Shown here: positions 1 to 64,000 of the stretch, piece by piece
Layout of the letters: each line of letters begins with the position of its first letter
Position numbering within the stretch: the stretch's first letter is position 1
Assembly: GCF_000754095.2 (NCBI RefSeq)
Contig: NZ_JQSG02000004.1
Coordinates: 1 to 64,000, forward strand
DNA from: Acidihalobacter prosperus
Lineage (GTDB): Bacteria; Pseudomonadota; Gammaproteobacteria; DSM-5130; Acidihalobacteraceae
Reading direction: 5' to 3'
Length of the DNA: 64,000 nt
Position numbers and translations under genes: made by a program
Notes under the pieces: model-generated
Told to the model about the DNA's origin: nothing
Seen by the model: only the letters and a program-made list of their open reading frames with translations
Databases searched by the model: none

Positions 1-225
1 GAAGAAGAATTCGGCCGGGCTTGGACGGTGACGCGCGCCTGCGCGCCGGTCATGCATGGCTATGCCATGACCGCGCATAAATCGCAGGGCAGCACATTCT
101 ATTGTTCGATTGTCGATGTCCGCGATCTGTATGGCATGGCCCGCAAGTCCGGCGCCGAAGATTATCATCGCGCTCTTTATGTTGCCGTGACCCGGGCGAG
201 CGATTATGTCTGGCTTTGTATTTAG
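1..225 (+). CDS. C-terminal end of an SF1 (RecD/UvrD-type) DNA helicase, 5' partial
   Basis: The frame is open from base 1 and ends at a TAG at 223-225, so only the last 74 residues are inside the window. The tail contains YAMTAHKSQG followed by LYVAVTRAS. These are the arrangements of motifs V and VI in the UvrD_C_2 fold of RecD, TraA and Dda-type helicases, which unwind DNA with ATP. The Walker A part lies outside the window. Family is fairly sure; exact helicase type and role are not. Confidence 0.75.
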   Translation, partial: EEEFGRAWTVTRACAPVMHGYAMTAHKSQGSTFYCSIVDVRDLYGMARKSGAEDYHRALYVAVTRASDYVWLCI

Positions 226-272
226 AGCGCAAAAAAAACGCGCCCCGAACTGGTCGGAGCGCGCTGGATGAT

Positions 273-476
273 TCAGTCGCCGATGGCGGACCAAACGGCC
301 CAAGCCAAAACGATAACGACAATGGCAGCGGCCACAGCCCCTAGGGGCGTCATGTCGTGCATCAGCTTGAAAATCGCGCCGTAAATGACGCCGTGGATCA
401 CTGCTGAGCCGATCGCATGGCCCAGCCAGTGGCTATGATAGCCGCCATGGTGCCAATAAACTTCGCGATAGCTCAT
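273..476 (-). CDS. small two-helix membrane protein (67 aa)
   Basis: Two hydrophobic stretches cover most of the protein, around residues 15-37 and 43-66, so it should sit in the inner membrane. A GGAGG lies just upstream of the ATG. Its start overlaps the end of the next upstream gene by four bases, which points to translational coupling within a minus-strand run that begins near 1276. I do not recognise the family and no function can be assigned. Confidence 0.6.
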   Translation of the reverse strand: MSYREVYWHHGGYHSHWLGHAIGSAVIHGVIYGAIFKLMHDMTPLGAVAAAIVVIVLAWAVWSAIGD

Positions 477-679
477 GTCTTGCCTCCTATGACGGGGTCG
501 GCATTGAGTTTGTCGCTCAGCGCCTGCAGACCATAAACCAGGTCGTTGGCCCGGTCGATCAGTGCCTGCACGTCGATCTTGTAAGCTGCCGGGGCAGCTT
601 TTTGCATATCCACCAGGTCGTTAACCAGAAAGACAGCCGAATGGCGGCTTTTGGTGCAGGTCTCTTCCAGAATATTCAT
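473..679 (-). CDS. small hypothetical protein (68 aa)
   Basis: Predicted all-helical soluble protein with two amphipathic helices. Start chosen at the first ATG, with GAGG about 8 bases upstream. It ends in an ATGA overlap with the downstream membrane protein gene. Not recognised. Confidence 0.55.
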   Translation of the reverse strand: MNILEETCTKSRHSAVFLVNDLVDMQKAAPAAYKIDVQALIDRANDLVYGLQALSDKLNADPVIGGKT

Positions 680-689
680 ATCTCGATCC

Positions 690-875
690 TCAGTTAGGCA
701 ATTTGCCGATGAGCCCGCGGTACTTCCCCCATCGTTCGGGATAGCGATTGACCAATGTTTCGAGGTCGCTATTGGTTAGCGGGTTGGTTGGATGCCGGGC
801 CAGTTCCATCACGTGCCGGTCGGCTTCTGCGATACGCTTGTGCGTTTCCCAGAACATCTGTTCCTGCGATTTCAT
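690..875 (-). CDS. small hypothetical protein (61 aa)
   Basis: Charged helical protein. Its ATG overlaps the TGA of the preceding gene (ATGA at 872-875), so the two are probably translated together. Not recognised; likely a short accessory gene of the element. Confidence 0.55.
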   Translation of the reverse strand: MKSQEQMFWETHKRIAEADRHVMELARHPTNPLTNSDLETLVNRYPERWGKYRGLIGKLPN

Positions 876-1276
876 CCCTTCGCTCCTATTGCCTGGCAGG
901 CGATCGCGTACACATCGATCAGCGCCTCAGAAAGCGACGACGGCATGTCATCGACATCGATCTTGGATTGCTCGAAAGCCTCGACAAGCATCCTGCAGGC
1001 GGTACGCGCCTGGTTGTCCTGCTTCATCTGAATCACCGATGCGTCCGGTTTCGGAAAAGCCTCGACAGCGGATTCGATATTGAATTCAAGATACCCGCCC
1101 TTGATTTCTTCAAATTCGTCGTAGAGCAACGGCATTTCAGGCGTATCGTCCCATATCGTGCCTTCGTCGAAAGCGTTCGCAGCTTTCTCAAGGGCTTTTT
1201 CTTCGTTTTCGGCCTCGATGCCCACATGCACTTCGTGAGCGTAGTCGAGTGAATACGAAACAACGTACTTCGTCAT
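872..1276 (-). CDS. hypothetical acidic protein (134 aa)
   Basis: First gene of the minus-strand run 1276-273. An AGGAGA ribosome site lies 6 bases before the ATG. The N-terminal 45 residues alternate beta strand and a Glu/Lys/Ala-rich helix (AENEEKALEKAANAF), a pattern seen in small plasmid and phage accessory proteins with a ferredoxin-like fold. No catalytic motif is visible and the family is not recognised. Confidence 0.6.
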   Translation of the reverse strand: MTKYVVSYSLDYAHEVHVGIEAENEEKALEKAANAFDEGTIWDDTPEMPLLYDEFEEIKGGYLEFNIESAVEAFPKPDASVIQMKQDNQARTACRMLVEAFEQSKIDVDDMPSSLSEALIDVYAIACQAIGAKG

Positions 1277-1367
1277 TGGATCTCTCCTGTTCTGTTAATC
1301 GATCATGTCATGGCCGGCATGCGGTCCGGCGGCCGTTGAAGTGTTTTTTTGCCGCATTTTTTTCGTC

Positions 1368-1397
1368 AAAAAAACATGGGCGCCAAAGGCGCCCATG
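1368..1397 (-). terminator. rho-independent terminator
   Basis: Ten-base perfect stem (CATGGGCGCC / GGCGCCCATG) with an AAA loop at 1375-1397. On the minus strand it is followed at once by seven T residues. It sits directly after the stop of the 1426-2013 gene and would end that transcription unit. Confidence 0.85.
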
Positions 1398-1425
1398 AGG
1401 ATATGGATTGGCTTTTCAGAAAGGC

Positions 1426-2013
1426 TTAATTGATCGTATTCGTCGAACGGGAATCTTCTCCATAACACCGGATATCCGGAATCGGTTCTGCATCCGCATC
1501 CAGGTTGAGAATGTACGCGCCGTTGGACATGGCGTAACGAATCAGACCGGACAGTTCATCACTTGCGCCGAGCGCGGGGTCCAGGTAAACGAAATCTTCG
1601 TCGTCAAGCAGTTCCGGCAGAAACAGCGTCCAGCCATATTCGTGCGAAACAGTCCTGGGAAATCCGGCTTGGTTACGCGCGGCCATGTCGTCCAAGAGCT
1701 TGATATCGGAAGGCGAGAGGTGCGCGGTCGAAGCATCGACCATGGGCACCACGCCGGCCGGCAGTGTCTCGTCTGGCAGGTTGTTCGCCAACGCATCCAA
1801 CGTTGTCGCCAGTGCCTCGCGATAGGCCGGAGAACCTATATTGAATCCTGCGCGCTGTTGCGCCAGCACCATGGATTCCAGTGCATCGATTGCAGCCGCC
1901 TCCGGCGACCCAGGTTCCAGTCCCTCATGCAAGGACTCGAAGCAAAGGGAGAGGTCTTCTGGAATGTCCGTTATCGCCCGAATGTTCTTGCATTGCTTGC
2001 ACCCATCACACAT
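1426..2013 (-). CDS. hypothetical protein (195 aa)
   Basis: Soluble acidic protein beginning with a CxxCxxC cluster (MCDGCKQCKN) that could bind a metal. The last 60 residues predict strands and helices resembling small plasmid accessory domains of the DUF5983 kind, but I am not sure of that link. It overlaps the upstream zinc-ribbon gene by 8 bases and is followed by a strong terminator, so 2416-1426 is a two-gene operon. Confidence 0.6.
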   Translation of the reverse strand: MCDGCKQCKNIRAITDIPEDLSLCFESLHEGLEPGSPEAAAIDALESMVLAQQRAGFNIGSPAYREALATTLDALANNLPDETLPAGVVPMVDASTAHLSPSDIKLLDDMAARNQAGFPRTVSHEYGWTLFLPELLDDEDFVYLDPALGASDELSGLIRYAMSNGAYILNLDADAEPIPDIRCYGEDSRSTNTIN

Positions 2014-2416
2014 TGTCTATCTCCTTGAGTAAAAGCCGAGCGGCTTCGACGTAATTCATCAACGCCTGGTGAGAATCGAGATAGCCGTCATCGGGCTCTT
2101 CGCATTCGTTTTTCGGTTGCCCCTGGTCGTCGTCCCAATCCCACAGCGACAATGCTGCAATGGATTCGACAAAACGGCGCATTTTCTTTTCTGAGGACAG
2201 TGCCGCAGTTTCGCCACTGAATTTGGCGACAGTCGCTTCATACCCACATTGAGGACACTGGCAATAGGACTCACTCGTCCAGCAGTGATCACCGAATGTT
2301 TCGCTGCCGTCGTCATGCACCACGCACATAACTTCAGCCGCGATATTAAAAGGCCCGAAGCTTTCGCAGTTCGGACATTGCATGCCTTCAAGACAGTTTG
2401 TGTTTGGATTTTCCAT
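2006..2416 (-). CDS. zinc-ribbon hypothetical protein (136 aa)
   Basis: Two CxxC pairs (CPNC near residue 14, CPQC near residue 54) form a classical zinc ribbon. The rest is acidic and helical. The MENPN start resembles that of another small zinc-ribbon protein encoded at 21187-21453. GGAGG precedes the ATG by 6 bases. The upstream leader carries an 82-base element that is repeated at 2986-3067. Function unknown. Confidence 0.6.
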   Translation of the reverse strand: MENPNTNCLEGMQCPNCESFGPFNIAAEVMCVVHDDGSETFGDHCWTSESYCQCPQCGYEATVAKFSGETAALSSEKKMRRFVESIAALSLWDWDDDQGQPKNECEEPDDGYLDSHQALMNYVEAARLLLKEIDNV

Positions 2417-2441
2417 TTTGCCTCCAACGAGATTTTATGCC

Positions 2442-2523
2442 GGTAAGCGCCGGCATTCGCCTGTAAACGTTTTCAGGGAGGAGGCAACCCTGAAAACGCG
2501 CCCCGAAAGGGGCGCAGGCGTGT
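2442..2523. repeat. intergenic 82-bp structured repeat, copy A
   Basis: This segment matches 2986-3067 with a single mismatch that I can see. It contains two nested hairpins: CGTTTTCAGGG paired with CCCTGAAAACG, then GCGCCCC-GAAA-GGGGCGC. On the minus strand it lies upstream of the zinc-ribbon gene. It could be a terminator for transcription arriving from the right or a shared leader RNA structure. Confidence 0.8.
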
Positions 2524-2561
2524 ACTGCATCTATCCTTTTATGCGCTATGCTTCAAGCAAC

Positions 2562-2774
2562 ATGAAATATGAGATGTATCACATGCCAGATCTAGAACTG
2601 ATAAAGGGCCATCGAGACCAAGCCGTAAAACGGCTCGGCGAGTGCCTGCTTGAAAGCTTGCGAAGCGCTTCACAAAAAGATCGTGCTGATGCTGAACGTG
2701 AAATGCTCAACATCGATCACCGCCTATCGAAAAAGGCAACCCTTGTTAGCGTTCAACGCGGCGAGCAGCCATAG
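2562..2774 (+). CDS. possible small helical protein (70 aa)
   Basis: Plus-strand frame lying convergent to the 2746-2955 gene, with a 29-base overlap of the 3' ends. The product is highly charged and helical. Starting at the ATG at 2562 leaves only a weak ribosome site; later ATGs at 2574 and 2583 are alternatives. Codon use looks genuine, but strand and context make it doubtful. Confidence 0.35.
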   Translation: MKYEMYHMPDLELIKGHRDQAVKRLGECLLESLRSASQKDRADAEREMLNIDHRLSKKATLVSVQRGEQP

Positions 2775-2955
2775 ACTCGACCCTGGCTAACATTTCTTCA
2801 TCGATCAAGCGTATAGCCCTCTTGATTTCAGGCCGCAAATCCGAACTTTTGAGTTTTGCATAGAGAGAGACCAGATATTCCCTGTGCGACAAAAGGGATT
2901 CTTCGGTTGCGTTTTCGATTAGCGCATAAAATTCCTGCCAGAATTCACGATTCAC
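2746..2955 (-). CDS. small hypothetical protein, GTG start (69 aa)
   Basis: The GTG at 2953-2955 is chosen because GGAGG lies 8 bases upstream. The ATG further upstream falls inside the 82-bp repeat and has no ribosome site. The product is helical with a basic, Arg-rich end. Not recognised. Confidence 0.5.
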   Translation of the reverse strand: MNREFWQEFYALIENATEESLLSHREYLVSLYAKLKSSDLRPEIKRAIRLIDEEMLARVESMAARRVER

Positions 2956-2985
2956 TGTGTGCCTCCAAAATGAATATTGGATGTT

Positions 2986-3067
2986 GGTAAGCGCCGGCAT
3001 TCGCCTGTAAACGTTTTCAGGGCGGAGGCAACCCTGAAAACGCGCCCCGAAAGGGGCGCAGGCGTGT
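2986..3067. repeat. intergenic 82-bp structured repeat, copy B
   Basis: Near-identical partner of 2442-2523, differing at one base in the loop region (GGGCGG versus GGGAGG). It carries the same two hairpins and the same position relative to a downstream minus-strand gene with GGAGG. Confidence 0.8.
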
Positions 3068-3232
3068 TCAACTTTGCTTTGTTTTGCTTCGATGACTATA
3101 GGTCCGCTCTAGCGCGCGCAACCGCGTGCGGGCCTTGACGTAGGCCGGTGTGGCCTTTCTATGTTCTAGCTTGAGCAAACGTTTCCTGGCAACGCGAAGG
3201 CGTTCCAGCAGGCTTTTGTCTCTCCTGTTCAT
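3068..3232 (-). CDS. small basic protein (54 aa)
   Basis: Very basic, Arg/Lys-rich helical protein (RLRVARKRLLKLEHRK), possibly nucleic-acid binding. The ATG at 3232 overlaps the TGA of the preceding gene as ATGA. A longer frame running upstream overlaps that gene and is less likely. Confidence 0.5.
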   Translation of the reverse strand: MNRRDKSLLERLRVARKRLLKLEHRKATPAYVKARTRLRALERTYSHRSKTKQS

Positions 3233-3732
3233 GCGCGTTGATCCATGAGGCTGGCCGCGCCCACGGTGGCTTCGTAACGATGTTTTGAACCACGCTTTGT
3301 GAGCAGCAGCTTTACCTGACCTTTGGGGAATCTCGCTGTGATGACGCCGCTGCTGAAACGCTGGCTTCCAACTTTCAGGTTGCGATATTTCTGGCCCACC
3401 CTGACGTTCAGGGTGGCGGCTGCAACCTCGTTTCTGGTGTCTGCGCGCCACCGTTCGACGCAACGCCGGGCGTAATAGACCTCCATGCCTCTAATGCCGT
3501 TTTCGACGCGTTTCAGTTCCGGGTCGTTCGGGTAGGCGAAAGTCTCACCCATCCGTTTCTCGACATAGCTGAAAACATCTGTTGTGTAAAACAAACCTGC
3601 GTCGAGCGCTTCTGTGATCACGGCCATGAGCATGAGCCGTTCGGGTTCGGATTCTCGACGTTCGTTTTGAATGTCGTCCCAAATCATAGATGCCTGATTG
3701 GTGTTCTCTGGGAATGGATACATGACAGTCAT
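3229..3732 (-). CDS. hypothetical protein (about 167 aa)
   Basis: Mixed alpha/beta protein with a basic C-terminal half. The AAGAGG lies directly before the first ATG (3732) and 9 bases before a second ATG at 3723, so the true start may be 3723. Coupled by an ATGA overlap to the small basic gene downstream. No family recognised. Confidence 0.55.
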   Translation of the reverse strand: MTVMYPFPENTNQASMIWDDIQNERRESEPERLMLMAVITEALDAGLFYTTDVFSYVEKRMGETFAYPNDPELKRVENGIRGMEVYYARRCVERWRADTRNEVAAATLNVRVGQKYRNLKVGSQRFSSGVITARFPKGQVKLLLTKRGSKHRYEATVGAASLMDQRA

Positions 3733-3875
3733 CCTCTTGAATGCGCGGCCTTGCGGTCGCGCGAATTAGATTGCTGAAAGTTTTCCCGCGACGAAGCGCG
3801 AGAGAGAAGGCCGCGAGAGTCTGCGGCGGGACGTGAAATCCATTCCGAAATCGCCGGACGGCGTCTTTGGAAAGG

Positions 3876-3898
3876 CCCGAGCGCGCAAGGCGCTCGGG
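3876..3898 (-). terminator. probable terminator hairpin
   Basis: CCCGAGCG and CGCTCGGG arms around a short loop, placed just after the stop of the methyltransferase gene on the minus strand and followed there by CCTTTCC. The T-tract is weak. Confidence 0.5.
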
Positions 3899-3905
3899 TG
3901 ATGTT

Positions 3906-5639
3906 TCAGGCAGCGAACAGATCGTTCTGCCGATGAGTTAATGCGGGCAAATCCCGTTTTTCGTGCTCGATGACCGTGTCGATATCGATACCCTTTTCTT
4001 TCTGGATATCTTTCAGGATCTCATCAAGCAATGCGTTAGCTTTAGCCTGGTTTTCAGAATCGGCCTTACTAGACACCTCGCGAATCAAGCCATTCCAGAA
4101 CGTCCTGTTCCCAGGATGCGCTTCAGCCCGACGGCAAACTTCCTTGTCGAACTTCTCGGCGTTTTCGTACTGCAGCCAGAATGACTTGTCGACGCGTTCA
4201 TCTTCCGGCGGCAGCCATTGCCGATGTCTTCCGACAATCAGGTTCAAGCGATCGATATGCTTCCTGTTACCGGGGAAGAAATGAATGGTGCCCGTCCCAG
4301 GGTAATAGCGAATGTCGAAGAAATCGCACGAAAGCCTGTTGCCGGCCGCGAGTTCCTCGTATCGTGAATTAAAAAGATCCACCAGCCCGAAATGTTCTGC
4401 CTGTGGATTGCCGTCCAGTAGCGCAAAGGTCTTGTCGAAATCCTCCAGCTTGTTTTTGGCCTCCCAATCCAGGGCTTTGCCGGAATAATTCGGCTTGAAA
4501 TAAGGTAGTACAAAACGCGTGCCCTTGATGCGCATACCGCAAGTGCGATGCTTGTCGTTGGACTTCCATCCGCGATAATGCACGCGATTTCCCGTGTGAT
4601 ACTTTGTAATCTCGTCAAAGATACCGCACAGCATTTCAACCTGGATTTCCCCCTGATTTTCGACAAGACCAGAGAGAAAACCGCGAACATTGGCCACGGT
4701 AAAGTCCAACTCTTTGATTTCTTCAAAGCGTCGAGCGAATTCAGCCTTGATACCGGCTGTCAGCCGCGAGTTGATCTCCGTCATCCGAAGAATGTTGGCC
4801 CAGGCCGAGTTCTTCAGTTTCTGATATCGATCATGCAGCGCATCCCTGACCCACTCGGCTGAACGATGATCTCTTACATCGCCCTGCTCACCGATGATCT
4901 GCTCGAACGTGGGACCGAGCAGATTCTGGTAATACTCGGCGCGGGCTTCCGCGCGCACCAGTTCCTGCGTGGCCACCCAGGCCGCATTGAATGCGAGCAC
5001 TGCGTTTTCGATGTTTGAGTTCGGAATCGCCAAATCCTGATGACAATCGATCTCGATGCTATCCGGCGCTCCGCTGTCTTTGCTGAGATCGACCAGCAAT
5101 GTTCCCAGTAAATCCCGGCTGTCCGCCTTCTTTTCAAGGTGCACCAGGGCGATCTCGACATCGGTTTTGCGTTCGGCATTCGTGAAAGCGCCTTCAATGA
5201 ACTCCACGCTACCGTGATCTTCAATGAGATTGAGCAGATGCTGTCGCTCCCGGCTAAACGGATTGCGTACCGTTTCTGCGTTGAGGATCGCCACGATCTC
5301 TCCATGCCAAAGAATGTCCCAGGCATGCAAAACATGCTTGACGCCTTCGGCAAATGGCGGGTTCATGATGATGTGAGAATACTGGGCGCCCTTGTCGTAA
5401 GACAGGAAGTCCAAACCCAGCACGGTCGCGCCGAGTTCGCGCAATCTTGGATGATGCCGCATGTCGATCTCGAGACAGTCGAAGTTCCGACGATACTCGT
5501 ATTTATTCGGCATCCTTTCGAGCAAAGCTCCGCTTCCTGCTTCCGGCTCCAGCACGCGCTCGAACCTTCGATTGCGAAACAATGCCCACGCGCGGTCCGC
5601 CAAATCCGGCGGCGTTGGGTAAAATTGATTGTCGTTCAT
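3906..5639 (-). CDS. DUF4942-type class I SAM-dependent DNA methyltransferase
   Basis: 577-residue protein starting at the ATG at 5639, with AGGAG 7 bases upstream; an in-frame extension to 5852 has no such support. Residues 29-40 (VLEPEAGSGAL) are the AdoMet-binding motif I and residues 93-96 (NPPF) are the catalytic motif IV of N6-adenine methyltransferases. The C-terminal 350 residues match what I know of the DUF4942 extension found in plasmid and phage methyltransferases. No restriction endonuclease is next to it, so it is an orphan enzyme, perhaps protecting the element or marking its own DNA. Target sequence unknown. Confidence 0.75.
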   Translation of the reverse strand: MNDNQFYPTPPDLADRAWALFRNRRFERVLEPEAGSGALLERMPNKYEYRRNFDCLEIDMRHHPRLRELGATVLGLDFLSYDKGAQYSHIIMNPPFAEGVKHVLHAWDILWHGEIVAILNAETVRNPFSRERQHLLNLIEDHGSVEFIEGAFTNAERKTDVEIALVHLEKKADSRDLLGTLLVDLSKDSGAPDSIEIDCHQDLAIPNSNIENAVLAFNAAWVATQELVRAEARAEYYQNLLGPTFEQIIGEQGDVRDHRSAEWVRDALHDRYQKLKNSAWANILRMTEINSRLTAGIKAEFARRFEEIKELDFTVANVRGFLSGLVENQGEIQVEMLCGIFDEITKYHTGNRVHYRGWKSNDKHRTCGMRIKGTRFVLPYFKPNYSGKALDWEAKNKLEDFDKTFALLDGNPQAEHFGLVDLFNSRYEELAAGNRLSCDFFDIRYYPGTGTIHFFPGNRKHIDRLNLIVGRHRQWLPPEDERVDKSFWLQYENAEKFDKEVCRRAEAHPGNRTFWNGLIREVSSKADSENQAKANALLDEILKDIQKEKGIDIDTVIEHEKRDLPALTHRQNDLFAA

Positions 5640-5707
5640 AAAAGTCTCCTGAACGCGGAGACACAGCCCCGCTGGGACTGTGCCCCGCTGGGGTTGATGT
5701 TGCCGGC

Positions 5708-6097
5708 TCAAGCCAGCCTGTAAATTTTCCCGGTCAACCAGCGCCCACCAAGGAGCGCCAGGAAGACGCCGATGAGGACGCCGGCGCCCATGGGGGTGAC
5801 ATGGCCCGTGTAGGTCTTGTCGATGATTTCTCGCGCGATGAAAATCAGGCACACGTCCAGCAGAAACGCCAGGCGCAAGGCATGCTCCATCGCCCAGGTC
5901 GCACTCATCCAGGCGAGTTCAATCAAGGCAAGCGAGGTCAGAACGTCAGTGACCATCGAACGAATATCGAGCGGATTGCTCGGGGGGATAGCCAGATCGA
6001 TGGCCACATGAACGAGACCGATCAGCGCCATCAGTTGCAGCAGCACTGACGCGACCCACATGAGGATCGCCGTGCCCCAGTAATGCAGTTTCTGCAT
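5708..6097 (-). CDS. PsiE-like small membrane protein (129 aa)
   Basis: Four hydrophobic segments, at about 10-35, 50-67, 76-92 and 105-121. The central stretch ending FIAREIIDK resembles the conserved AREII region of the phosphate-starvation-inducible PsiE family. GGGAGA precedes the ATG at 6097. Family assignment is by pattern only; PsiE itself has no settled biochemical function. Confidence 0.5.
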   Translation of the reverse strand: MQKLHYWGTAILMWVASVLLQLMALIGLVHVAIDLAIPPSNPLDIRSMVTDVLTSLALIELAWMSATWAMEHALRLAFLLDVCLIFIAREIIDKTYTGHVTPMGAGVLIGVFLALLGGRWLTGKIYRLA

Positions 6098-6218
6098 GTA
6101 TTTTCTCCCTGTGTTCCGCGATAACGCCGCGGAGACGTGAAAATGGCAGGCGGTGTCAAACCGTCTGCGATCATCCGTCTGCAAGGAGACAGGCCCGGGA
6201 TATCCGGGCCTGCTTGGT

Positions 6219-6329
6219 TTACCGGCCTCTGCAGGCCTTGCGATTTCTCTGCTTCTTCTTGTCCTGAACCACTCGCGGCCGAAACCGTGGCGTACGGACT
6301 TGCTTGGCGATGGGGTTCCTGCGTTTCAT
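6219..6329 (-). CDS. small basic phage-type protein (36 aa)
   Basis: Short gene with GAGGAA 7 bases before the ATG. It begins MKRRNPIAK and ends in a run of Lys/Arg. This is the pattern of tiny basic proteins common in phages and plasmids (MK-K/R-RNP-AK start). It fills the gap between the PsiE-like gene and the TIM-barrel gene on the same strand. Confidence 0.6.
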   Translation of the reverse strand: MKRRNPIAKQVRTPRFRPRVVQDKKKQRNRKACRGR

Positions 6330-6407
6330 CAGTAATTCCTCAACCGTTTTGCATGAGTTTTATTCGAATTTTGCTTTATTGAGTTATCCGGCGATGACCG
6401 CGCCGGA

Positions 6408-6468
6408 GCGGTATCAATCTTTCCGTAGCGCGAATGCGCTCTGGAAAGATCCCCGGCCGAAGCCGGGG
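6408..6468. repeat. intergenic 61-bp repeat with terminator hairpin, copy 1
   Basis: Begins GCGGTATCAATCTTTC and ends in the perfect hairpin CCCCGGCCGAAGCCGGGG. The same arrangement occurs at 7803-7863. Each copy lies just downstream of a minus-strand gene, so the hairpin probably terminates it; the conserved 40 bases beside it are unexplained. Confidence 0.75.
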
Positions 6469-6480
6469 AACAGGAATGAT

Positions 6481-7224
6481 TTAGAAAAAGAACGGTCTTG
6501 TTTGGCCGCCTTCAGTGAACATAGTGGCTTGTGGGTTGGCGCATAACAGCATTTCCCACCACCACGGCTCGTTGGCGAGCTGCCCATGAGTGTCTGCGTC
6601 GCCGGCATTTCCAGAAAGGTGTATTTCAATGCACCGGTCGCTGGATAACAGTCTTTTTAGAAGCCGATCGTTTCTCTCACCAGTCCTATGGACGAGGATG
6701 TTGATATGTGACAGATCGATGGCGTACTTCACTCCAGACCGAAATAACGCCTCATATTCATCCCAGGTCGAGATGAGATAGTCAGCGCGGCTTGGGTACA
6801 TTCCTTCGATGCCCACCGGAATACCCATTCTTTCTTCCAGGGATCGAGTGTTCTCAAAGATTTCCTCAAGCGTGGCGTTTTTCCGATGGCCCGCATGCCA
6901 GGTATAAGCCGGAGAACGGAATGCGCCGGCCATATCGACTACCCGATTAAAGTAATCCGGATATCGGTCAAACGTGGACGCATCTGCGTCTACGGGCCAG
7001 CCCTCGACGTGAACATTGGCATGCAGCCTGAAGCTTACGTCGGGATTTTCAGCCATCAGGTCTTCCGCGTCTTCGTGCGACAGATTGCCAGGATTCTGCG
7101 GGCATATCTGGACATGCTCGACAGAGAGCGCGCCTAACAAGGGCTCGCTCGAGTTTCTGGCCGCACTGATCGCTGTTTTCACCCGCAATCCACGCCAGGC
7201 ACCGAGACTGACGTTACAGTTCAT
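6481..7224 (-). CDS. xylose-isomerase-like TIM-barrel protein, possibly MNIO-related (247 aa)
   Basis: Start taken at the ATG at 7224, which overlaps the end of the upstream gene by 11 bases. Motifs HAGH, GIEGMY, IDLSHINI and IEIHLSGNAGDADTH are spaced like the His/Glu/Asp/His metal ligands of the AP-endonuclease-2 or xylose-isomerase superfamily. The order also recalls the DUF692/MNIO iron enzymes that modify peptides. It could be a sugar-phosphate epimerase, a nuclease or an MNIO enzyme; the superfamily is likely, the reaction unknown. A longer frame to 7455 overlaps the neighbour and is not credible. Confidence 0.55.
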   Translation of the reverse strand: MNCNVSLGAWRGLRVKTAISAARNSSEPLLGALSVEHVQICPQNPGNLSHEDAEDLMAENPDVSFRLHANVHVEGWPVDADASTFDRYPDYFNRVVDMAGAFRSPAYTWHAGHRKNATLEEIFENTRSLEERMGIPVGIEGMYPSRADYLISTWDEYEALFRSGVKYAIDLSHINILVHRTGERNDRLLKRLLSSDRCIEIHLSGNAGDADTHGQLANEPWWWEMLLCANPQATMFTEGGQTRPFFF

Positions 7225-7747
7225 GACTGTAATCCACGGTCTCGATAATATTGTCCGAATGCTCCAACTCAATAACGCCTTCCGGAAATTCTTCGCAGGG
7301 CGAAATGAAAGTGATGGTACCCCGACCGCCCTCGTCGATTTCATATCCATCGTGACCGAAATGGTTAATGAGGCATTCGGTAAAATACGAAAGAAAATCT
7401 TCGAGCGGGATACTTTCAACGAACACCTTGATTCCTGTTCTGTACCTGTTCTCAAAATTCAAGAACGTTATGGGGCCGTCTGGTAATCCGTCTGACAAGT
7501 AAATATCTTCAACGCCGCCCGAATCTCCTTCACCATAGTAGGTCACCTCGCACCGAGCTTGGGCAGTGAATTTTAACGAATTCATCAGCACCAATTTGTT
7601 AAAGGAAATGATCTTTCCGTTGAGAGCCTTGATGCTATCAACGTCCGTCTGCATTTCCGAAACCATGTTCAAAATCTCCAGAGCCTTCTCCTGCTCATCG
7701 GATTCGAAATTTTGGCGAATTAACGCCTCTGTTGCTATTTCACGCAT
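7214..7747 (-). CDS. DUF6878-like protein (177 aa)
   Basis: The central part (YYGEGDSGGVEDIY) and the C-terminal end (ETVDYSHEL preceded by an acidic strand) follow the pattern of DUF6878, a plasmid-borne domain of unknown function. GAGGAG precedes the ATG. It overlaps the TIM-barrel gene, so the two are probably made together and may act together. Confidence 0.55.
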   Translation of the reverse strand: MREIATEALIRQNFESDEQEKALEILNMVSEMQTDVDSIKALNGKIISFNKLVLMNSLKFTAQARCEVTYYGEGDSGGVEDIYLSDGLPDGPITFLNFENRYRTGIKVFVESIPLEDFLSYFTECLINHFGHDGYEIDEGGRGTITFISPCEEFPEGVIELEHSDNIIETVDYSHEL

Positions 7748-7802
7748 GTTTTTTCTCCTCTATACCCGTGATGGGCAAATTAGCCCGGCAATACCGGCCG
7801 GG

Positions 7803-7863
7803 GCGGTATCAATCTTTTCGCAGCGGGAAATAGCTCTGAAAAGATCCCCGGCCGAAGCCGGGG
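7803..7863. repeat. intergenic 61-bp repeat with terminator hairpin, copy 2
   Basis: Second copy of the 6408-6468 element with the same CCCCGGCC-GAAG-type hairpin. It lies immediately downstream of the VWA-domain gene on the minus strand. Confidence 0.75.
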
Positions 7864-7876
7864 TAAGGAAAAGACG

Positions 7877-9607
7877 TTATGCAGCCGCCATCAGGCGCGA
7901 ACGCAAGGCTGACAGCACCGCGTCTGCGATCTGCGTGGGATTGGACAGCACGGAATAACGCGGGCAGAACTGCTGGACCGCATCCGCGCCGATACCAAGA
8001 CCATAGAGTTCGATGCCGGAATTCAGCACGCGCTGCGCAACTGCCTGGGCCGCCGGTAGATTGTTCGGCATCCCATCGGTTGCGATCATCAGAAGCTTGC
8101 GCTCCTCGCGTCTGGCCGCCAGTCTCAACCCGGCATGCCACAAGGCTTCCGCCGTCGGCGTGCCGCCGTTGGCGGCGACGCCGCCAATGATGGCGTGGGC
8201 GCTTTGCAAGGGCTGCTCGAAGTGCTTGAGGATGTGAACGGAACTGCCTGCAAATGCCAGCAGTTCTGTTTTGACGTTGATGGTCTGATTGACTTCCGCC
8301 AGCACGATCAACGCCTGCTTCGCCAACAGGATTTCCTGTCCAGCCATGGACCCGGAACAATCCAGCACCACGGAAACCGCGGGGTATGGCAACGGCCGTT
8401 TGACCTTGTGGCGATAGATGCGCCGATCGCCCATCAGGGCTCTATGAAGACGCCGACTATCCAGGCGACCTTCCTCGCTAACCATTTGACGGCGACGAGT
8501 CATCGACTGATATTCGGCGACAATGCGCCGCTGCAGTTCGCGGGTTTCGCCCCGCACGGTCTCTTCCAGCTGATGATAGGCATCGGCATTCTTGCCGCCA
8601 AAACCATCATGTAGCGACTCGCCGGCCGTGAAGCCGCCTTCGGCTTCCGCCGTTGCCTCATTGATGGCCTGCTCGGCCGCTTTCGACCGATCGAGCAAGG
8701 ATTTGACTTCCGGATTGTCATTCATCATTGCCCGGATGGCCTCTCCGCAGCCCGCGCCGTGGCCGCCCGTCTGTGCTTTTTCGTCACCAGCGTTCGGCGC
8801 GTTCTGACCAGAATCGCCGCCAGACGGCTGTCCTCCCGATGCAGGTGCGCCGGAATCGTTTGCAGTAGCGTCGTTGGAGGCGCCGCTTCCATTGTCGTTT
8901 CCGGCTTGATTGCCTTGATCGCCCTGATGTTGTTGGTCTTGCTGCTGCTGTTCTTCATCGGCTTCGTCAGCGATTTCCTCGAGTAGCTTCTCGATTTTTC
9001 GCGTCAGTTTGAAACCGGCTTCGGTCGAATCGACCGAATAAAGATGCTGCGACAACAGGGCGTCAAGACGCATCCTTCCGTTTTCGCCCAGGGCTTCTTC
9101 GACGGGCTTGACCAGAGGTGCGTGAAGCTTCTCCACGTCGTGCCCCAGTACGTTCATCCTGCCCCAGGTGTCCACGTAGTGCGTCAACGCGGGACCCGGT
9201 TCGAGCGTGCTGGACGGCGCTTTTTCATCTTGCGCCATGTATTCCACCGAAAGTTTCAGGTTTTCACGGCAACCCAGGTAATCCTCGCCCAGGCGTCGTT
9301 CGATGAAGGTGTCCTCGATGGCATTGTGCAGGTTGTGTACGAACTGCCGACGCTTGGGGTCGACGCTCCCCAGCTGCTTTTCGGCTGCCGAGAAATCCGT
9401 ATAAAGCACATGCCCGCATTCATGGTCGATATCTCCCGTGATGATGCGGGTCTGGCGTTCATCGGCGTCCAACGGCAACGGGTTCGAATAGATCGTGTTC
9501 CCGTCGGTCCGTGGCGGACCCCTGAAAACAAGCTTGATGCCTTTTTGCCCGGTCAGCGCCCGACACACGGCCGGTAACGAGCGAGCAAGATTCTTCGCCT
9601 TGTTCAT
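7877..9607 (-). CDS. CobT-like VWA-domain protein with N-terminal HExxH motif (576 aa)
   Basis: Residues 62-66 read HECGH, a zinc-peptidase-like motif. A Gln/Asn/Gly/Asp-rich linker covers roughly residues 230-310. The C-terminal 190 residues are a von Willebrand A domain with a complete MIDAS motif (LDCSGSM near residue 415). Such CobT-like proteins pair with CobS/MoxR-like AAA+ ATPases, here at 13591-14550, and are known in SXT/IncA/C elements and phages. By analogy the ATPase and VWA proteins form a chaperone or metal-insertion machine. AAGGAG precedes the ATG by 8 bases. Confidence 0.75.
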   Translation of the reverse strand: MNKAKNLARSLPAVCRALTGQKGIKLVFRGPPRTDGNTIYSNPLPLDADERQTRIITGDIDHECGHVLYTDFSAAEKQLGSVDPKRRQFVHNLHNAIEDTFIERRLGEDYLGCRENLKLSVEYMAQDEKAPSSTLEPGPALTHYVDTWGRMNVLGHDVEKLHAPLVKPVEEALGENGRMRLDALLSQHLYSVDSTEAGFKLTRKIEKLLEEIADEADEEQQQQDQQHQGDQGNQAGNDNGSGASNDATANDSGAPASGGQPSGGDSGQNAPNAGDEKAQTGGHGAGCGEAIRAMMNDNPEVKSLLDRSKAAEQAINEATAEAEGGFTAGESLHDGFGGKNADAYHQLEETVRGETRELQRRIVAEYQSMTRRRQMVSEEGRLDSRRLHRALMGDRRIYRHKVKRPLPYPAVSVVLDCSGSMAGQEILLAKQALIVLAEVNQTINVKTELLAFAGSSVHILKHFEQPLQSAHAIIGGVAANGGTPTAEALWHAGLRLAARREERKLLMIATDGMPNNLPAAQAVAQRVLNSGIELYGLGIGADAVQQFCPRYSVLSNPTQIADAVLSALRSRLMAAA

Positions 9608-9857
9608 GGGCGATTCTCCTTACGGTGTGCGCGCCGGATAACGCCGGCGCTCGTGGTTGAAATCCCAAACCGATACAGGGAACGGCCCGTATGGGATAGG
9701 GACAACAGGGGGCGGAGCAGGAGGGACCCGGTTGAGACGAACGCGGGCTGATTTATGGAAAATTAAAGTCGAATGTGCTTTAAGGCGGGCGATTATTTCA
9801 CCCGAAAATCATGAAGGGCGCCATAAGCGCCCTCCATGTGTGCCGAAAACCGGCGAA

Positions 9858-9980
9858 TTATTTGTGATGCGTGTCCTTGCGATGGTCAGAATCGTGCTCG
9901 TTCCACCACACGACGATGCCGAAAGCCACCACAAGAAGGGTCACAACGATCAACCCGGGTACCAGGCTAACGTGTTCCAT
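9858..9980 (-). CDS. tiny membrane protein (40 aa)
   Basis: One transmembrane helix (residues 7-26, Leu/Val-rich) followed by a His/Asp/Lys-rich tail ending HHK. AAGGAG lies upstream of the ATG. Overlaps the preceding small membrane gene by 14 bases. Function unknown. Confidence 0.5.
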   Translation of the reverse strand: MEHVSLVPGLIVVTLLVVAFGIVVWWNEHDSDHRKDTHHK

Positions 9981-10170
9981 CGACATTCTCCTTCAGTAAC
10001 CGTACGGCGAGCCATTCGGAAACAATGAATACAGCAGTTGACCACAGCAACGTGAACCCATGCGTATTCCATTCGACTAGGCCATGGTAGCCAAAGAACC
10101 CGAATTGGGCAACGGCCACTATTCTGAACGTATCGGCCAGATGTCTGGCCTGCTCTTGATTGAGTTTCAT
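9967..10170 (-). CDS. small membrane protein (67 aa)
   Basis: Two probable transmembrane helices (about 17-30 and 38-58). AAGGAGG sits 3-4 bases before the ATG. Forms a two-gene unit with the 40-residue membrane protein downstream. Not recognised. Confidence 0.55.
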   Translation of the reverse strand: MKLNQEQARHLADTFRIVAVAQFGFFGYHGLVEWNTHGFTLLWSTAVFIVSEWLAVRLLKENVDGTR

Positions 10171-10209
10171 CGAGCCTCCTTGCGCGCATTTCCATCATCG
10201 GGCCGGAGA

Positions 10210-11169
10210 TCACCAGATGACTTCTGCCTCTCCCACAGTTTCATGCTCATCATCATCTTCGACTGATGCCGGGATTTCGGCTTCGGGATCGACCTGAGCC
10301 ACGGTTCCAGATAACAAATCCGCCGGCAGCGTGACATCAAACAGCTTTTGCCCATTCTTCAGCGCGCGCGCGAAGTCGCTTTCTTCGCTCAGACGAAGCA
10401 GCATCTGACTGAGCGCAAGCGCGTGCAACGGGCTGTAATCGGCGTTGCGGATGCCGCGAGGCACGCTGGCCAGTATTTGCTTGAGTTCCTGCGCAATGAG
10501 ACGAAGCGGCGGCGCGATGTAGCCCAACCCTTCGACCTTGCGCGCGATTTCATCGAGCGCGGAAAGCTTGGCTTTCGGTGTCTGCGATTCCATCGCCTGC
10601 GCTGCGCGCTGCGCCACTTCGTGCAACGCGCTACCCAGTACGCCCTCGCGGACAATCCCTTCTTCAGTGGGCACCAGTTCGATGGTCTTGGGATTCAGAT
10701 ACTCGAACCTCAGCTGCTCGTCCAGGTAGTCCTTCGAAGGCTGCGCAGCGCTGACCACGCTGATAAAGGCATCGGTATGTTCGAAGCCTTCTGCGTCGCA
10801 CGATTCTCGCAATGCAGCCAGATGTTGCTCGCAGACCTGATCGTAGTGGTCTAGCAGAAGCTGCTTCTCGGCGTAGAACTCGGTTTTGATGGTTTCCAGC
10901 TCGCGCAGCAGTTCGTCCTGTCGGCCCGGGTTGATGACCCAACCGAAGAACTCCGAGCGGGTCGCATGCTGCATCAGCAGCGAACGCGCGCGGCCGCGTT
11001 GTTTCGCCAGGGGGTTGATGGCTTCCTGCGGCAGCACAGACTGACGCAGCAGCGGTTTCATGGCCTGCGGGATATGGTCAATCCCCAGGATGCGCTTGAT
11101 GTCGTTCTCGCCGGCCAAGCGTGACGGCGAGATCAGCGAGATGGCGACATTGAATACATGGACTTTCAT
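10210..11169 (-). CDS. DUF3150 family protein (319 aa)
   Basis: Mainly helical soluble protein. Sequence style and context match DUF3150, a family that accompanies CobS-like ATPases and CobT-like VWA proteins in plasmids, ICEs and phages. The acidic C-terminus (VEDDDEHETVGEAEV) is typical of such partner proteins. AAGGAGG precedes the ATG. Its molecular role is not established; it is probably an adaptor or substrate of the AAA+/VWA pair. Confidence 0.7.
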   Translation of the reverse strand: MKVHVFNVAISLISPSRLAGENDIKRILGIDHIPQAMKPLLRQSVLPQEAINPLAKQRGRARSLLMQHATRSEFFGWVINPGRQDELLRELETIKTEFYAEKQLLLDHYDQVCEQHLAALRESCDAEGFEHTDAFISVVSAAQPSKDYLDEQLRFEYLNPKTIELVPTEEGIVREGVLGSALHEVAQRAAQAMESQTPKAKLSALDEIARKVEGLGYIAPPLRLIAQELKQILASVPRGIRNADYSPLHALALSQMLLRLSEESDFARALKNGQKLFDVTLPADLLSGTVAQVDPEAEIPASVEDDDEHETVGEAEVIW

Positions 11170-11231
11170 ACGTCCTCCTTGTTGCCCGTGTGGGCAAGTG
11201 TTTAGTGACCGAAGCCGAAGCGACGGATGCG

Positions 11232-11441
11232 TCAGGAAAGAGAAGGGTCTTTCGGCCCAATGTGGAAATCGTGATCACCGCACTCTGGCGGACAAGGCTT
11301 CAGATAACCGGCCTCGCAGTCTTCATGAACTTGGCCGCAGGGCGCGATATCTCCCAATTTGCAGGCGCACTCGCCAGTGGAGTACAAGCCGTCGAAGCCG
11401 TTGGCTTCCAGGTAATTGATGATTATTTCGATAACACTCAT
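11232..11441 (-). CDS. cysteine-rich small protein (69 aa)
   Basis: N-terminal IIINYLEANGFDGL followed by six Cys residues (CAC, PCG, DC, PCPPEC). This is a recurrent phage/plasmid small protein that probably binds zinc or another metal. The ATG overlaps the last base of the upstream kinase gene. Confidence 0.55.
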   Translation of the reverse strand: MSVIEIIINYLEANGFDGLYSTGECACKLGDIAPCGQVHEDCEAGYLKPCPPECGDHDFHIGPKDPSLS

Positions 11442-12040
11442 TACGCCACCTCCGCATCGAGCAGCATCCGGTCGACGACGCGCTGCAGATCGTGAATCGT
11501 TCCGTGGTTGAACACGGTTTTGTCTGCAACCGCTTCGGCCAGAGCAGTTTCTGAAATATGCGCGGATACTGAAGAAATGCCCGTCCGTTCAATACGCCAA
11601 AAAAACGCATTCAGCGACATGAGCGCAGCGTGTTCATTCGGGAATCTCATGTCTGATACGACATGATTCATCTGTGGCTCGGCACGGATGTCTGAAATAA
11701 CCGGCTCAACGAAATAATCCGGCTGCTTCGCCCGGCGGAAATCTCCCCATCGCTGGAGGATATAGCGCGGCGAAAAGACAGCGTCCAATTTCGGCGCCTC
11801 TTTAGCCATGAGGTACGCCGTGAATTCCGCCTTATGGCAGCGGCTTAGTTTCAGCGCGTCCATCGGTCGTTCCTTGGTATCTCGCCTGGCGAGCACTTTG
11901 AACGGCACATCGAACGCCGCCGAAACCTCTTCGTACAACAGGTCTGCGAACGCATGGCGTTTGAATCCGTATGCGCTCACCAGATAATTGGCGACCGTGT
12001 CCTTTCCGGAGCCGGCCGCGCCCGTGAGTCCTAAGATCAT
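11441..12040 (-). CDS. deoxynucleoside monophosphate kinase (199 aa)
   Basis: Walker A GAAGSGKDT at residues 7-15 and the overall layout match phage T4 gp1-type dNMP kinases, which phosphorylate dGMP, dTMP or modified dNMPs for DNA synthesis. The start at 12040 is preferred over 12052 because GGAG then lies 7 bases upstream. It sits with other nucleotide and DNA-metabolism genes (nrdB, clamp, exonuclease), suggesting a replication-support role. Confidence 0.75.
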   Translation of the reverse strand: MILGLTGAAGSGKDTVANYLVSAYGFKRHAFADLLYEEVSAAFDVPFKVLARRDTKERPMDALKLSRCHKAEFTAYLMAKEAPKLDAVFSPRYILQRWGDFRRAKQPDYFVEPVISDIRAEPQMNHVVSDMRFPNEHAALMSLNAFFWRIERTGISSVSAHISETALAEAVADKTVFNHGTIHDLQRVVDRMLLDAEVA

Positions 12041-12092
12041 ATGGATCTCCATAGGTGTTCAGCCGACAGGCTGATATTGAATCAATGCTCCA

Positions 12093-12146
12093 ACTCAGAG
12101 CCGTTGGAGAGGCTGTTACGGCGAAGCCAGACAGGCTTTGCGGTAA
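12093..12146. repeat. intergenic hairpin repeat, copy A
   Basis: 54-base segment closely repeated at 12624-12677, with a 32-base core also at 15863-15894. The core is an imperfect inverted repeat: TTACGGCGAAGCC facing GGCTTTGCGGTAA. Lies in the leader of the dNMP kinase gene. Confidence 0.7.
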
Positions 12147-12255
12147 GAGCGGTTAACTGTCAGCGTTGATTGCGATGAGTTGCATTCCGTTGTCTTTTGG
12201 TATGTTTTAGGCAGCTATTAGCGGCAAACACAGTTGCGAAAAAGAGGCAATGTCT

Positions 12256-12474
12256 ATGTCCGATGAACTTGACTACGAATCGCGCGTGAGTGAGCGTAAA
12301 CGGAATCGAATACCGCTTTCTGAAACGGACGATGAAAACCTAGAACACACCCTGTTTTTTACCGTCTTCTTGACACCTGAGCAGCAGGCTGAAGTGCGAG
12401 GCACGGACGATTACTTGGAAAAGCGGCGGCTCATTGTTCGATATTCGGAAGAGTTCGCGGAAAGCGATGATTGA
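12256..12474 (+). CDS. small acidic protein (72 aa)
   Basis: Isolated plus-strand gene among minus-strand neighbours. AGAGG lies 8 bases before the ATG at 12256; an ATG at 12250 is too close to it. The product is acidic and helical with a central TLFFTVFLTPEQQAE segment. A strong hairpin terminator follows directly. Not recognised. Confidence 0.6.
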   Translation: MSDELDYESRVSERKRNRIPLSETDDENLEHTLFFTVFLTPEQQAEVRGTDDYLEKRRLIVRYSEEFAESDD

Positions 12475-12476
12475 AT

Positions 12477-12508
12477 ATGCGCGCCACTTATAATCAGGTG
12501 GCGCGCAT
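12477..12508. terminator. rho-independent terminator
   Basis: Perfect 11-base stem ATGCGCGCCAC / GTGGCGCGCAT with a 10-base loop, starting three bases after the stop of the small plus-strand gene. Followed by a moderately T-rich stretch. Confidence 0.75.
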
Positions 12509-12623
12509 TATGCTTAATCCTTCCTGACGCACCAGGTGTTTACCGGAGGTGCATATTTCCCGCGCCGGGGCCATATGCCCCGCCGGGGTTAAAAAAATCC
12601 GCAATGCGGAATTCGATAATCCG

Positions 12624-12677
12624 ACTCAAAGCCGTCGGAGAGGCTGTTACGGCGAAGCTCGTTACGCTTTGCGGTAA
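12624..12677. repeat. intergenic hairpin repeat, copy B
   Basis: Second copy of the 12093-12146 element. The sequence of the stem is slightly changed (AAGCTCG...) but the pairing is kept, which suggests the RNA or cruciform structure matters. Confidence 0.7.
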
Positions 12678-12701
12678 CACAGCCGGAAAGGCTGGAAAAT
12701 G

Positions 12702-12722
12702 CGCCCCCAATCAATGGGGGCG
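12702..12722 (-). terminator. terminator of the WGR-domain gene
   Basis: CGCCCCC and GGGGGCG arms with a 7-base loop, immediately after the stop at 12729 on the minus strand and followed there by CATTTTCC. Confidence 0.65.
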
Positions 12723-12728
12723 ATGTGA

Positions 12729-13586
12729 TTACCAGTAAACGCACTCAGAGGTGTTTGCATCCTCAAGAATGCGAACCTTTGTGTCGTTCGTAAACCAGTG
12801 CTCGCGCACGGCGCGCACCAGGTTTTCCTTTGGGTACCCCTGGGGGATTTTTATCCGATCCCAGTCCAGACAGATACCCAATTTTCCATTGTCGCCATCT
12901 ACAGCGGAGAAACCGCCGGCGTTTCGAATCAAAACGGCAAGAAACAACGGCACGGTCAACTGATGCAGCGATTCGCCGTACTCCAGCGTTCCGCTGCCAA
13001 CCCCATTGATGGAAAGCCATCCATCACGGCTCACGTCGCGCTCGATGAGCGCCTTGCGCGCTGTTGGGATCAAGCCATCTATGAACGCTTGCGGCGGATA
13101 ACCGAAATGAAGGTCGTCGTCATCTACGGCTGAAAAAGTCACCTGCCCTTCTGGCGTCAGATGAATGCAGGGCGCCAGTCCCGCCGTATTCAGCACGGTA
13201 TTGACCAGCGTGACCGCATCATTGAGATGGTCGATAGTTATAGGCTTTGGAGCGAACCATGCGACGCTGCGACCCGGGTTGGCGGGTGGTTCTTCCGAAA
13301 CACCCTTGCCGACAAGCACCCCGTGTTCCAGAAATTTTTCGTCAAAGAATCGTTCCTGGTCGAAGTTGGGATCATTTGCGACAGCCGGGCCATAACCTTT
13401 TCGGGTTTTTTCATCCACTTTGGCGCGAGCATAGACATCCGCTTTATAGGGCGAACTGAACGAATAGGTTTTCACTTGCCCCTTGGTGCCGTTCGCACCC
13501 CAGAAGACATAACACGTGCTGTTTCTGACTAAGACGGCCCAGAACTTGTCTGAGCCGTTTTTATCGTAAATGAGAACTCTTTCCAT
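12729..13586 (-). CDS. WGR-like domain protein (285 aa)
   Basis: Residues 12-60 (KFWAVLVRN, then FWGANGTKGQ) have the shape of a WGR domain, a DNA-end-sensing module of PARPs and some bacterial proteins. The exact W-G-R triplet is altered to W-G-A. The remaining 220 residues are not recognised. It lies 4 bases after the AAA+ ATPase gene on the same strand, so they are co-transcribed and may cooperate. Confidence 0.6.
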   Translation of the reverse strand: MERVLIYDKNGSDKFWAVLVRNSTCYVFWGANGTKGQVKTYSFSSPYKADVYARAKVDEKTRKGYGPAVANDPNFDQERFFDEKFLEHGVLVGKGVSEEPPANPGRSVAWFAPKPITIDHLNDAVTLVNTVLNTAGLAPCIHLTPEGQVTFSAVDDDDLHFGYPPQAFIDGLIPTARKALIERDVSRDGWLSINGVGSGTLEYGESLHQLTVPLFLAVLIRNAGGFSAVDGDNGKLGICLDWDRIKIPQGYPKENLVRAVREHWFTNDTKVRILEDANTSECVYW

Positions 13587-13590
13587 AGCC

Positions 13591-14550
13591 TCACCCCAGG
13601 TTCAAGCCGAACATCCGCTGGAACACTTCTCCGACAGCTGTGCGTTCGGTTTCGCCGAGCATGTCGAAATAGGCGTCGGCAAAGGCTTCTCCGATGTCTC
13701 GGAAAGCCAGCGTAGAACCTGCCCACTCCTTGAGGTTGCGAACCGTGAATGGCAGAGAGACTTCCTGCTCGGCCACGAGCGACCGGATAGCGCAGGCCGT
13801 TTCGACCATCAATGAAGACAAGGTCTTGTTGGTCTCAGGCAGTTCCACCACCGCGTTGATACGCGGGAACGACCGCGTGATGATCTGCTCTTCCAGGTCA
13901 GGTGGCAGGTAATTCACCCGCAGTCCGGCGAACCGGGAGCGCGTCGCGCCATTCTGAGCCTGGGAGCCGGCATAAATGCCGGACTCGTCGATCCCGCCTG
14001 CGGTGTTGGCGGTGACCACGAAGGTCACGTTATCGGCCGCCATCACGGTTTCGCCGGTTTCCGGGATGGTGATCTTCCCGGTTTCCAGCAAACGGTTGAA
14101 CTGCGCGGCCACCGTCGAAGGCGCCATATTGAACTCGTCCAGCACCACGATGGCGCCGGGTTCACGCATGGCCTGAGTCAGCGCGCCGTAACGAAACGCC
14201 GTCTCGAATCCATTCTTGCTTTCAGCCGCCTTGAGTTCGAAGGTTCCCAGCAGCTCACGCAAACTGGTTTCCTCGCCGATGCTGATGACATGGACGGGGC
14301 GCTTGAGACGCGCGCCGACCTGCACCATCAACTCCGTCTTGCCGCAGCCTGACGGACCGTGTATCCACATCGGTTTGCGGTTATTGATGTTCTTGAGCAC
14401 ACGCTTGAGATTCCGATACTCGAACACATAGTTCGGGTCCGGCTGGACTTGCTCGTGGTCGCCCAGCGGGCAGATCTTGTCGAGCGGGATCTGCTTGGTA
14501 TCCGCCACCGGAGAAGTCACGCCGAAGGCGTCGTAAAGGGAAATACTCAT
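13591..14550 (-). CDS. CobS/MoxR-like AAA+ ATPase (319 aa)
   Basis: Walker A GPSGCGKT at residues 65-72, Walker B VVLDEFNMA near 134, and a sensor region VTANTAGG typical of MoxR/CobS/CbbQ ATPases. These ATPases remodel proteins together with VWA-domain partners, here the CobT-like protein at 7877-9607. AGGAGG precedes the ATG. CobS-like genes sit beside the recombination genes in SXT/IncA/C elements, as here beside the YqaJ exonuclease. Confidence 0.8.
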   Translation of the reverse strand: MSISLYDAFGVTSPVADTKQIPLDKICPLGDHEQVQPDPNYVFEYRNLKRVLKNINNRKPMWIHGPSGCGKTELMVQVGARLKRPVHVISIGEETSLRELLGTFELKAAESKNGFETAFRYGALTQAMREPGAIVVLDEFNMAPSTVAAQFNRLLETGKITIPETGETVMAADNVTFVVTANTAGGIDESGIYAGSQAQNGATRSRFAGLRVNYLPPDLEEQIITRSFPRINAVVELPETNKTLSSLMVETACAIRSLVAEQEVSLPFTVRNLKEWAGSTLAFRDIGEAFADAYFDMLGETERTAVGEVFQRMFGLNLG

Positions 14551-14718
14551 GAGTTATCCTCCTGATGGAGGCGCACACCCCTGTTCGGGGTATGAGCCCC
14601 GCGGGGGTTGATGGAAGGCCGGTTGTACGGGCCGGCTCCGCTGATGGGATAACGCGCATGGGCGCGCTATTCGATCAACGATTGTTTGGCGTTATTTCGG
14701 TCGGATTTCAAAGGCATC

Positions 14719-14738
14719 ACCGGCCCGAACGGGCCGGT
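14719..14738 (-). terminator. terminator-like hairpin
   Basis: Perfect stem ACCGGCCCG / CGGGCCGGT just after the stop of the YqaJ exonuclease gene on the minus strand; no strong T-tract. Confidence 0.45.
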
Positions 14739-14754
14739 CATACCTTGAATCAAA

Positions 14755-15804
14755 TCACCAGGCGAACTGACCTTCGCCTGCCTGTTGCTCGGCTTGCGCC
14801 GATTCCGCAATGGCGGCCTTGACATCGGCTTTGACTGCCTTCTCGGAGACTTCCGACGAAGGCGCCATACGGACCTGCTGGCGCGGCTTCTTGCGATAGC
14901 CGTCCAGTTCCGCGTCACTGAGGTTCGGCAACAGGTCCTCGCGGACCTTGTTCCAGTCGATTGAGCCCTGGACCTGAAAACGTGTCAGCTGCACGCCGAA
15001 CGCATTGGCCCTGACGAATTCACCCATCAGTTGAACGAGCTTGTCCTGCTCGGCACCCATCGCCTGCTTGAGGTCTTTCATCTGTTCCTCGAGACGTTTG
15101 AGGTTGGACTGATGTTCGAGCCAGGCACCGGCAGATGCTTTCCAGGCGCGAATGTCCGCCAGATTCTCGGGCACGAACTCATCGCGTTCGGGGTCCTTGG
15201 GCGGTTCTTTCCGGTCCTTGACCATCTGCCAGAAGGCCTCGCCGGCTGCGATTATTTCGTCGATCGCCTGCGGGTCGCGCGCGATCTCGAACTCTTTCCA
15301 AACCTCTTCGCCGGTGTCGCTCTCTTCGGGTGTCAGATAAAAGCAAAGCACGCCCTTGTCAGCTTCGGTCACCAGCATCTGATGCTGTACCTGCCACCAA
15401 TACAGCTGGTAGGCCTTGGATGCCTCGCCTTGCTCAAGCACCTCCGCCATCACGCTGGATGACGGCGCCTTGAGTTCGACCGGGATGCGTTTATCCGTCA
15501 GACCGTCGAGCGAAGCGCGGAATAACGGGTTTGCCGACCATTCGGCGCAGACGGGCAGCAGAACAACGTTGTGTCGTTCCTCATAGCATTGACGCGCTCT
15601 GTCTTCATTGCCTTCGCCACGCCTGACATTGGGATTGCGCGACAAATATTCTGGGGCAACCTTGCCCGTTTTTTCAGCCCACAGCCGCCAGGGGGTCTTG
15701 TACGGACTATGCCCCGTGGTCACGGGGCTTTCGCTGGCCGTGATGCCATTTCTTCGCCAGTCGAGCCAGGCCTCTGACTTCTGGTCGAGATTCACTATCT
15801 TCAC
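14755..15804 (-). CDS. YqaJ-type (lambda Exo-like) recombination exonuclease (349 aa)
   Basis: Starts at a GTG with AAGGAGG 8 bases upstream. The N-terminal part (WLDWRRNGITASE, then RRGEGNEDRARQCYE) and the core (ASLDGLTDKRIPVELKAPSS) carry the Asp, Glu-x-Lys catalytic pattern of the PD-(D/E)XK YqaJ viral recombinase family. These enzymes resect double-strand DNA for single-strand annealing. The C-terminal 110 residues are coiled coil. No Bet/RecT annealase is visible nearby, which is unusual. Confidence 0.8.
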   Translation of the reverse strand: MKIVNLDQKSEAWLDWRRNGITASESPVTTGHSPYKTPWRLWAEKTGKVAPEYLSRNPNVRRGEGNEDRARQCYEERHNVVLLPVCAEWSANPLFRASLDGLTDKRIPVELKAPSSSVMAEVLEQGEASKAYQLYWWQVQHQMLVTEADKGVLCFYLTPEESDTGEEVWKEFEIARDPQAIDEIIAAGEAFWQMVKDRKEPPKDPERDEFVPENLADIRAWKASAGAWLEHQSNLKRLEEQMKDLKQAMGAEQDKLVQLMGEFVRANAFGVQLTRFQVQGSIDWNKVREDLLPNLSDAELDGYRKKPRQQVRMAPSSEVSEKAVKADVKAAIAESAQAEQQAGEGQFAW

Positions 15805-15862
15805 ATTGATTACCTCCTTGCCGTCCAGTCAGTAAGGCGGACGGTGCCGTCATGAATCGGCG

Positions 15863-15894
15863 GTTACGGCAAAACCGGATGGGCTTTGCGGTAA
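15863..15894. repeat. intergenic hairpin repeat, copy C (core only)
   Basis: 32-base core of the 12093/12624 family: GTTACGGC facing GCTTTGCGGTAA with a different loop. Located between the YqaJ gene and the membrane protein gene. Confidence 0.55.
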
Positions 15895-15959
15895 TGAAAT
15901 CCGGAGGTTTTTATTGGGAGAATGAAGTGCCCGGTTTTACCCGGGCACTGAAAGGGTTT

Positions 15960-16706
15960 TCAGTGATGGCTGTGCTCACGCACGTCTTCATAATCCATCG
16001 CCTCGTCCAGAGGCATGGGTTCGAAGAAATCCGGGTCGATTTCCGGCGGCAATTCCGCCGGCTCAGGTTCGGGCGCCGCAGGTTGCCGACGCTCGTCCAG
16101 ATGCACGACCTTGGGATGCTGCACGCGCGGGGTGTCGGGATTCAGACTGACCCGCGTCTTATGGATGATGGCCGAGACGATCGCGGCGGCTTCCTCGGCA
16201 TAAGCGCCAGAGAAATGCGCTTCCTTGCCGCGGCGCACCGCGTTGACCACCTTCTCGATGGACTGACGGCCTTCCGACTGCCAGCGCGCACGCATGTGCG
16301 CCGTGTAATCGCCGGCAAAGCCGGCCGGAGGCGCGAACGCTCCGCGTTTTCCGGGCGTGGTGTCGACCACGATCCGGTTTTTCGCCGCCGCCTTGATTTC
16401 GGCTTCGGCCTGCTTCAAGGCTTCCGCTTCCGCCTGCTTGCGGGCTTCCGCCTCCACCTTCTCACGCGCTGCCTGTTCGGCACGCGCGGTCTTTTCCGCT
16501 GCAGCGGCCTTGAAGGCGGCTACAGGCGCTGCCGCCGCTTCACCTGACGCGCGAGCGACAGGCTCGACCGCTTTGGCGGCCTTTCTGGCAAACAGCTTCG
16601 TACCCCTGAACATGAGGCGCAAGGGCAAATAAACCATCATCGCAATGATGGCGGAATCGAACAGGAAAAGCATGAAAAACCCGACTGCATTTTCCACCTG
16701 TTGCAT
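15960..16706 (-). CDS. membrane-anchored Ala/Glu-rich coiled-coil protein (248 aa)
   Basis: One transmembrane helix near residues 10-30, then an Ala/Lys/Glu-rich coiled coil at roughly 38-110, then a Pro/Glu-rich acidic tail ending HSHH. GGGAGG precedes the ATG. The layout suggests an inner-membrane protein with a long cytoplasmic stalk. No family recognised. A hairpin with GTGCCCGG and CCGGGCAC arms follows at 15928-15949. Confidence 0.6.
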   Translation of the reverse strand: MQQVENAVGFFMLFLFDSAIIAMMVYLPLRLMFRGTKLFARKAAKAVEPVARASGEAAAAPVAAFKAAAAEKTARAEQAAREKVEAEARKQAEAEALKQAEAEIKAAAKNRIVVDTTPGKRGAFAPPAGFAGDYTAHMRARWQSEGRQSIEKVVNAVRRGKEAHFSGAYAEEAAAIVSAIIHKTRVSLNPDTPRVQHPKVVHLDERRQPAAPEPEPAELPPEIDPDFFEPMPLDEAMDYEDVREHSHH

Positions 16707-16796
16707 GATAAACCTCCCATGGTGAGGCTGATGTTCAGCGGCGTCCCGCTGATCGTTTATTCGACCTATGCCCCGGTCGAAATGGGGTGAAAAACC

Positions 16797-17315
16797 TTAA
16801 GGCGCGGTCGCGCCATCGTGGTGATAGATCATGCGTGCGGCGCGCAGCGTATTGACCTTCAACTGTCGGCTGACCCACGGCACGCGAAACATGTATTGGT
16901 CGCACGCGGCGTCGTAGATCACTTCATCGCCTTGCGGCGTCCAGGCGGCCACATCGATCAGATACGCCTGGCGCACCAGGGCCGAGTTGAAGGTTTCTTC
17001 GTCAGGCAGACGTGAGCGCCACCAGGCCGTCACCAGTTCCCGATAGTCAGGCCCCAGTTTCTCCGCGGCCTGAAGACCCGGTTCCCACCAGATTGCGCTG
17101 ACGCCTTCGCCCGGATTGAAATCGCCCACGGATCGGGGCGGCAACCGGCGAAAAGCCAGTAGCCTGTCCGACCTTACGAGAAACTGCAGACGGCGCTTGT
17201 GATGCGCTTCTCCAGTCAATCCGTCTTCCGGGTCAACGAGTTCCAGCACCTGACCATCAAGGGCGACGCTGATTCGGCCTTTGAGTTTTTTCATCAGCGG
17301 ATGATTGAATGACAT
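16797..17315 (-). CDS. hypothetical protein (172 aa)
   Basis: Soluble protein with conserved-looking Trp and Arg residues (WWEPGLQAAEKLGPDYRELVTAWW). Start is either 17315 or the in-frame Met at 17294; the former has AAGGAG about 12 bases upstream. It overlaps the upstream gene by up to 59 bases. Not recognised. Confidence 0.55.
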   Translation of the reverse strand: MSFNHPLMKKLKGRISVALDGQVLELVDPEDGLTGEAHHKRRLQFLVRSDRLLAFRRLPPRSVGDFNPGEGVSAIWWEPGLQAAEKLGPDYRELVTAWWRSRLPDEETFNSALVRQAYLIDVAAWTPQGDEVIYDAACDQYMFRVPWVSRQLKVNTLRAARMIYHHDGATAP

Positions 17316-17553
17316 GGTGTTTCACCACTCCTTTGGGGTTGCTGTCTTTTCCGATGAACTGCCGGTACACGACCGACATCGGCTCGTCTCTGATTTCCCA
17401 GGTCACGAACCGTCCTTTGCGTTCGATCAGGTAGGCGGTTTTGCCGCCGAAGATCGACCAAAAATGATGCGTGGCGTCAGGCGTTCGACACGCGCAGGAA
17501 TCCTGCACGCGCGCGCCGCCCAGGGCCGCCGCGAGTTCGGCAATAATGCTCAT
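17257..17553 (-). CDS. hypothetical protein (98 aa)
   Basis: Contains CxC at residues 19-21 and a strand-rich centre (FWSIFGGKTAYLIERKG). GAGG precedes the ATG. The unusually long overlap with the next gene suggests one of the two starts is wrong or the two are tightly coupled. Confidence 0.5.
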   Translation of the reverse strand: MSIIAELAAALGGARVQDSCACRTPDATHHFWSIFGGKTAYLIERKGRFVTWEIRDEPMSVVYRQFIGKDSNPKGVVKHHVIQSSADEKTQRPNQRRP

Positions 17554-17673
17554 TGGGGTTTCCTCTCGATTGCTCCGCGATTGAGGGGAGGCGGAGACTC
17601 CGGTCTTCTGCTTCGCTTCGAAAAGCGGTTCAGAAGACCGCCGGCTGATGCCGGCGGGAGGAAGGTGGAGGTA

Positions 17674-18777
17674 TCAGTCCCAGCTTAATGCGCCGCCGGT
17701 CTGATATTCGGTGACGCGCGTCTCGAAGAAATTTTTCTCCTTGCGCAGGTTCGCCTGCTCGTCCAGCCACTCGATCGCGTTCTCCGCGCCCGGGAAAGGC
17801 TCTTCGAGGCCGAGCTGCTTGGCGCGGCGGTTGGCGACGAAGCGGAACTGGTCGCTGTGCATCTCGGCGGTGTAGCCAAGGATCGGGTCGGGCAGGAGGT
17901 AGCGGGCGTAGCCGCTTTCGGCGGCCTCGGCCTCGTCCCACATCTCGCGGATGGCCTTGGGATCGGGGCGGATGTTTTCCTCCAGCATGATCTGCTTGGC
18001 CACGCGGATGCCGAAGCTGGCGTGCATGACTTCGTCGCGCATGATGTATTGCAGCTGTTCGGCGGTGCCCTTCATCAGGCCGCGGCGTTGCAGGGCGAAG
18101 ATGGGGGTGAAGCCGTTGTAGAACCAGCTGCCTTCGAACACGGCGGCGAAGAAGATGTACGCCATGAGGAAGTTCATCAGTTCGTCGCGGTCCTTGAGGT
18201 CGATGTCGGGACGCAGGACGGAGTCGAGCCGGCGGTTGGCGATGCGGATCTTGGCGTGGATCTCGGGGACCACGCGGTAGCGGTTGTAGATCTCGCCCTG
18301 GTCGAGGCCGATGGTTTCGATGCAGTGCTGGTAGGTCCAGGTGTGCAGGGATTCCTCGTAGACCTGGCGGGCCTGGTAGATCTGCAGCTCGGGCGCGGAC
18401 ATCTTTTCCATCACCGCGAGGCCGATGTTGCGCATGGCCAGGATGTCGGAGGTGGTCAGGTAGGCGAGCACGTTCTCGTAGACGTGGCGTTCTTCCAGGG
18501 TGAGCTTGTGGAAGTAGTCGTGCACGTCGGAGGCCATGTTGATGTCGAGCGGCGTCCAGTGGTTCTTGTTGGCGTTGAGGAAGTAGTTCCACGCCCAGGG
18601 GTACTTGAACGGCGCGAGCTGGTTGATGTCGGTCAAGCCGTTTACAACACGCTTGTCATCGGCCTTGACGGGTTGGCTCTCGCGTTCATCTTCGGCGGAC
18701 CCGATAATGTTTTGCGCGCCCGCGTTATCAGGCTCGCGCCTGACTGCGGGCGCAAGCGGATCGTCCCAGTCTTTCAT
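17674..18777 (-). CDS. nrdB: ribonucleoside-diphosphate reductase, class Ia beta subunit
   Basis: 367-residue protein with AGGAG before the ATG at 18777. All diiron and radical residues of NrdB can be placed: Asp111, Glu142, His145, radical Tyr149 (EESLHTWTY), Glu215 (FEGSW), Glu249 and His252 (DEVMH). The 31-residue spacing from Asp111 to Glu142 equals that of the E. coli enzyme. It supplies the tyrosyl radical for dNTP synthesis but needs an alpha subunit, and no nrdA lies in this window. Codon use is more G/C-biased than the neighbours, pointing to separate acquisition. Confidence 0.93.
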   Translation of the reverse strand: MKDWDDPLAPAVRREPDNAGAQNIIGSAEDERESQPVKADDKRVVNGLTDINQLAPFKYPWAWNYFLNANKNHWTPLDINMASDVHDYFHKLTLEERHVYENVLAYLTTSDILAMRNIGLAVMEKMSAPELQIYQARQVYEESLHTWTYQHCIETIGLDQGEIYNRYRVVPEIHAKIRIANRRLDSVLRPDIDLKDRDELMNFLMAYIFFAAVFEGSWFYNGFTPIFALQRRGLMKGTAEQLQYIMRDEVMHASFGIRVAKQIMLEENIRPDPKAIREMWDEAEAAESGYARYLLPDPILGYTAEMHSDQFRFVANRRAKQLGLEEPFPGAENAIEWLDEQANLRKEKNFFETRVTEYQTGGALSWD

Positions 18778-18875
18778 GACGAGGCTCCTGTGGTTTTTAA
18801 GGGATAGGCCGGGCTGCGCGCCGGCTGACGTTGAAACCAAAGCGTATGCGGGCGGACGCACGGATACGGTTTGGC
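18767..18875. repeat. nrdB start/leader segment, copy 1 of a 109-bp duplication
   Basis: Covers the nrdB start codon and 98 bases upstream. The same sequence, lightly diverged at its left end and with one 15-base internal tandem duplication, occurs at 19563-19686. It begins CAGTCTTT and ends GGTTTGGC. Confidence 0.85.
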
Positions 18876-18961
18876 CTTATGCTTACAGAGATCTGGGGAT
18901 GCTTGCTAATGCGGAAAACCTTATATGATCCTATACAAAGCAATCATTCAGGAGGAATGAA

Positions 18962-19225
18962 ATGGAACAAGCGCTTTCACAATACGAAAAAATGATGCAG
19001 GCGCCGCATCAGTTAGATGACGACGAACTCGACCAAGCGTTCAAAAAATTCGATATACCCTTTGAGATGAGAATGGAGATTCTGGCAAGACGCGCAAAAT
19101 TCGTCATAAAAGATCCACTTCACGCCAAGACATTCGCCGCACTTGCAAGATTCCAGTTTGATGAAGTGGATCGACTTATCAAGCTGAAAGAAAAGATGAA
19201 CGAAAGGAATATCAAGGTGGTTTGA
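18962..19225 (+). CDS. small helical protein (87 aa)
   Basis: GGAGG lies 7 bases before the ATG. Highly charged, fully helical product. AT-richer than its surroundings. A TATGAT box at about 18923-18928 could be its -10 element. The stop is overlapped by the hairpin GGTGGTTT-GAAACCACC (19214-19230), which may terminate both this gene and the convergent one. It lies between the two copies of the nrdB leader. Confidence 0.6.
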   Translation: MEQALSQYEKMMQAPHQLDDDELDQAFKKFDIPFEMRMEILARRAKFVIKDPLHAKTFAALARFQFDEVDRLIKLKEKMNERNIKVV

Positions 19226-19247
19226 AACCACCCTGATAATCAAGTCG

Positions 19248-19433
19248 TTATTTCCGGGCTTCTTGCCTGGCTGCTATTTCTTCCTGTATTTGCTCTATCA
19301 TCTGCTTATATCTTCTTTCTTCTTCTGGGTATAGCACAGCAAGCTTTCTTGACGCTTCTATAGCTTTCAGAAGTTGCTCGTCGCTTCCATTTTCCAGAAA
19401 CTTTTTGAAATCTTTCAAACTTTCGTTGTACAT
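19248..19433 (-). CDS. small helical protein (61 aa)
   Basis: AAAGGAG lies 5 bases before the ATG. Helical, Glu/Lys-rich protein, convergent with the 18962-19225 gene. Both have lower GC and both lie inside the interval bracketed by the duplicated nrdB leader. Not recognised. Confidence 0.55.
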   Translation of the reverse strand: MYNESLKDFKKFLENGSDEQLLKAIEASRKLAVLYPEEERRYKQMIEQIQEEIAARQEARK

Positions 19434-19500
19434 GTTGTCTCCTTTTGGGCCGCTACATCCAAAAAGAGTGGTTTTCCGTCAGCGGCAGCGGACGGACCCC

Positions 19501-19531
19501 CCCGTCTGCGGGGGGATTCCCCGCAGACGGG
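19501..19531. terminator. strong hairpin
   Basis: Perfect 13-base stem CCCGTCTGCGGGG / CCCCGCAGACGGG with a 5-base loop. No clear T-tract on either strand; may be a terminator or a structured boundary. Confidence 0.5.
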
Positions 19532-19562
19532 TTAAATGCGGGTGTGACCACCCGGATTACCT

Positions 19563-19686
19563 CAGTCTTTTATGACGAGACTTCTGTAGTTTTTACTTCT
19601 GTAGTTTTTAAGGGATAGGCCGGGCTGCGCGCCGGCTGACGTTGAAACCAAAGCGTATGCGGGCGGACGCACGGATACGGTTTGGC
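19563..19686. repeat. duplicated nrdB leader, copy 2
   Basis: Partner of 18767-18875. It keeps the region corresponding to the nrdB start, altered to TTTTATGACG, and carries a 15-base tandem duplication of CTTCTGTAGTTTTTA. No nrdB coding sequence follows it, so it is a remnant left by a duplication or insertion. Confidence 0.85.
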
Positions 19687-19755
19687 TGGCGCCTAAAGTC
19701 GATGGGATAGCGTGACAGCCGCAGTGATGGCGGCGGAGTCACCCGCGACGGTGGA

Positions 19756-19977
19756 TTACCGCCGCGAGTGTTTTTCCACGAAATACAGGACCATCATCAG
19801 CAGGCCGCTGATGATGCCTGTGCCTGTCGGAAGCCAAAAACTCACGGCTCCGCTCATGAACATGGAAACGAATACGGCCGAGAAAGTTGCGGCCACCAAA
19901 ATCCATGCGATCGCATGGCGTGCTTTGGTGTGTATTTCATTCATGTTCGTGCTCAAGGGCTGTTGGCGGGCGTGCAT
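19756..19977 (-). CDS. small membrane protein (73 aa)
   Basis: Two transmembrane helices, around 24-44 and 48-66, and a basic C-terminus. The ATG at 19977 has GGAG 8 bases upstream, while the earlier ATG at 19989 has none. It follows a 52-residue membrane protein gene closely. Confidence 0.5.
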   Translation of the reverse strand: MHARQQPLSTNMNEIHTKARHAIAWILVAATFSAVFVSMFMSGAVSFWLPTGTGIISGLLMMVLYFVEKHSRR

Positions 19978-19990
19978 GGTCTGCTCCATT

Positions 19991-20149
19991 CTATTTCGAA
20001 AGGAAAAGCAAGACAAACGACACGCCCGCCGCGAGCGCGGTTGCCCCGATATCCCAGGGCGTCGGGTTACCACCTGCAGCCAGGTGCTTCATCCCGAGCA
20101 CAACCGCTCCCCACAGCCCGAGAGACATCAGTCTCAGGGCGTGCTTCAT
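19991..20149 (-). CDS. tiny membrane protein (52 aa)
   Basis: AGGAGG lies 8 bases before the ATG. Two hydrophobic segments (about 5-22 and 34-50). Directly upstream of, and probably coupled to, the 73-residue membrane protein gene. Confidence 0.5.
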   Translation of the reverse strand: MKHALRLMSLGLWGAVVLGMKHLAAGGNPTPWDIGATALAAGVSFVLLFLSK

Positions 20150-20305
20150 CTTGAATTTCCTCCTATTGATTAAAGTTGATTAAAGTTGGCGTTGTTCGAC
20201 GGAGAAGGCCGTCGATCCTTGGGAAACTTCACCATTCTGGCATGCCCAGGAAGGCGTGCTAGGATGATGGCATCTCTCAACAAACAGACACCCAGGAGGG
20301 TTACC

Positions 20306-20497
20306 GTGAACACCGAAAACACCATTGATTTTGTCAGCTATCGCAAGCGCCCCGAAGTGCGCAGCCGAGTGCTCACCCGCCGGCACGAGCAGCTCCGCAA
20401 GGAGAACCCGGAACTCGCCGAAAAGCACGACCGACTGCTGGAGGCGATTTTCGAAGATCCGGAAGTGCAGACATTCTGCGAAGAAAACGACATCTAG
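20306..20497 (+). CDS. small charged protein, GTG start (63 aa)
   Basis: AGGAGG lies 6 bases before the GTG at 20306. Highly charged helical product (RRHEQLRKENPELAEKHDRL). Followed within 20 bases by a good terminator, so it is an independent unit. Not recognised. Confidence 0.6.
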   Translation: MNTENTIDFVSYRKRPEVRSRVLTRRHEQLRKENPELAEKHDRLLEAIFEDPEVQTFCEENDI

Positions 20498-20517
20498 GTG
20501 TCGCTTGAATCAAGAAG

Positions 20518-20550
20518 CACGGCGTCTTAGCGACGCCGTGTCTTGTCTTT
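20518..20550 (+). terminator. rho-independent terminator
   Basis: CACGGCGTC / GACGCCGTG stem with a short loop, followed by TCTTGTCTTT on the plus strand, just after the stop at 20497. Confidence 0.75.
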
Positions 20551-20600
20551 AACCTCAAAGAATTCTCCTGCTGTTAAGCAGTGAGTGGCTAAGCGAAAAC

Positions 20601-20627
20601 AAAGAGCCCGCTTTGTGCGGGCTCTTT
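20601..20627 (-). terminator. rho-independent terminator
   Basis: AAAGAGCCCGC / GCGGGCTCTTT perfect 11-base stem, followed by T-rich sequence on the minus strand. Ends the 20644-20907 gene; may be bidirectional. Confidence 0.75.
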
Positions 20628-20643
20628 GACTGTGTGAGAGGTA

Positions 20644-20907
20644 TCAGTTGTACCGATACCCCGCAAGGAATCCGTGAACTTCCTCGCTGGACAATCCGAT
20701 CCTGTCGGCGGCCTCCCAGACCTTGGCTTCCGCCAGATCCGGGTCTTTGGCATACAGGGCATCGAAACGCGCTTTCAAAACCGCAAGTGGCCGCACACGA
20801 CGGTCGCGACTCTCATCCCCGTATACACGGGGGGAACGACGGTCACGCGAATACAGGTTGAAGAACGCAGCAACGATGGGATTTTCACGGTCTTTGATCA
20901 TGGTCAT
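20644..20907 (-). CDS. hypothetical protein (87 aa)
   Basis: GAGGAG lies 8 bases before the ATG at 20907. Basic N-terminal half (RDRRSPRVYGDESRDRR) and helical C-terminal half with a LSSEEVHGFLAGY end that resembles a small helix-turn-helix. Not recognised. Confidence 0.55.
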   Translation of the reverse strand: MTMIKDRENPIVAAFFNLYSRDRRSPRVYGDESRDRRVRPLAVLKARFDALYAKDPDLAEAKVWEAADRIGLSSEEVHGFLAGYRYN

Positions 20908-21150
20908 GATAGTTCTCCTCTGGGCCGCTACTCCCATTGGAAAATTTCATGTCCCATCCGCGTAGCGGAGAGGACATCATGACCCCCATCGCGGGAGAGA
21001 TGTCCCGCAGATGGGTGCAATGTCCGGGATGCCTCCCGGAAGTTGTCTTGCGATAAGCTCGCAAGCGGCTTTGTGAAACCTGATCGTTACGCCTGACGGC
21101 ACACGCTGTCAAGCGCTCGCATATCGGGCATCGCTCCATGCCTGAAATGC

Positions 21151-21168
21151 GCCGCCCCGAAGGGCGGC
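21151..21168 (-). terminator. terminator hairpin
   Basis: GCCGCCC-CGA-AGGGCGGC stem just downstream of the zinc-ribbon gene on the minus strand, followed by GCATTTC. Confidence 0.6.
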
Positions 21169-21186
21169 AAGTGGGTTTTACTGACG

Positions 21187-21453
21187 TTATGGGAACAGCC
21201 GGATCTGACCCTGGCTCTCCAATTTCGTGCGGTACGACTGATCGCTGCAGTGCCCGATCGCCTCGCTTTCCGTCTTGCAGTATTCACCGCACTCCGGACA
21301 AAGCCAGTATTCGCCCTCGGTGATCGTTGGCTGGCAGCACTCTATGGCCTCGTCTTCTTCATTGTATTCCGCGCCGCATTCATCGCAGCGAAAGAGCTGG
21401 ACTTTTTCGATGACGCAATCCGACGAGGAATTCTCTGCGTTCGGGTTTTCCAT
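21187..21453 (-). CDS. double zinc-ribbon small protein (88 aa)
   Basis: CDEC near residue 23 and CPEC near residue 52, with further Cys pairs (ECC, YCK), suit two zinc-binding sites. Acidic. The MENPN start resembles the 136-residue zinc-ribbon protein at 2006-2416. Lies just downstream of the sliding-clamp gene on the same strand. Confidence 0.6.
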   Translation of the reverse strand: MENPNAENSSSDCVIEKVQLFRCDECGAEYNEEDEAIECCQPTITEGEYWLCPECGEYCKTESEAIGHCSDQSYRTKLESQGQIRLFP

Positions 21454-21465
21454 GGGAGACCCTCC

Positions 21466-22566
21466 TTAGAGACGATACTGTGACAGCGTGACCGAAACGT
21501 CCGGCTCGGTCCCGGTCAACAACATAGGTCTGTCCGCAGACGTGATATGAATGCGGATTTCTTCCCCGGGCAGTACCGAGATGGCATCCAGCAGATAACC
21601 GAGCAGGAATCCGACCGTGAGCGATTCCCCTTCGTAGTCGGCATCGATGTCGATGCGGCCGGCGTCGGCGTTCCCTGTCGAGTTCGCTTTCAGGGTCAGC
21701 TTGCCCTGCGACACTTCGGCGGCGACGGCGCGGTACTTCGCATCGGAAAAACCGCCAACCAGGTCGACGGCTTCGCGCAGTTGCTCGCGATTGACCACGA
21801 CGGGCGTAGGCACTTCCTTCGCCAGTATCCGCTGATAGTCCGGGTAGGTGCCGTCGACGAGAATGGTGGTCAGGGCGAAGCCATCCACTTCGAAACGCGC
21901 CTGACGTTTGTTCAGCTTGACGACAACGGTCTCGTCGCTCTTCGGCAATGCACGGCTCAATACCGTCAAGGCTGCATGCGGAATAATTCCGCTCACCCCG
22001 GAGGCATCACCCGTGTAGATCATGCTCTGTACCAGGCAACGGTGACCGTCGGTAGCCACCCAGGTGGCGATTCCGCCGTCGATCTGCAGATAGGCGCCGT
22101 TGAGATAGGTGCGCACGTCGTTTTCCGCGGCGTGCATGGCGGCGGACTTTATGGCCGTGTGCAGCGCCGATGCGCCCATCTGGACGCTGACATCGTCTTC
22201 AGCCTGTTTTCCCGGCAGCGGAAAATCGACGCTGTTATAACTTGAGAGCGTGAAGTGGCCTCGGCCGCAGGTCACCTTGACCTTGGGTTCGGCACCTTTT
22301 CCCCGCGCGAATTCGACGTATTCGCCAAACCCACCGGAGGCAATAGCCGCCAGTTTGTCCAGCGGGGCCGTGAACGGATCGCTACCGCCTTCGGCAGGCA
22401 GTGTCGCGTACGCCCAGGATTTCATATCGGTCGCCGTGATGACGAGCGTATCCTGCGTCGCCTCTACCAGCACATGACTGAGTATCGGCATCACGTTCGC
22501 GCGCTTGACCAGTGTGGACAGACGGCCGAGCGCTTCGGCCAGCGCCTTGCGTTCCACTTTGAACAT
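21466..22566 (-). CDS. dnaN: DNA polymerase III beta subunit (sliding clamp)
   Basis: 366 residues, the normal length of bacterial beta clamps, with the three-domain layout and the conserved ALTVLSRALP and TYPDYQRI segments. The C-terminus is LSQYRL, which matches the usual M-P-M-R-L ending. AGGAG precedes the ATG at 22566. It tethers polymerases to DNA. An element-borne clamp suggests the element tunes its own replication or repair, possibly with its DinB polymerase at 47164. Confidence 0.9.
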   Translation of the reverse strand: MFKVERKALAEALGRLSTLVKRANVMPILSHVLVEATQDTLVITATDMKSWAYATLPAEGGSDPFTAPLDKLAAIASGGFGEYVEFARGKGAEPKVKVTCGRGHFTLSSYNSVDFPLPGKQAEDDVSVQMGASALHTAIKSAAMHAAENDVRTYLNGAYLQIDGGIATWVATDGHRCLVQSMIYTGDASGVSGIIPHAALTVLSRALPKSDETVVVKLNKRQARFEVDGFALTTILVDGTYPDYQRILAKEVPTPVVVNREQLREAVDLVGGFSDAKYRAVAAEVSQGKLTLKANSTGNADAGRIDIDADYEGESLTVGFLLGYLLDAISVLPGEEIRIHITSADRPMLLTGTEPDVSVTLSQYRL

Positions 22567-22792
22567 GAGGTATCTCCTGTTTAAGACGCGCACGCAAAAG
22601 CCCCAGACGCGCAAAACGCGCGCACGGGTATCCCGCGTACACAAAAACCAATAGGAAGTGCGCCATTCGGCGCGAACGAGTGCGGCGAATGCCGCGGTAC
22701 AGATGTCCGGTTGCCCGGGAATTCAGTCCGGCGTTGCCGGAATCATTGGCCGCGATGCGTTCGCGGGGACGGTTTGCAGAATATATATCACG

Positions 22793-23314
22793 CTATCTTG
22801 GGCTGTGCAAGCCCGCGAGATCGCGGATCGAGGCGGCCACTTTCAGCCGGTAGCCGGCGGCCAGCCGGCGCGTGTGCGAGTGATACCAGCCGATCGCGCG
22901 GGCGAGATTGCCGTGAGCCTGAGACAAATAGTTTTTCAGGATGGCGGCGGCCACCGCGAGGTTGATGCAGCCGTCATTCTGTACCTCGGCCCGCGTGATG
23001 CCTATCCGCGCCAGCTTCGGCATCCAGAGCGTGTTCACCTGCATCGGACCTAGATCGTAGGTGCCGTTGCCGTCCTTTACCGCCTGTCCTGGGCGCCCGC
23101 CTTCCGTTTGCATGATTCCGAGCAATGCCCAGGGGTTGATCTTGTCGGCTCGGGCCACCGTCAACACGCATTGCGGCGTCGGCCAACGCGGCGCGGGCGC
23201 CGGAGCGCTCCACGCGGGCGTCGGCAGACCGACGGCGGCCATCAGGCCGACCGCAACGATCATCGCGCTCACGAAACGAAGATTCACACCCGGATCATGT
23301 CCCGATTCGGGCAT
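22793..23314 (-). CDS. conjugation-type lytic transglycosylase (TrbN/VirB1-like, 173 aa)
   Basis: An N-terminal signal sequence with hydrophobic core LRFVSAMIVAVGLMAAVGL and an APA-type cleavage region precedes an SLT-like domain: INPWALLGIMQTEGG, then YDLGPMQVNTLW. The catalytic Glu is in MQTEGG. Such enzymes open the peptidoglycan so that the transfer channel can be built. The start could also be a GTG at 23290. Divergent from csf5, with a short shared upstream region. Confidence 0.75.
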   Translation of the reverse strand: MPESGHDPGVNLRFVSAMIVAVGLMAAVGLPTPAWSAPAPAPRWPTPQCVLTVARADKINPWALLGIMQTEGGRPGQAVKDGNGTYDLGPMQVNTLWMPKLARIGITRAEVQNDGCINLAVAAAILKNYLSQAHGNLARAIGWYHSHTRRLAAGYRLKVAASIRDLAGLHSPR

Positions 23315-23448
23315 CAACGCTCGTCCAGCGCATCGGAAATCACGAAAAGACCCCTTATTTTGGATTATTTGGGAAAAAACGGCTTGATCGCCTACTTCAT
23401 CCTTGTATTCGGCCGATGACGGCTTGCGTTTTTCACGTACTGGATACG

Positions 23449-23982
23449 ATGGAACACGCACTGTTTATGAGCACCCAGATAGAGGATGACTGCATGATCG
23501 ATGTCAATGCGATACACAAATCGGCATGGGCGAAAGCCACTGATGGCGCGCCCTGCGCACACCGCCCGTTCCTGTTCGATTTCAGGCAAGTGGCCGGACG
23601 AGGCATCTACTTGTACACGCGCCCTCTGGGCGAGGCATCGCCCCTGCGGGCTGGCCATAGCTACCCACTGGTCGTCCGCCTTGCGGCCACTCACCGAGCG
23701 AAAAACCCCGCCGGGAAAATCGTCGAAAGACGGATTTCCGAGCATGAATTGCCTGAATGGCTTGGCCGGATATTCGCCCGCCACGGCATGCGGGTCGACG
23801 GCATCCAGCATGCGCAGTTCGAGCCGGTGAAAGTCGGCCGTGGCGGGCTTGACGTGCTGAGTACCGTGATGGTCGCCGCGCAAGTCCTCATTGAGGACGA
23901 GGCAAAAGCGGCTCACGCCTGGGGTCACGGCATCGGCCGCGGCAAGGCCTGGGGGTGCGGCACGCTGATGCTGAGGCATTGA
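23449..23982 (+). CDS. csf5: Csf5, Cas6-like crRNA-processing endoribonuclease of type IV-A
   Basis: 177 residues from the ATG at 23449; an in-frame ATG at 23416 is an alternative. The C-terminal GIGRGKAWGCGTLML is the glycine-rich loop of Cas6-fold proteins, and the N-terminal strand plus AIHKSAW helix fits the Cas6e/Csf5 group. It would cut the CRISPR transcripts at the base of the repeat hairpin and stay bound to the crRNA. A CRISPR array starts 18 bases after its stop, which places the processing enzyme between the transglycosylase gene and the array. Confidence 0.8.
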   Translation: MEHALFMSTQIEDDCMIDVNAIHKSAWAKATDGAPCAHRPFLFDFRQVAGRGIYLYTRPLGEASPLRAGHSYPLVVRLAATHRAKNPAGKIVERRISEHELPEWLGRIFARHGMRVDGIQHAQFEPVKVGRGGLDVLSTVMVAAQVLIEDEAKAAHAWGHGIGRGKAWGCGTLMLRH

Positions 23983-23999
23983 ACATGGGTGTCGACAGG

Positions 24000-24315
24000 G
24001 TATTCCCCGCGCGCGGGGGTGAACGGCTAAAAGAGGATGGTCCAATGACGCGCCATGGGGTATTCCCCGCGCGCGGGGGTGAACTCCACATATCAAAAGC
24101 GTCTGCGCGGTCGCCAGCGTATTCCCCGCGCGCGCGGGGGTGAACCCACTCAGATTACCAAGGTGCCCGTTGGTCTTGAGTATTCCCCGCGCGCGCGGGG
24201 GTGAACCTTGACTCGGCAGCACGGCGCGCTCGATCACCACGTGTTCCCCGCGCGCGCGGGGGTGAACTGCGTCATCGGCCGAATACCATTTCCCCGCGAA
24301 TGCGCGGGGGTTGTC
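24000..24315 (+). CRISPR. CRISPR1: five repeats plus a degenerate sixth
   Basis: Repeats start at 24000, 24060, 24119, 24180 and 24241. They read GTATTCCCCGCGCG-type palindromes ending GGGGGTGAAC, with spacers of 34-35 bases. The first two repeats are 25 bases and the next three 27, differing by one CG in the stem-loop. Repeat 5 begins GTGTT. A diverged terminal copy (CCCCGCGAATGCGCGGGG) at about 24287-24315 follows only a ~20-base spacer. The array lies between csf5 and csf2 on the same strand. Confidence 0.93.
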
Positions 24316-24338
24316 TCACGCAAACTGGAGTATCTGTT

Positions 24339-25304
24339 ATGCATACGTTTACATTGGAAGGTCATTTGTTCGCCCGCCAGCCCATCGCGGTGGCTCCGCC
24401 AGATCCCTACGGTAGCAGCGAGGAATCGCCAAGCCGCCTACCGCGAGCGGGGTACTCTCTGGCTTCATCGCGCTATATCCCGGCCTCGACACTCCGCAAC
24501 GCCATCCGGCATGCGCTGGTCTCGGTCGTTGCCGGTGTCAGCGCCGAGCACGGCAAACCCATCGATCTTGCACCTTTGCTCGTGCTTTCGAAGGGCTACA
24601 TCAAAATGAAGAAGAAGAAGAAAGGTGAAAAGAAGACGCCCGAAAACACCAAAAAGACCAGCACACGTCTGCAGCAGGAGCGGGAAATTCGTGAGAAAAA
24701 TCCCATCCTGTCGATGCTGGGTATATGGGGTGTGCCGGCGGAACTGTCGGTCGGGAATGCATTCCCCAAAATGGACAGCGGTGAAGATGCCTGGGGTGTT
24801 GCTCCCAAGGAAGTTCGCAAGCCGCTGGAAACCGATCTCGAATCCCTGCTCGTCCCTGACGATATGTCTCTGTATACGCAGCTGCTCGACGAGTCCGCTG
24901 ACTCAGAAAAAGACAGCACCGGCTTGATGCATTTGGGCCGCGGCTGGGAGGAAATCCAGGCGGGCTCTCATTGTGACTGGAAGCTGTCGCTGCATCGTCC
25001 GGATGAGTTCAAGGTCGGAGCGTTGCTCGCCGCTTTTCGACACCTTTCGGCTGAGCCTGTGATCGGCGGGCATCGCGCGCTCGGGCGCGGCCTGTTCGGC
25101 GTTGATCTTGAGGCCAGCGTGATCCAGCACCGTCTTCTCGAGGCGCCTCAGAAGCAGCCCGCAGGACGGGTGAAGGTCGAGCGCGGCGTGTTTGAGATCG
25201 ATGGCGACCTGGCTCGCTATCTCGAAGCGTTCGATGCGTCGGCCAAGGCTGGGTTTCCAGGCATCGACCTCACCCTCGCCCCTTCCGCCTCGGAAGCAGC
25301 TTAA
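24339..25304 (+). CDS. csf2: Csf2, Cas7-like backbone subunit of the type IV-A complex (321 aa)
   Basis: ATG chosen because GGAG lies about 10 bases upstream; a longer frame would read through CRISPR repeats. The N-terminal pattern TFTLEGHLFARQPIAVAP and YIPASTLRNAIRHAL, and the glycine-rich VIGGHRALGRGLFG near the end, fit Cas7-group RAMP proteins, which polymerise along the crRNA. A strongly lysine-rich insertion (KMKKKKKGEKK near residue 88) is notable. First gene after CRISPR1; dinG follows 56 bases later. Confidence 0.85.
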   Translation: MHTFTLEGHLFARQPIAVAPPDPYGSSEESPSRLPRAGYSLASSRYIPASTLRNAIRHALVSVVAGVSAEHGKPIDLAPLLVLSKGYIKMKKKKKGEKKTPENTKKTSTRLQQEREIREKNPILSMLGIWGVPAELSVGNAFPKMDSGEDAWGVAPKEVRKPLETDLESLLVPDDMSLYTQLLDESADSEKDSTGLMHLGRGWEEIQAGSHCDWKLSLHRPDEFKVGALLAAFRHLSAEPVIGGHRALGRGLFGVDLEASVIQHRLLEAPQKQPAGRVKVERGVFEIDGDLARYLEAFDASAKAGFPGIDLTLAPSASEAA

Positions 25305-25360
25305 ACCTCGCGCAAACCCCGGCTGCTTTATCGCAGCCGGGCATACACAAAGGTGATGTG

Positions 25361-27637
25361 ATGGACATGAAAAACGAAATCAAACAGGTGCTGTCCCTGC
25401 AGGCAGTCAGGTCTGCAGGACTGAGCTACCGCCAGTCCCAAGCCGAAATGGCCCAGGAAATCGCCCAAGTGTTGTCAGCCGATTTGCCGGCGGACAAGAC
25501 CCTTCAAACCAAGGATGGCAGACAGTTGACCCTGCATCTTGCCAGTTGCGGGTTCATCGAGGCGCCGACAGGTACCGGCAAAACCCTGGCCTACCTCGTG
25601 GCCTTGCTTATGCACCATAAGCACACGGGCGAGCGTGTCTGTGTCTCAACCTACACCCGTGCATTGCAGCGCCAGATCGTCAACGACGGCGACCTGGAGC
25701 GGGCGATGCAACTCACTGGCGTTCGGGTGATACCCGCCATTCGGCTCGGGCGAGCCAATTTCGTCTCCCGGCGGCGTGTTGCCGAATGCGACTCCAAATA
25801 TCCGGAGCTGCAAGCCAGCGACGAATGGCAGGCGTTTCGCGCCTGGGTGAACGGATGGAACGAGCATACCGACCCGCTCGATACCACGTTCCTCTCGTGG
25901 GGTGAGATTGCAGGCGACCTGCCGCGCCTGAACGACAAAGAAATGGATGTCGACCTGCTTGCAATTGATGACGCGGCGGACCAGAAAAAGAAGAAGCAGG
26001 CGCAGGCGAATCTCCCCGCGTCAGAAACGGAAGCCTTCGCCATGCAGGACGATTATTTCTACCGCAGACATGTCGAGGCGGCGGCCGGGGCGACGCTGGT
26101 GATCACCAACCATGCCACCACCTATCTGCATGCGCTCAATGGCACTTTAGGCGAGGACCTGCGCGCGATCGTCATTGACGAAGCCGACAGGTTGCCCGAC
26201 GCCGTGCGTTCGTTCCTCAGCACTCGCATGCGCCCCGAACTGGCCTTGTCGCGCTGCGAAAAACGTAGCGGTAAACAAAGTCAGGAACAACACGATGTCG
26301 CGAAAGCGCTAACCGATGCAATGATGGAAATCGGCGCGAAAAATGTCTATCAGGACATCACCCCGCTGGAACTGCGGCACCAGATGCCCAAAGAGTTCAG
26401 CGCATTGCTCGGTATTTTGAATCGTTTCTCGCTGCCCGACTGCGAAAGCGTAAACGACACGATCAAAACGGTTCGGCAGGCTTTTGCCGACGCTGATGAT
26501 CTAGTCGGCGGCAAGCTGTCTGGCGACTACATCACGTATCTGAGCTTCTCACCCATCAAGAAGCTGCCATCGTTTTGTGTCGAGCCCGTAGAGGTCAAAA
26601 GTGTACTTGGCCGCCTTAGCAAGGGGTTTGAAGACCGGCGCCCGACATTCGACCGCATCGTGTTCATGTCGGCCAGCCTCGCTCATCTCGCCGAAGATGA
26701 TCCGTTGGCCCGCGTGCATTATGCCTATGGCGTCGATACCGATTCTCTGGCAATTGGCACCACCGCCATCAACCCAGGTCGATTCGGCACGGTGTCGTTC
26801 GTGCTGCCGGATATCAGGGTCGGAAGGCCTTTCCTCGACCCCCGCGATATCGGCGAAGGCAAACCCTTACCGTCGCAGCTTCAATACAACGCTGTCTGGC
26901 TCGACTATGTATCCCGTGCGTTGGATTGCCAGCCTGAGCGGCGCAAGCTTGTTCTGGTGCCTTCGTATCAGGATGTCGAGGAATTGTTGTCCTCCCGCGC
27001 CGGTGCACCGTCCGACCCGTCGGGTGCTGTGTTGCTCGACGGCGTGGTATTTCACCTGCGTCCAGAACCCGCGGCCAAGATAGCCCGGCGAATCCACGAT
27101 CCCGATGTGCGCGCGATTGTCACGCCCTCGATGTGGGAGGGATTCAACCTTATCGGAAAAGACGGGCGTTCCCGGCAGTGGATCGAGGATCTCATGATCG
27201 CGCGCATGCCGATTCCTCACGTTTCCGACAAGGTGCGCACACGACAGATCGAGCACCTGATAACGACTCGGGGCATTCAGACCCAACAGATCGCGGGGAA
27301 AATCCTCGTTGAGCAGCAGGCAAACGCCGTTCTGCGCAAGCTGTTGCAGGGTATCGGGCGCGGCATACGCGGAGGGGATGACTGCGTGCGCCTGTTCCTG
27401 CTCGACCCCCGTATCTCACTGCCGGGCGATTGGGCGCAGGCCATTTGCGATGCTTTTCCCGATAGCGACGAAGGCGATGCGTTCGCGCTGGCCGTCGATC
27501 TTCACAAGCCCTCGCATCCCGCACTGCGAAAGTGGAACAACTCGGTCGCCACTCGCTGGCGGCACGCGATTGAAGATGCGCAGTTGTTTACCATCAATGG
27601 AGAGTTACTGTCATGCAGAACGCCATCCTACGCGTAA
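25361..27637 (+). CDS. csf4: Csf4, CasDinG superfamily-2 helicase of type IV-A (758 aa)
   Basis: Walker A EAPTGTGKT at residues 67-75, DEAD box VIDEADRL near 271, and motif VI QGIGRGIR near 663 define an XPD/DinG-like helicase. The stretch between motifs I and II lacks the four spaced cysteines of the E. coli DinG iron-sulfur domain, as I can see only isolated Cys residues. DinG is the signature effector of subtype IV-A and is needed for plasmid interference. AAGG lies before the ATG at 25361; a GTG at 25358 is also possible. Confidence 0.9.
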   Translation: MDMKNEIKQVLSLQAVRSAGLSYRQSQAEMAQEIAQVLSADLPADKTLQTKDGRQLTLHLASCGFIEAPTGTGKTLAYLVALLMHHKHTGERVCVSTYTRALQRQIVNDGDLERAMQLTGVRVIPAIRLGRANFVSRRRVAECDSKYPELQASDEWQAFRAWVNGWNEHTDPLDTTFLSWGEIAGDLPRLNDKEMDVDLLAIDDAADQKKKKQAQANLPASETEAFAMQDDYFYRRHVEAAAGATLVITNHATTYLHALNGTLGEDLRAIVIDEADRLPDAVRSFLSTRMRPELALSRCEKRSGKQSQEQHDVAKALTDAMMEIGAKNVYQDITPLELRHQMPKEFSALLGILNRFSLPDCESVNDTIKTVRQAFADADDLVGGKLSGDYITYLSFSPIKKLPSFCVEPVEVKSVLGRLSKGFEDRRPTFDRIVFMSASLAHLAEDDPLARVHYAYGVDTDSLAIGTTAINPGRFGTVSFVLPDIRVGRPFLDPRDIGEGKPLPSQLQYNAVWLDYVSRALDCQPERRKLVLVPSYQDVEELLSSRAGAPSDPSGAVLLDGVVFHLRPEPAAKIARRIHDPDVRAIVTPSMWEGFNLIGKDGRSRQWIEDLMIARMPIPHVSDKVRTRQIEHLITTRGIQTQQIAGKILVEQQANAVLRKLLQGIGRGIRGGDDCVRLFLLDPRISLPGDWAQAICDAFPDSDEGDAFALAVDLHKPSHPALRKWNNSVATRWRHAIEDAQLFTINGELLSCRTPSYA

Positions 27638-28323
27638 CCTTGAAAACGCCGGTCGCCATCGGCCGCAATGGCTTGTCCTTGTCGGTGCTCGATGCACTGG
27701 TATTCGATCGCCTCGTGTTGATGCATGGCGGCGATGAGGACGCGGCCATGAAGGACATGGCCCTCGTGCTGGATCGCATCGACGACCACGTATGGGCTTG
27801 TGGCGGCGGCTACTACAACCGCGGATTGCATGGCTCGCTACCGTGGCGACGCCTGGTCTTCCGGAAAATGACAGCGGATCGTCATCTGCAGTCCATGGCG
27901 GAAGACCTGTGCGGCATCACGCCAGAAAGATGGCCCTACGAGGTCTCGAATCTGTTCGGCCAGCAGGTGCTCGCGATGCAGTTCACGCAGCGCTTCGTAA
28001 ACACCCCGGAAATCCTTTTCAGGATGCGCGGGAACCCGGAGGCCATAGCGAGACTGCTGCAGGTGCGCGACTACCTGGGGCCTGGGCACGCGATCGGATT
28101 CGGACAGATCGAGTCAGTCGAATGGGACATTGTCGAGAACGTTGACGACGCATGGTTGTTGCTCGACCCCGATGGCCGCCTCACGCGCCCGATTCCGGCT
28201 GCACTTCAGCCGCTACTGGACGCGTCGAAGACGGCGCTCGTCAGCGAGCCTGTGCGGTGTAACCCACCGTATTGGAGAGGGAATACCGAGCCCGGTTTCC
28301 GTCCCGTACCGATCGGCTTATAA
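27613..28323 (+). CDS. csf3: Csf3, Cas5-like subunit of the type IV-A complex (236 aa)
   Basis: Begins inside the last 25 bases of csf4, so translation is coupled. The N-terminal strand RVTLKTPVAIGRNGL and the glycine-rich LGPGHAIGFGQIESV match Cas5/Csf3 RAMP proteins, which cap the 5' handle of the crRNA. GGAGAG lies 11 bases upstream of the ATG. Confidence 0.85.
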   Translation: MQNAILRVTLKTPVAIGRNGLSLSVLDALVFDRLVLMHGGDEDAAMKDMALVLDRIDDHVWACGGGYYNRGLHGSLPWRRLVFRKMTADRHLQSMAEDLCGITPERWPYEVSNLFGQQVLAMQFTQRFVNTPEILFRMRGNPEAIARLLQVRDYLGPGHAIGFGQIESVEWDIVENVDDAWLLLDPDGRLTRPIPAALQPLLDASKTALVSEPVRCNPPYWRGNTEPGFRPVPIGL

Positions 28324-28339
28324 CCTACGGAGTACAGTC

Positions 28340-29197
28340 ATGAATCAAGAATTACGCGACGCCACGAATTTTATTTATCGGCACTTCACGCATCGCTTCA
28401 CCGAAAATGCGACTTATCCGAATAATGTGAAGCTCTGCGCTGACGTGACATGCTCCAATTGCGGCGACACGAATGTCTCCGGCGTCTTCGACGGACGGGT
28501 AGCCATGAATACGGGCGCATTCTGCATGCCGTGTTGGTCCCTGATGCAAGGCAACGCCGATTATTTTCCAGGCAAGGCGAAGGACAAAACGCTCACGGGC
28601 AAAATCAAGACGCCATGGATTGTCGATGAATCGGGTATGCGCGTTTTCGCAAGCGCCGAGACGGTGAATGACAAGCGCGGTGTCGATACCCCTGGCCTGG
28701 TGTATGAGGTGCATAGCCAACGAGCGTTTTTGCTCGACCTTGTGCATGGACGCTGGCGACCGCCCTTTGTCGCCGGGGTTTTCTCGGCACCCAACAAGCG
28801 GTCTGTGATTGCCGCGCTGCGGGTAACCCGGTCTCTTGAACATATTGTGTTCTGCGATGCCGGAGCCGGCGGGTTCCTGTTCTACAACGCCCCTCGCGTG
28901 ATTGCCGCGATTGAACATCTTGCGGCCATCGCCAACGATGATCTCGTCAAGGATGAAGCCTACCAGGGTTGGCGCCTGGGCGATGATTTGACGGGTGCTC
29001 GCCATCTGAGCCTGATGGAGCGTCGTAAATTGTCGCGTCATCGGATTGAGATTGGTCTGATGCCCAGGCCCGGTACAAAAGGCGTGGATCTTTTCGATTT
29101 GACGCTCGCCGAGCGTAGATTGGTGTCCGGCGCCATTCTCGATCTAATCGGCGATCGAAAAGGCAAAAAGAAGAAGCAACGCAAAGAAGCCGCTTGA
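28340..29197 (+). CDS. csf1: Csf1, small-form Cas8-like zinc-finger subunit of type IV-A (285 aa)
   Basis: The ATG at 28340 has GGAG 9 bases upstream. A four-cysteine zinc finger is present: C38-x2-C41 and C62-x2-C65 (CSNC, CMPC), the hallmark of Csf1. It probably recognises the flanking motif of the target, by analogy with Cas8. The C-terminus is very basic (KGKKKKQRKEAA). Last cas gene; the CRISPR2 leader follows at once. Confidence 0.88.
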   Translation: MNQELRDATNFIYRHFTHRFTENATYPNNVKLCADVTCSNCGDTNVSGVFDGRVAMNTGAFCMPCWSLMQGNADYFPGKAKDKTLTGKIKTPWIVDESGMRVFASAETVNDKRGVDTPGLVYEVHSQRAFLLDLVHGRWRPPFVAGVFSAPNKRSVIAALRVTRSLEHIVFCDAGAGGFLFYNAPRVIAAIEHLAAIANDDLVKDEAYQGWRLGDDLTGARHLSLMERRKLSRHRIEIGLMPRPGTKGVDLFDLTLAERRLVSGAILDLIGDRKGKKKKQRKEAA

Positions 29198-29233
29198 ATA
29201 TTTGCTTTGTTTTTCAGTTCTTTAACAATTAGA
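29198..29233 (+). promoter_or_regulatory. CRISPR2 leader
   Basis: A/T-rich stretch (TTTGCTTTGTTTTTCAG, then TTCTTTAACAATTAGA) that runs directly into the first repeat. It contrasts sharply with the GC-rich surroundings. Its position sets the array direction as left to right. Confidence 0.7.
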
Positions 29234-30052
29234 GTCTTCCCCGCGCGAGCGGGGGTAAACCCCCCGTGCAGCACATTCGCCGGCCGAAGCCGAGGTCTTC
29301 CCCGCGCGAGCGGGGGTAAACCCGCCATCACTACCCAAAATGCGAGATAGGTCAGGTATTCCCCGCATGCGCGGGGGTAAACCCGGATCTTTTGGCTTAC
29401 TCGGAGGTTGCCCAGGGTCTTCCCCGCATGCGCGGGGGTAAACCTCGAGTGCGTCGCGCTCGCGCTGGCCCAGATGGCCGTCTTCCCCGCATGCGCGGGG
29501 GTAAACCTTTCAGATATCCGGTGCGGTCTGGCAGGCATTGGTCTTCCCCGCATGCGCGGGGGTAAACCCATCTCGCGCGCGGCGATCACATTCGCGGGTG
29601 CGTCTTCCCCGCATGCGCGGGGGTAAACCGTTTGGCGCGGCGGCCTTCGCCTTTGTCGTCTTCCCCGCGCGAGCGGGGGTAAACCTTCAATGGATTAGAT
29701 GAATTTCACCCCTGCGCCTGTCTTCCCCGCGCGAGCGGGGGTAAACCTGATCCATCTGTACGGACTCTTTGTCTGACGGTGTCTTCCCCGCGCGAGCGGG
29801 GGTAAACCCCGCCCGGCTTGCGCGATCTCCATCGTTTCGCGGTCTTCCCCGCGCGAGCGGGGGTAAACCCTTTCACCGTCGCGTTCGGTGGCAAAACCGG
29901 CGGTCTTCCCCACGCGAGCGGGGGTAAACTGCAGGACAGCAGCACTTGCGCGCCATCTCGCCCGTCTTCCCCGCGTGAGCGGGGGTAAACCCGTTCGGCT
30001 GTTTTCCGTGACAGTGCGCACTACGTCTTCCCCGCATGCGCGGGGGTAATTC
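29234..30052 (+). CRISPR. CRISPR2: 14 repeats, 13 spacers
   Basis: 28-base repeats start at 29234, 29295, 29356, 29417, 29480, 29541, 29602, 29658, 29720, 29781, 29842, 29903, 29964 and 30025. Consensus begins GTCTTCCCCG and ends CGGGGGTAAACC. Spacers are mostly 33 bases, one 28 (29630-29657) and two 34-35. The hairpin loop has two versions: GCGCGAGC (repeats 1, 2, 8-11) and GCATGCGC (3-7, 14), with variants in 12 and 13. Repeat 3 starts GTATT like CRISPR1. The last repeat ends GTAATTCC, marking the leader-distal end. Confidence 0.96.
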
Positions 30053-30135
30053 CACAACCAGGGCCTTTGCAGCTTGCGTTTTCTCGAAAACCATTATCCT
30101 GATAATCAGAACATCTTTTATCGGAGGATTTTACC

Positions 30136-30876
30136 GTGGATTTCGAATGCCCCAACTGCCACAGCCATCAGGCCAAGCGCCTCGCGCTTACCTGGGCGTC
30201 CGGCCTCTCAAATACCAAGACCAAGAGCGTCGGCGCCGGCGCCGCGCTCTTTTTCAATCATATGCCCTGGTCGCTCGTCGCCATGGTCTTCAAATGGGTC
30301 GCCATACCTTTCACCCTGGCCTTCTCATTCCCCGCCGTGTTCGTCCACGCAGGTTACTCGTGGGGCACCAGCCAGAGCGTGCTTTCCGCCGCGACTCGGC
30401 CGCCCTGGCGGTTTCGCGTGCTGCGCAGCTTGATGCAGGCCGTTTTCTTCACACTGATCGTCGGCTGGGTGTTCGAGGTGTTCGGCTTATGGGCCTCAGC
30501 CCATGCCATCGTGTCGCTGTTTCATATCAATCCTCAGCATGTCTCGCATGCCGAGCAGCAGCGCATCCTTTATGCCGCTATCGGTATACCGGCCTCCGTC
30601 ATCGCGTCCATCGTGATCGCCGCGTTCGTTCTCGGTATCCGTTACAACCTCAAGGTCTGGCCGAAACGCGAAGCCGTTTGGCAGCGGACGTTCTCATGCC
30701 AGCGCTGCGGCACCCTGTACGTCGTGCCCGAATTCACCCCTGCCGGCGAAAACGTCGTCCGCTCCGATAGGGCCGAAAAAGGCGGCTTGCTGCCGCGTTC
30801 GCCCGAACGCAAGAGCGAGGCCGAAGCCCTGGCCGACGCCGACAATGCCGTGTTGCGCAAGCGCGTTCGAGGGTAA
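30136..30876 (+). CDS. zinc-ribbon membrane protein (246 aa)
   Basis: GTG start with GGAGG 8 bases upstream. CPNC at residues 5-8 and CQRC near 188-191 are zinc-ribbon knuckles at both ends of four hydrophobic segments (about 42-75, 97-120, 142-165 as main ones). Product would sit in the inner membrane with metal-binding tails in the cytoplasm. Not recognised. Confidence 0.6.
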   Translation: MDFECPNCHSHQAKRLALTWASGLSNTKTKSVGAGAALFFNHMPWSLVAMVFKWVAIPFTLAFSFPAVFVHAGYSWGTSQSVLSAATRPPWRFRVLRSLMQAVFFTLIVGWVFEVFGLWASAHAIVSLFHINPQHVSHAEQQRILYAAIGIPASVIASIVIAAFVLGIRYNLKVWPKREAVWQRTFSCQRCGTLYVVPEFTPAGENVVRSDRAEKGGLLPRSPERKSEAEALADADNAVLRKRVRG

Positions 30877-30881
30877 ACAGG

Positions 30882-30971
30882 ATGCGGCTCGAATGGGTCC
30901 TGGAGCGCGATTTTTCTGCCGACGTGCGGCATACCGCCGCGCTTTGGCTTGAGCGTCATAGGGCCATTTAG
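30882..30971 (+). CDS. possible tiny protein (29 aa)
   Basis: GAGGG lies 9 bases before the ATG and the frame continues the spacing of the surrounding genes. The product is helical (EWVLERDFSADVRH). Too short to be sure. Confidence 0.3.
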   Translation: MRLEWVLERDFSADVRHTAALWLERHRAI

Positions 30972-30985
30972 CCGAAGGCCCGGCC

Positions 30986-31282
30986 ATGCTTTCCGAACAC
31001 GCGCGAAAACATCTGGATGCGGCCAAGGCCTTAACCGGCGACAAAACTTCCGCCAGGGCGTCCCTGGAGCGATTGCCCGGCCGCCTGCCCCGGTTACCCG
31101 AACAACGCACCAGCCGCAAGGCGGCCTGGAACCGCATTCAGCAAGAAGCGCCGGATGTCGCAGAACTCATTCAGGAAGTCTCATCCGTTTTCGGCAAGCT
31201 GGCTGGATTGCGGGTGGTTATTCGTGGCGAAACTATCGTCGATACGACTACGAAGCCGTCGAAATACGATCTAGGAGATTGA
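30986..31282 (+). CDS. hypothetical protein (98 aa)
   Basis: GAAGG precedes the ATG by 8 bases. Basic N-terminal half and helical C-terminal half. Follows the zinc-ribbon membrane protein on the same strand and probably shares its transcript. Not recognised. Confidence 0.5.
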   Translation: MLSEHARKHLDAAKALTGDKTSARASLERLPGRLPRLPEQRTSRKAAWNRIQQEAPDVAELIQEVSSVFGKLAGLRVVIRGETIVDTTTKPSKYDLGD

Positions 31283-31287
31283 CCTTT

Positions 31288-31473
31288 ATGCTAGGCCTAT
31301 ACCATAAAATCACGCTAGAAGAGATTCAGCAATGGGACTTAACCCGGCTAGAAAATGAAACCCGCAAAACCAAGCGGATTTGTTCGTGGTTGCCTTACAT
31401 AAATGTTCCATTGGGATTTATTGCCGCGTCTGTCACCTTTTTTAACAGGCTGTTGAAAATTCCCCCGATTTAG
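31288..31473 (+). pseudogene. small membrane protein interrupted by the IS element
   Basis: GGAG lies about 12 bases before the ATG. The reading frame has one hydrophobic segment (VPLGFIAASVTFF), then runs into the left end of the insertion sequence and stops inside it. Joining the two sides across one TTAA copy leaves the frame open to 32877, but that tail overlaps the DUF3579 gene on the other strand, so the original end is uncertain. Confidence 0.5.
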
Positions 31474-32743
31474 CGGTTATCATGTTGATCAGGGTCCATT
31501 GGCGACGTGCCCCTTCGGATCTGGGGCCTGATTTTTCCCGAAAACAGCCCAAATCCCGATCTCTGGGCGCACCGATCCCTTGATGTGTGCCTTCAACATG
31601 CTGCCAGTCCCAGATTGCGCATCCGCACCAGGTTGTAGGCCGCCGCGCTGAGCACAAACTGGAAATCCAGTTTCTCGCGTCCGACAAACCGACTTTTGCG
31701 CAGACCCGCAATGGTCTTGAGCCAACCGAAGCATTCTTCGATCCGCTTGCGGATCGTCAGGCTGGTTCGGTAACCGGGATGGCCGATGGTGCGCCCGTCG
31801 ATGGCCGAGCGGCGCCCGGCCGTGTTCTGAGCCACATGCGGCGTGACGTTTCGTCCACGCATCGCCGCCACAAAGCCTTGCGTGTCATAGTTCTTGTCCG
31901 CGCCCAGCGTGATCCGGTGGCTCCCGCCGAGCGCGTCGACAAGCTCGACACCGGCCTCGCGCTCGGCCGTGCCGGTGGCCTGGCTCGTCTGCGACTCGAC
32001 GATCAGGCCGTGGCGGTTTTCCATCAGCAGGTGTCCGAGGTAGCTGAGCTTGGCGGTCGTGCCTTCGCTCTTGCGATACAGCAAGGCATCCGGGTCGGTC
32101 CTGGAGACGTGCGTTTCCCGACACCGCTTCTGCCCGCGAAAGTCCACCGTGGGATTGCGCCCGCCACCGCTCGGCGGCGCGTCCTCGTCCCGGGGCCGGT
32201 AGCTCTTGTGCGAGGCCAGCGCTTCGATCAACGTGCCATCGACGCTGAAGTGTTCGCTAGACAGCAGATCGGCCGCACGGGCCTGATCCAGCACCCGGGC
32301 GAAGAAGGTGCGGGCCACATCGCCTGCAAGCAGGCGGTCACGGTTCTTGGTAAACGTGGAGTGGTGCCAGACCGGATCGTCCATGGAAAAGCCCACAAAC
32401 CAGCGAAACAGCAGGTTGTAGTCGATCTGTTCGACCAACAGGCGTTCGCTGCGGATGGTGTAGAACGCCATCAACAGTTGCGCGCGCAGCAGCTTCTCCG
32501 GCGGGATCGAGTCACGGCCCATATGGGCATACAGCGCATCGAAGTCAGCGTCGAGTTCTTTGAGCGCTTGATCGACCATCCGCCGGATCGGGCGCAGAGG
32601 ATGGTCCTTCGGCACCCGTTGCTCCGGGCTGACCGTGCTGAACAGCCCATCCTGATGTATGTCGGCACCGCGCATCGGCCACAACCCTCACTCAACAATA
32701 CAAAACCAATCTTCCGGGTTTACAGGACTTTTTCAACAGCCTG
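31446..32743 (-). mobile_element. complete IS5-type insertion sequence (1298 bp)
   Basis: Ends are inverted repeats starting CAGGCTGTTGAAAA; TTAA flanks both sides (31442-31445 and 32744-32747) as a target duplication. One intact transposase gene fills the element. The insertion breaks the small gene starting at 31288. Matched ends and an intact gene indicate a fairly recent event. Confidence 0.9.
31593..32675 (-). CDS. IS5/IS1182-type DDE transposase (360 aa)
   Basis: Starts MRGADIHQDGLFS with GAGGG 8 bases upstream. RVPKDHPLRPIR, SIPPEKLLRAQLLMA and HSTFTKNRDRLL are the typical N-terminal blocks of this transposase group. HFSVDGTLIEA, GADKNYDTQGF and IEECFGWLKT near the end supply the DDE catalytic residues. 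Appears full length. Confidence 0.92.
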   Translation of the reverse strand: MRGADIHQDGLFSTVSPEQRVPKDHPLRPIRRMVDQALKELDADFDALYAHMGRDSIPPEKLLRAQLLMAFYTIRSERLLVEQIDYNLLFRWFVGFSMDDPVWHHSTFTKNRDRLLAGDVARTFFARVLDQARAADLLSSEHFSVDGTLIEALASHKSYRPRDEDAPPSGGGRNPTVDFRGQKRCRETHVSRTDPDALLYRKSEGTTAKLSYLGHLLMENRHGLIVESQTSQATGTAEREAGVELVDALGGSHRITLGADKNYDTQGFVAAMRGRNVTPHVAQNTAGRRSAIDGRTIGHPGYRTSLTIRKRIEECFGWLKTIAGLRKSRFVGREKLDFQFVLSAAAYNLVRMRNLGLAAC

Positions 32744-32794
32744 TTAACAGTGGGGAGATTCAGGATTGCTGCAGATTAAAACACGCGGTTAGCA

Positions 32795-33127
32795 TCAAGC
32801 TGCAGCGTTTGCCGTTCCTTCCATCTCGTAATACACGCGCTCGCCGTCCAAGGTATAGACCTCCAGGTGATTGCTGACGATAAACTCAATCACTTGCTTG
32901 TAAACGTAATCGCGGTCGGCGCGCATCGCGTCGAAATCCACCTCGACGCAGTGGCCGTAGCCTTCGAGATAGGCGGGTTGCAGGTAGTCCGCATAAATCA
33001 GATGGTGCAGTTCGTCGTATTCGGCGGCCATGTCGCTCAGCATTTCCGACCAGGCCGATGGACGGAATTTCTGCCCGTCGCGATACCCTGAAATAATCTT
33101 CTTTCCTGTCAATTCGATTTTCTTCAT
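32795..33127 (-). CDS. DUF3579 family protein (110 aa)
   Basis: The ATG at 33127 has GGAG 6 bases upstream. The core IISGYRDGQKFRPSAWSEML and the GHCVEVDFDAM, then VIEFIVSNHLEV pattern match DUF3579, a small proteobacterial family of unknown role. It follows the DUF4400 gene on the same strand and may be part of the transfer operon. Confidence 0.65.
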   Translation of the reverse strand: MKKIELTGKKIISGYRDGQKFRPSAWSEMLSDMAAEYDELHHLIYADYLQPAYLEGYGHCVEVDFDAMRADRDYVYKQVIEFIVSNHLEVYTLDGERVYYEMEGTANAAA

Positions 33128-33157
33128 CGCCTGCTCCCAAGCATTCAAATTACCGAT

Positions 33158-33751
33158 TCAAATCCGCTTCTGCATCGACGCCGCCCACCACCTGAGACTG
33201 ACCGCCACCAGCAGATAACCGCTTATGACGACCGCGGGCGGCAACGGGATCGGCAGCGCCACCAACAGCAGGGCAAGGTCGATTGCCCACAGCACCGTGC
33301 TGCGCGCCATCGTATGCCGGGCCGTCGAGGTGTATTCGTACCGCCACTGCAATATCCGACGCGCGATCATGCCGTCGAACAGCGCTCCGGCCAGCACCGG
33401 CGAAAACAAGATCGCCACGCCCATGAAAAAAAACAGCCGCCACATGAAGAGATAAAGACCCATGTAGCCGGACTCAAGACGCTCACGGAAAAACCCGGTC
33501 GCCTGCTGGTAGACGTTCGCCAGCCCCGTGGACGCATAGATCGCACGGGTGGCGTGCAACGCCATATGATCGAAAAATGCCACCGTGCCGAGACCCAGCT
33601 CGCTGCCGGTGGCGCTTTCCTGCGCGTGCTGCAATGCTTCCAGCCACGGCAGCGGTGAGAACAGCACGATGGCGATCCAGGACACCACCCAGATGCCCAC
33701 CAGCTTGCGTTTGCGGTCGAAGCCGCCGCCCTTGTTCCCGCCGCCGGCCAT
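33158..33751 (-). CDS. DUF4400 conjugation-associated membrane protein (197 aa)
   Basis: Hydrophobic segments near 16-34, 105-125 and 150-185, and the FDHMALHATRAIYASTGLANVYQQA helix, fit DUF4400. The traI, traD, DUF4400 order is that of SXT/R391 and IncA/C transfer regions. Start overlaps the TraD stop by one base (TGATG), so it is coupled to traD. Confidence 0.7.
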   Translation of the reverse strand: MAGGGNKGGGFDRKRKLVGIWVVSWIAIVLFSPLPWLEALQHAQESATGSELGLGTVAFFDHMALHATRAIYASTGLANVYQQATGFFRERLESGYMGLYLFMWRLFFFMGVAILFSPVLAGALFDGMIARRILQWRYEYTSTARHTMARSTVLWAIDLALLLVALPIPLPPAVVISGYLLVAVSLRWWAASMQKRI

Positions 33752-35580
33752 CAGCGCCTGTCCTCACCCACGATGGGAAAACGGGCCTTGACGATCCGCC
33801 CATCCGCAAAACGCGCGATGTAGTGCAGCGGCGGCAGGCGCATCAACAGGTCCGGCGTCACAAGCTCCACCTCCTGCTGCTCCAGCCCTTCGCTGTAGCC
33901 GCCGCCCCAGGCATCCCCGGGCGTCGGCTGTATCGACTGCGAGAAGCTGCGCTTGACCGAACGCGCCTGATATCGCGGCAGCGCCTTGGCCAGCATCTCG
34001 GCCGTCTTCGGGTCCTGCAAGCCCAGAATGATGACGTTGTTGAGGTTGCCGATCTGCTGCAGGGCTTCCGGTTCCCCGCCCAGACGAACCACCAGGTCCG
34101 CCAAAGTCTGCGTCGCGATCAGCGTCCTGAATTTCGCGCCGCGTCCCTTGTTGAGCAGCTGCGTCAGCTGCTCGTTGCTGATCTCGGCCACTTCGTCCGC
34201 CAGAAGGTTGACCGTCGGACCGATGTCCCCGCTGTCGTAACGCTCACCGGCAAGCGCCGTCGTGTCGGCCAACAGAATCGAGCCGATCGCTGCGCCGATA
34301 ATGGGGTCCGACATCGAGGACAACGACACATAGAGTCCGCGTCCCTGCTTCACGATCTTGTCGATTGTGGTGATCTCGCGGGTATCGCCCGGCGTCACTA
34401 CGGGCGACAGCAAATCATCCAGCGGCGGCGTGGTCAGCATGGTGAGGATCGGCGTCAGCGACACCACCATCTTGCTGAAATGCTCCTTGTCGTGATTGAA
34501 GTCCTGGATCAAGCCGTCGATTTCCGGGGAATGCCCGCTGCCCTTGCCCTGGCGTTTGCTCAACACGCGCTCGTAAAATTCGATGTATCCCTGCACCTCC
34601 ATGCCGGTCTTGGTCTTCGCATTGTTCACGTAGCCCATGTATTCCTCGGGCTGAGCGTATTGGGCGCACCAGGACTTGAGCACCTCGAGCACCAGGCCCG
34701 CAGAACCCATTTCCACCAGTCGGCGCAGGGACATCAGGTTGGGTTTGCGGCCCGCCAGCAGCTCGCCCTGCACCAGGTTGTTCAGCACTCGCCAGACGAA
34801 GGCCTTGAATGTGCCGTCCGCCTCGACCAGCGCGGCAACGCGCGAGGCCACCTCCGTCGTGCGGCTCCAGTTCGCCAGCGGGTCAAGACGCACCGAAGTT
34901 TCCGGGCGGGATGCCCGGAATGCCGCGAACTTCTCGGGTACTCCCAATCTCGCATAGGTATCGCGCATGAGGTCTTCGAGGTCATGGTCGCCCTTCGGGT
35001 CGAGCGCGATGACGGGTTCTCCGCGCAGGATCGCCTGCGTCAGAAAATGGTCGAACAGCCGGGTCTTGCCCTTGCCCGTCGAGCCCACGATGAGCACATG
35101 CCCGTCCATCATGCGGTCGTTCAGCAGGATCGGCTTCGGCGCTTCGATCTGCTGTACCCACCCGGCGCTTTCGCGCCCATCGCGTTGTTTGAGATTCAGC
35201 GTTTCGCCCAGGCCCCTGGCGGCCACGAAGCGGATCTTTTCGGCCGTCGTCGGCGTGATCTCGAACCCTTCGCCCAGCCACGTCGAGTGCTGCGCCCTCG
35301 CCCAGGCGTACCATTGGTTGGCCCGCGATCTTGGCATGAACCATAGCGAGTCGACCTGCTTGAGGCGGTTTCTCGCGATTTCGAAAGGGCGTCCCTTCCA
35401 GTATCGGTATCCGGCCATGCCGAACGACCCGCAGGCAATGCTCAGCCCCAGCGTGGCAGGTAGGCCGGTTGCCACCGTCATGCCCAACGTGCCCAACCCG
35501 GAGGCCACCCAGCCGACGGCCGCCTTGTATTCATAGGGTGCCCGGAACGGCGGTTCGTAACTCAGCGTGTCGTTGTTCAT
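33751..35580 (-). CDS. traD: TraD, type IV coupling protein (609 aa)
   Basis: Hydrophobic segments at residues 20-60, then Walker A GSTGKGKT at 166-173 and Walker B NLLADEVAEI near 437. AQTLADL-type and DPKTAEMLAKALP segments are typical of VirD4/TraD ATPases. It carries the relaxosome to the mating channel at the inner membrane. Its ATG overlaps the TraI stop (ATGA), giving a traI-traD-DUF4400 operon. Confidence 0.9.
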   Translation of the reverse strand: MNNDTLSYEPPFRAPYEYKAAVGWVASGLGTLGMTVATGLPATLGLSIACGSFGMAGYRYWKGRPFEIARNRLKQVDSLWFMPRSRANQWYAWARAQHSTWLGEGFEITPTTAEKIRFVAARGLGETLNLKQRDGRESAGWVQQIEAPKPILLNDRMMDGHVLIVGSTGKGKTRLFDHFLTQAILRGEPVIALDPKGDHDLEDLMRDTYARLGVPEKFAAFRASRPETSVRLDPLANWSRTTEVASRVAALVEADGTFKAFVWRVLNNLVQGELLAGRKPNLMSLRRLVEMGSAGLVLEVLKSWCAQYAQPEEYMGYVNNAKTKTGMEVQGYIEFYERVLSKRQGKGSGHSPEIDGLIQDFNHDKEHFSKMVVSLTPILTMLTTPPLDDLLSPVVTPGDTREITTIDKIVKQGRGLYVSLSSMSDPIIGAAIGSILLADTTALAGERYDSGDIGPTVNLLADEVAEISNEQLTQLLNKGRGAKFRTLIATQTLADLVVRLGGEPEALQQIGNLNNVIILGLQDPKTAEMLAKALPRYQARSVKRSFSQSIQPTPGDAWGGGYSEGLEQQEVELVTPDLLMRLPPLHYIARFADGRIVKARFPIVGEDRR

Positions 35581-37349
35581 GTTTTTTTCACTTTCGCGGA
35601 TGATTGAAGACGCGCGTAGCGCTTGTCCTTCTGCTTGCCGTTATCCAGCACGCCCGTCACGATCAAGCCTTCGGATTCCAGCCAGTCGACGATGGCGCCC
35701 TCGCCTTCGAACAAACGCCCCCAGGACTCGAACAAGGCAACCGGAACGTAGCGTTGCTCCTTGATGTCCCGAACATCCTCCGTTTGATGGCCTATCCATT
35801 CTTCCAGCCAGTCACGGGCTGCACTACGCGCGTACACGGGACCGAAGCCGGACAGACGCACGCCCTTGCCGCCCTCGATGTCGTGTGCGATTTTCTTGCC
35901 TTCGGATTCGGCAAGGCCTCCTTCGACCAGATCCTTGGCGACCTGCAGCGGCGTCATTCCGTAACCGGTAAAAGCTTCCGGATAGCGCAGATAGACAGCG
36001 TTCTCGGCAAACACCAGGAGCGTTGAAGCCTTCGCGCCGCTGGCAAGGTCTCCGAATACGGCTTCCGCCGCCGGACATTCCAGTACGCGTTCGCGAAAGC
36101 TTTTGGCCTCCGGCACCTGTGCTATCGGGTGAGGCGCCGGCGTATTCGGGGCGGTAGGTTCGCGGGCTTCGTCAGCCGTCTGCTCGGTAGACTCGACCGC
36201 CGCGCCTGCGGGCTTCTCGTCGTCCAGCCATTCGCCGGCAACGCGTTCACCTTCCACTTCCAGCGCGCCCGGCTTGAGCCGGACGCCCGCGATGGTCAAT
36301 CCTTCCGGCAACCGATACCGCCAGGTAGGCGCCTCGTCAGGTCCTGCCTTGGCCGCACCCGTGTCCAGAAGCACATTGAGAATGGCGTCCGGCTGACGCA
36401 TGACGCCCGGTATCCGGTGATTCGACAGCCAGTTGCCGATATCGCGAAAGGCCTTGGGCCAGGCCAGAAGCACATGATCGTCATGGGTACGCAGGCACAC
36501 CTTGCCGCCGGGTTTCCATTCTCCGGTACGCAGCAGACTCCGCGCGGCATCCAGGATGTGCGACTCGGCCGCGACGCCCGGTATCCGGTGGTCTTCGTTC
36601 ATCTGCCCTCGGCGGGCAAGGTCCTGCGCCACCGAGACGCGATCGGCTTCAAGGATCGTTTCCGACAATAATCCGGCTGATACGCCGTTTGTCACGGCAT
36701 CCACCAGCTGCAGCAGCACGTCCTGCCCGCAGGTTTCGCACAGCCAGGCCAGTTCATCCGCGCCCGTCAGCCTGGGCAACATGACAGTGGCGCCCAGCTT
36801 GTGACGATCCTCTCGCCCAGACCGCCAGCGCAAGCGGTACCGCTGTTCCTTCCCGGCCTCGAGCCACGCAATCAGGCTGCCCTTGACCGGATTCCAAAGA
36901 TCGCCCGAGCGGTCGCCCACCACATCAACGTCCGTCAAGGGCTTCGCGCAATCGTGCAGCATCGCCCCGATAACCGCCGCCCATCGCATGCCCTGCTGGT
37001 AACGCTTGCGGTCAGCGGAAGGCACTTCCAGCCCAACCACCCGGCGGTCGTAAAGCCCGGCCGCCGCCAGGGCCGCCTCGAGGCCGTGCCGCAGCAATCC
37101 GCCTGCGCCGTAATGATGATGTTCGCGCGAGGCCGGCAACAGATGTATCCAGCGGGCATAGCGACGAATGACCGGCTGGTAGTGACGAACCCATACGTCC
37201 GGCGATTCGCCCACCCCCTGCTCCAGCGCGATCAGCATCTCACGCTGCGTCGCCAGCAATTCGTGCTCCGACACCGCGGGAATGCCCTGCTCCACCGGCG
37301 GCCAGCGCGGCGGCTCCGTGATGTCCGTTTCGGGAGTGATATTCGACAT
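35577..37349 (-). CDS. traI: TraI, MobH-family relaxase (590 aa)
   Basis: The HHH signature at residues 77-79 (REHHHYGAGGLLRHGLE) and an HD pair at 132-133 (LHDCAKPLTD) define the TraI_2/MobH relaxases of SXT, R27 and related elements. The C-terminal part (450-580) is a second domain following a Pro/Glu-rich linker. The enzyme nicks oriT and leads the strand into the recipient. First gene of the transfer operon; the 394 bases upstream hold no clear gene. Confidence 0.88.
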   Translation of the reverse strand: MSNITPETDITEPPRWPPVEQGIPAVSEHELLATQREMLIALEQGVGESPDVWVRHYQPVIRRYARWIHLLPASREHHHYGAGGLLRHGLEAALAAAGLYDRRVVGLEVPSADRKRYQQGMRWAAVIGAMLHDCAKPLTDVDVVGDRSGDLWNPVKGSLIAWLEAGKEQRYRLRWRSGREDRHKLGATVMLPRLTGADELAWLCETCGQDVLLQLVDAVTNGVSAGLLSETILEADRVSVAQDLARRGQMNEDHRIPGVAAESHILDAARSLLRTGEWKPGGKVCLRTHDDHVLLAWPKAFRDIGNWLSNHRIPGVMRQPDAILNVLLDTGAAKAGPDEAPTWRYRLPEGLTIAGVRLKPGALEVEGERVAGEWLDDEKPAGAAVESTEQTADEAREPTAPNTPAPHPIAQVPEAKSFRERVLECPAAEAVFGDLASGAKASTLLVFAENAVYLRYPEAFTGYGMTPLQVAKDLVEGGLAESEGKKIAHDIEGGKGVRLSGFGPVYARSAARDWLEEWIGHQTEDVRDIKEQRYVPVALFESWGRLFEGEGAIVDWLESEGLIVTGVLDNGKQKDKRYARLQSSAKVKKT

Positions 37350-37743
37350 GCCAACAGCATGAACGCCATTCGACGCCGATAAATTTCCGAATGTTCTCCC
37401 TGAGCACCGTTATTCGATGATTTCCTTGCCCTTCAGGTGGCGCATGCTGGTTTCAGCGGACCCGGACTTGCGTTCTCCGGTAATCGGATATCGTTTGCTC
37501 ATCGCTCATTACGGACCCGCAGCAGGGGTCAATCTGCTGGGCCAGCCGGAGGTGCCCTAACACCGGCAGCATGTCATTCCTTGTACCTGAAGCTTCAAAG
37601 GCTCGCGGGATCTCCTCCTGGGAAGGGACATGCAGCTTCTAGCAGACCCGCCACGCCTCTCCATGGAAGCGCACCAGGGCGGGTTTTATTCCAAGATGGA
37701 TGGTTGCCAGATACGGTGATCTGATCGATTGACGGTGAAACAA
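37350..37743. other. gap without a clear gene
   Basis: Lies between the start of traI and a small plus-strand gene. I see no convincing coding frame. It must hold the traI promoter and could hold regulatory sites, but no strong repeat or hairpin stands out. Confidence 0.4.
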
Positions 37744-37944
37744 ATGAATCATAAATACCAATACTGCAGTCGAGAAGTCGAAGCGAGCAGTGTTCAAGAA
37801 GCTGTATCTCTTCTTGAGGAAGACTTTTATCCACAAGTAAACATCAGTTTCTTGTCGGTGGAATTGCCAAATTCCGTGCTAAGCCTCGGTGGCTTCCGGT
37901 CTGTCCGTGAGGTCCCCAAAAATATCGGTGGGCTAAAGAACTGA
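37744..37944 (+). CDS. possible small protein (66 aa)
   Basis: Weak GGTGA before the ATG. The sequence (ASSVQEAVSLLEEDFYPQVNISFLSVE) looks like a small alpha/beta domain with natural codon use and lower GC than its neighbours. Not recognised. Confidence 0.4.
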   Translation: MNHKYQYCSREVEASSVQEAVSLLEEDFYPQVNISFLSVELPNSVLSLGGFRSVREVPKNIGGLKN

Positions 37945-38011
37945 AATTGAAAAACGCCCCTCTTGGGTTCAACAAGAGGATCAACAACCGCAAATACCAT
38001 AGGTGAACATG

Positions 38012-38320
38012 ATGGCAAATAAATTGATGATCGGTACAGCTTTAATCGCTGGTGTGGTTGGTATTGCCGCGGGTGGTCTCTTTGGCGGCGTATTCCAAGC
38101 TCAACACCGCTATGTGAGTGACGTGACGACCACGACGACAGCCGATGGCCGTATATCGGTGAAAAGGAGTTGCACCTATCCGACAGGGTGGAAGCTTAGC
38201 GTTAATCACGGCGGGTTGCTGTTAACGCATAGCAGGTTGCTCCAGCTTGAGCCGATCGGCGTTGGGAAAAATAAACTCACGGCTCCGAGTTTGGAAACAC
38301 GCGCATGGCGGATTTTGTAG
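38012..38320 (+). CDS. small exported or membrane-anchored protein (102 aa)
   Basis: An N-terminal hydrophobic segment (LMIGTALIAGVVGIAAGGLF) is either a signal anchor or an uncleaved signal. The rest is polar with a possible pair of strands. AGGTG precedes the ATG. Not recognised. Confidence 0.5.
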   Translation: MANKLMIGTALIAGVVGIAAGGLFGGVFQAQHRYVSDVTTTTTADGRISVKRSCTYPTGWKLSVNHGGLLLTHSRLLQLEPIGVGKNKLTAPSLETRAWRIL

Positions 38321-38359
38321 TCCGACGTACTCGCCTTGGACTGACATGGGAGAACGACC

Positions 38360-38608
38360 ATGAATTTCACTGAATTCGACTCGGTCGGCAGCACCCAGGA
38401 AGCCGCTGAGAAGCAGCATAAGCGCGAGGATGATGAGCGTGCCGGTGGTGATGCAGCCCAGGATGCCCTCAATCGCATGAAGAGGGCGAGCGACAGGGGC
38501 ACCGGCTGCCATCTAACCGCGGAGATGATAGCTGCTTTGAATATAACGTTGATCGGGGCGATTTGGGAAGAAGAAGATCCCCGATGCAACAGGAATGAGT
38601 CACGGTGA
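38360..38608 (+). CDS. small hypothetical protein (82 aa)
   Basis: GGAG lies 8 bases before the ATG. Acidic, helical first half. ATGA overlap with the next gene. A minus-strand frame over the same bases also encodes a hydrophobic stretch, so the strand is not certain. Confidence 0.4.
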   Translation: MNFTEFDSVGSTQEAAEKQHKREDDERAGGDAAQDALNRMKRASDRGTGCHLTAEMIAALNITLIGAIWEEEDPRCNRNESR

Positions 38609-38970
38609 ATGACACACCCGGCGGATCACAAAAGACGGTGATTTCGCTGATAGCAGTCGTAACACTTGGTTCTGAAAAAGAAAAAAAGATTGCGCCGGTC
38701 CGTCAACCGACCTTGCATGACGCACTTGTGCTGCGTGCCGAAAAATGGCTGCGCAGATCATGCGAGTGCGGTGTAGTCATACGCGACGCACTCGAGATTC
38801 CGCAGTCGAGTCTTGGAATATCTGGGCGAAGAGATATGCTGATGCGAAACGTGATTCGGCAATTCTTGAGTCGCAAACGAGAATCAAGCGATGAGCCACT
38901 TCCTACTGCAGCGCGAATACGCAAACTCTCCCGAGAGCAATGCCATATTGATGGCCTCGGCGCTCGATGA
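38605..38970 (+). CDS. hypothetical protein (121 aa)
   Basis: Starts in an ATGA overlap and runs 80 bases into the ATP-grasp gene. Basic and helical from residue 35. The long overlap makes the C-terminal part doubtful. Confidence 0.4.
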   Translation: MNDTPGGSQKTVISLIAVVTLGSEKEKKIAPVRQPTLHDALVLRAEKWLRRSCECGVVIRDALEIPQSSLGISGRRDMLMRNVIRQFLSRKRESSDEPLPTAARIRKLSREQCHIDGLGAR

Positions 38971-39721
38971 CCATGTTTGCCACCGCGCGAGCCTGTTAGA
39001 GACAGAGATCGGTCTGGGCGATCACATTCCCAGGGAGGCCGTACCGGTCGGGTCGGTCGAGTTCGCGCGCGCCAGGATGCGGCAGATTGGTGTCAGCGCC
39101 CCCCTTATCGGCAGTTATCCCGATGCGCTCCGCTCATTTTTGATGCGCTCGCTAGAGCGAACCACCTTGGGCGACGCGGCTCCAGGATCTTTCGTGAAGC
39201 CCGTCAGGGTCAAGGCCTTCGACGCGATCACGGATTACCCGGGGTTCGAAACTTGCGGTCTGAATCTACCTGCCGAGACGCCGTGCTGGTCCTCGCCCAA
39301 GCAAACCTGGTTGTCCGAATATCGGGCTTACATTCTCGATGGCGATCTGGCCGGGTTCGCCCAGTATGGAGAAGGTCCTGATTGGGACCTCTGTGAGCCG
39401 TTGCTCGCGCAGCTTCGCACCATGATCCGCACCTGGACCGACGCGCCGGCAGCGTATGCGCTGGATGTCGCCGTTGTGGTCAATGAGCGACTGGAAACCC
39501 TGTGTGACAATGGCTGCTCCTATGGAACCGTTCTGAACGGTTCTCTCGCCCTGGTCGAGGTGAACGACGGCTGGGCAACAGGGTACTACCGCGACGCGAT
39601 TACCCCGCGCAAGTATGCCGCATGGCTTAATGCCCGGTGGATGGAACTCATTCGCCAGGATGGCAATCAAGCCGCCGATTCCCATTCACGCGATATGCCC
39701 AAAATCAACGGTGCCGCATGA
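38891..39721 (+). CDS. ATP-grasp domain protein, DUF4343 type (276 aa)
   Basis: FVKPVRVKAFDA, then WLSEYRAYILDGDLAGFAQY, then APAAYALDVAVV and ALVEVNDGWATGYYRDA follow the ATP-binding and metal-binding order of ATP-grasp ligases of the DUF4343 kind. They activate a carboxylate with ATP and join it to an amine or thiol. Substrate unknown. Overlaps the uracil-DNA-glycosylase-like gene by ATGA, so the two are functionally linked. Confidence 0.75.
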   Translation: MSHFLLQREYANSPESNAILMASALDDHVCHRASLLETEIGLGDHIPREAVPVGSVEFARARMRQIGVSAPLIGSYPDALRSFLMRSLERTTLGDAAPGSFVKPVRVKAFDAITDYPGFETCGLNLPAETPCWSSPKQTWLSEYRAYILDGDLAGFAQYGEGPDWDLCEPLLAQLRTMIRTWTDAPAAYALDVAVVVNERLETLCDNGCSYGTVLNGSLALVEVNDGWATGYYRDAITPRKYAAWLNARWMELIRQDGNQAADSHSRDMPKINGAA

Positions 39722-40356
39722 GCGAAATCTCGAAGATCAAAGCCTTCATCTCAATGCTAGGAGAGCGTCACGCCGACCATGTATTTAACCCTTGGAGCGA
39801 GGTGAACCACCATTTTGATGACCACGGCGGCCCCCTCGCCCGTCGCGAACGCCTGCTTCAGCACATGGACTGCGACGCCAAGCTCATCCTCTGCGGCGAA
39901 GCCCCCGGGTATCAAGGATGCGCCTGGTCTGGTATTCCATTCACCAGCGAGCGGCTGCTGTGCGAGGGTCAGATCCCGCGCATCGCCACCACGTCGAGAT
40001 TATCCGGCCGCCCACGCCCTTGGTCCGAGCCTTCGGCGACAACGGTGTGGAAGACGCTTTACAAGCTCAATCTCGCAGAAAGCACTGTGCTGTGGAACGC
40101 CTTTCCCTGGCATCCCCATAAGCCCAACATCGAAGCATCCAACCGAAAGCCGACCTCCGCCGAAGTCGCGGCCGGGGCGGACATTCTGTCCCGCTTTGCC
40201 TCGCTTTACCCGAACGCGCGCATCGTGGCGGTAGGACAAGTGGCCGCCGAGGCGATCCAGCGCATCGGCCTGCCGCTGGCCGGCGCAGTCAGGCACCCTT
40301 CCTACGGTGGCGCGACCGAATTTGCCGATGGCTTGGCCGCTTTGGTGGCTTCGTGA
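39718..40356 (+). CDS. uracil-DNA-glycosylase superfamily protein (212 aa)
   Basis: GEAPGYQGCAWSGIPFTSE near residues 60-78 is the UDG motif 1 region (water-activating and phosphate loop), and VRHPSYGG near the end is motif 2. Enzymes of this superfamily remove uracil or other altered bases from DNA. It could repair deaminated element DNA or act on a modified base. Coupled to the ATP-grasp gene. Confidence 0.75.
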   Translation: MSEISKIKAFISMLGERHADHVFNPWSEVNHHFDDHGGPLARRERLLQHMDCDAKLILCGEAPGYQGCAWSGIPFTSERLLCEGQIPRIATTSRLSGRPRPWSEPSATTVWKTLYKLNLAESTVLWNAFPWHPHKPNIEASNRKPTSAEVAAGADILSRFASLYPNARIVAVGQVAAEAIQRIGLPLAGAVRHPSYGGATEFADGLAALVAS

Positions 40357-40383
40357 TTTTGATCTTAAGCAGAACGTGTCGCC

Positions 40384-41040
40384 ATGCTCAGCGATAACAG
40401 GCACAGCAGGCAGGCATTTGCCTCTGGCTTTGCTTCCAGTCTTGAGGCTGAGCCGTTTCTTTCCGCAACCGATGCGTGTCGACGCGCCGATTATGTTTGG
40501 AATCAAGCCTTCATCCCCAGCCCCGCCCAGGTCGAGCGCGGGTTGACCGATCAGTACACACTCGTTAGATCCGGCTTCTCACGAATTACGACCTACCGCC
40601 CCACACTCACACAAATTGAGCGCGGGTTGACCGACCCCGAAGGTTGCGTTCGGTGCGGTTTTGCCTGGCGCATGGATTACCAGATGAGCCTATTACAGAT
40701 CGTGCGCGCGCTAGAAGACCCCGAGTGGTACGTCAGGGAAGCACTGCTTTCGCGTCCCGAGGTCGCCTTGTCTCCCGATATTATTTGCAACGCCCTAGCC
40801 GACCCGAGGCCAGAAATCCGCGCGCGTATCGCGAGCAGGTTGGACTGGGAACCCACAACAGCCCAAGCGCAAAACGGCCTAAACGACACATCGGATCTGG
40901 TTCGCCTGATCTGGCGCACTCGCTCAAGTGGGCAACCCAGCCCGCGTTTCTCGTATAGTCCATGGAACAGACTTCCGCAGGCCAATAGGTGCCTATTGGC
41001 TCAAAATCAATCAGCCGCTAAGCAACCTCATCCTGTCTAG
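40384..41040 (+). CDS. LRV/HEAT-like repeat protein (218 aa)
   Basis: Repeated units of about 24 residues with the signature Q-x-E-R-G-L-T-D, then V-R-x-G-F (QVERGLTDQYTLVRSGF, QIERGLTDPEGCVRCGF, and two diverged copies) form a helical solenoid of the leucine-rich-variant type. Likely a protein-binding scaffold. Ends close to the left side of the IscB element. Confidence 0.65.
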   Translation: MLSDNRHSRQAFASGFASSLEAEPFLSATDACRRADYVWNQAFIPSPAQVERGLTDQYTLVRSGFSRITTYRPTLTQIERGLTDPEGCVRCGFAWRMDYQMSLLQIVRALEDPEWYVREALLSRPEVALSPDIICNALADPRPEIRARIASRLDWEPTTAQAQNGLNDTSDLVRLIWRTRSSGQPSPRFSYSPWNRLPQANRCLLAQNQSAAKQPHPV

Positions 41041-41120
41041 ATAGCTGAGAGCCTTTAACCAACATCAAAATCGCTCGCTTGCGTGTTCGAGGCACCATGC
41101 GAACATCGCCCCGTCAACCA

Positions 41121-42788
41121 CCCCTCCCTGAAGGGAGGGGCTTGTAGGGAGACCTATAAGCCCGGGGTTGACCAGGGAAAGCGGTAATCAGCCCGCTACG
41201 TTGGCGACAGGTCAGAAGACCCACTCCGAGATGCTTCCTGAGTCTCGGACCCTGGAAGGAACCGTTGCAGACAAGGCACGGGTAGCCACGAAACGGACGG
41301 TTCCCGCCGGTCGATCCGGCAAGCCGGTTGCCGACATTCCCGAAGGGAGACGCCCCGAAAGGGGCGCGTTACAAGGCCCGTAAGGGCGTTTTTTGGAGAA
41401 AAACATGGCAGTCTTTGTGATCGACAAACACAAGCGGCCCTTGATGCCGTGCTCGGAGAAGCGGGCGCGGCTCCTGCTGGAGCGGGGCCGGGCCGTGGTC
41501 CACCGTCAGGTGCCCTTCGTGATCCGTCTCAAGGACCGCACCGTCCAGCACTCCGCGGTGCAGCCGCTGCGCGTGGCCTTGGACCCCGGCAGCCGGGCCA
41601 CCGGCATGGCGCTGGTGCGGGAGAAGAACACGGTGGACACCGGAACAGGTGAAGTGTACCGGGAGCGGATCGCGCTCAACCTGTTCGAGCTGGTCCATCG
41701 CGGGCATCGAATCCGCGAACAGTTGGATCAGCGGCGCAATTTCCGCCGGCGCCGTCGCGGAGCCAACCTGCGCTACCGCGCCCCGCGTTTCGACAACCGC
41801 CGGCGGCCGCCAGGCTGGCTCGCCCCGTCGCTGCAGCACCGGGTGGATACGACCATGGCCTGGGTGCGGCGCCTGTGCCGCTGGGCACCTGCGTCCGCCA
41901 TCGGCATCGAGACGGTGCGCTTCGACACCCAGCGCCTGCAGAACCCGGAGATCTCGGGTGTGGAATACCAGCAGGGGGCGCTCGCCGGCTGCGAGGTGCG
42001 GGAGTACCTGCTGGAGAAATGGGGCCGTAAGTGCGCCTACTGCGGAGCCGAAAACGTGCCGCTTGAGATCGAGCACATCGTGCCGAAGAGCCGGGGCGGG
42101 TCCGACCGGGTGAGCAACCTTGCCCTGGCGTGCCGGGCCTGCAATCAGGCCAAGGGCAACCGCGACGTGCGGGCGTTTCTTGCCGATCAGCCGGAACGGC
42201 TGGCGAGGATCCTGGCGCAGGCCAAGGCCCCGCTGAAAGACGCCGCGGCGGTCAACGCCACCCGATGGGCGTTGTACCGGGCGCTGGTGGACACCGGCCT
42301 GCCGGTGGAAGCCGGTACCGGCGGACGGACCAAGTGGAACCGGACCCGGCTGGGCCTCCCCAAGACCCATGCCCTCGATGCCTTGTGCGTTGGACAGGTG
42401 GACCAGGTCCGGCATTGGCGGGTGCCCGTTCTCGGCATCCGCTGCGCCGGGCGCGGCAGCTACCGGCGCACCCGGCTGACGAGGCACGGCTTTCCCCGTG
42501 GCTACCTGACCCGGAACAAAAGCGCCTTCGGGTTTCAGACGGGCGACCTGATCCGGGCCGTGGTGACCAAGGGGAAGAAGGCCGGAACCTACCTGGGCCG
42601 CATCGCCATCCGGGCCAGCGGCAGTTTCAACATCCAGACCCCAATGGGGGTCGTGCAAGGCATCCATCACCGCTTCTGCACATTGCTCCAGCGTGCGGAT
42701 GGGTATGGATACTTTGTTCAACCCAAACCCACGGAGGCCGCGCTTTCCTCCCCCCGCCTGAAGGCGGGGGTATCCAGCGCGGGAAACT
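41121..42788 (+). mobile_element. IscB-carrying IS200/IS605-like element without tnpA
   Basis: Left hairpin CCCCTCCCTGAAGGGAGGGG (41121-41140) followed by CTTGTAGGG, and right hairpin CCCCCGCCTGAAGGCGGGGG (42751-42770) followed by TATCC, bracket iscB. Subterminal imperfect palindromes of this kind are the ends used by IS200/IS605-family elements. There is no Y1 transposase gene, so it would need one in trans. The exact ends are not determined. Confidence 0.7.
41141..41404 (+). ncRNA. probable omega-RNA of IscB
   Basis: About 260 non-coding bases directly upstream of iscB, rich in pairable segments: CCCGCCGGTCGATCCGGCAAGCCGG, ACGCCCCGAAAGGGGCGCG, and CCCGTAAGGGCG just before the GGAG of iscB. 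IscB omega-RNAs are known to lie in this position, with the scaffold ending at the ribosome site and the guide at the 5' end. Boundaries and guide are inferred, not seen. Confidence 0.7.
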
Positions 42789-42790
42789 GA
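41405..42790 (+). CDS. iscB: IscB, RNA-guided HNH/RuvC endonuclease (461 aa)
   Basis: PLMP motif at residues 12-15; RuvC-I Asp60 (RVALDPGSRATG); arginine-rich bridge helix around 109-134 (RRNFRRRRRG); RuvC-II Glu169 (IGIETVRFD); HNH with C210-x2-C213, His224, Asn238 and C243-x2-C246; RuvC-III His322 and Asp325 (KTHALDAL). All catalytic residues are present, so the nuclease is probably active. It is the ancestor-type relative of Cas9. GGAG lies 6 bases before the ATG. Its TGA overlaps the ATG of recJ. Confidence 0.93.
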   Translation: MAVFVIDKHKRPLMPCSEKRARLLLERGRAVVHRQVPFVIRLKDRTVQHSAVQPLRVALDPGSRATGMALVREKNTVDTGTGEVYRERIALNLFELVHRGHRIREQLDQRRNFRRRRRGANLRYRAPRFDNRRRPPGWLAPSLQHRVDTTMAWVRRLCRWAPASAIGIETVRFDTQRLQNPEISGVEYQQGALAGCEVREYLLEKWGRKCAYCGAENVPLEIEHIVPKSRGGSDRVSNLALACRACNQAKGNRDVRAFLADQPERLARILAQAKAPLKDAAAVNATRWALYRALVDTGLPVEAGTGGRTKWNRTRLGLPKTHALDALCVGQVDQVRHWRVPVLGIRCAGRGSYRRTRLTRHGFPRGYLTRNKSAFGFQTGDLIRAVVTKGKKAGTYLGRIAIRASGSFNIQTPMGVVQGIHHRFCTLLQRADGYGYFVQPKPTEAALSSPRLKAGVSSAGN

Positions 42791-44514
42791 TGAACACGAT
42801 CATCAAACGCCGACCGAACACGGCATCGGAAAATCTTCCGCTCATCGAACGCCTGTTTTGCGCCCGCGGCGTATCAGGCATTGAGGCTTCCGGACTTTCC
42901 GACATCCCTCCGTTCGACACCCTGCACGGTATTCATGATGCCGCCACGCTGATCGCGGATGCCATCGAAACCGGACGCCACATCCGCATCATCGGCGATT
43001 ACGACGTGGACGGAGCCACCAGCACCGCGCTCGTCTACCGGGCGCTCGCCCTGCTCGGTGCCAAGCGCGTCTCCTTCGCCGTTCCCAACCGGATCACGCA
43101 GGGATACGGCCTCTCGCCCGCACTGGTACAGGACGCCGCACGCGACGAGGCTCGCCTGCTCATCACCGTCGATAACGGTATCAGCGCCTTCGAAGGCGTC
43201 GACACCGCCCGCTATCTCGGCCTGCAGGTGGTCATCACGGACCATCACTTGCCCGGGGAACGATTGCCGAACGCCGACGCCATCGTAAACCCGGCCATCC
43301 CCGGACAGGATTTCCCAAGCAGGTCGCTCGCCGGCGTCGGCGTCGCGTTCTACGTCATGGCCGCCGCCCGCGCCGAACTCGACAGCCGCGGCGCTTTTGC
43401 CGGCCGAGACAAGCCGTCTCTATCCAGCCTGCTTGACCTCGTGGCGCTCGGCACCGTCGCCGATGTCGTCAAACTCGATTCCCTCAATCGAACATTGGTC
43501 CGTGCAGGCCTGCGCCGCATTCGGCACGGCATGACCGCCACGGGGCTGCGCGCCCTGGTCGACGTGGCCGGTCGCGACATAACGCACCTATCGGAAACCG
43601 ACCTTGCCTTCGGCGTAGCGCCCAGACTGAACGCCGCGGGTCGCCTCGACGACATGACCCTGGGCATCGAATGCCTGCTCGCCACCGACACGGAACAGGC
43701 CCGATGTTTGGCCGGGCTCCTGGATATCACCAATCAGCGCCGACGCGAAATCGAGCAAACCATGCGCGCCGAAGCTCTGGCCGAGTGCGAAAACCTGCTC
43801 GATTCACTGAATAACGAAACACCCCCGCCTGGACTTTGCGTGTTCCAGAACGACTGGCACGAGGGCGTCGTCGGCTTGGTCGCCGGCAAACTCAAGGAGC
43901 GCTTCCATCGCCCCGCCGTCGCCTTCGCACCCGGCGCCGATGGCATGCTCAAGGGCTCTGCCAGGTCCATCCCAGGCATCCACATCCGCGACGTGCTGGC
44001 CGATATCGAATCGCGATCCCCGGGGCTTCTGCCTAAATTCGGCGGACACGCCATGGCCGCCGGGCTGTCCATCGACGCCGAACGTCTTGATACATTCCGC
44101 CCGCTGTGGGAGACGGCCATCGCCGAACGCGCAGATCCCCATGCATTCGAACCCGTTATCCTCACCGACGGCGAACTCGCTCCCGATGATCTGTCCCTGG
44201 CGTCGGCGATCGACATCGAAGCGGCCGGACCCTGGGGACAAGGATTCCCAGAACCCCTGTTCGACGGCGAGTTCACGGTAACCGGCGCCCGCATCATCGG
44301 CAAAGAGGGCAACCATCTCCGGCTCGACCTGCTGGACCCGCGCAGCGGCAAGATATTCCCGTCCGTGGCCTTCAACCACGCCGATATCGGGCTTGACGAT
44401 GATCCTCGCGGCCAGTCCGCCCGTTTTGTTTATCGGCTCTCGGCCAACCGCTTCCGCGGCGATGTCAGTCTGCAGCTGATGGTCGAAGCCTATGATTTGC
44501 CCGTCGCACCATGA
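42790..44514 (+). CDS. recJ: RecJ, single-strand-specific 5'-3' exonuclease (574 aa)
   Basis: DHH-family motifs: IIGDYDVDGATST at residues 67-79, LITVDNGIS, and TDHHLPGE (His152-His153), then FGVAPRLNAAGRL and the C-terminal FGGHAMAAG of the DHHA1 domain. It degrades single-stranded DNA in repair and recombination. Its own upstream sequence has been replaced by the end of the IscB element, so its expression may now depend on that element. Overlaps the next gene by ATGA. Confidence 0.92.
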   Translation: MNTIIKRRPNTASENLPLIERLFCARGVSGIEASGLSDIPPFDTLHGIHDAATLIADAIETGRHIRIIGDYDVDGATSTALVYRALALLGAKRVSFAVPNRITQGYGLSPALVQDAARDEARLLITVDNGISAFEGVDTARYLGLQVVITDHHLPGERLPNADAIVNPAIPGQDFPSRSLAGVGVAFYVMAAARAELDSRGAFAGRDKPSLSSLLDLVALGTVADVVKLDSLNRTLVRAGLRRIRHGMTATGLRALVDVAGRDITHLSETDLAFGVAPRLNAAGRLDDMTLGIECLLATDTEQARCLAGLLDITNQRRREIEQTMRAEALAECENLLDSLNNETPPPGLCVFQNDWHEGVVGLVAGKLKERFHRPAVAFAPGADGMLKGSARSIPGIHIRDVLADIESRSPGLLPKFGGHAMAAGLSIDAERLDTFRPLWETAIAERADPHAFEPVILTDGELAPDDLSLASAIDIEAAGPWGQGFPEPLFDGEFTVTGARIIGKEGNHLRLDLLDPRSGKIFPSVAFNHADIGLDDDPRGQSARFVYRLSANRFRGDVSLQLMVEAYDLPVAP

Positions 44515-45734
44515 AAGGACAAACATCTCTCTTCGATGCGGTCACCGAGGCGTTTGCCGAACGCGAATGTCTGACGACCCCGCAGCTCTATCTCGAAGTC
44601 GCCGATCGCGCCGGGCTACCCGATACCGAATTATCCAGACGAGAAATAATCGGAGGACAACGACACAACATCACCAAGCGAAAAATTCGCTGGGTCCAGC
44701 AAACGCTCAAACACATGGGACTGGTGGAAAATACCGGGCGCGGCGTATGGACCTTGAGCTCCGAAGGCCACCGCAAACTCAAACTGCGCCGCATCAAACC
44801 CGGCTTTATCATGCTCGCCTTCTCAACCGATTTGGGGCTGGCTTTGTGGGCCGATGCCGCCACGGCCGCCAGCCGTCTGAACGAGCCAGTGCATCTGGTA
44901 CTGACGAGTCCGCCCTATCCACTTGCCAAGGCTCGCGCCTATGGCAATCCCAGCGAAGCCGAATACGTCGATTTCATCTGCGCGGCGCTTGAGCCGATTG
45001 TTTCTACCCTGGCCCCAGGCGGTTCCATTGTCCTCAACGTCGGTAATGACGTGTTCGAGCGAGGCTTGCCGTCTCGCTCCCTCTATCGAGAGCGCATGGT
45101 CATCGCGCTGCATGATCGACTCGGCCTGCATAAGATGGACGAGATCCCCTGGGTCAATCGCACCAAGCCGCCAGGGCCGGTTCAATGGGCTTCAATCGAG
45201 CGGGTGCAACTCAATGTCGGATGGGAACCTGTGTACTGGTTTACCAACGATCCTACCCGTGTGCGCGCGGACAACCGCCGCGTACTGGAGCCGCATACCG
45301 AGCGGCACATCCGTTTCCTTGAGCGCGGCGGCGCGCGTCACGATCGAGAATATTCAGACGGAGCCTATCGACAGCGGGCGGGGCGATCATGGGCCAATGT
45401 CACCTCTGGACGTATTCCGTGCAACGTTCTCGAGCTACCGCATGGATGCGCCTCGCAAAGCGCCTATAAGGCGGCTGCAAAGGCGGCTGGCCTGCCGGTT
45501 CACGGTGCGCCGTTTCCCGCTAAACTGGCCGAGTTTTTCATCAAGTTCCTGACGGTCGAGGGCGACCTGGTTGCGGACTTCATGGCCGGGTCGCTGACGG
45601 TGCCCGTCATGGCCGAATTGCTGGGGCGTCACTGGATCGCCTCTGACGTGATTTGGGAATACCTAGCCGGCGGTTCACTTCGATTCCATGATGCTGAAAA
45701 GAACCCTGTTTTCCAGTCTGTGAGCAAAAATTAG
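44511..45734 (+). CDS. site-specific DNA methyltransferase with N-terminal winged-helix region (407 aa)
   Basis: TSPPYP near residue 131 is motif IV of N4-cytosine/N6-adenine methyltransferases, and ADFMAGSLTVPVMAELLGRHWIASD near the end is motif I and II, the beta-class order. Residues 1-100 look like a winged-helix domain (LTTPQLYLEVADRAGL). No restriction gene is adjacent. ATGA overlap with recJ. Confidence 0.8.
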   Translation: MKGQTSLFDAVTEAFAERECLTTPQLYLEVADRAGLPDTELSRREIIGGQRHNITKRKIRWVQQTLKHMGLVENTGRGVWTLSSEGHRKLKLRRIKPGFIMLAFSTDLGLALWADAATAASRLNEPVHLVLTSPPYPLAKARAYGNPSEAEYVDFICAALEPIVSTLAPGGSIVLNVGNDVFERGLPSRSLYRERMVIALHDRLGLHKMDEIPWVNRTKPPGPVQWASIERVQLNVGWEPVYWFTNDPTRVRADNRRVLEPHTERHIRFLERGGARHDREYSDGAYRQRAGRSWANVTSGRIPCNVLELPHGCASQSAYKAAAKAAGLPVHGAPFPAKLAEFFIKFLTVEGDLVADFMAGSLTVPVMAELLGRHWIASDVIWEYLAGGSLRFHDAEKNPVFQSVSKN

Positions 45735-45781
45735 GCTGGAATGGGAGTTATGAAACATCCGGATTAGATGCCGCCGGAAAT

Positions 45782-45811
45782 AAAAAGGCCCGCTTCAAGC
45801 GGGCCTTTTTA
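45782..45811 (+). terminator. rho-independent terminator
   Basis: AAAAGGCCCGC / GCGGGCCTTTTT stem with loop TTCAA and a T-run, ending the recJ-methyltransferase unit. Works in both directions because A-runs precede it. Confidence 0.85.
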
Positions 45812-45832
45812 TAGAAACCCGGTATATATAGG

Positions 45833-46015
45833 CTAGGCAGCGAGTGGCTCTCGCTGAGCAGTGTATTCATCAGCGGCCACACTAAACCAAGACACCCCCT
45901 TGATATCATTGCCCATCTGCTCAAGAGCAGAGTAAATGGCGCATTCAAACGCTTGAATGAGGTCAGCCTTCATATCAAGGAAATCTTGAAAGTCGTTCGA
46001 TTGAATCTGACTCAT
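45833..46015 (-). CDS. small hypothetical protein (60 aa)
   Basis: GGGAGGAG lies 5 bases before the ATG. Acidic helical protein (DFLDMKADLIQAFECAIYSALEQ). Shares the terminator at 45782-45811 with the convergent methyltransferase gene. Not recognised. Confidence 0.55.
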   Translation of the reverse strand: MSQIQSNDFQDFLDMKADLIQAFECAIYSALEQMGNDIKGVSWFSVAADEYTAQREPLAA

Positions 46016-46117
46016 GAAACTCTCCTCCCTGAACTAACTGGCAGTTCACATGCAACTGCGAGCAATAACACTCAGGAATTTACCATACCCCAAAATTGTA
46101 AAGCAAAGCTTTTCTTA

Positions 46118-46675
46118 CTAAGCAGCTTTCTTTTCAAGGACTAACCAGTTGCCGTGAGTAGCAACTTTTATGCCCATGGTCGCTGGTAGGGATAAGACAA
46201 TTCCTTGCATGAACTCTTTGGTTAGCGGCGTTGAGCACCATACCTTTAGTTGGCATGATGGTAGTTCTTCGAATGTCAATCCAAAAGCCTCTACCAACGC
46301 GGATGCTGCAAGACGCGCCAGCTCTTCTAGCGGCATAGTCTCTTCATCCAAGGTGGAAACTTCCCATTTGGGCTGGACGTGGATCTGCAGAACCTTCAGC
46401 CATGGGCCATCCGATTGAGGTCGCGCATGTGATATTTCTAACAATGCACAAGCGACATACGGTTTATCCTCTTGGGAAAGGACATAACAATAAGTGTTCT
46501 TGTCTTGCTGTCCATTTACATGCCTCTTTGCCCACTCAAGGATACGGCGATAGGCGCTAGATGGAACTTCTGCTTCATTCTCTTGCAACTGTGTAGTCCA
46601 GACCGAATGCGTAGCATCGTAGATTGCTTGGTCGATGGTTTTTATGAGGAATCCGGGTTGTGTCGCCATTCTCAT
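46118..46675 (-). CDS. hypothetical protein (185 aa)
   Basis: Lower GC than neighbours. Alpha/beta protein with no motif I recognise. Start uncertain: an ATG at 46675, another at 46669, or a TTG at 46708, none with a strong ribosome site. Confidence 0.5.
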   Translation of the reverse strand: MRMATQPGFLIKTIDQAIYDATHSVWTTQLQENEAEVPSSAYRRILEWAKRHVNGQQDKNTYCYVLSQEDKPYVACALLEISHARPQSDGPWLKVLQIHVQPKWEVSTLDEETMPLEELARLAASALVEAFGLTFEELPSCQLKVWCSTPLTKEFMQGIVLSLPATMGIKVATHGNWLVLEKKAA

Positions 46676-46708
46676 CTGATTCGTTTTGGTTATTAAATCA
46701 CTATCCAA

Positions 46709-47163
46709 GCTCGAAATTCTAACACGTCGATGGGCAATAACATTCCAGGCTAGTTAAGACCTCATCTCATACACACCCCCTAAAGGGTTCTGCCCCTCGC
46801 GTCGCACAAGGGTTCGCTTCGCCGCCTACGAAGGTATCCCTGCCCCGTAGGGCCTTACTGCACTGCGCAAGCTCTGGTCGCGCGCTGCTCTTGCCGCTGA
46901 CGCAAATATTAACGCTCATCGCTGACCTCGACGAGCAAAAATCGGCGTATTACGGTTCAGCGCCGATACCTTACCTCTGGCTAAAGCAATACCAGCAAAT
47001 CAAACCGCCGCCAAGGAACACCTACAGGCTGGACTCATCCCGCTCTAAACCAAGAATGGCTCCCTGGCGATTCATGCTGACCAAAGAGCATCCGAATCGA
47101 AAGCTCGAACTGGTGTGCTGTGAGACGATATGCTTAACGACACGCTTACCAGCGGATCAGGCT
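46709..47163. other. gap without a clear gene
   Basis: The dinB frame stays open upstream to 46891, but that extension does not look like polymerase sequence and dinB starts well at 47164. I see no good LexA-type palindrome here. No strong repeat. Confidence 0.4.
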
Positions 47164-48363
47164 ATGCAACGATGGATCATGCATATCGATCTCGACGCGT
47201 TCTTCGCCTCGATAGAACAGCGCGACCACCCCGAGTGGCAAGGACGCCCACTCGTGGTCGGTGCAGCGCCCGGTCAACGCGGCGTCGTCGCAACCTGCTC
47301 CTACGAAGCTCGTCGGTACGGCGTCCGGTCCGCCATGCCTATCTCCCAGGCCGCACAACGCTTGCCCGATGATGCCGTCTACGTCCGCCCGCGCATGGCG
47401 CATTATGCAGCGGTATCCAGGCAGATCATGGCCGCGCTCGAGAACATCTCGCCATCGGTGGAGCAGGCCTCCGTCGACGAAGCCTATCTCGACGTGTCTG
47501 GCCTAGAACGCCTCATCGGCCCACCGGAAACCATCGGACGGCAGGCCAAGCACATCATCAAGAACACCGTGGGTCTCACCGCATCGGCAGGCATCGGCCC
47601 CAATCGCTTCATCGCCAAACTCGCTTCGGAATACCGCAAGCCCGATGGGCTCATGGTGGTCCACCCGCACGAAGTACAGGCATTTCTCGATCCCATGCCC
47701 ATCTCTGCGCTGCGCGGCATCGGTCCCAGGACTGCTCCGGCGCTCAGGCAGATGGGACTTGAACGTATTGTGGATGTCCGACAAACCGATCCCGCTTTGC
47801 TTGAAAGACGCCTTGGACTTCGCCTTGCGCAGGTCATCCTCAACCAGGCGCACGGCCGAGGTTCCGATGAGGTGCAACTCCATTCGGTTCGTCAGTCAAT
47901 CTCCAAGGAAACCACCTTCGAGCAGGATATCGTCGACCAGGCGCGCCTGCGCGAAACCCTGCTGTGGGCTGCGCAGGAAGTCGGCCGCACGGCGCGCCGA
48001 GAAGGGCTGCAGGGCAGGACCATCACGCTCAAAATCCGCTTGGAAAACTTCAAGACATTCACCCGACAACGAAAGCTGCCGGCGCCCACCGACGACGACA
48101 CCGTTCTCTATCGGCAGGCATGGGCGCTTTACCGGGAAAGCGGACTGGCCGAGCATCCCGTACGACTGCTTGGACTCGGCCTCAGCGATTGGCAGCAGGA
48201 TGCGCCATCGCAAGGCGACTTATTCGACACGCCATCTCACCCATCAGAGCACGCGCAGACGCCACAGCGCGACCGGCGGACGCGGCTCTTTCAAACCCTC
48301 GATGGGATCAGTAACAAGTTCGGACAGAACGCCATAACGCTCGGCCTCCGACGCAAGACCTAG
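47164..48363 (+). CDS. dinB: DNA polymerase IV (Y-family translesion polymerase, 399 aa)
   Basis: MHIDLDAFFASIEQ supplies the first catalytic Asp pair and VDEAYLDVSG the second acidic pair. TASAGIGPNRFIAKLAS and the helix-hairpin-helix GIGPRTAPALRQMG are typical of DinB. The C-terminus ends LGLRRKT, and the QGDLF near residue 351 could be a beta-clamp-binding motif, which is notable because the element encodes its own clamp. Confidence 0.92.
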   Translation: MQRWIMHIDLDAFFASIEQRDHPEWQGRPLVVGAAPGQRGVVATCSYEARRYGVRSAMPISQAAQRLPDDAVYVRPRMAHYAAVSRQIMAALENISPSVEQASVDEAYLDVSGLERLIGPPETIGRQAKHIIKNTVGLTASAGIGPNRFIAKLASEYRKPDGLMVVHPHEVQAFLDPMPISALRGIGPRTAPALRQMGLERIVDVRQTDPALLERRLGLRLAQVILNQAHGRGSDEVQLHSVRQSISKETTFEQDIVDQARLRETLLWAAQEVGRTARREGLQGRTITLKIRLENFKTFTRQRKLPAPTDDDTVLYRQAWALYRESGLAEHPVRLLGLGLSDWQQDAPSQGDLFDTPSHPSEHAQTPQRDRRTRLFQTLDGISNKFGQNAITLGLRRKT

Positions 48364-48400
48364 CGCAGCACCAGCACCACTCTTCAAGATCCAAAAAAAA

Positions 48401-48425
48401 GGCCGGAGAGATCATCTCTCCGGCC
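48401..48425 (-). terminator. rho-independent terminator
   Basis: GGCCGGAGAGA / TCTCTCCGGCC perfect 11-base stem, followed by eight T residues on the minus strand. Ends the minus-strand small gene at 48479 and can also stop dinB transcription. Confidence 0.85.
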
Positions 48426-48478
48426 TTGGTAGCTGTATTCAAATGGAGCGGTTTTCGCCTGGCTTGATGCGCAGCAAA

Positions 48479-48601
48479 TCACTCATTTCCACGGGTGCGC
48501 TTGTTATGCCGACTCACCCGTGCGTTGTATCTCGGAACACCAAAAACGGCAACAAAGCCGAAAATCATGATGATCCACAAGGCATATCCGAAACTACTCA
48601 T
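48479..48601 (-). CDS. tiny membrane protein (40 aa)
   Basis: GGGAG lies 7-8 bases before the ATG. One transmembrane helix (YALWIIMIFGFVAVFGV) then a basic tail. A 24-codon frame with a lipobox-like LVGC (48594-48668) overlaps its start and could be a coupled lipopeptide, but this is weak. Confidence 0.5.
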   Translation of the reverse strand: MSSFGYALWIIMIFGFVAVFGVPRYNARVSRHNKRTRGNE

Positions 48602-48769
48602 AGCCGTCTCCCGTGGCTTTATCGCCAACCACGCAGCCAACAAGCAAGATCGTAAGACCGATTAGCATCACAGACAACGCAAGAAGAGAATGCCCTCGTG
48701 GTAACGCCTATATCTCGCAAGCCTTTGTGCACCAACGTCATCGATAGCCTTTTTGCCATCATAGCCTCG

Positions 48770-49783
48770 CTATATAAGTGAGGCTTGAACCTGACCGTGG
48801 CAAGCACATCGATCCGGTCGATCTTGGACCTCAATCACCACGCCACCTCTTACATATCCTAGGTTGTGTCTTTCGCTGATGGGTATCCGGTCCAACGTAC
48901 CTGACTTCGAACCCAAATAGCCGATAAGCTCATCGGCACAATGCGAAAATCCTCTTGTGATCTTCTCGCGATCAATCCTAATGACCGCGGAACCCGGCAA
49001 ATACGGCATGTGCTCGAAATGCGTCTTCAGATCAGTCATCGCATTTCGCCAATGCCCAGGGCAGGATGATTCAAGAACACCATAACCGGACACAAATCCC
49101 GCTTCCAGCGAATACTGCCAGTCGCCAATATCCAGCAAACCATCAGCACCCTGGACGACGATATTCTCTGCGCCCTCTATGCGATAAACACCCGGCAGAC
49201 TGTAAGCCGGCGCTTGCTTCGTCTTCGGCGGATTCCAGCCAAATCCGAACGCAGGTTCCTCCGTCAGATCATGCGGGCTGATATAGCGCCAGGCCATACC
49301 GCCATTCACAATCAACGCCAGTACATCCGCCTCTGCCGACAACCTGTCAATCCGGTATTCACCCGTATCCAGATAGTCGGCAACAAGATCATGGCCTTTC
49401 GACCGTAGGCGGTCTTTTAACGACGGCATGCATTTCTCGCTGATTTCTCCGTACGAAACAAATTCCTCGTCGACAACCCTCAGATTGATTGAAATGTCCT
49501 TTAACATGTACGGACGCTTCAATTCGCTCATCCAACTGCCGATGTACCCCAATGGGGTTAATTGACGACTCCGGCCTCTCAGCATGCCTCCGCAAACTGC
49601 AGACCCTATTCTGAAAATTTGCTCGACCGCGGTTCTTCCTGTGCCGAACCCAACGCACTCCCAGCTTGGTGTGTTCGGGTAACAGTTTCTCTCGTAGGTC
49701 TGCTCGAACAACGCGTAATAGACTTGACCATCATCGGCCAAAATGGCGCCCACCTTGCGGGCGCAGGTAATCGTGGCTCCCAT
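48770..49783 (-). CDS. hypothetical protein (337 aa)
   Basis: The ATG at 49783 has GAGGAG about 9 bases upstream; an in-frame Met at 49792 has none. The N-terminal VGAILADDGQVYYALFEQTYERNCYP looks like a proteasome/Ntn-type strand pair but this is speculative. Cysteine-containing, no membrane segment. Not recognised. Confidence 0.55.
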   Translation of the reverse strand: MGATITCARKVGAILADDGQVYYALFEQTYERNCYPNTPSWECVGFGTGRTAVEQIFRIGSAVCGGMLRGRSRQLTPLGYIGSWMSELKRPYMLKDISINLRVVDEEFVSYGEISEKCMPSLKDRLRSKGHDLVADYLDTGEYRIDRLSAEADVLALIVNGGMAWRYISPHDLTEEPAFGFGWNPPKTKQAPAYSLPGVYRIEGAENIVVQGADGLLDIGDWQYSLEAGFVSGYGVLESSCPGHWRNAMTDLKTHFEHMPYLPGSAVIRIDREKITRGFSHCADELIGYLGSKSGTLDRIPISERHNLGYVRGGVVIEVQDRPDRCACHGQVQASLI

Positions 49784-50018
49784 CAAGAACACTCCTCTAT
49801 GAATGATGTGTTGCCAGAGACGCGGCTGGCATCCGCTTAAATGTCATTTTCGGTGCGCGCCACGAACGCACGGAAAATGACGCCGCGTGATAGCGCGGGA
49901 ATCCGAGCCAAGATTTTCAGGTTTTCTGATAAGAACCAGGGGCGACTAAGCGCCCCTGGTATAACACTGAATGTCCTGAGCAAACTCAGTGATTGTCGAA
50001 CCCGACTAAAACACCCGC

Positions 50019-50783
50019 TTACGAGGGAACCTCGCTATCAAACAGATCATGCTCAACAGCGTATTCAACCAATGATGTTTCTGGCAGTTCAATTTCCACC
50101 TCTTCATCCGCCTCGTCATCCCAGGTGAATTTTTCGGTAACCCCATAGCAGGCCGCATAAAAGGCGTTATCACCGGTATCGATATACGTCACCTCAAGCT
50201 CGCCGTCCTGGAGCACATACAGGCACGCAAAACACGAACCCTCATCAAAACAACCAATGAGTATCCGATGTTCCGGCAATATTTCGGCCAGCTTCCGGTA
50301 AATCGGCTCGGCCGGCGACCAGGCTGTGTCGAAAACGAACTCACGAAGACCATCAACTTCGTCATAGTCATAAGCATTCCACTTCGTACCCCAGTTATTA
50401 CACGCCCACTCGTACCAGGTGGTGGCACCATAACGTTTGCGGTTTTCCTCGTACAAATGACCTAGGCGCTCTTCTTCGCTGCCCTTATACGCCACTCGGG
50501 CGACCTCGAGATCGCTCAGTTTCGCGCACTCAGGGTGCGCTTCCCGATAAGCGCGGATTTTCTCAATTATCCAATAATCGAGCACTGACGGGTTGTCGCT
50601 ATAGTAAAGCTGGTGGCCTATACGCCCAACCGAGCCGGATTGGATGTTCAATGATTCCGGCATCGGAACAAGCTTCTCGAAATCGAAATAACTTTCTCCT
50701 TCGTCGTTTTGGCTCAAGAACTGGCGAAGCGCTTCCGGGTCGCCGTCCACAACCACGACACGATTGATCACATGATTCGGCAT
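50019..50783 (-). CDS. YubB/DUF1281 ferredoxin-like domain protein (254 aa)
   Basis: Starts MPNHVINRVVVVDGD with GAGGA upstream. FDFEKLVPMPESL and WACNNWGTKWNAYDYD are the diagnostic blocks of the DUF1281/YubB family found on IncF and IncA/C plasmids and phages. Acidic C-terminus. Function unknown. A hairpin (CAGGGGCG / CGCCCCTG near 49938-49959) follows as terminator. Confidence 0.75.
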   Translation of the reverse strand: MPNHVINRVVVVDGDPEALRQFLSQNDEGESYFDFEKLVPMPESLNIQSGSVGRIGHQLYYSDNPSVLDYWIIEKIRAYREAHPECAKLSDLEVARVAYKGSEEERLGHLYEENRKRYGATTWYEWACNNWGTKWNAYDYDEVDGLREFVFDTAWSPAEPIYRKLAEILPEHRILIGCFDEGSCFACLYVLQDGELEVTYIDTGDNAFYAACYGVTEKFTWDDEADEEVEIELPETSLVEYAVEHDLFDSEVPS

Positions 50784-50989
50784 GATGTTTTCCTCGTCTG
50801 AAAGGATTGATGACCGAGCAGATGACACTGCCGGTAATGTTCCGCTGAGACGCCAGCGGAGCGCGTATTCATGGCATGACACCGAAGCGCCATAGCATGA
50901 ATACGGCTCAGACGAATCCATCATCCAGTCAACTTACCGGGCCTCAAAAGAGGCCCGGCAACAGATCTTCAACTACCCATTACCTGGCC

Positions 50990-51274
50990 TCAAATGAGGC
51001 CCGATAACAGAATATCGTCCAAGGCTTTAAGCTCGTCGTCTTCAAAAACATCGGGGTCAACTCCACCCGCCTCACCGACAGCTTTTGCTGGAACAGTAAA
51101 TTCCGACAGACACTGACGCTCCGCTGTCCGCGCGTAGGTCTCAACGCGCAGATCCCCTGACTCCAGTTGAATATGTATGGCGTGAGCGCCAACATTGACC
51201 CAACCAGACGCATTCCCGTTGTCGTTAGTCAGACGAACAATATCTGATTCCTCAATTTCAAATTGACTGTTCAT
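50990..51274 (-). CDS. hypothetical protein (94 aa)
   Basis: AGGAGG lies 6 bases before the ATG. Strand-rich N-terminal half (SDIVRLTNDNGNASGWVNVG, then AIHIQLESGDLRVETYAR) followed by an acidic helix. A plasmid accessory protein by context; not recognised. Confidence 0.6.
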   Translation of the reverse strand: MNSQFEIEESDIVRLTNDNGNASGWVNVGAHAIHIQLESGDLRVETYARTAERQCLSEFTVPAKAVGEAGGVDPDVFEDDELKALDDILLSGLI

Positions 51275-51282
51275 TTTGCCTC

Positions 51283-51498
51283 CTAAAAAACAGTCGCTTG
51301 ACGACGAGACCGTGAAGCATCTCGATTCGCCAGGTAATCGACGTATGCCTTAGCGCATGAAAATCCATCGTCATCATGCTCGAATGTGGCAATCGATTCG
51401 CTGCAGGTCGCCCCACAACGCATCACGTTGAAATACTCTTTTCCGTCATAAATCCAATAGCGACCATTCTCGTGTTTGATTTGATGCTCCTTGAGCAT
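51283..51498 (-). CDS. hypothetical protein (71 aa)
   Basis: The ATG at 51498 has GGAGG 8 bases upstream. Contains WIYDGKEYFNVMRCGATCSES, a pattern of small plasmid proteins with two Cys. Ends 9 bases before the next minus-strand gene, so the two form an operon. Confidence 0.55.
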   Translation of the reverse strand: MLKEHQIKHENGRYWIYDGKEYFNVMRCGATCSESIATFEHDDDGFSCAKAYVDYLANRDASRSRRQATVF

Positions 51499-51703
51499 AG
51501 AAAGACCTCCGACACGAATCACTCCGTGCCTCGCATTTGTTCAAGTAAATTCGGCCTCGCCGCCGGCCGATGGCGTCATGGACAAATGCTTTGCCACTTG
51601 TCGATAACGTGAGATGCTAAACAGCTATCAGCCGCGAATAGCCCGCAAAGGCGGGTTCCGAAACCTACCCGGAAGATTCTCGCCTACTCGCCACCGAGGA
51701 ATG

Positions 51704-52099
51704 ATGAGCGACATCTCAATTGCCACAAAAAACGAATCCTGGGGCTTTTGGGGTACCCTGAAAGAGCATGCCGCTACAGCGTGGCCCATCGCACTGACGG
51801 CTATTTCAGATGCGACCGCACAACCACTCGAATCGGTTAGGGCCTTTCTCGATAGCCGCCACGGACGCCACTTCGCCGATGATGTCCAGAACGAGCTTTA
51901 CGAGGGCAAAAACCTAGCCGACGCGATCAACGCCACCACCCAACGCTGGATGGGCTGGACGATTGGCCGCCAAATCAGCAAACAGTACGACATCCCGCGC
52001 GGACTACCTTGCCTGACGGGCTTCGTGATTCACTGCGAGATCGCCGACGAGGCGCAGACCCAAGACAACGCATGCGCACCCTCGCCTCGCAAGAATTGA
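51704..52099 (+). CDS. conserved element protein (131 aa)
   Basis: The GFWGTLKEHAATAWPIAL start, FLDSRHGRHFADDVQNEL centre and IPRGLPCLTGFVIHCEI end look strongly conserved. I believe this family is common next to transfer genes in ICEs and plasmids, though I cannot name it. GAGGA precedes the ATG closely. Confidence 0.6.
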   Translation: MSDISIATKNESWGFWGTLKEHAATAWPIALTAISDATAQPLESVRAFLDSRHGRHFADDVQNELYEGKNLADAINATTQRWMGWTIGRQISKQYDIPRGLPCLTGFVIHCEIADEAQTQDNACAPSPRKN

Positions 52100-52290
52100 T
52101 CGCGCGAACAGCCAAACGAAAATTCGGGTGTGCGGATGATTGGCGCAGTTAGCCAGCACTTCCAAGCTGAACGGCCAGATAACGACCCAGAACGGGTAAC
52201 ATGAAGGCGCTATCGCCTCTTTAATCTCAATGTCCGCCTATCTGGCCAGACGGATAGCCAAAATCACTATAGATCGAATCGGCGCCTCTA

Positions 52291-52722
52291 TCAACAACCG
52301 CGGCGCAGCCTCTCAATAACGCGAACACAGCCGTCCACGTCCCCTCTCACCTCTCCCGCAGCAAACCTCAATATCCGCCATCCGCATAGCGTCAATGCTC
52401 GATCCTTATCTCTATCCCGCTTGAAATCCGATAGATATTTCCCATGATGCTGCCAGCCATCAATCTCGATCGCTATCTTCTCGTCCGGTATGGCTACATC
52501 CAGCACAAACCGTCTGCCCGGCACAGCGCCTCGATATTGCTGCACAACTCGGTCGCCCAGCTTGTCCTTCAGCCGCTTCCACAAAATCAGTTCAGGCGGC
52601 GAAGATCGGCCAAGCTTCCGAACCTTACTACCGCGCACCTGTCGCTCATTCGCTCCGCGACCTCCGCAAACTCGCCACGCGCCGCCGCCCAATTGATTCA
52701 AACTCTTCAGCCTGGCCGACAA
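52291..52722 (-). CDS. DUF559 (Vsr-like) endonuclease-fold protein (143 aa)
   Basis: TTG start with GAGGATC upstream, 3 bases after the preceding stop. RFVLDVAIPDEKIAIEIDG is the Asp...Glu-x-x pattern of the Vsr/DUF559 nuclease fold, followed by DFKRDRDKDRALTLCGWRILRF. Probably cuts or repairs DNA. Forms a pair with the upstream 97-residue gene. Confidence 0.75.
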   Translation of the reverse strand: MSARLKSLNQLGGGAWRVCGGRGANERQVRGSKVRKLGRSSPPELILWKRLKDKLGDRVVQQYRGAVPGRRFVLDVAIPDEKIAIEIDGWQHHGKYLSDFKRDRDKDRALTLCGWRILRFAAGEVRGDVDGCVRVIERLRRGC

Positions 52723-52725
52723 CGC

Positions 52726-53019
52726 TTAGAGATCCTCAACGCCGCCGCTCAGGGTCCGACACTTGTCAATCCCATCTCCGAACAGCTTCTGATAACGACC
52801 CGCCTCAAAATCCAGCAACACTTCGTTTACACCAGACTTCGCAATCCGCTTCAACAGCTTCATCCCGCTTTCGCTCGACCAGTTATCCAGAATCCATTCC
52901 AGCATCCACGGCGCCGAGTAACGAATGATCTCTAGCGACTGGTACAGCCCCTTCTCACGACGCGCTATCGCTCGTAATCCCTTCGGCCAAACCTGACGCC
53001 GCATAGGCCTTCTACGCAT
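52726..53019 (-). CDS. hypothetical protein (97 aa)
   Basis: GGAG lies 8 bases before the ATG. Basic N-terminus, then helical. Followed at 3 bases by the DUF559 nuclease gene. Not recognised. Confidence 0.55.
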   Translation of the reverse strand: MRRRPMRRQVWPKGLRAIARREKGLYQSLEIIRYSAPWMLEWILDNWSSESGMKLLKRIAKSGVNEVLLDFEAGRYQKLFGDGIDKCRTLSGGVEDL

Positions 53020-53353
53020 CTTCCTGCTCCAAATACCTCTCTTAGAAGACAGTTTGAACGCCTATGAACCCACTTTTTCGCTCAAATAACCTCAACATGG
53101 ATGAATATTCGCAATTCACAATGCGAGAACCGTACACGGTGCGGAGCATAGAAGTTTTGCCGTGTCGAAGCACGAAATTCGCGCCATACCGTAAGGTTGC
53201 GGGAGTCGCTCATGCGAGCCGCATGGCCAACCTGACCCTACATCGGGAAGTAGCAATACCGAAGCACATCACGCCGTCCGATCTGGCGGTCGAACCACCG
53301 GCGCTGTGAGATGAGCAGCGGGAAAGAGTCGGGCTCTGAGGCGAACCTCCGCC
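53020..53353. other. gap without a convincing gene
   Basis: A plus-strand frame at 53064-53309 has no ribosome site and an unnatural composition. Nothing else stands out. Confidence 0.4.
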
Positions 53354-53857
53354 TCAGTTCAACATGCCCTTCATATCCTTGAGCATCAGGAACAGATGGT
53401 AAGGATCAGTCGGGCTGGGTTCGAATTCCCACGATTCGTACCACTGCCGCGCTGTTTCGTCCTTGGCATGGACTAACAGGCACCGAATGCTGGCGATGTC
53501 GGCAGCCTGTGCAGTACGCAGAAGCGCATCCTTGAGCAAAGCCTGGCCCAGACCTTTACGCTGATGCTCCTTATCCACGGCGAGGCGGGCCAGGATCATG
53601 ACCGGCACAGGGTGGCGCGCCAACCCCTTCATCACTCTCGACGGCGCAGCGATCGGATCGACGCTACCAACAGCCAGGCTGTAGAAGCCGACTACCACGT
53701 CACCCTGGCAGCAGACATAGGTCTGCGCGCTGTTGGCATTCTGGTTGACGAGCGCATAGCGCTGCAGGAACTGGTTCAGCGCGGCCTGGCCGCAGTCGAA
53801 CGCATCGACCCGATCCGTTGCAGCGAGCTTGCGAACGGGTAAGTAGTCATTGCTCAA
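53354..53857 (-). CDS. GNAT toxin of a DUF1778/GNAT toxin-antitoxin pair (167 aa)
   Basis: TTG start overlapping the antitoxin stop by four bases (TTGA). FDCGQAALNQFLQRYA is the typical N-terminal block and ARLAVDKEHQRKGLGQALL the acetyl-CoA binding motif of TacT/AtaT toxins, which acetylate aminoacyl-tRNA and stop translation. Appears full length. Confidence 0.88.
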   Translation of the reverse strand: MSNDYLPVRKLAATDRVDAFDCGQAALNQFLQRYALVNQNANSAQTYVCCQGDVVVGFYSLAVGSVDPIAAPSRVMKGLARHPVPVMILARLAVDKEHQRKGLGQALLKDALLRTAQAADIASIRCLLVHAKDETARQWYESWEFEPSPTDPYHLFLMLKDMKGMLN

Positions 53858-54132
53858 CCCAGCACCCCAGGTTCACGCAGCAACTTCTTCAGACGCGGCT
53901 TGCTTTGCACCGGGCGGTCCAGCGCTTCCTGGAAGGCCTGCCACTGCGCATCACTCGGCACGAACTGGCGACGATCCGCCAGAGTCTGCGCGGCCGCCGT
54001 CACGCCCGCGTCTAGCAGGAACTCGCTGACGTTCTTGTGGCAGGCACGCGCGGCTTCCTGCAGCAGTTGCTTGACCGGCGCGCTGGCACGAACGTCAATG
54101 CGTTCGGTCTTGGAAAGATTCGGGGTGCTCAT
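53854..54132 (-). CDS. DUF1778 (RHH-type) antitoxin (92 aa)
   Basis: Starts at the ATG at 54132 with GAGAGG upstream. KTERIDVRASAPVKQLLQEAA and NVSEFLLDAGVTAA form the ribbon-helix-helix region of DUF1778 antitoxins, followed by a C-terminal toxin-binding arm. Represses its own operon in known systems. Confidence 0.88.
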   Translation of the reverse strand: MSTPNLSKTERIDVRASAPVKQLLQEAARACHKNVSEFLLDAGVTAAAQTLADRRQFVPSDAQWQAFQEALDRPVQSKPRLKKLLREPGVLG

Positions 54133-54444
54133 CAGTCTGCGCCTCTCCGGACTGGGGTTGGATGCTCTTATAATAATCGTCCGGACATTGTCCTGACAAG
54201 CCGTTTCTTGTCTTGCCACCATCCAAGCAGGGACTTCCGCGTTGCAATGTGTCGGTAGTGCTCAATAACTACCGACAAAACGCAACCGCAGCGCTTCCTC
54301 CGTTCTCAGATGCTGCAATCCAATTGCTTGATTCGTCCTCGCATGAAGCTTACCCGGTGCGCGACAAGCCTACCGTTCAGGACGTGGAATGATTGCAGAG
54401 ACAGGTCTATCTTGATTGGCACATCCAGAGACTGTCCGTCGCCG
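54133..54444. other. gap between toxin-antitoxin pair and PilZ operon
   Basis: Should hold the antitoxin promoter/operator on its left side (A/T-rich TTATAATAATCG near 54170, which includes a -10-like TATAAT on the plus strand). No gene is supported. Confidence 0.4.
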
Positions 54445-55065
54445 CTAAAGAAACTCCGATAGCTTGCCCATCAACTCGTCCTGACGCTCGCTCCATGCCA
54501 CTCCGTGCTTCCGATCTGAATAGCGCCTCACCACTTCGCCATCCATCTCGTGATAAGACTCGAACGGCGGCGGAAGCCGCATCGAAACATTCACTCCATA
54601 TCCAGGATGCAGACCCGCCACAAACAACTTCGCCCCACTCGCCGATACATCCAGAAGCGCCGCAGTCGTATATTCGGACGCTTCCACTCTATCCACCATG
54701 ATCCCGCAGGGCATCCGACAAACCAATCTCGGGTCTCGCCGAATCGGCGTCTCTTGCACTGATGCAGGATACCCAATGAGCACAACGTACTCACCGGATA
54801 CTTCCGATACGCTCATCACCTGAGATTCAAAACCCAGCGCAACACCCTCCGGCTCGTGGAAGCATCTGATAACCAGAACATCTCCAGTTACCAGCAGCAG
54901 ACAACTCTGCGGCGCTTGAGCAGACAGCACCAATACGAGGTAGCGCCTTGCCCTGACCCCGAGTATCCTGGCTCGCGCACGCCAGCCGCAGCGCACCGAC
55001 TGGACGTTCGACATCCAGCCGGCCTGCTCTAGCTCGGCTGCGGATCGCTCCAAATACCCGCCCAT
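54445..55065 (-). CDS. PilZ-domain protein (206 aa)
   Basis: RRDPRLVCR near residue 114 and LLDVSASGAKLFV near 142 are the RxxxR and D-x-S-x-x-G c-di-GMP binding motifs of PilZ domains; an N-terminal YcgR-like beta domain precedes them. The ATG at 55065 lies within the end of the upstream gene (4 bases after its stop on the coding strand). Last gene of the minus-strand run from 57947. Confidence 0.75.
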   Translation of the reverse strand: MGGYLERSAAELEQAGWMSNVQSVRCGWRARARILGVRARRYLVLVLSAQAPQSCLLLVTGDVLVIRCFHEPEGVALGFESQVMSVSEVSGEYVVLIGYPASVQETPIRRDPRLVCRMPCGIMVDRVEASEYTTAALLDVSASGAKLFVAGLHPGYGVNVSMRLPPPFESYHEMDGEVVRRYSDRKHGVAWSERQDELMGKLSEFL

Positions 55066-55069
55066 CGCA

Positions 55070-56089
55070 TCAGCCGCCAAACACCCCGTAGTTCGTCACC
55101 ACCTCGCCTCCAGACACCTGATACACCGTCAAACCACCAAGATGTTCGTTGGTCTTGAGAACCGCTACGCGACCCGTACCCATATCCTCGACCACCGCCT
55201 GATCGCCCACCACAGCCAACAAGCGATAGCCCGACAGGACCGGGTGTTTCGATACGTGCCCCGCAAGATTCGATGACAGCTTCCCTACTTCCGCCTGTGT
55301 AGCACCCAGCTTCAACTCCAGCGACGACAACGATTCATCCATCCGCTTCAACAGCTTCTTCGTGTCGACGCCAGGATTCTGCCTCATCGCCGCCAGCTCG
55401 CCTTCTATCTCCGTCAACTGCGCCGTGATCGCCGGCGACGACGCCTGTTGCACAGCAGGCATAGATGACGGCCCGGTCGCATCTTCACCCAGATTCGCAG
55501 CGTTCGACGTAAACGCAGCAGACACAGGCGAAAACGCAGCACCCGATGACGCCTTCCGCGACGAAGCGGACACTGACGGCCGCTCTACCACGGACGATTT
55601 CTTCGCAGTACCCGCGGAAGCAGAGGGCACACCAGACTTCGTCGACACTGCAACAGGCGCCGGGGACAACTTATGAACATAACCACTGCTCGATGCCGGC
55701 GCTGGTGCCGCCACCGGCGCCGATGCCTCCGGCTCTACGACACTACCCGACATCTGGTGATATTCATGCAAACCCGCCGCCAGCAGCACCGCTCCACCCA
55801 CCAATGCCGGCACCATCAGCTTCTTCTTCAAACCGGGACCAGATCGGCTACGCCTTGGCGAGTCATCCTCCAGCGACGGCATCTCGGCACGATCTTCGCG
55901 GCCCACGCTACCCGCGTCATGCATGCCCATCACATCCACAAGTTCGCCATCTTCAATCTCCGGCTCGCGGCGCATTCTTTCCGTCGCATTCTCAGATGAC
56001 GATTGTTTCCCCGGCACCTCATCACCCAGGCTCGACAGATAGCCGTCTTCGTCCGCGTCTAGGTCCCATCCGCTTGGCTGATCAACCAC
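55070..56089 (-). CDS. single-pass membrane protein, possible transfer or pilus component (339 aa)
   Basis: Acidic N-terminal 85 residues, one transmembrane helix near 90-107 (MVPALVGGAVLLAAGLHEY), a long Ala/Ser/Pro-rich periplasmic linker, a short coiled coil (225-265) and a C-terminal beta domain (YRLLAVVGDQAVVEDM). The layout recalls PilP/TraP-like inner-membrane pilus proteins. Assignment tentative. Confidence 0.55.
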   Translation of the reverse strand: MVDQPSGWDLDADEDGYLSSLGDEVPGKQSSSENATERMRREPEIEDGELVDVMGMHDAGSVGREDRAEMPSLEDDSPRRSRSGPGLKKKLMVPALVGGAVLLAAGLHEYHQMSGSVVEPEASAPVAAPAPASSSGYVHKLSPAPVAVSTKSGVPSASAGTAKKSSVVERPSVSASSRKASSGAAFSPVSAAFTSNAANLGEDATGPSSMPAVQQASSPAITAQLTEIEGELAAMRQNPGVDTKKLLKRMDESLSSLELKLGATQAEVGKLSSNLAGHVSKHPVLSGYRLLAVVGDQAVVEDMGTGRVAVLKTNEHLGGLTVYQVSGGEVVTNYGVFGG

Positions 56090-56666
56090 GGCCCACCTCC
56101 TTCATCTGCGTGACGCCACCAAACACCGGCCCGGTCTCCCGTACCCGACAGTTACCCGTCAATGCACTAACCTGACCGTACAACTCCTTCGCACTCCACT
56201 CCGCTCGCTGCGCTATCCTTATCGCTTCGCCCATGATCTCGCTTCGACGACGCTCGCATTCCAGCAATCTCACGACCACCGTATCCACATCCCGCGCGGC
56301 ATCCTTGACCCCGAATACGCTCGCGCCTTCCCGCATCGACAGGCTTTGCTTGTACAGATGCTTCAAAGACGACCGACGCGCTTCCAGCGACCCCAAGGCC
56401 CCACGCAACGATTTCAGCTTCTCAAGATCCTGAGATATCGCCTGTCCTCGACTCTTCGCCAGCGCCCGCAGCACTTCCACCTGCTCACGACCCGATGCCA
56501 GACAGGCCGCGTCCGCCGCTTCAAGCCAACTCTCCACACCCCGTTTCGCCGATTGCACCAGGTCATCCATCACCGATGACAGCTTGTTGCTCACTGCATC
56601 CTTCTCGGCCTGCTCCTGCAGTTCGGCTTCATCCACTTCCGGTCCACGTTCCGCCAGTTCACTCAT
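56082..56666 (-). CDS. coiled-coil protein (194 aa)
   Basis: Long heptad-rich helices at residues 70-150. Overlaps the next gene by 8 bases. Not recognised; probably works with the membrane protein downstream. Confidence 0.55.
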   Translation of the reverse strand: MSELAERGPEVDEAELQEQAEKDAVSNKLSSVMDDLVQSAKRGVESWLEAADAACLASGREQVEVLRALAKSRGQAISQDLEKLKSLRGALGSLEARRSSLKHLYKQSLSMREGASVFGVKDAARDVDTVVVRLLECERRRSEIMGEAIRIAQRAEWSAKELYGQVSALTGNCRVRETGPVFGGVTQMKEVGRG

Positions 56667-56710
56667 GTCACATTCTCCTTGCGGCCGTGCCGCATCGTTC
56701 GCATCACCGC

Positions 56711-57004
56711 TTAAAACTTGAGATCATTCATCCAGTCCAAGCCGGCCGATAGCTCCGGCTCCGCCGAACTTTCATCTGCCTTGGCTTCGCCACTCATCGC
56801 GCGCCCTCGCCCTCCTGCCGCCAACTCGGCACCACGTTCCAGTACCCGTTTGCCCGCCAGCGCCAAAAACGCTACCTCACGCGACCGAACACCCGGCTCC
56901 AGACCCGACAAATACTCCGCAAGCTCACCGGATACCGTCACGCGAAACCGCAATGGGCCGGCCCCGGCCCCATAGCCGCCGCTACTACGCCGCATGCGCG
57001 CCAT
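56711..57004 (-). CDS. ParR-like partner of the ParM-like protein (97 aa)
   Basis: Starts inside the end of the ParM-like gene (20-base overlap). Basic Arg/Gly N-terminus, a strand LRFRVTVSG and two helices fit a ribbon-helix-helix DNA-binding adaptor, and a flexible acidic tail ends DWMNDLKF. In ParMRC systems the adaptor tail binds the filament. Role inferred from position. Confidence 0.55.
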   Translation of the reverse strand: MARMRRSSGGYGAGAGPLRFRVTVSGELAEYLSGLEPGVRSREVAFLALAGKRVLERGAELAAGGRGRAMSGEAKADESSAEPELSAGLDWMNDLKF

Positions 57005-57947
57005 ACCACCAATACCCACGCGCATTCGCCATCACAGGCTCAGGCACTTCCTGCACCAGCCCTTCCCCGAATACCTCCATCAGCCGCGCCCGGTAATACT
57101 TCGAACCGCCACCCGTCAGCAGCACCGTGTCCACGTCGCTTTCAATTCGCAGCGTTCGTCGTATCTCAAGCAGCGCCTCATCCACCACCCGGCTTGTAAT
57201 GCCCGCTATCGCGTCGCCGCACTCAACCTGCTTGCCTTTCACCATGATTTCCGTCAGCCCCGAATCCAGCGCCTCGCGTATCCGGCCCTCGTCGATTCGC
57301 GCCCGCGCATCCTGCCAAAGATGTTGCTGCACGCCTTCAATGATCCTCGACACGGCACCACGCCTGTCCGATCCAGAACCATCCGGTTGCAACTTGCCCT
57401 TGACGAACAGCGTCCAGTCCACCGTGTAGCGGCCCGGGTCTACGACCAGCACCCGCTGCTTCATCAATCCACCGGATTTGCGCACATTCGCGTCCACATA
57501 GGCCCCCAGCGGCTGCGGCACCACCAACACCTCAGCTAGCTGCGTGCCGCTCAGTCGAGCCGCCTCCGCAGCCGACGATTTCGTGAGTTCATGGTTCTGC
57601 GGAATGCTCCACTCGTCTACGGGAAGCCCCAATACCAGCCTATCCACGCGACCCCTGTGCCTTAGCGCATAACCCAACTGGGCCAGCCAGGGCGCGCTGC
57701 CGACATAGCCTGCGTGCATCTCTTCCGCACCCCTCGCGCCAGAATCAAGCGATACCCCGACCGCCCACATCCGCCCGCCTACATCGATGCGTCGCTCGGA
57801 TTTGTCATCACCGCCGTATAGGCTTATGCCCAACGATTCGACGGGCACGGTACACGCAGGCCACATACGCATTTCCGGCGCCCCGCCGCGATGACCCGAC
57901 GCCTCCTTGTAATTCCCAAGCCCAAGATCACAACCCATCACGTACAT
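56985..57947 (-). CDS. ParM/StbA-like actin-fold plasmid segregation protein (320 aa)
   Basis: MGCDLGLGNYK is phosphate motif 1, LVVDPGRYTVDWT the second phosphate loop and VLLTGGGSKYY the adenosine motif of actin-like ATPases. The ATG at 57947 has GGGAGAG 6 bases upstream. These form filaments that push plasmid copies apart. Probably operon with the ParR-like gene and, further on, the coiled-coil, membrane and PilZ genes. Confidence 0.8.
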   Translation of the reverse strand: MYVMGCDLGLGNYKEASGHRGGAPEMRMWPACTVPVESLGISLYGGDDKSERRIDVGGRMWAVGVSLDSGARGAEEMHAGYVGSAPWLAQLGYALRHRGRVDRLVLGLPVDEWSIPQNHELTKSSAAEAARLSGTQLAEVLVVPQPLGAYVDANVRKSGGLMKQRVLVVDPGRYTVDWTLFVKGKLQPDGSGSDRRGAVSRIIEGVQQHLWQDARARIDEGRIREALDSGLTEIMVKGKQVECGDAIAGITSRVVDEALLEIRRTLRIESDVDTVLLTGGGSKYYRARLMEVFGEGLVQEVPEPVMANARGYWWYGAHAA

Positions 57948-58089
57948 ACCAAACTCTCCCATCGAACGATTCGGATAGTCTCAATCCCGCGTTCCGCGCC
58001 TACGCAACCAAATAACCTCGTTTCGGCTTGCTTTTCACCGATCCCGTTGCACAATCAATCCTCACAAACTTCAATCACAGGACTCCGAC

Positions 58090-58353
58090 ATGAACTTCAT
58101 CGAACGCTTCATCAATTTCTTCCTCCCCATCCGGGACAACGAAATCAACAGGCTCGCTCTCTGGAAACACCCCTACCGCTATGCCTTCCGTAGCGGCGTG
58201 CTGGTCGCACTGTTCGCCTATCTCCACGTTTACGTCCTGACTGGATTCATCTCGTCCGTCGCCTTCGCGCTCGCCGTACTGTTCGAGCCTCCGTTCATGG
58301 CGGGCGTATTCGCCATACTCGGCAACCTCGCACGCGTTACCCCTTATCGTTAA
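58090..58353 (+). CDS. small membrane protein (87 aa)
   Basis: AGGA before the ATG. Two hydrophobic segments (about 33-53 and 55-80). Convergent with the MobI-like gene, overlapping its end by 17 bases. Not recognised. Confidence 0.6.
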   Translation: MNFIERFINFFLPIRDNEINRLALWKHPYRYAFRSGVLVALFAYLHVYVLTGFISSVAFALAVLFEPPFMAGVFAILGNLARVTPYR

Positions 58354-58798
58354 TCCGCTCACGCGCCGATGCGCGAAAACCCGCCAGCATGTCCGCCTCG
58401 TCTCCCGTCAAGGCCTGCGCCGACAATATCCGCTCAATTCGGCGCAGCGCCTTGACCGATTCCTTCAACACGTCCAACTGATCCCTCACCTGCTTCACCT
58501 CGTCCCGTTCCCAGTCCTGCGCGTGAAATATCACCCGGCGCTTCGTCAGATGGACCCGGCGATAACGACGCCCACCCATCGACGCCCGCCGCTCCTTCGC
58601 ATGCCACGACCGGTAGTACCACTCCACCGCAAGACCAGACTCAATACGCACCCTCACTTCAAGATCGCTCCATAGCCCGTCCTGGCGCCTCACCCTGCGA
58701 CGTTCATTGAACTCATCGCATAGCCGCTGCGCCCTCGCCTGCATCGCCTCAACACTCAGCGATAGATGCGCGCCAATCGATTCATCCACCTGTGTCAT
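58337..58798 (-). CDS. MobI-like conjugative transfer protein (153 aa)
   Basis: Basic protein; SGLAVEWYYRSWHAKE followed by GGRRYRRVHLTKRR and a long C-terminal helix matches, as far as I recall, the MobI family needed for oriT recognition in SXT and IncA/C elements. In those elements mobI sits beside oriT, and here an inverted repeat lies just upstream. Family call is moderate. Confidence 0.55.
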   Translation of the reverse strand: MTQVDESIGAHLSLSVEAMQARAQRLCDEFNERRRVRRQDGLWSDLEVRVRIESGLAVEWYYRSWHAKERRASMGGRRYRRVHLTKRRVIFHAQDWERDEVKQVRDQLDVLKESVKALRRIERILSAQALTGDEADMLAGFRASARERINDKG

Positions 58799-58857
58799 CG
58801 TGACTTCCTTTTATGAACCCAAACCCCAATGGTGGTTAAATGCTTTTTCGTCCCTAT

Positions 58858-58933
58858 CTAGTATTAGGGGAAAAATGGCGTGTTTCCCGCGCGCTTTTGG
58901 CAGGACATTAACTGAATTTTCCCCTAATACTAG
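58858..58933. other. candidate origin of transfer (oriT)
   Basis: A perfect 17-base inverted repeat, CTAGTATTAGGGGAAAA at 58858-58874 and its complement at 58917-58933, spaced by 42 bases. It lies in a 384-base gene-free region between the MobI-like gene and the FlhC-like gene. The region is A/T-richer than its surroundings. oriT of SXT and IncC lies in the same place relative to mobI. Confidence 0.5.
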
Positions 58934-59182
58934 GTTTCTCCGGATAAGTGCCTTTTTGCACGGAAGCGCAACACCCAAAATATTTATTTTTTCCACATAA
59001 TTCATAAATTTAAGAAAATGCCTGTCACCGCTTTTCCCAAACGGGCTTCAAGGGTTTTCCCGCACAAAAACAGGACCCTGCACGTCGCGGGGATTGCGCC
59101 ATATCGGCGCATCTCAGGTCATTCGATAGATAGATTTCGCTACCCATAAAGCGAGGTAGGCCATTGACGCATCCGCCCGTGA

Positions 59183-60010
59183 TCATGCGATGCGTTCCTG
59201 TATCGACGTGATTTCGCAACAGGCGTCCCTATCAGGGACACACCGATCCAATGACGGGACACTTCTGTCCTTTTTTGGGACGCTCTCACGCGATTTTGTG
59301 TATTTTTCATCCATTTCGCGGGTACTCTGTCCGCTATCTGGACAGCCCCGTCCTTTTTCAGGACATTTGTGTCCCGAATGTACCCTCACCCGGGGCCATG
59401 CCGAATCATCGCCGGCATCCGCCTTCGCGGGACTCCTGATTTCGTCTTCGTTCGGCACACACTCGCAAAAGGGACATCCGACCCGCAAATCCTTGGGGTA
59501 GAAATAGACCAATCGATAGGCAGGACAAACCGGATTGGCGCAGGCTTCCATCAGCACGGGTGGACGTGGAGAGATGGTCGGCGTCATGGCATAGCCGCGA
59601 TAAAGGTGCGCATCCAGGATCAGCTGGTAGACCGTATTGATGTCCACCATAGGATGGTGATCGACTGTTTCCGTGTAAGACAGGAAGCCATCGTGCAATG
59701 CCAGATAATCCGATTTTGCCGGGGGATGCAGTGGGTCGGTCGTGCCTGTTGCGTGATATAGGATGGCGTTATAGGCCGAAGCGAGATGCATGGCGCGTGT
59801 CTTAATGCGCAAATGTTTTGAGGCAGACAACGGCATCTGCCCAGACGGAGAGTTTCGGTGGTTCAACGCGCGCCAGCGTGATTGCACATGATCTATCAGC
59901 ACGGCGCATTCATTGGTACTGGTTTCACGGAAAATCTGGCGCCAATAAGGCACCCGCAATCCCCATCGTACGAGCGCATCGATAACTTCCGGATTTGCGA
60001 TGCCGATCAT
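59183..60010 (-). CDS. FlhC-like transcription activator with C-terminal extension (275 aa)
   Basis: The ATG at 60010 overlaps the FlhD-like stop (ATGA) and has GGAGG upstream. Cys157, Cys162, Cys179 and Cys182 (CANPVC, CPFC) match the zinc-binding cysteines of FlhC. In SXT and IncA/C, SetC/AcaC are FlhC relatives that with SetD/AcaD switch on transfer genes. The protein is about 85 residues longer than E. coli FlhC; the tail is Cys/Pro/Asp-rich and its DNA is full of GTCC/GGAC dyads. Confidence 0.75.
   Translation of the reverse strand: MIGIANPEVIDALVRWGLRVPYWRQIFRETSTNECAVLIDHVQSRWRALNHRNSPSGQMPLSASKHLRIKTRAMHLASAYNAILYHATGTTDPLHPPAKSDYLALHDGFLSYTETVDHHPMVDINTVYQLILDAHLYRGYAMTPTISPRPPVLMEACANPVCPAYRLVYFYPKDLRVGCPFCECVPNEDEIRSPAKADAGDDSAWPRVRVHSGHKCPEKGRGCPDSGQSTREMDEKYTKSRESVPKKDRSVPSLDRCVPDRDACCEITSIQERIA
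59225..59374. repeat. cluster of GTCC/GGAC dyads within the 3' end of the flhC-like gene
   Basis: Six inverted repeats in 150 bases: GTCCCT-ATC-AGGGAC (59225-59239), GGACA-CTTC-TGTCC (59257-59270), GTCC-N7-GGAC (59267-59281), CTGTCC-N7-GGACAG (59327-59345), GTCCT-N5-AGGAC (59350-59364) and GGACA-TTTG-TGTCC (59361-59374). Could be operators, iteron-like sites or a coding-repeat by-product. Confidence 0.75.
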
Positions 60011-60390
60011 GAGCACCCTCCCCGACTCGCGTTCCGAGTCCTCGCGCGGCCGATCGATAACGTCAGGCCCGCCAGCCGTTCGGCCTCAGCCTTGCGTAAC
60101 CGTTTCCGCTTGGTTTCTGGCAACGAAGCATTTCTGAACAGCGTCTTCAGGGTTCGTTCTTCGGCCGGGGCGAGGCTGAGCCGAAGACACCAGGGCGCTT
60201 TTTCAGCGGCTTGCTCCGCCACCTCCGCGATGTCGTTGCCGCACAGTTCGGACACCTCGCGCGCGATGTCTTGAGAGACACCGAACAGCAGGGCCGCGCG
60301 CTCAGCCCCCTGGGTAATCGCCACATCGTGGATAGCCAGCAACTGAGCGCGCAAAAGGTTTCTGAGGATCTTCTTATGGTCGACAGTCAA
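60007..60390 (-). CDS. FlhD-like transcription activator subunit (127 aa)
   Basis: TTG start with GGAGG 7 bases upstream. An all-helical protein with LLRAQLLAIHDVA at the start and a helix-turn-helix-like LFGVSQDIAREVSEL, matching FlhD/SetD/AcaD. Encoded directly upstream of, and overlapping, the FlhC-like gene, so the pair forms the likely master activator of transfer. Confidence 0.65.
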   Translation of the reverse strand: MTVDHKKILRNLLRAQLLAIHDVAITQGAERAALLFGVSQDIAREVSELCGNDIAEVAEQAAEKAPWCLRLSLAPAEERTLKTLFRNASLPETKRKRLRKAEAERLAGLTLSIGRARTRNASRGGCS

Positions 60391-60566
60391 GGTTTTTCCT
60401 CCATCATCCTGATGAGATCACGCTACCCCCCGCCTCAGCCGCGTTTTTTCCCGAATGTCGCTCTATAGCGCGGCTTTTCATGAATTCCGTCTCCGTGAGG
60501 CGTTATTCGACTTGGATTTAGCGAGAACGATCACAGCCTACGGATTTCCCGGATAACGCAAGCCCT

Positions 60567-60590
60567 GCCCGGTTTTTGCGAAAAAGGGGC
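60567..60590. promoter_or_regulatory. dyad-symmetric candidate operator upstream of the 60672 gene
   Basis: GCCC-GG-TTTTT-GCG-AAAAA-GG-GGC has near-perfect symmetry about the central GCG. It lies about 80 bases before the start of the first gene of the rightmost plus-strand unit. GC ends with an A/T core are reminiscent of sites for FlhDC-like activators, but the spacing differs from what I recall. Confidence 0.3.
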
Positions 60591-60671
60591 GATATCACGG
60601 TTATTTGGGTCACGGACAAAAGAGATGGCGCGTCATGCTGGCCTCGTCGTTCATCCACAAAGAGGCACGCC

Positions 60672-61583
60672 ATGAAGTCACCCAGAAAGAAAGACATGCA
60701 GGTCAGCTATCCCGTCGCCATGACCCGACGCATTACGCTTCACCACAACCTCACGCAGACCCATTTCCAGCGATTCTTCCAGCAGGCCTCGGCGCGCATG
60801 GCATCGATCCAGGGACTGCGGGTCAACGAGGACACGGATGAAGAAATCCTGCGTATCGAAGGCATGTTCAAGGAAATCATTGCCAAGGCCACCGAAACCC
60901 TGGGCGCTTCGCAGCAGCATTGGAAAGAACGCCTGGAAGGCGCCGGATTCGATCCCGACATGAGTAGCGTGCAGGGTGGACTCGAATTCGATGCGCCGAT
61001 CACCACCCCCTGGTCGAATAAGTACCTGGAGGTTTATCGACGCTGCGACGATGCGCTCATGCTCGTTGAAATGGCCTGGATTGCCGAGGAACTCGAGACC
61101 GTTATCGACAAGCGCAACGCAGTGGCCGAAGTCCGCAAGCCCCTCGTCGAGACGGCCCGCCAGATACAACGGGCGGTCACCCAGGCATTTCAGGAAAGCC
61201 GTCAGCGCGACGAGGCCCGCAGCAAGAAATCTCGCTTCCCGGAAGCTTGGGGGGAGAACGGACGCTATGTGGCGGAAATCGCGCCGGAACTGGTCTCGCT
61301 GCTCGTCGATGCCCCGGCGAGCGATCCGGAACTGTTCCAGCGGATGCTGGAAGGCTTCAAGGACCAGTATGCGGGCAAGAAATTGCATGCGGCGCTGGAC
61401 GCCATCGCTGAGATCAAGCTGAACTCCGCGACGCAGTCATCATCCGATGACGCCACGGCGGCCGACGCCAACACCGATACCGATACCGATACCGATACCG
61501 ATACCGATACCGATACCGATACCGATACCGCAGAATCCGCAGAATCCGCAGAATCCGATGAACCCGCTATCGGGGCTGGATGA
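60672..61583 (+). CDS. DUF1845/PFL_4669-like ICE protein with Asp-Thr repeat tail (303 aa)
   Basis: The ATG at 60672 has GAGG about 8 bases upstream. Helical protein; KYLEVYRRCDDALMLVEMAWI recalls the DUF1845/PFL_4669 integrative-element family (moderate confidence). The C-terminus runs into a (Asp-Thr)n repeat and three AES units encoded by a hexamer and a nonamer repeat. The end overlaps the helicase gene by 26 bases. Confidence 0.55.
   Translation: MKSPRKKDMQVSYPVAMTRRITLHHNLTQTHFQRFFQQASARMASIQGLRVNEDTDEEILRIEGMFKEIIAKATETLGASQQHWKERLEGAGFDPDMSSVQGGLEFDAPITTPWSNKYLEVYRRCDDALMLVEMAWIAEELETVIDKRNAVAEVRKPLVETARQIQRAVTQAFQESRQRDEARSKKSRFPEAWGENGRYVAEIAPELVSLLVDAPASDPELFQRMLEGFKDQYAGKKLHAALDAIAEIKLNSATQSSSDDATAADANTDTDTDTDTDTDTDTDTDTAESAESAESDEPAIGAG
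61473..61557. repeat. ACCGAT hexamer (x9) and CAGAATCCG nonamer (x3) tandem repeats
   Basis: Nine tandem ACCGAT units (61473-61526) plus a partial ACCG, then three perfect CAGAATCCG units (61531-61557) that end immediately before the helicase ATG. Unit lengths are multiples of three, so copy-number change lengthens the upstream protein without shifting frame. Confidence 0.95.
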
Positions 61584-63198
61584 TGCGCAGCGGGATGCCG
61601 CGCTGGCGCAGGGGCACGCCCTTGTGCTGGCCGGCCCCGGCAGCGGCAAGACGCGCCTGCTGACCGCCAAGGCGCAGCACTTGCTGAGTACGCGCAGCGG
61701 CCGCCTCGTAGCCGTGTCGTTCACACGGGAAGCGGCCAAGGAAATTGCGGCCCGCATCGGTACCGAATTTCGCGACCGCATCAAGACCGGTACGTTCCAC
61801 GCCCTGGCACTGCAGCAGATCAAAGACCGTCGCCGTATCCTCGACGAAAGCGGACGCATTCATTATTTGCGCATGGTGCTGGATCGTGTGGGCAGCGATC
61901 TATCGCTCGATGATGCGTTGCAAGCAATCGACCGTTTCAAGGCCACGATGGCGCCGCCGCCCAGGACAGGCGAAGAATCCGAAATCTTCCGACGCTACGA
62001 GGCCGAACTCAAGCGACATGGCCTAAAGGACTTCCAGGACATACTCCGCGACGCGGTCAAGGGGATGCAGTCCGGGGCCGCTCGCCCGCTCGATGCCGCC
62101 TACCTCCTGGTCGACGAAGCGCAGGATATCGACGAGGTGCAGTACGAGTGGGTCATGTGTCATGTTCGGGCCGGCGTGGAAACCACCGTCGTGGCCGACG
62201 ATGACCAGAGCATCTACGGTTGGCGACACGCGATGGGGTATCGCGGACTGGCCGCCTTCGAACGTTCGGCCAAGGCACGACGTTTTCTGTTGAATGGCAA
62301 TTACCGCTGCGGACGCGAGATCGTGTCAGCAGGGCTTTCCGTGATCCGGCACAACCAGGATCGGTACGACAAACCGATCGTCGCCCGACGCGCGGAGAGC
62401 GGCGTCATCAGCACGCGCTCATTTGAAGATCGGTTGGCTGAGGCCGACGCAATTGTTGCGCGAATCATCGCCGAACCTGGCGAATGGGGCATCCTCGCGC
62501 GCACCAACCGTATGCTGGATCTGGTCGAACTCGCATTCAATTTTCATGAGCAACCCTTCGTGCGTCTTGGCGGCAAATCATTTTGGGATCGCCCGCCGGC
62601 CGCCGCCATGCTGGCCTTTGCCGAGGACCTGGGGCGCAACGATATCGGGTCCGGCCTCTCCCGCCTGTCCGGTTTCATAGAAGGCATCAGCGCACAAGAC
62701 AAGCGAGCCCTGCACGAGGGCGGCGAACCCGAGCATCAGGGATTGCGCACACTGACCCGTGCCGCGCCCGAGTGGGCGTCATCCGCGGCCCAATCGCACC
62801 GCGCCAGTCTCGTGCTGCGAGGCCTGTTCAATTGGGTGGATAAACACTTCGATAGCAAGCCCAAAGCCATCGCGCTGCCCGCCGTCGGGCACCTGATGAA
62901 GCTTCACGGCACGATCGGTCAGCGCATCGCCTTCGTCCGCCGCGCGCGGGAACTGTCTCCGGGTTCGAGCGATTCGCCTGTGCCGGTCCTGGCAAGCCTG
63001 CATGCCTCGAAAGGCCTTGAATGGCAAAACGTCTGGCTCCTGGGATGCGAGGACGGAATTGTCCCGCATACCGATGCGCCGCTCGATGAGGAGCGGCGTC
63101 TTTTCTATGTCGGTATCACCCGCGCGAAAGATCGCCTGATCCTCTCACACGGACTCAAGGATGCCGTCGTTTCGCGCTTTGTGGACGAAATGCACTGA
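61558..63198 (+). CDS. UvrD/Rep-like SF1A DNA helicase (546 aa)
   Basis: GLDDAQRDAAL is the Q-motif, LAGPGSGKT Walker A, LLVDEAQDIDEVQ motif II, DDDQSIYGWR motif III, LHASKGLEWQNVWL motif V and YVGITRAKDRL motif VI. Unwinds DNA 3'-5'. The ATG at 61558 follows the tandem repeats directly and has no Shine-Dalgarno, so translation probably depends on the overlapping upstream gene. Shorter than full UvrD; lacks part of the 2B region. Confidence 0.9.
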   Translation: MNPLSGLDDAQRDAALAQGHALVLAGPGSGKTRLLTAKAQHLLSTRSGRLVAVSFTREAAKEIAARIGTEFRDRIKTGTFHALALQQIKDRRRILDESGRIHYLRMVLDRVGSDLSLDDALQAIDRFKATMAPPPRTGEESEIFRRYEAELKRHGLKDFQDILRDAVKGMQSGAARPLDAAYLLVDEAQDIDEVQYEWVMCHVRAGVETTVVADDDQSIYGWRHAMGYRGLAAFERSAKARRFLLNGNYRCGREIVSAGLSVIRHNQDRYDKPIVARRAESGVISTRSFEDRLAEADAIVARIIAEPGEWGILARTNRMLDLVELAFNFHEQPFVRLGGKSFWDRPPAAAMLAFAEDLGRNDIGSGLSRLSGFIEGISAQDKRALHEGGEPEHQGLRTLTRAAPEWASSAAQSHRASLVLRGLFNWVDKHFDSKPKAIALPAVGHLMKLHGTIGQRIAFVRRARELSPGSSDSPVPVLASLHASKGLEWQNVWLLGCEDGIVPHTDAPLDEERRLFYVGITRAKDRLILSHGLKDAVVSRFVDEMH

Positions 63199-63236
63199 CG
63201 GCTTGCCAGTTCTGGCGCCCGTGTTCAGCTATCGCC

Positions 63237-63803
63237 ATGTACCGCAAACATTACGCACCCTGGCTCGGCAACCTCGCCACCATGACCGTGTGTCTTTTCG
63301 CAGGCACGCTCATGCTTGCCGAATGGAGTCTCGGGAATACCGGCGAAATGACGCCCGTGTATGGCGGCGCGCTGCTGCTTGTGGCCTGGTATGCCTACCG
63401 ACAATATGTGAGACGGGCCTACGGCAAGGTTGTGGAACGACGCGCGCAGCGAGCGTTGAAACGGGCTGCGGCTCACACACACTGGCAAGCTCGGTTCAAT
63501 GTGCCGTGCGCTTCCGGCGGCGATATCGACGCACTGCTGATCGGCGCCGACGGTCGACGCGTCTCAGTGGAAATCAAAAGCTGGAGCGGGCTCAGGGTGG
63601 CGCGCGGACAATTGGTCAAGCTCAACGGCAAGCCGCCATTCGGCGACCCGATTGGGCAGGCACTGCGCGAAGGGCAATCCACGGGAGCCTGGCCTCTGCT
63701 GTGGCTGCCTGTTGCCGGCAGGCGAGGACGTTTCACCTATCGGGGCGTCATGATCGTCATGGGCGACGCTTCGTATCTCATGCAGGTACTGGGCAGGTGT
63801 TGA
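63237..63803 (+). CDS. membrane protein with NERD-like nuclease-related domain (188 aa)
   Basis: Hydrophobic segments at about 12-30 and 42-56, then ASGGDIDALLIGADGRRVSVEIKSWSG, the Asp...Glu-x-Lys pattern of the NERD/PD-(D/E)XK fold. Proteins of this kind are often linked with helicases, and it follows the UvrD-type gene by 38 bases. Role inferred. Confidence 0.65.
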   Translation: MYRKHYAPWLGNLATMTVCLFAGTLMLAEWSLGNTGEMTPVYGGALLLVAWYAYRQYVRRAYGKVVERRAQRALKRAAAHTHWQARFNVPCASGGDIDALLIGADGRRVSVEIKSWSGLRVARGQLVKLNGKPPFGDPIGQALREGQSTGAWPLLWLPVAGRRGRFTYRGVMIVMGDASYLMQVLGRC

Positions 63804-63806
63804 GCC

Positions 63807-64000
63807 TTGCTTCGGCTACCCAATATCTTCACGAATAGTCTGGCCGGTGCGGTTTTCGGTGCGCTGGTGTCCTGGGTGGCCTGGGAGCCGCCGGACCTGT
63901 TCTTCATGCTTTGGCTGCTGCCGATTGCCTGGGCCGGCCTGCCGGTTTCCGGCCGCCGCGCCATGATGTTGACCTATCTGCTGACCGCGCTTGCGCCGGT
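63807..64000 (+). CDS. start of a TraB-like membrane protein, 3' partial
   Basis: TTG start 3 bases after the preceding stop, in the same frame. NSLAGAVFGALVSWVAWEPP and LFFMLWLLPIAWAGLPVSGR resemble the N-terminus of TraB-type conjugal transfer proteins (acyltransferase/nitrilase-like). Continues beyond the window. Confidence 0.45.
   Translation, partial: MLRLPNIFTNSLAGAVFGALVSWVAWEPPDLFFMLWLLPIAWAGLPVSGRRAMMLTYLLTALAP

What the first reader, a model, noticed from the sequence alone, without database searches (positions are those of the whole stretch)
41121..42790. Intact IscB element with upstream omega-RNA fused to the start of recJ
All PLMP, RuvC and HNH residues are present. The non-coding, hairpin-rich 260 bases upstream fit an omega-RNA. 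The iscB stop overlaps the recJ start (TGATG), so the element has replaced the recJ leader and may drive it. The guide would come from the sequence just left of the element, near the end of the LRV protein gene.
Basis: partly seen in the sequence, partly recalled or inferred. Interest (0 to 1): 0.7.

Follow-up and report, generated by a model that had tools for sequence, protein, structure and literature searches.

The report
IscB element inserted at recJ's start codon
This is a small mobile gene for an RNA-guided DNA cutter (from the family that gave rise to Cas9) that has inserted exactly in front of a gene's start codon, and comparison with about 70 relatives suggests that such elements usually land there and carry built-in signals that may let the interrupted gene still be translated.

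Summary
An intact iscB gene (41405-42790) follows a genuine HEARO/omega-RNA (41113-41355; Rfam RF02033, 104.8 bits, gathering score 83). In 19 aligned sequences 43 of 66 predicted RNA pairs show two-sided compensatory change. The element runs from 41113 (GTCAAC) to 42789 (AAACTG). The next four bases, ATGA, are recJ's start codon plus A, and complete the iscB stop codon.

This junction is a family rule. Of 60 elements with an NTGA junction, 59 have ATGA; 47 of 59 assessable ones open a frame of at least 100 codons (background 26%). On annotated plasmids 5 of 9 junctions are exact annotated starts (background 4.6%). Empty sites of two related insertions lack the whole element.

Three end features fit gene-sparing insertion: iscB's stop uses the target ATGA in 36 of 70 elements; AGGAG/GGAGG precedes the right-end hairpin (43/62 versus 4.8% of controls); and the left end carries a stop codon in the frame whose TGA was split (54/59).

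The element is an ordinary IscB OMEGA element, single-copy, without TnpA. The start-codon design is the interesting part. Its translational effect and IscB cutting are inferred, not shown. No empty copy of this exact site was found.

The parts
41093..41112 (+). predicted guide segment of the omega-RNA = old leader of recJ (about 20 bases; active length not determined)
   Evidence: directly left of the left end; flanks of other copies differ here; no other place in the genome matches ATGCGAACATCGCCCC+ATGA within 3 mismatches
41113..41355 (+). HEARO omega-RNA (Rfam model 1-211); the RNA probably runs on to about 41404
41113..41140 (+). left end of the element, GTCAAC plus hairpin; TGA at 41129-41131 lies in the frame that the target TGA would have closed
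41395..41398 (+). GGAG, probable ribosome-binding site of iscB
   Evidence: read from the sequence
41405..42790 (+). iscB, 461 aa; its stop TGA is TG of the element plus A of the target
42733..42737 (+). GGAGG directly before the right-end stem, candidate ribosome-binding site for recJ
42738..42782 (+). right-end hairpin, outer stem CCGCGCT/AGCGCGG
42783..42789 (+). last bases of the element, GAAACTG
   Evidence: alignment of right ends
42790..42793 (+). target tetranucleotide / expected TAM ATGA = recJ start codon plus A
42790..44514 (+). recJ, second copy in this genome (57% identical to the other), 574 aa, intact

Best explanation
This is an IscB OMEGA element (IS200/IS605-type, without its own TnpA) inserted on the 5' side of the tetranucleotide ATGA, which here is the start codon of recJ plus one base. 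Shown here: the ends, the intact protein motifs, a conserved omega-RNA, ATGA at the right junction of nearly all relatives, strong enrichment of junctions at start codons, and empty sites for two related insertions. Inferred: a host transcript runs through the old recJ leader, which becomes the guide, then the omega-RNA, iscB and recJ; IscB loaded with that RNA cuts any copy of the site that is still empty (leader-ATGA), so that repair copies the element back in; and recJ stays expressed, because ribosomes ending iscB at TGATG can restart on the recJ ATG, helped by a GGAGG presented next to the right-end hairpin. The left-end hairpin gives a stop codon to any upstream gene whose TGA stop overlapped the ATGA.
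For: Identity. Ends. Start codons: 59 of 60 junctions ATGA; 47/59 with ORF of at least 100 codons against 26% of background ATGA; 32/48 start-like against 12%; Shine-Dalgarno-like sequence enriched in the left flank, p 3e-7; 5 of 9 exact annotated starts against 14/306, 15% expected if insertions inside genes were simply lost. Empty sites. Shared stop: 36/70. AGGAG/GGAGG motif: 43/62 against 4.8%, in all three frames relative to iscB; Streptosporangium copies end GGAGGTAAT[CT]G|ATGA. Left-end stop 54/59. A guide at the 5' side of the HEARO RNA is known for the family (PMC9755519); the relative IsrB has NTGA TAMs (PMC9581776).
Against: No expression or cleavage data. No empty copy of this exact site. 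In the L128 empty plasmid the ATG is codon 19 of the annotated gene, so not every target is a true start. About a fifth of junctions show no long ORF. L129/L135 carry an extra ATGA relative to the empty site. The hairpin bridging the ribosome-binding site is predicted in only about half of the elements and a free helix search did not exceed shuffles. The window's leader has no clear Shine-Dalgarno of its own.
Confidence: 0.75

Rival explanations
1. Start-codon position is only a by-product: the element inserts at any ATGA and insertions inside genes are lost by selection. The ribosome-binding-like motif and the stop codons in the ends are coincidences of hairpin sequences that TnpA needs.
For: The TGAA/TAAA loop occurs in both end hairpins and may be a tetraloop constraint. 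A GTGA family of mini-elements does not sit at starts.
Against: Loss of gene-interior insertions alone predicts about 15% at starts, observed 5/9. AGGAG keeps its place next to the hairpin while its distance to ATG varies.
Confidence: 0.2
2. The insertion silences recJ (polar or structured RNA), and the element is a dead relic kept only by its host element.
For: No promoter found in the element; 1.7 kb of structured RNA now precedes recJ; no TnpA of the IS200 type in the genome; another recJ copy exists.
Against: iscB, omega-RNA and recJ are all intact; TGATG overlaps are classic re-initiation sites (established knowledge).
Confidence: 0.15
3. The omega-RNA-iscB unit has been taken over by the conjugative element as a gene of its operon, for instance to attack rival elements that carry an empty recJ allele.
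For: It lies among conjugation and DNA-repair genes (TraI_2, TraD, UDG, UmuC-like), and several relatives sit in plasmid conjugation regions.
Against: Relatives at many unrelated sites show that a mobile element explains the locus without a special role.
Confidence: 0.1

Closest known systems
IscB OMEGA elements with HEARO omega-RNA (ISC transposons, IS200/IS605 superfamily)
   Same: Protein, RNA, order of parts, guide at the 5' flank, NTGA-like flank at the other end
   Different: Nothing that sets this copy apart; no TnpA beside it, which is also usual (PMC9755519)
IsrB (DtIsrB) with NTGA TAM
   Same: PLMP-RuvC protein, omega-RNA, NTGA TAM (PMC9581776)
   Different: IsrB lacks the HNH domain and only nicks; this protein has HNH
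TnpB elements (IS605, IS607)
   Same: RNA-guided nuclease thought to keep the transposon in place after excision (PMC10278001)
   Different: Guide at the 3' end of the RNA, TAM on the 5' side of the target (own knowledge); different nuclease family
IStrons
   Same: Another way for an IS200/IS605- or IS607-type element to spare the host gene (PMC4227781)
   Different: IStrons splice out of the RNA; here there is no intron, and the gene would be kept by placement and translation signals

Membership tests
IscB RNA-guided endonuclease | PLMP, split RuvC and HNH domains with catalytic residues | tested here: met
IscB RNA-guided endonuclease | omega-RNA encoded directly upstream, with conserved structure | tested here: met
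IscB RNA-guided endonuclease | RNA-guided cleavage beside a TAM | not testable with these tools
   only the flanking ATGA is known
IS200/IS605-type mobile element | defined ends with hairpins, fixed flanking tetranucleotide, no long target duplication, empty sites | tested here: met
   met for relatives; no empty allele of this copy was found
IS200/IS605-type mobile element | own Y1 transposase TnpA | tested here: not met
   none at the locus; the genome's two Y1 proteins are REP-associated. At most a non-autonomous member
Start-codon-targeted, gene-sparing insertion (proposed here) | junctions at start codons beyond what loss of gene-interior insertions predicts | tested here: met
Start-codon-targeted, gene-sparing insertion (proposed here) | downstream gene translated from signals in the element | not testable with these tools
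   sequence signals only

The most novel reading that the evidence does not exclude
IscB/HEARO elements of this clade are start-codon elements: they insert in front of ATGA start or stop-start junctions, take the host gene's translation leader as their guide, borrow their own stop codon from the target, close an overlapping upstream gene with a stop codon in the left end, and hand the downstream gene a new ribosome-binding site, so that host operons survive insertion.
Probability: 0.5. Interest if true: 0.75.

Novelty: new member of a known kind. Interest (0 to 1): 0.55.

Why it matters
The element itself adds one more IscB. The pattern around it matters more. If these elements are built to sit at start codons, relatives of Cas9's ancestor spread by a gene-sparing strategy in which the guide is the host gene's translation leader and the TAM is its start codon. 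That would tie together the NTGA TAM type, the absence of an obvious promoter in the element and the many iscB frames without a stop codon of their own, and reporter genes could test it directly.

Tried and rejected
Searches for an empty copy of the exact recJ site failed. A related conjugative element in a genome of the same family (L106) has a recJ broken by an IS605-type element and no alignable start region. Plasmids, viral contigs and 369 genomes of the class gave no close relative. One 18-base viral-contig match to leader plus ATGA proved unrelated. Empty sites were sought for two more plasmid insertions without success, and for one chromosomal set. RNAalifold on the right-end alignment returned no structure. 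A free duplex search for the bridging stem did not clearly exceed shuffles; only the aligned helix (85% of cells paired) and single-sequence folds support it. The idea that mini-elements without iscB would avoid starts was rejected: ATGA-type ones also sit at starts. No promoter-like site was found. The papers I wanted for the original HEARO and ISC descriptions and the 2021 OMEGA work are not held, so earlier mention of start codons cannot be excluded. From memory and unverified: ATGA/GTGA flanks of HEARO elements were noted in 2009.

Full report
WHAT IS THERE. The ORF at 41405-42790 encodes a 461-residue IscB: RRXRR (PF14239, E 4.9e-69) with an HNH domain at residues 210-253, NCBIfam guided_IscB 457 bits, alignable to solved IscB structures. 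The 292 bases before it contain a HEARO RNA, the Rfam name of the IscB omega-RNA, at 41113-41355, 104.8 bits against a gathering score of 83. It folds 6.1 s.d. better than shuffles. In an alignment of 19 sequences, 43 of 66 predicted pairs have sequences in which both partners changed and the pair is kept. The genome holds only this one HEARO, no TnpB match and two Y1 transposases, both of the REP-associated type and on other contigs.

ENDS. Related loci share sequence from GTCAA[CT] onwards, while the bases to the left differ between copies in one genome. At the right they share a hairpin, about six bases and then ATGA. In the window the left end is therefore 41113 and the right end 42789, with ATGA at 42790-42793. 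The iscB stop codon TGA is made of TG from the element and A from the target.

THE TARGET IS A START CODON. ATG 42790 is recJ's canonical start: RecJ residue 12 aligns to position 14 of the PRK11070 model. This is typical of the family. Of 60 elements (window included) with an NTGA junction, 59 have ATGA and one TTGA; 47 of 59 assessable ones open an ORF of at least 100 codons, against 26% of background ATGA sites. Under a stricter proxy 32 of 48 are start-like against 12% (p about 1e-18). The 15 bases left of the element, which preceded the ATG before insertion, are enriched in Shine-Dalgarno-like sequence (p 3e-7). The p-values treat loci as independent, which is only roughly true. On annotated plasmids 5 of 9 junctions are exactly an annotated start, against 14 of 306 other ATGA sites; two of these five are the same site in related plasmids. 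If insertions inside genes were merely lost, 15% would be expected.

EMPTY SITES. Joined flanks of two plasmid insertions find uninterrupted relatives. For L128 the join GAGCGA|ATGAAG is seamless in pPVG21, where the ATG is codon 19 of the annotated gene. For L129/L135 the ATGA is the annotated start of a nuclease-related gene in pDK1; the inserted plasmids carry one extra ATGA. The empty sites hold no omega-RNA. No empty version of the window's own site was found.

HOW THE ENDS MAY SPARE HOST GENES. First, in 36 of 70 elements iscB has no stop of its own: the target ATGA supplies it, giving TGATG or ATGA overlaps of the kind that couple translation. Second, AGGAG or GGAGG lies just before the terminal hairpin in 43 of 62 distinct right ends, against 4.8% of control windows inside iscB, in all three frames, so protein coding does not explain it. 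Its distance to ATG changes with hairpin size (about 58, 67, 84 or 92 bases). In the window GGAGG 42733-42737 abuts the stem. In Streptosporangium the element ends GGAGGTAAT[CT]G|ATGA, an ordinary ribosome-binding site. Third, in 54 of 59 elements the left end carries a stop codon six codons in, in the one frame that would have used the TGA of the split ATGA; 16 loci have an upstream open frame of 60 codons or more in that frame. The last point may be a by-product of a tetraloop. The hairpin-bridged ribosome-binding site is a proposal: the bridging helix is predicted in about half of the elements, its aligned pairs are 85% standard, but a free search did not exceed shuffles.

COPIES WITHOUT iscB. 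In two genomes of one family, HEARO mini-elements of about 360-395 bases also sit before ATGA; six of the nine read there open a frame of 90 codons or more. A different mini-element family with GTGA does not sit at starts. So placement does not depend on carrying iscB, but does go with the ATGA type.

MECHANISM. Known for the family: IscB/HEARO proteins use the 5' flank as guide and cut beside a TAM (PMC9755519), and the relative IsrB uses NTGA (PMC9581776). Inferred for this copy: transcription from a promoter upstream of the old leader makes leader-guide, omega-RNA, iscB and recJ; the RNP cuts empty alleles at leader-ATGA, favouring copy-back; recJ is still translated by coupling. In the same region R2K/UDG (39718) and recJ/methylase (44511) also overlap as ATGA, so such junctions are common here.

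NOVELTY. The element is a new member of a known kind. My term searches of the open-access papers turned up no description of the start-codon architecture, but the founding papers were not readable, so priority is unresolved.

Noticed in passing
L106 3746-7213 (a genome of the same family as the window): A related conjugative element has its recJ broken, with an IS200/IS605 element (TnpB-like ORF 5137-6432, TnpA-like ORF 6447-6872) between the fragments: the opposite outcome to the gene-sparing insertion in the window.
   Followed up: partly
L160, L165, L172 and L175 (one genome); L149, L161, L166 and L167 (two relatives): Many HEARO mini-elements without iscB. One family ends before GTGA and not at genes' starts, another before ATGA at start codons.
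   Followed up: partly
L129 and L135 junctions against L140: The inserted plasmids carry one more ATGA than the empty site, either a short duplication or slippage.
   Followed up: no
window 39718 and 44511: Two further gene pairs in the same region (R2K/UDG and recJ/methylase) overlap as ATGA, the same tetranucleotide that the element targets.
   Followed up: no
window 41374-41394: A short hairpin with a T run (GGCCCGTAAGGGCGTTTTTT) just before the iscB ribosome-binding site looks like a weak terminator that could separate omega-RNA from iscB mRNA; the hairpin is conserved in relatives, the T run is not.
   Followed up: no
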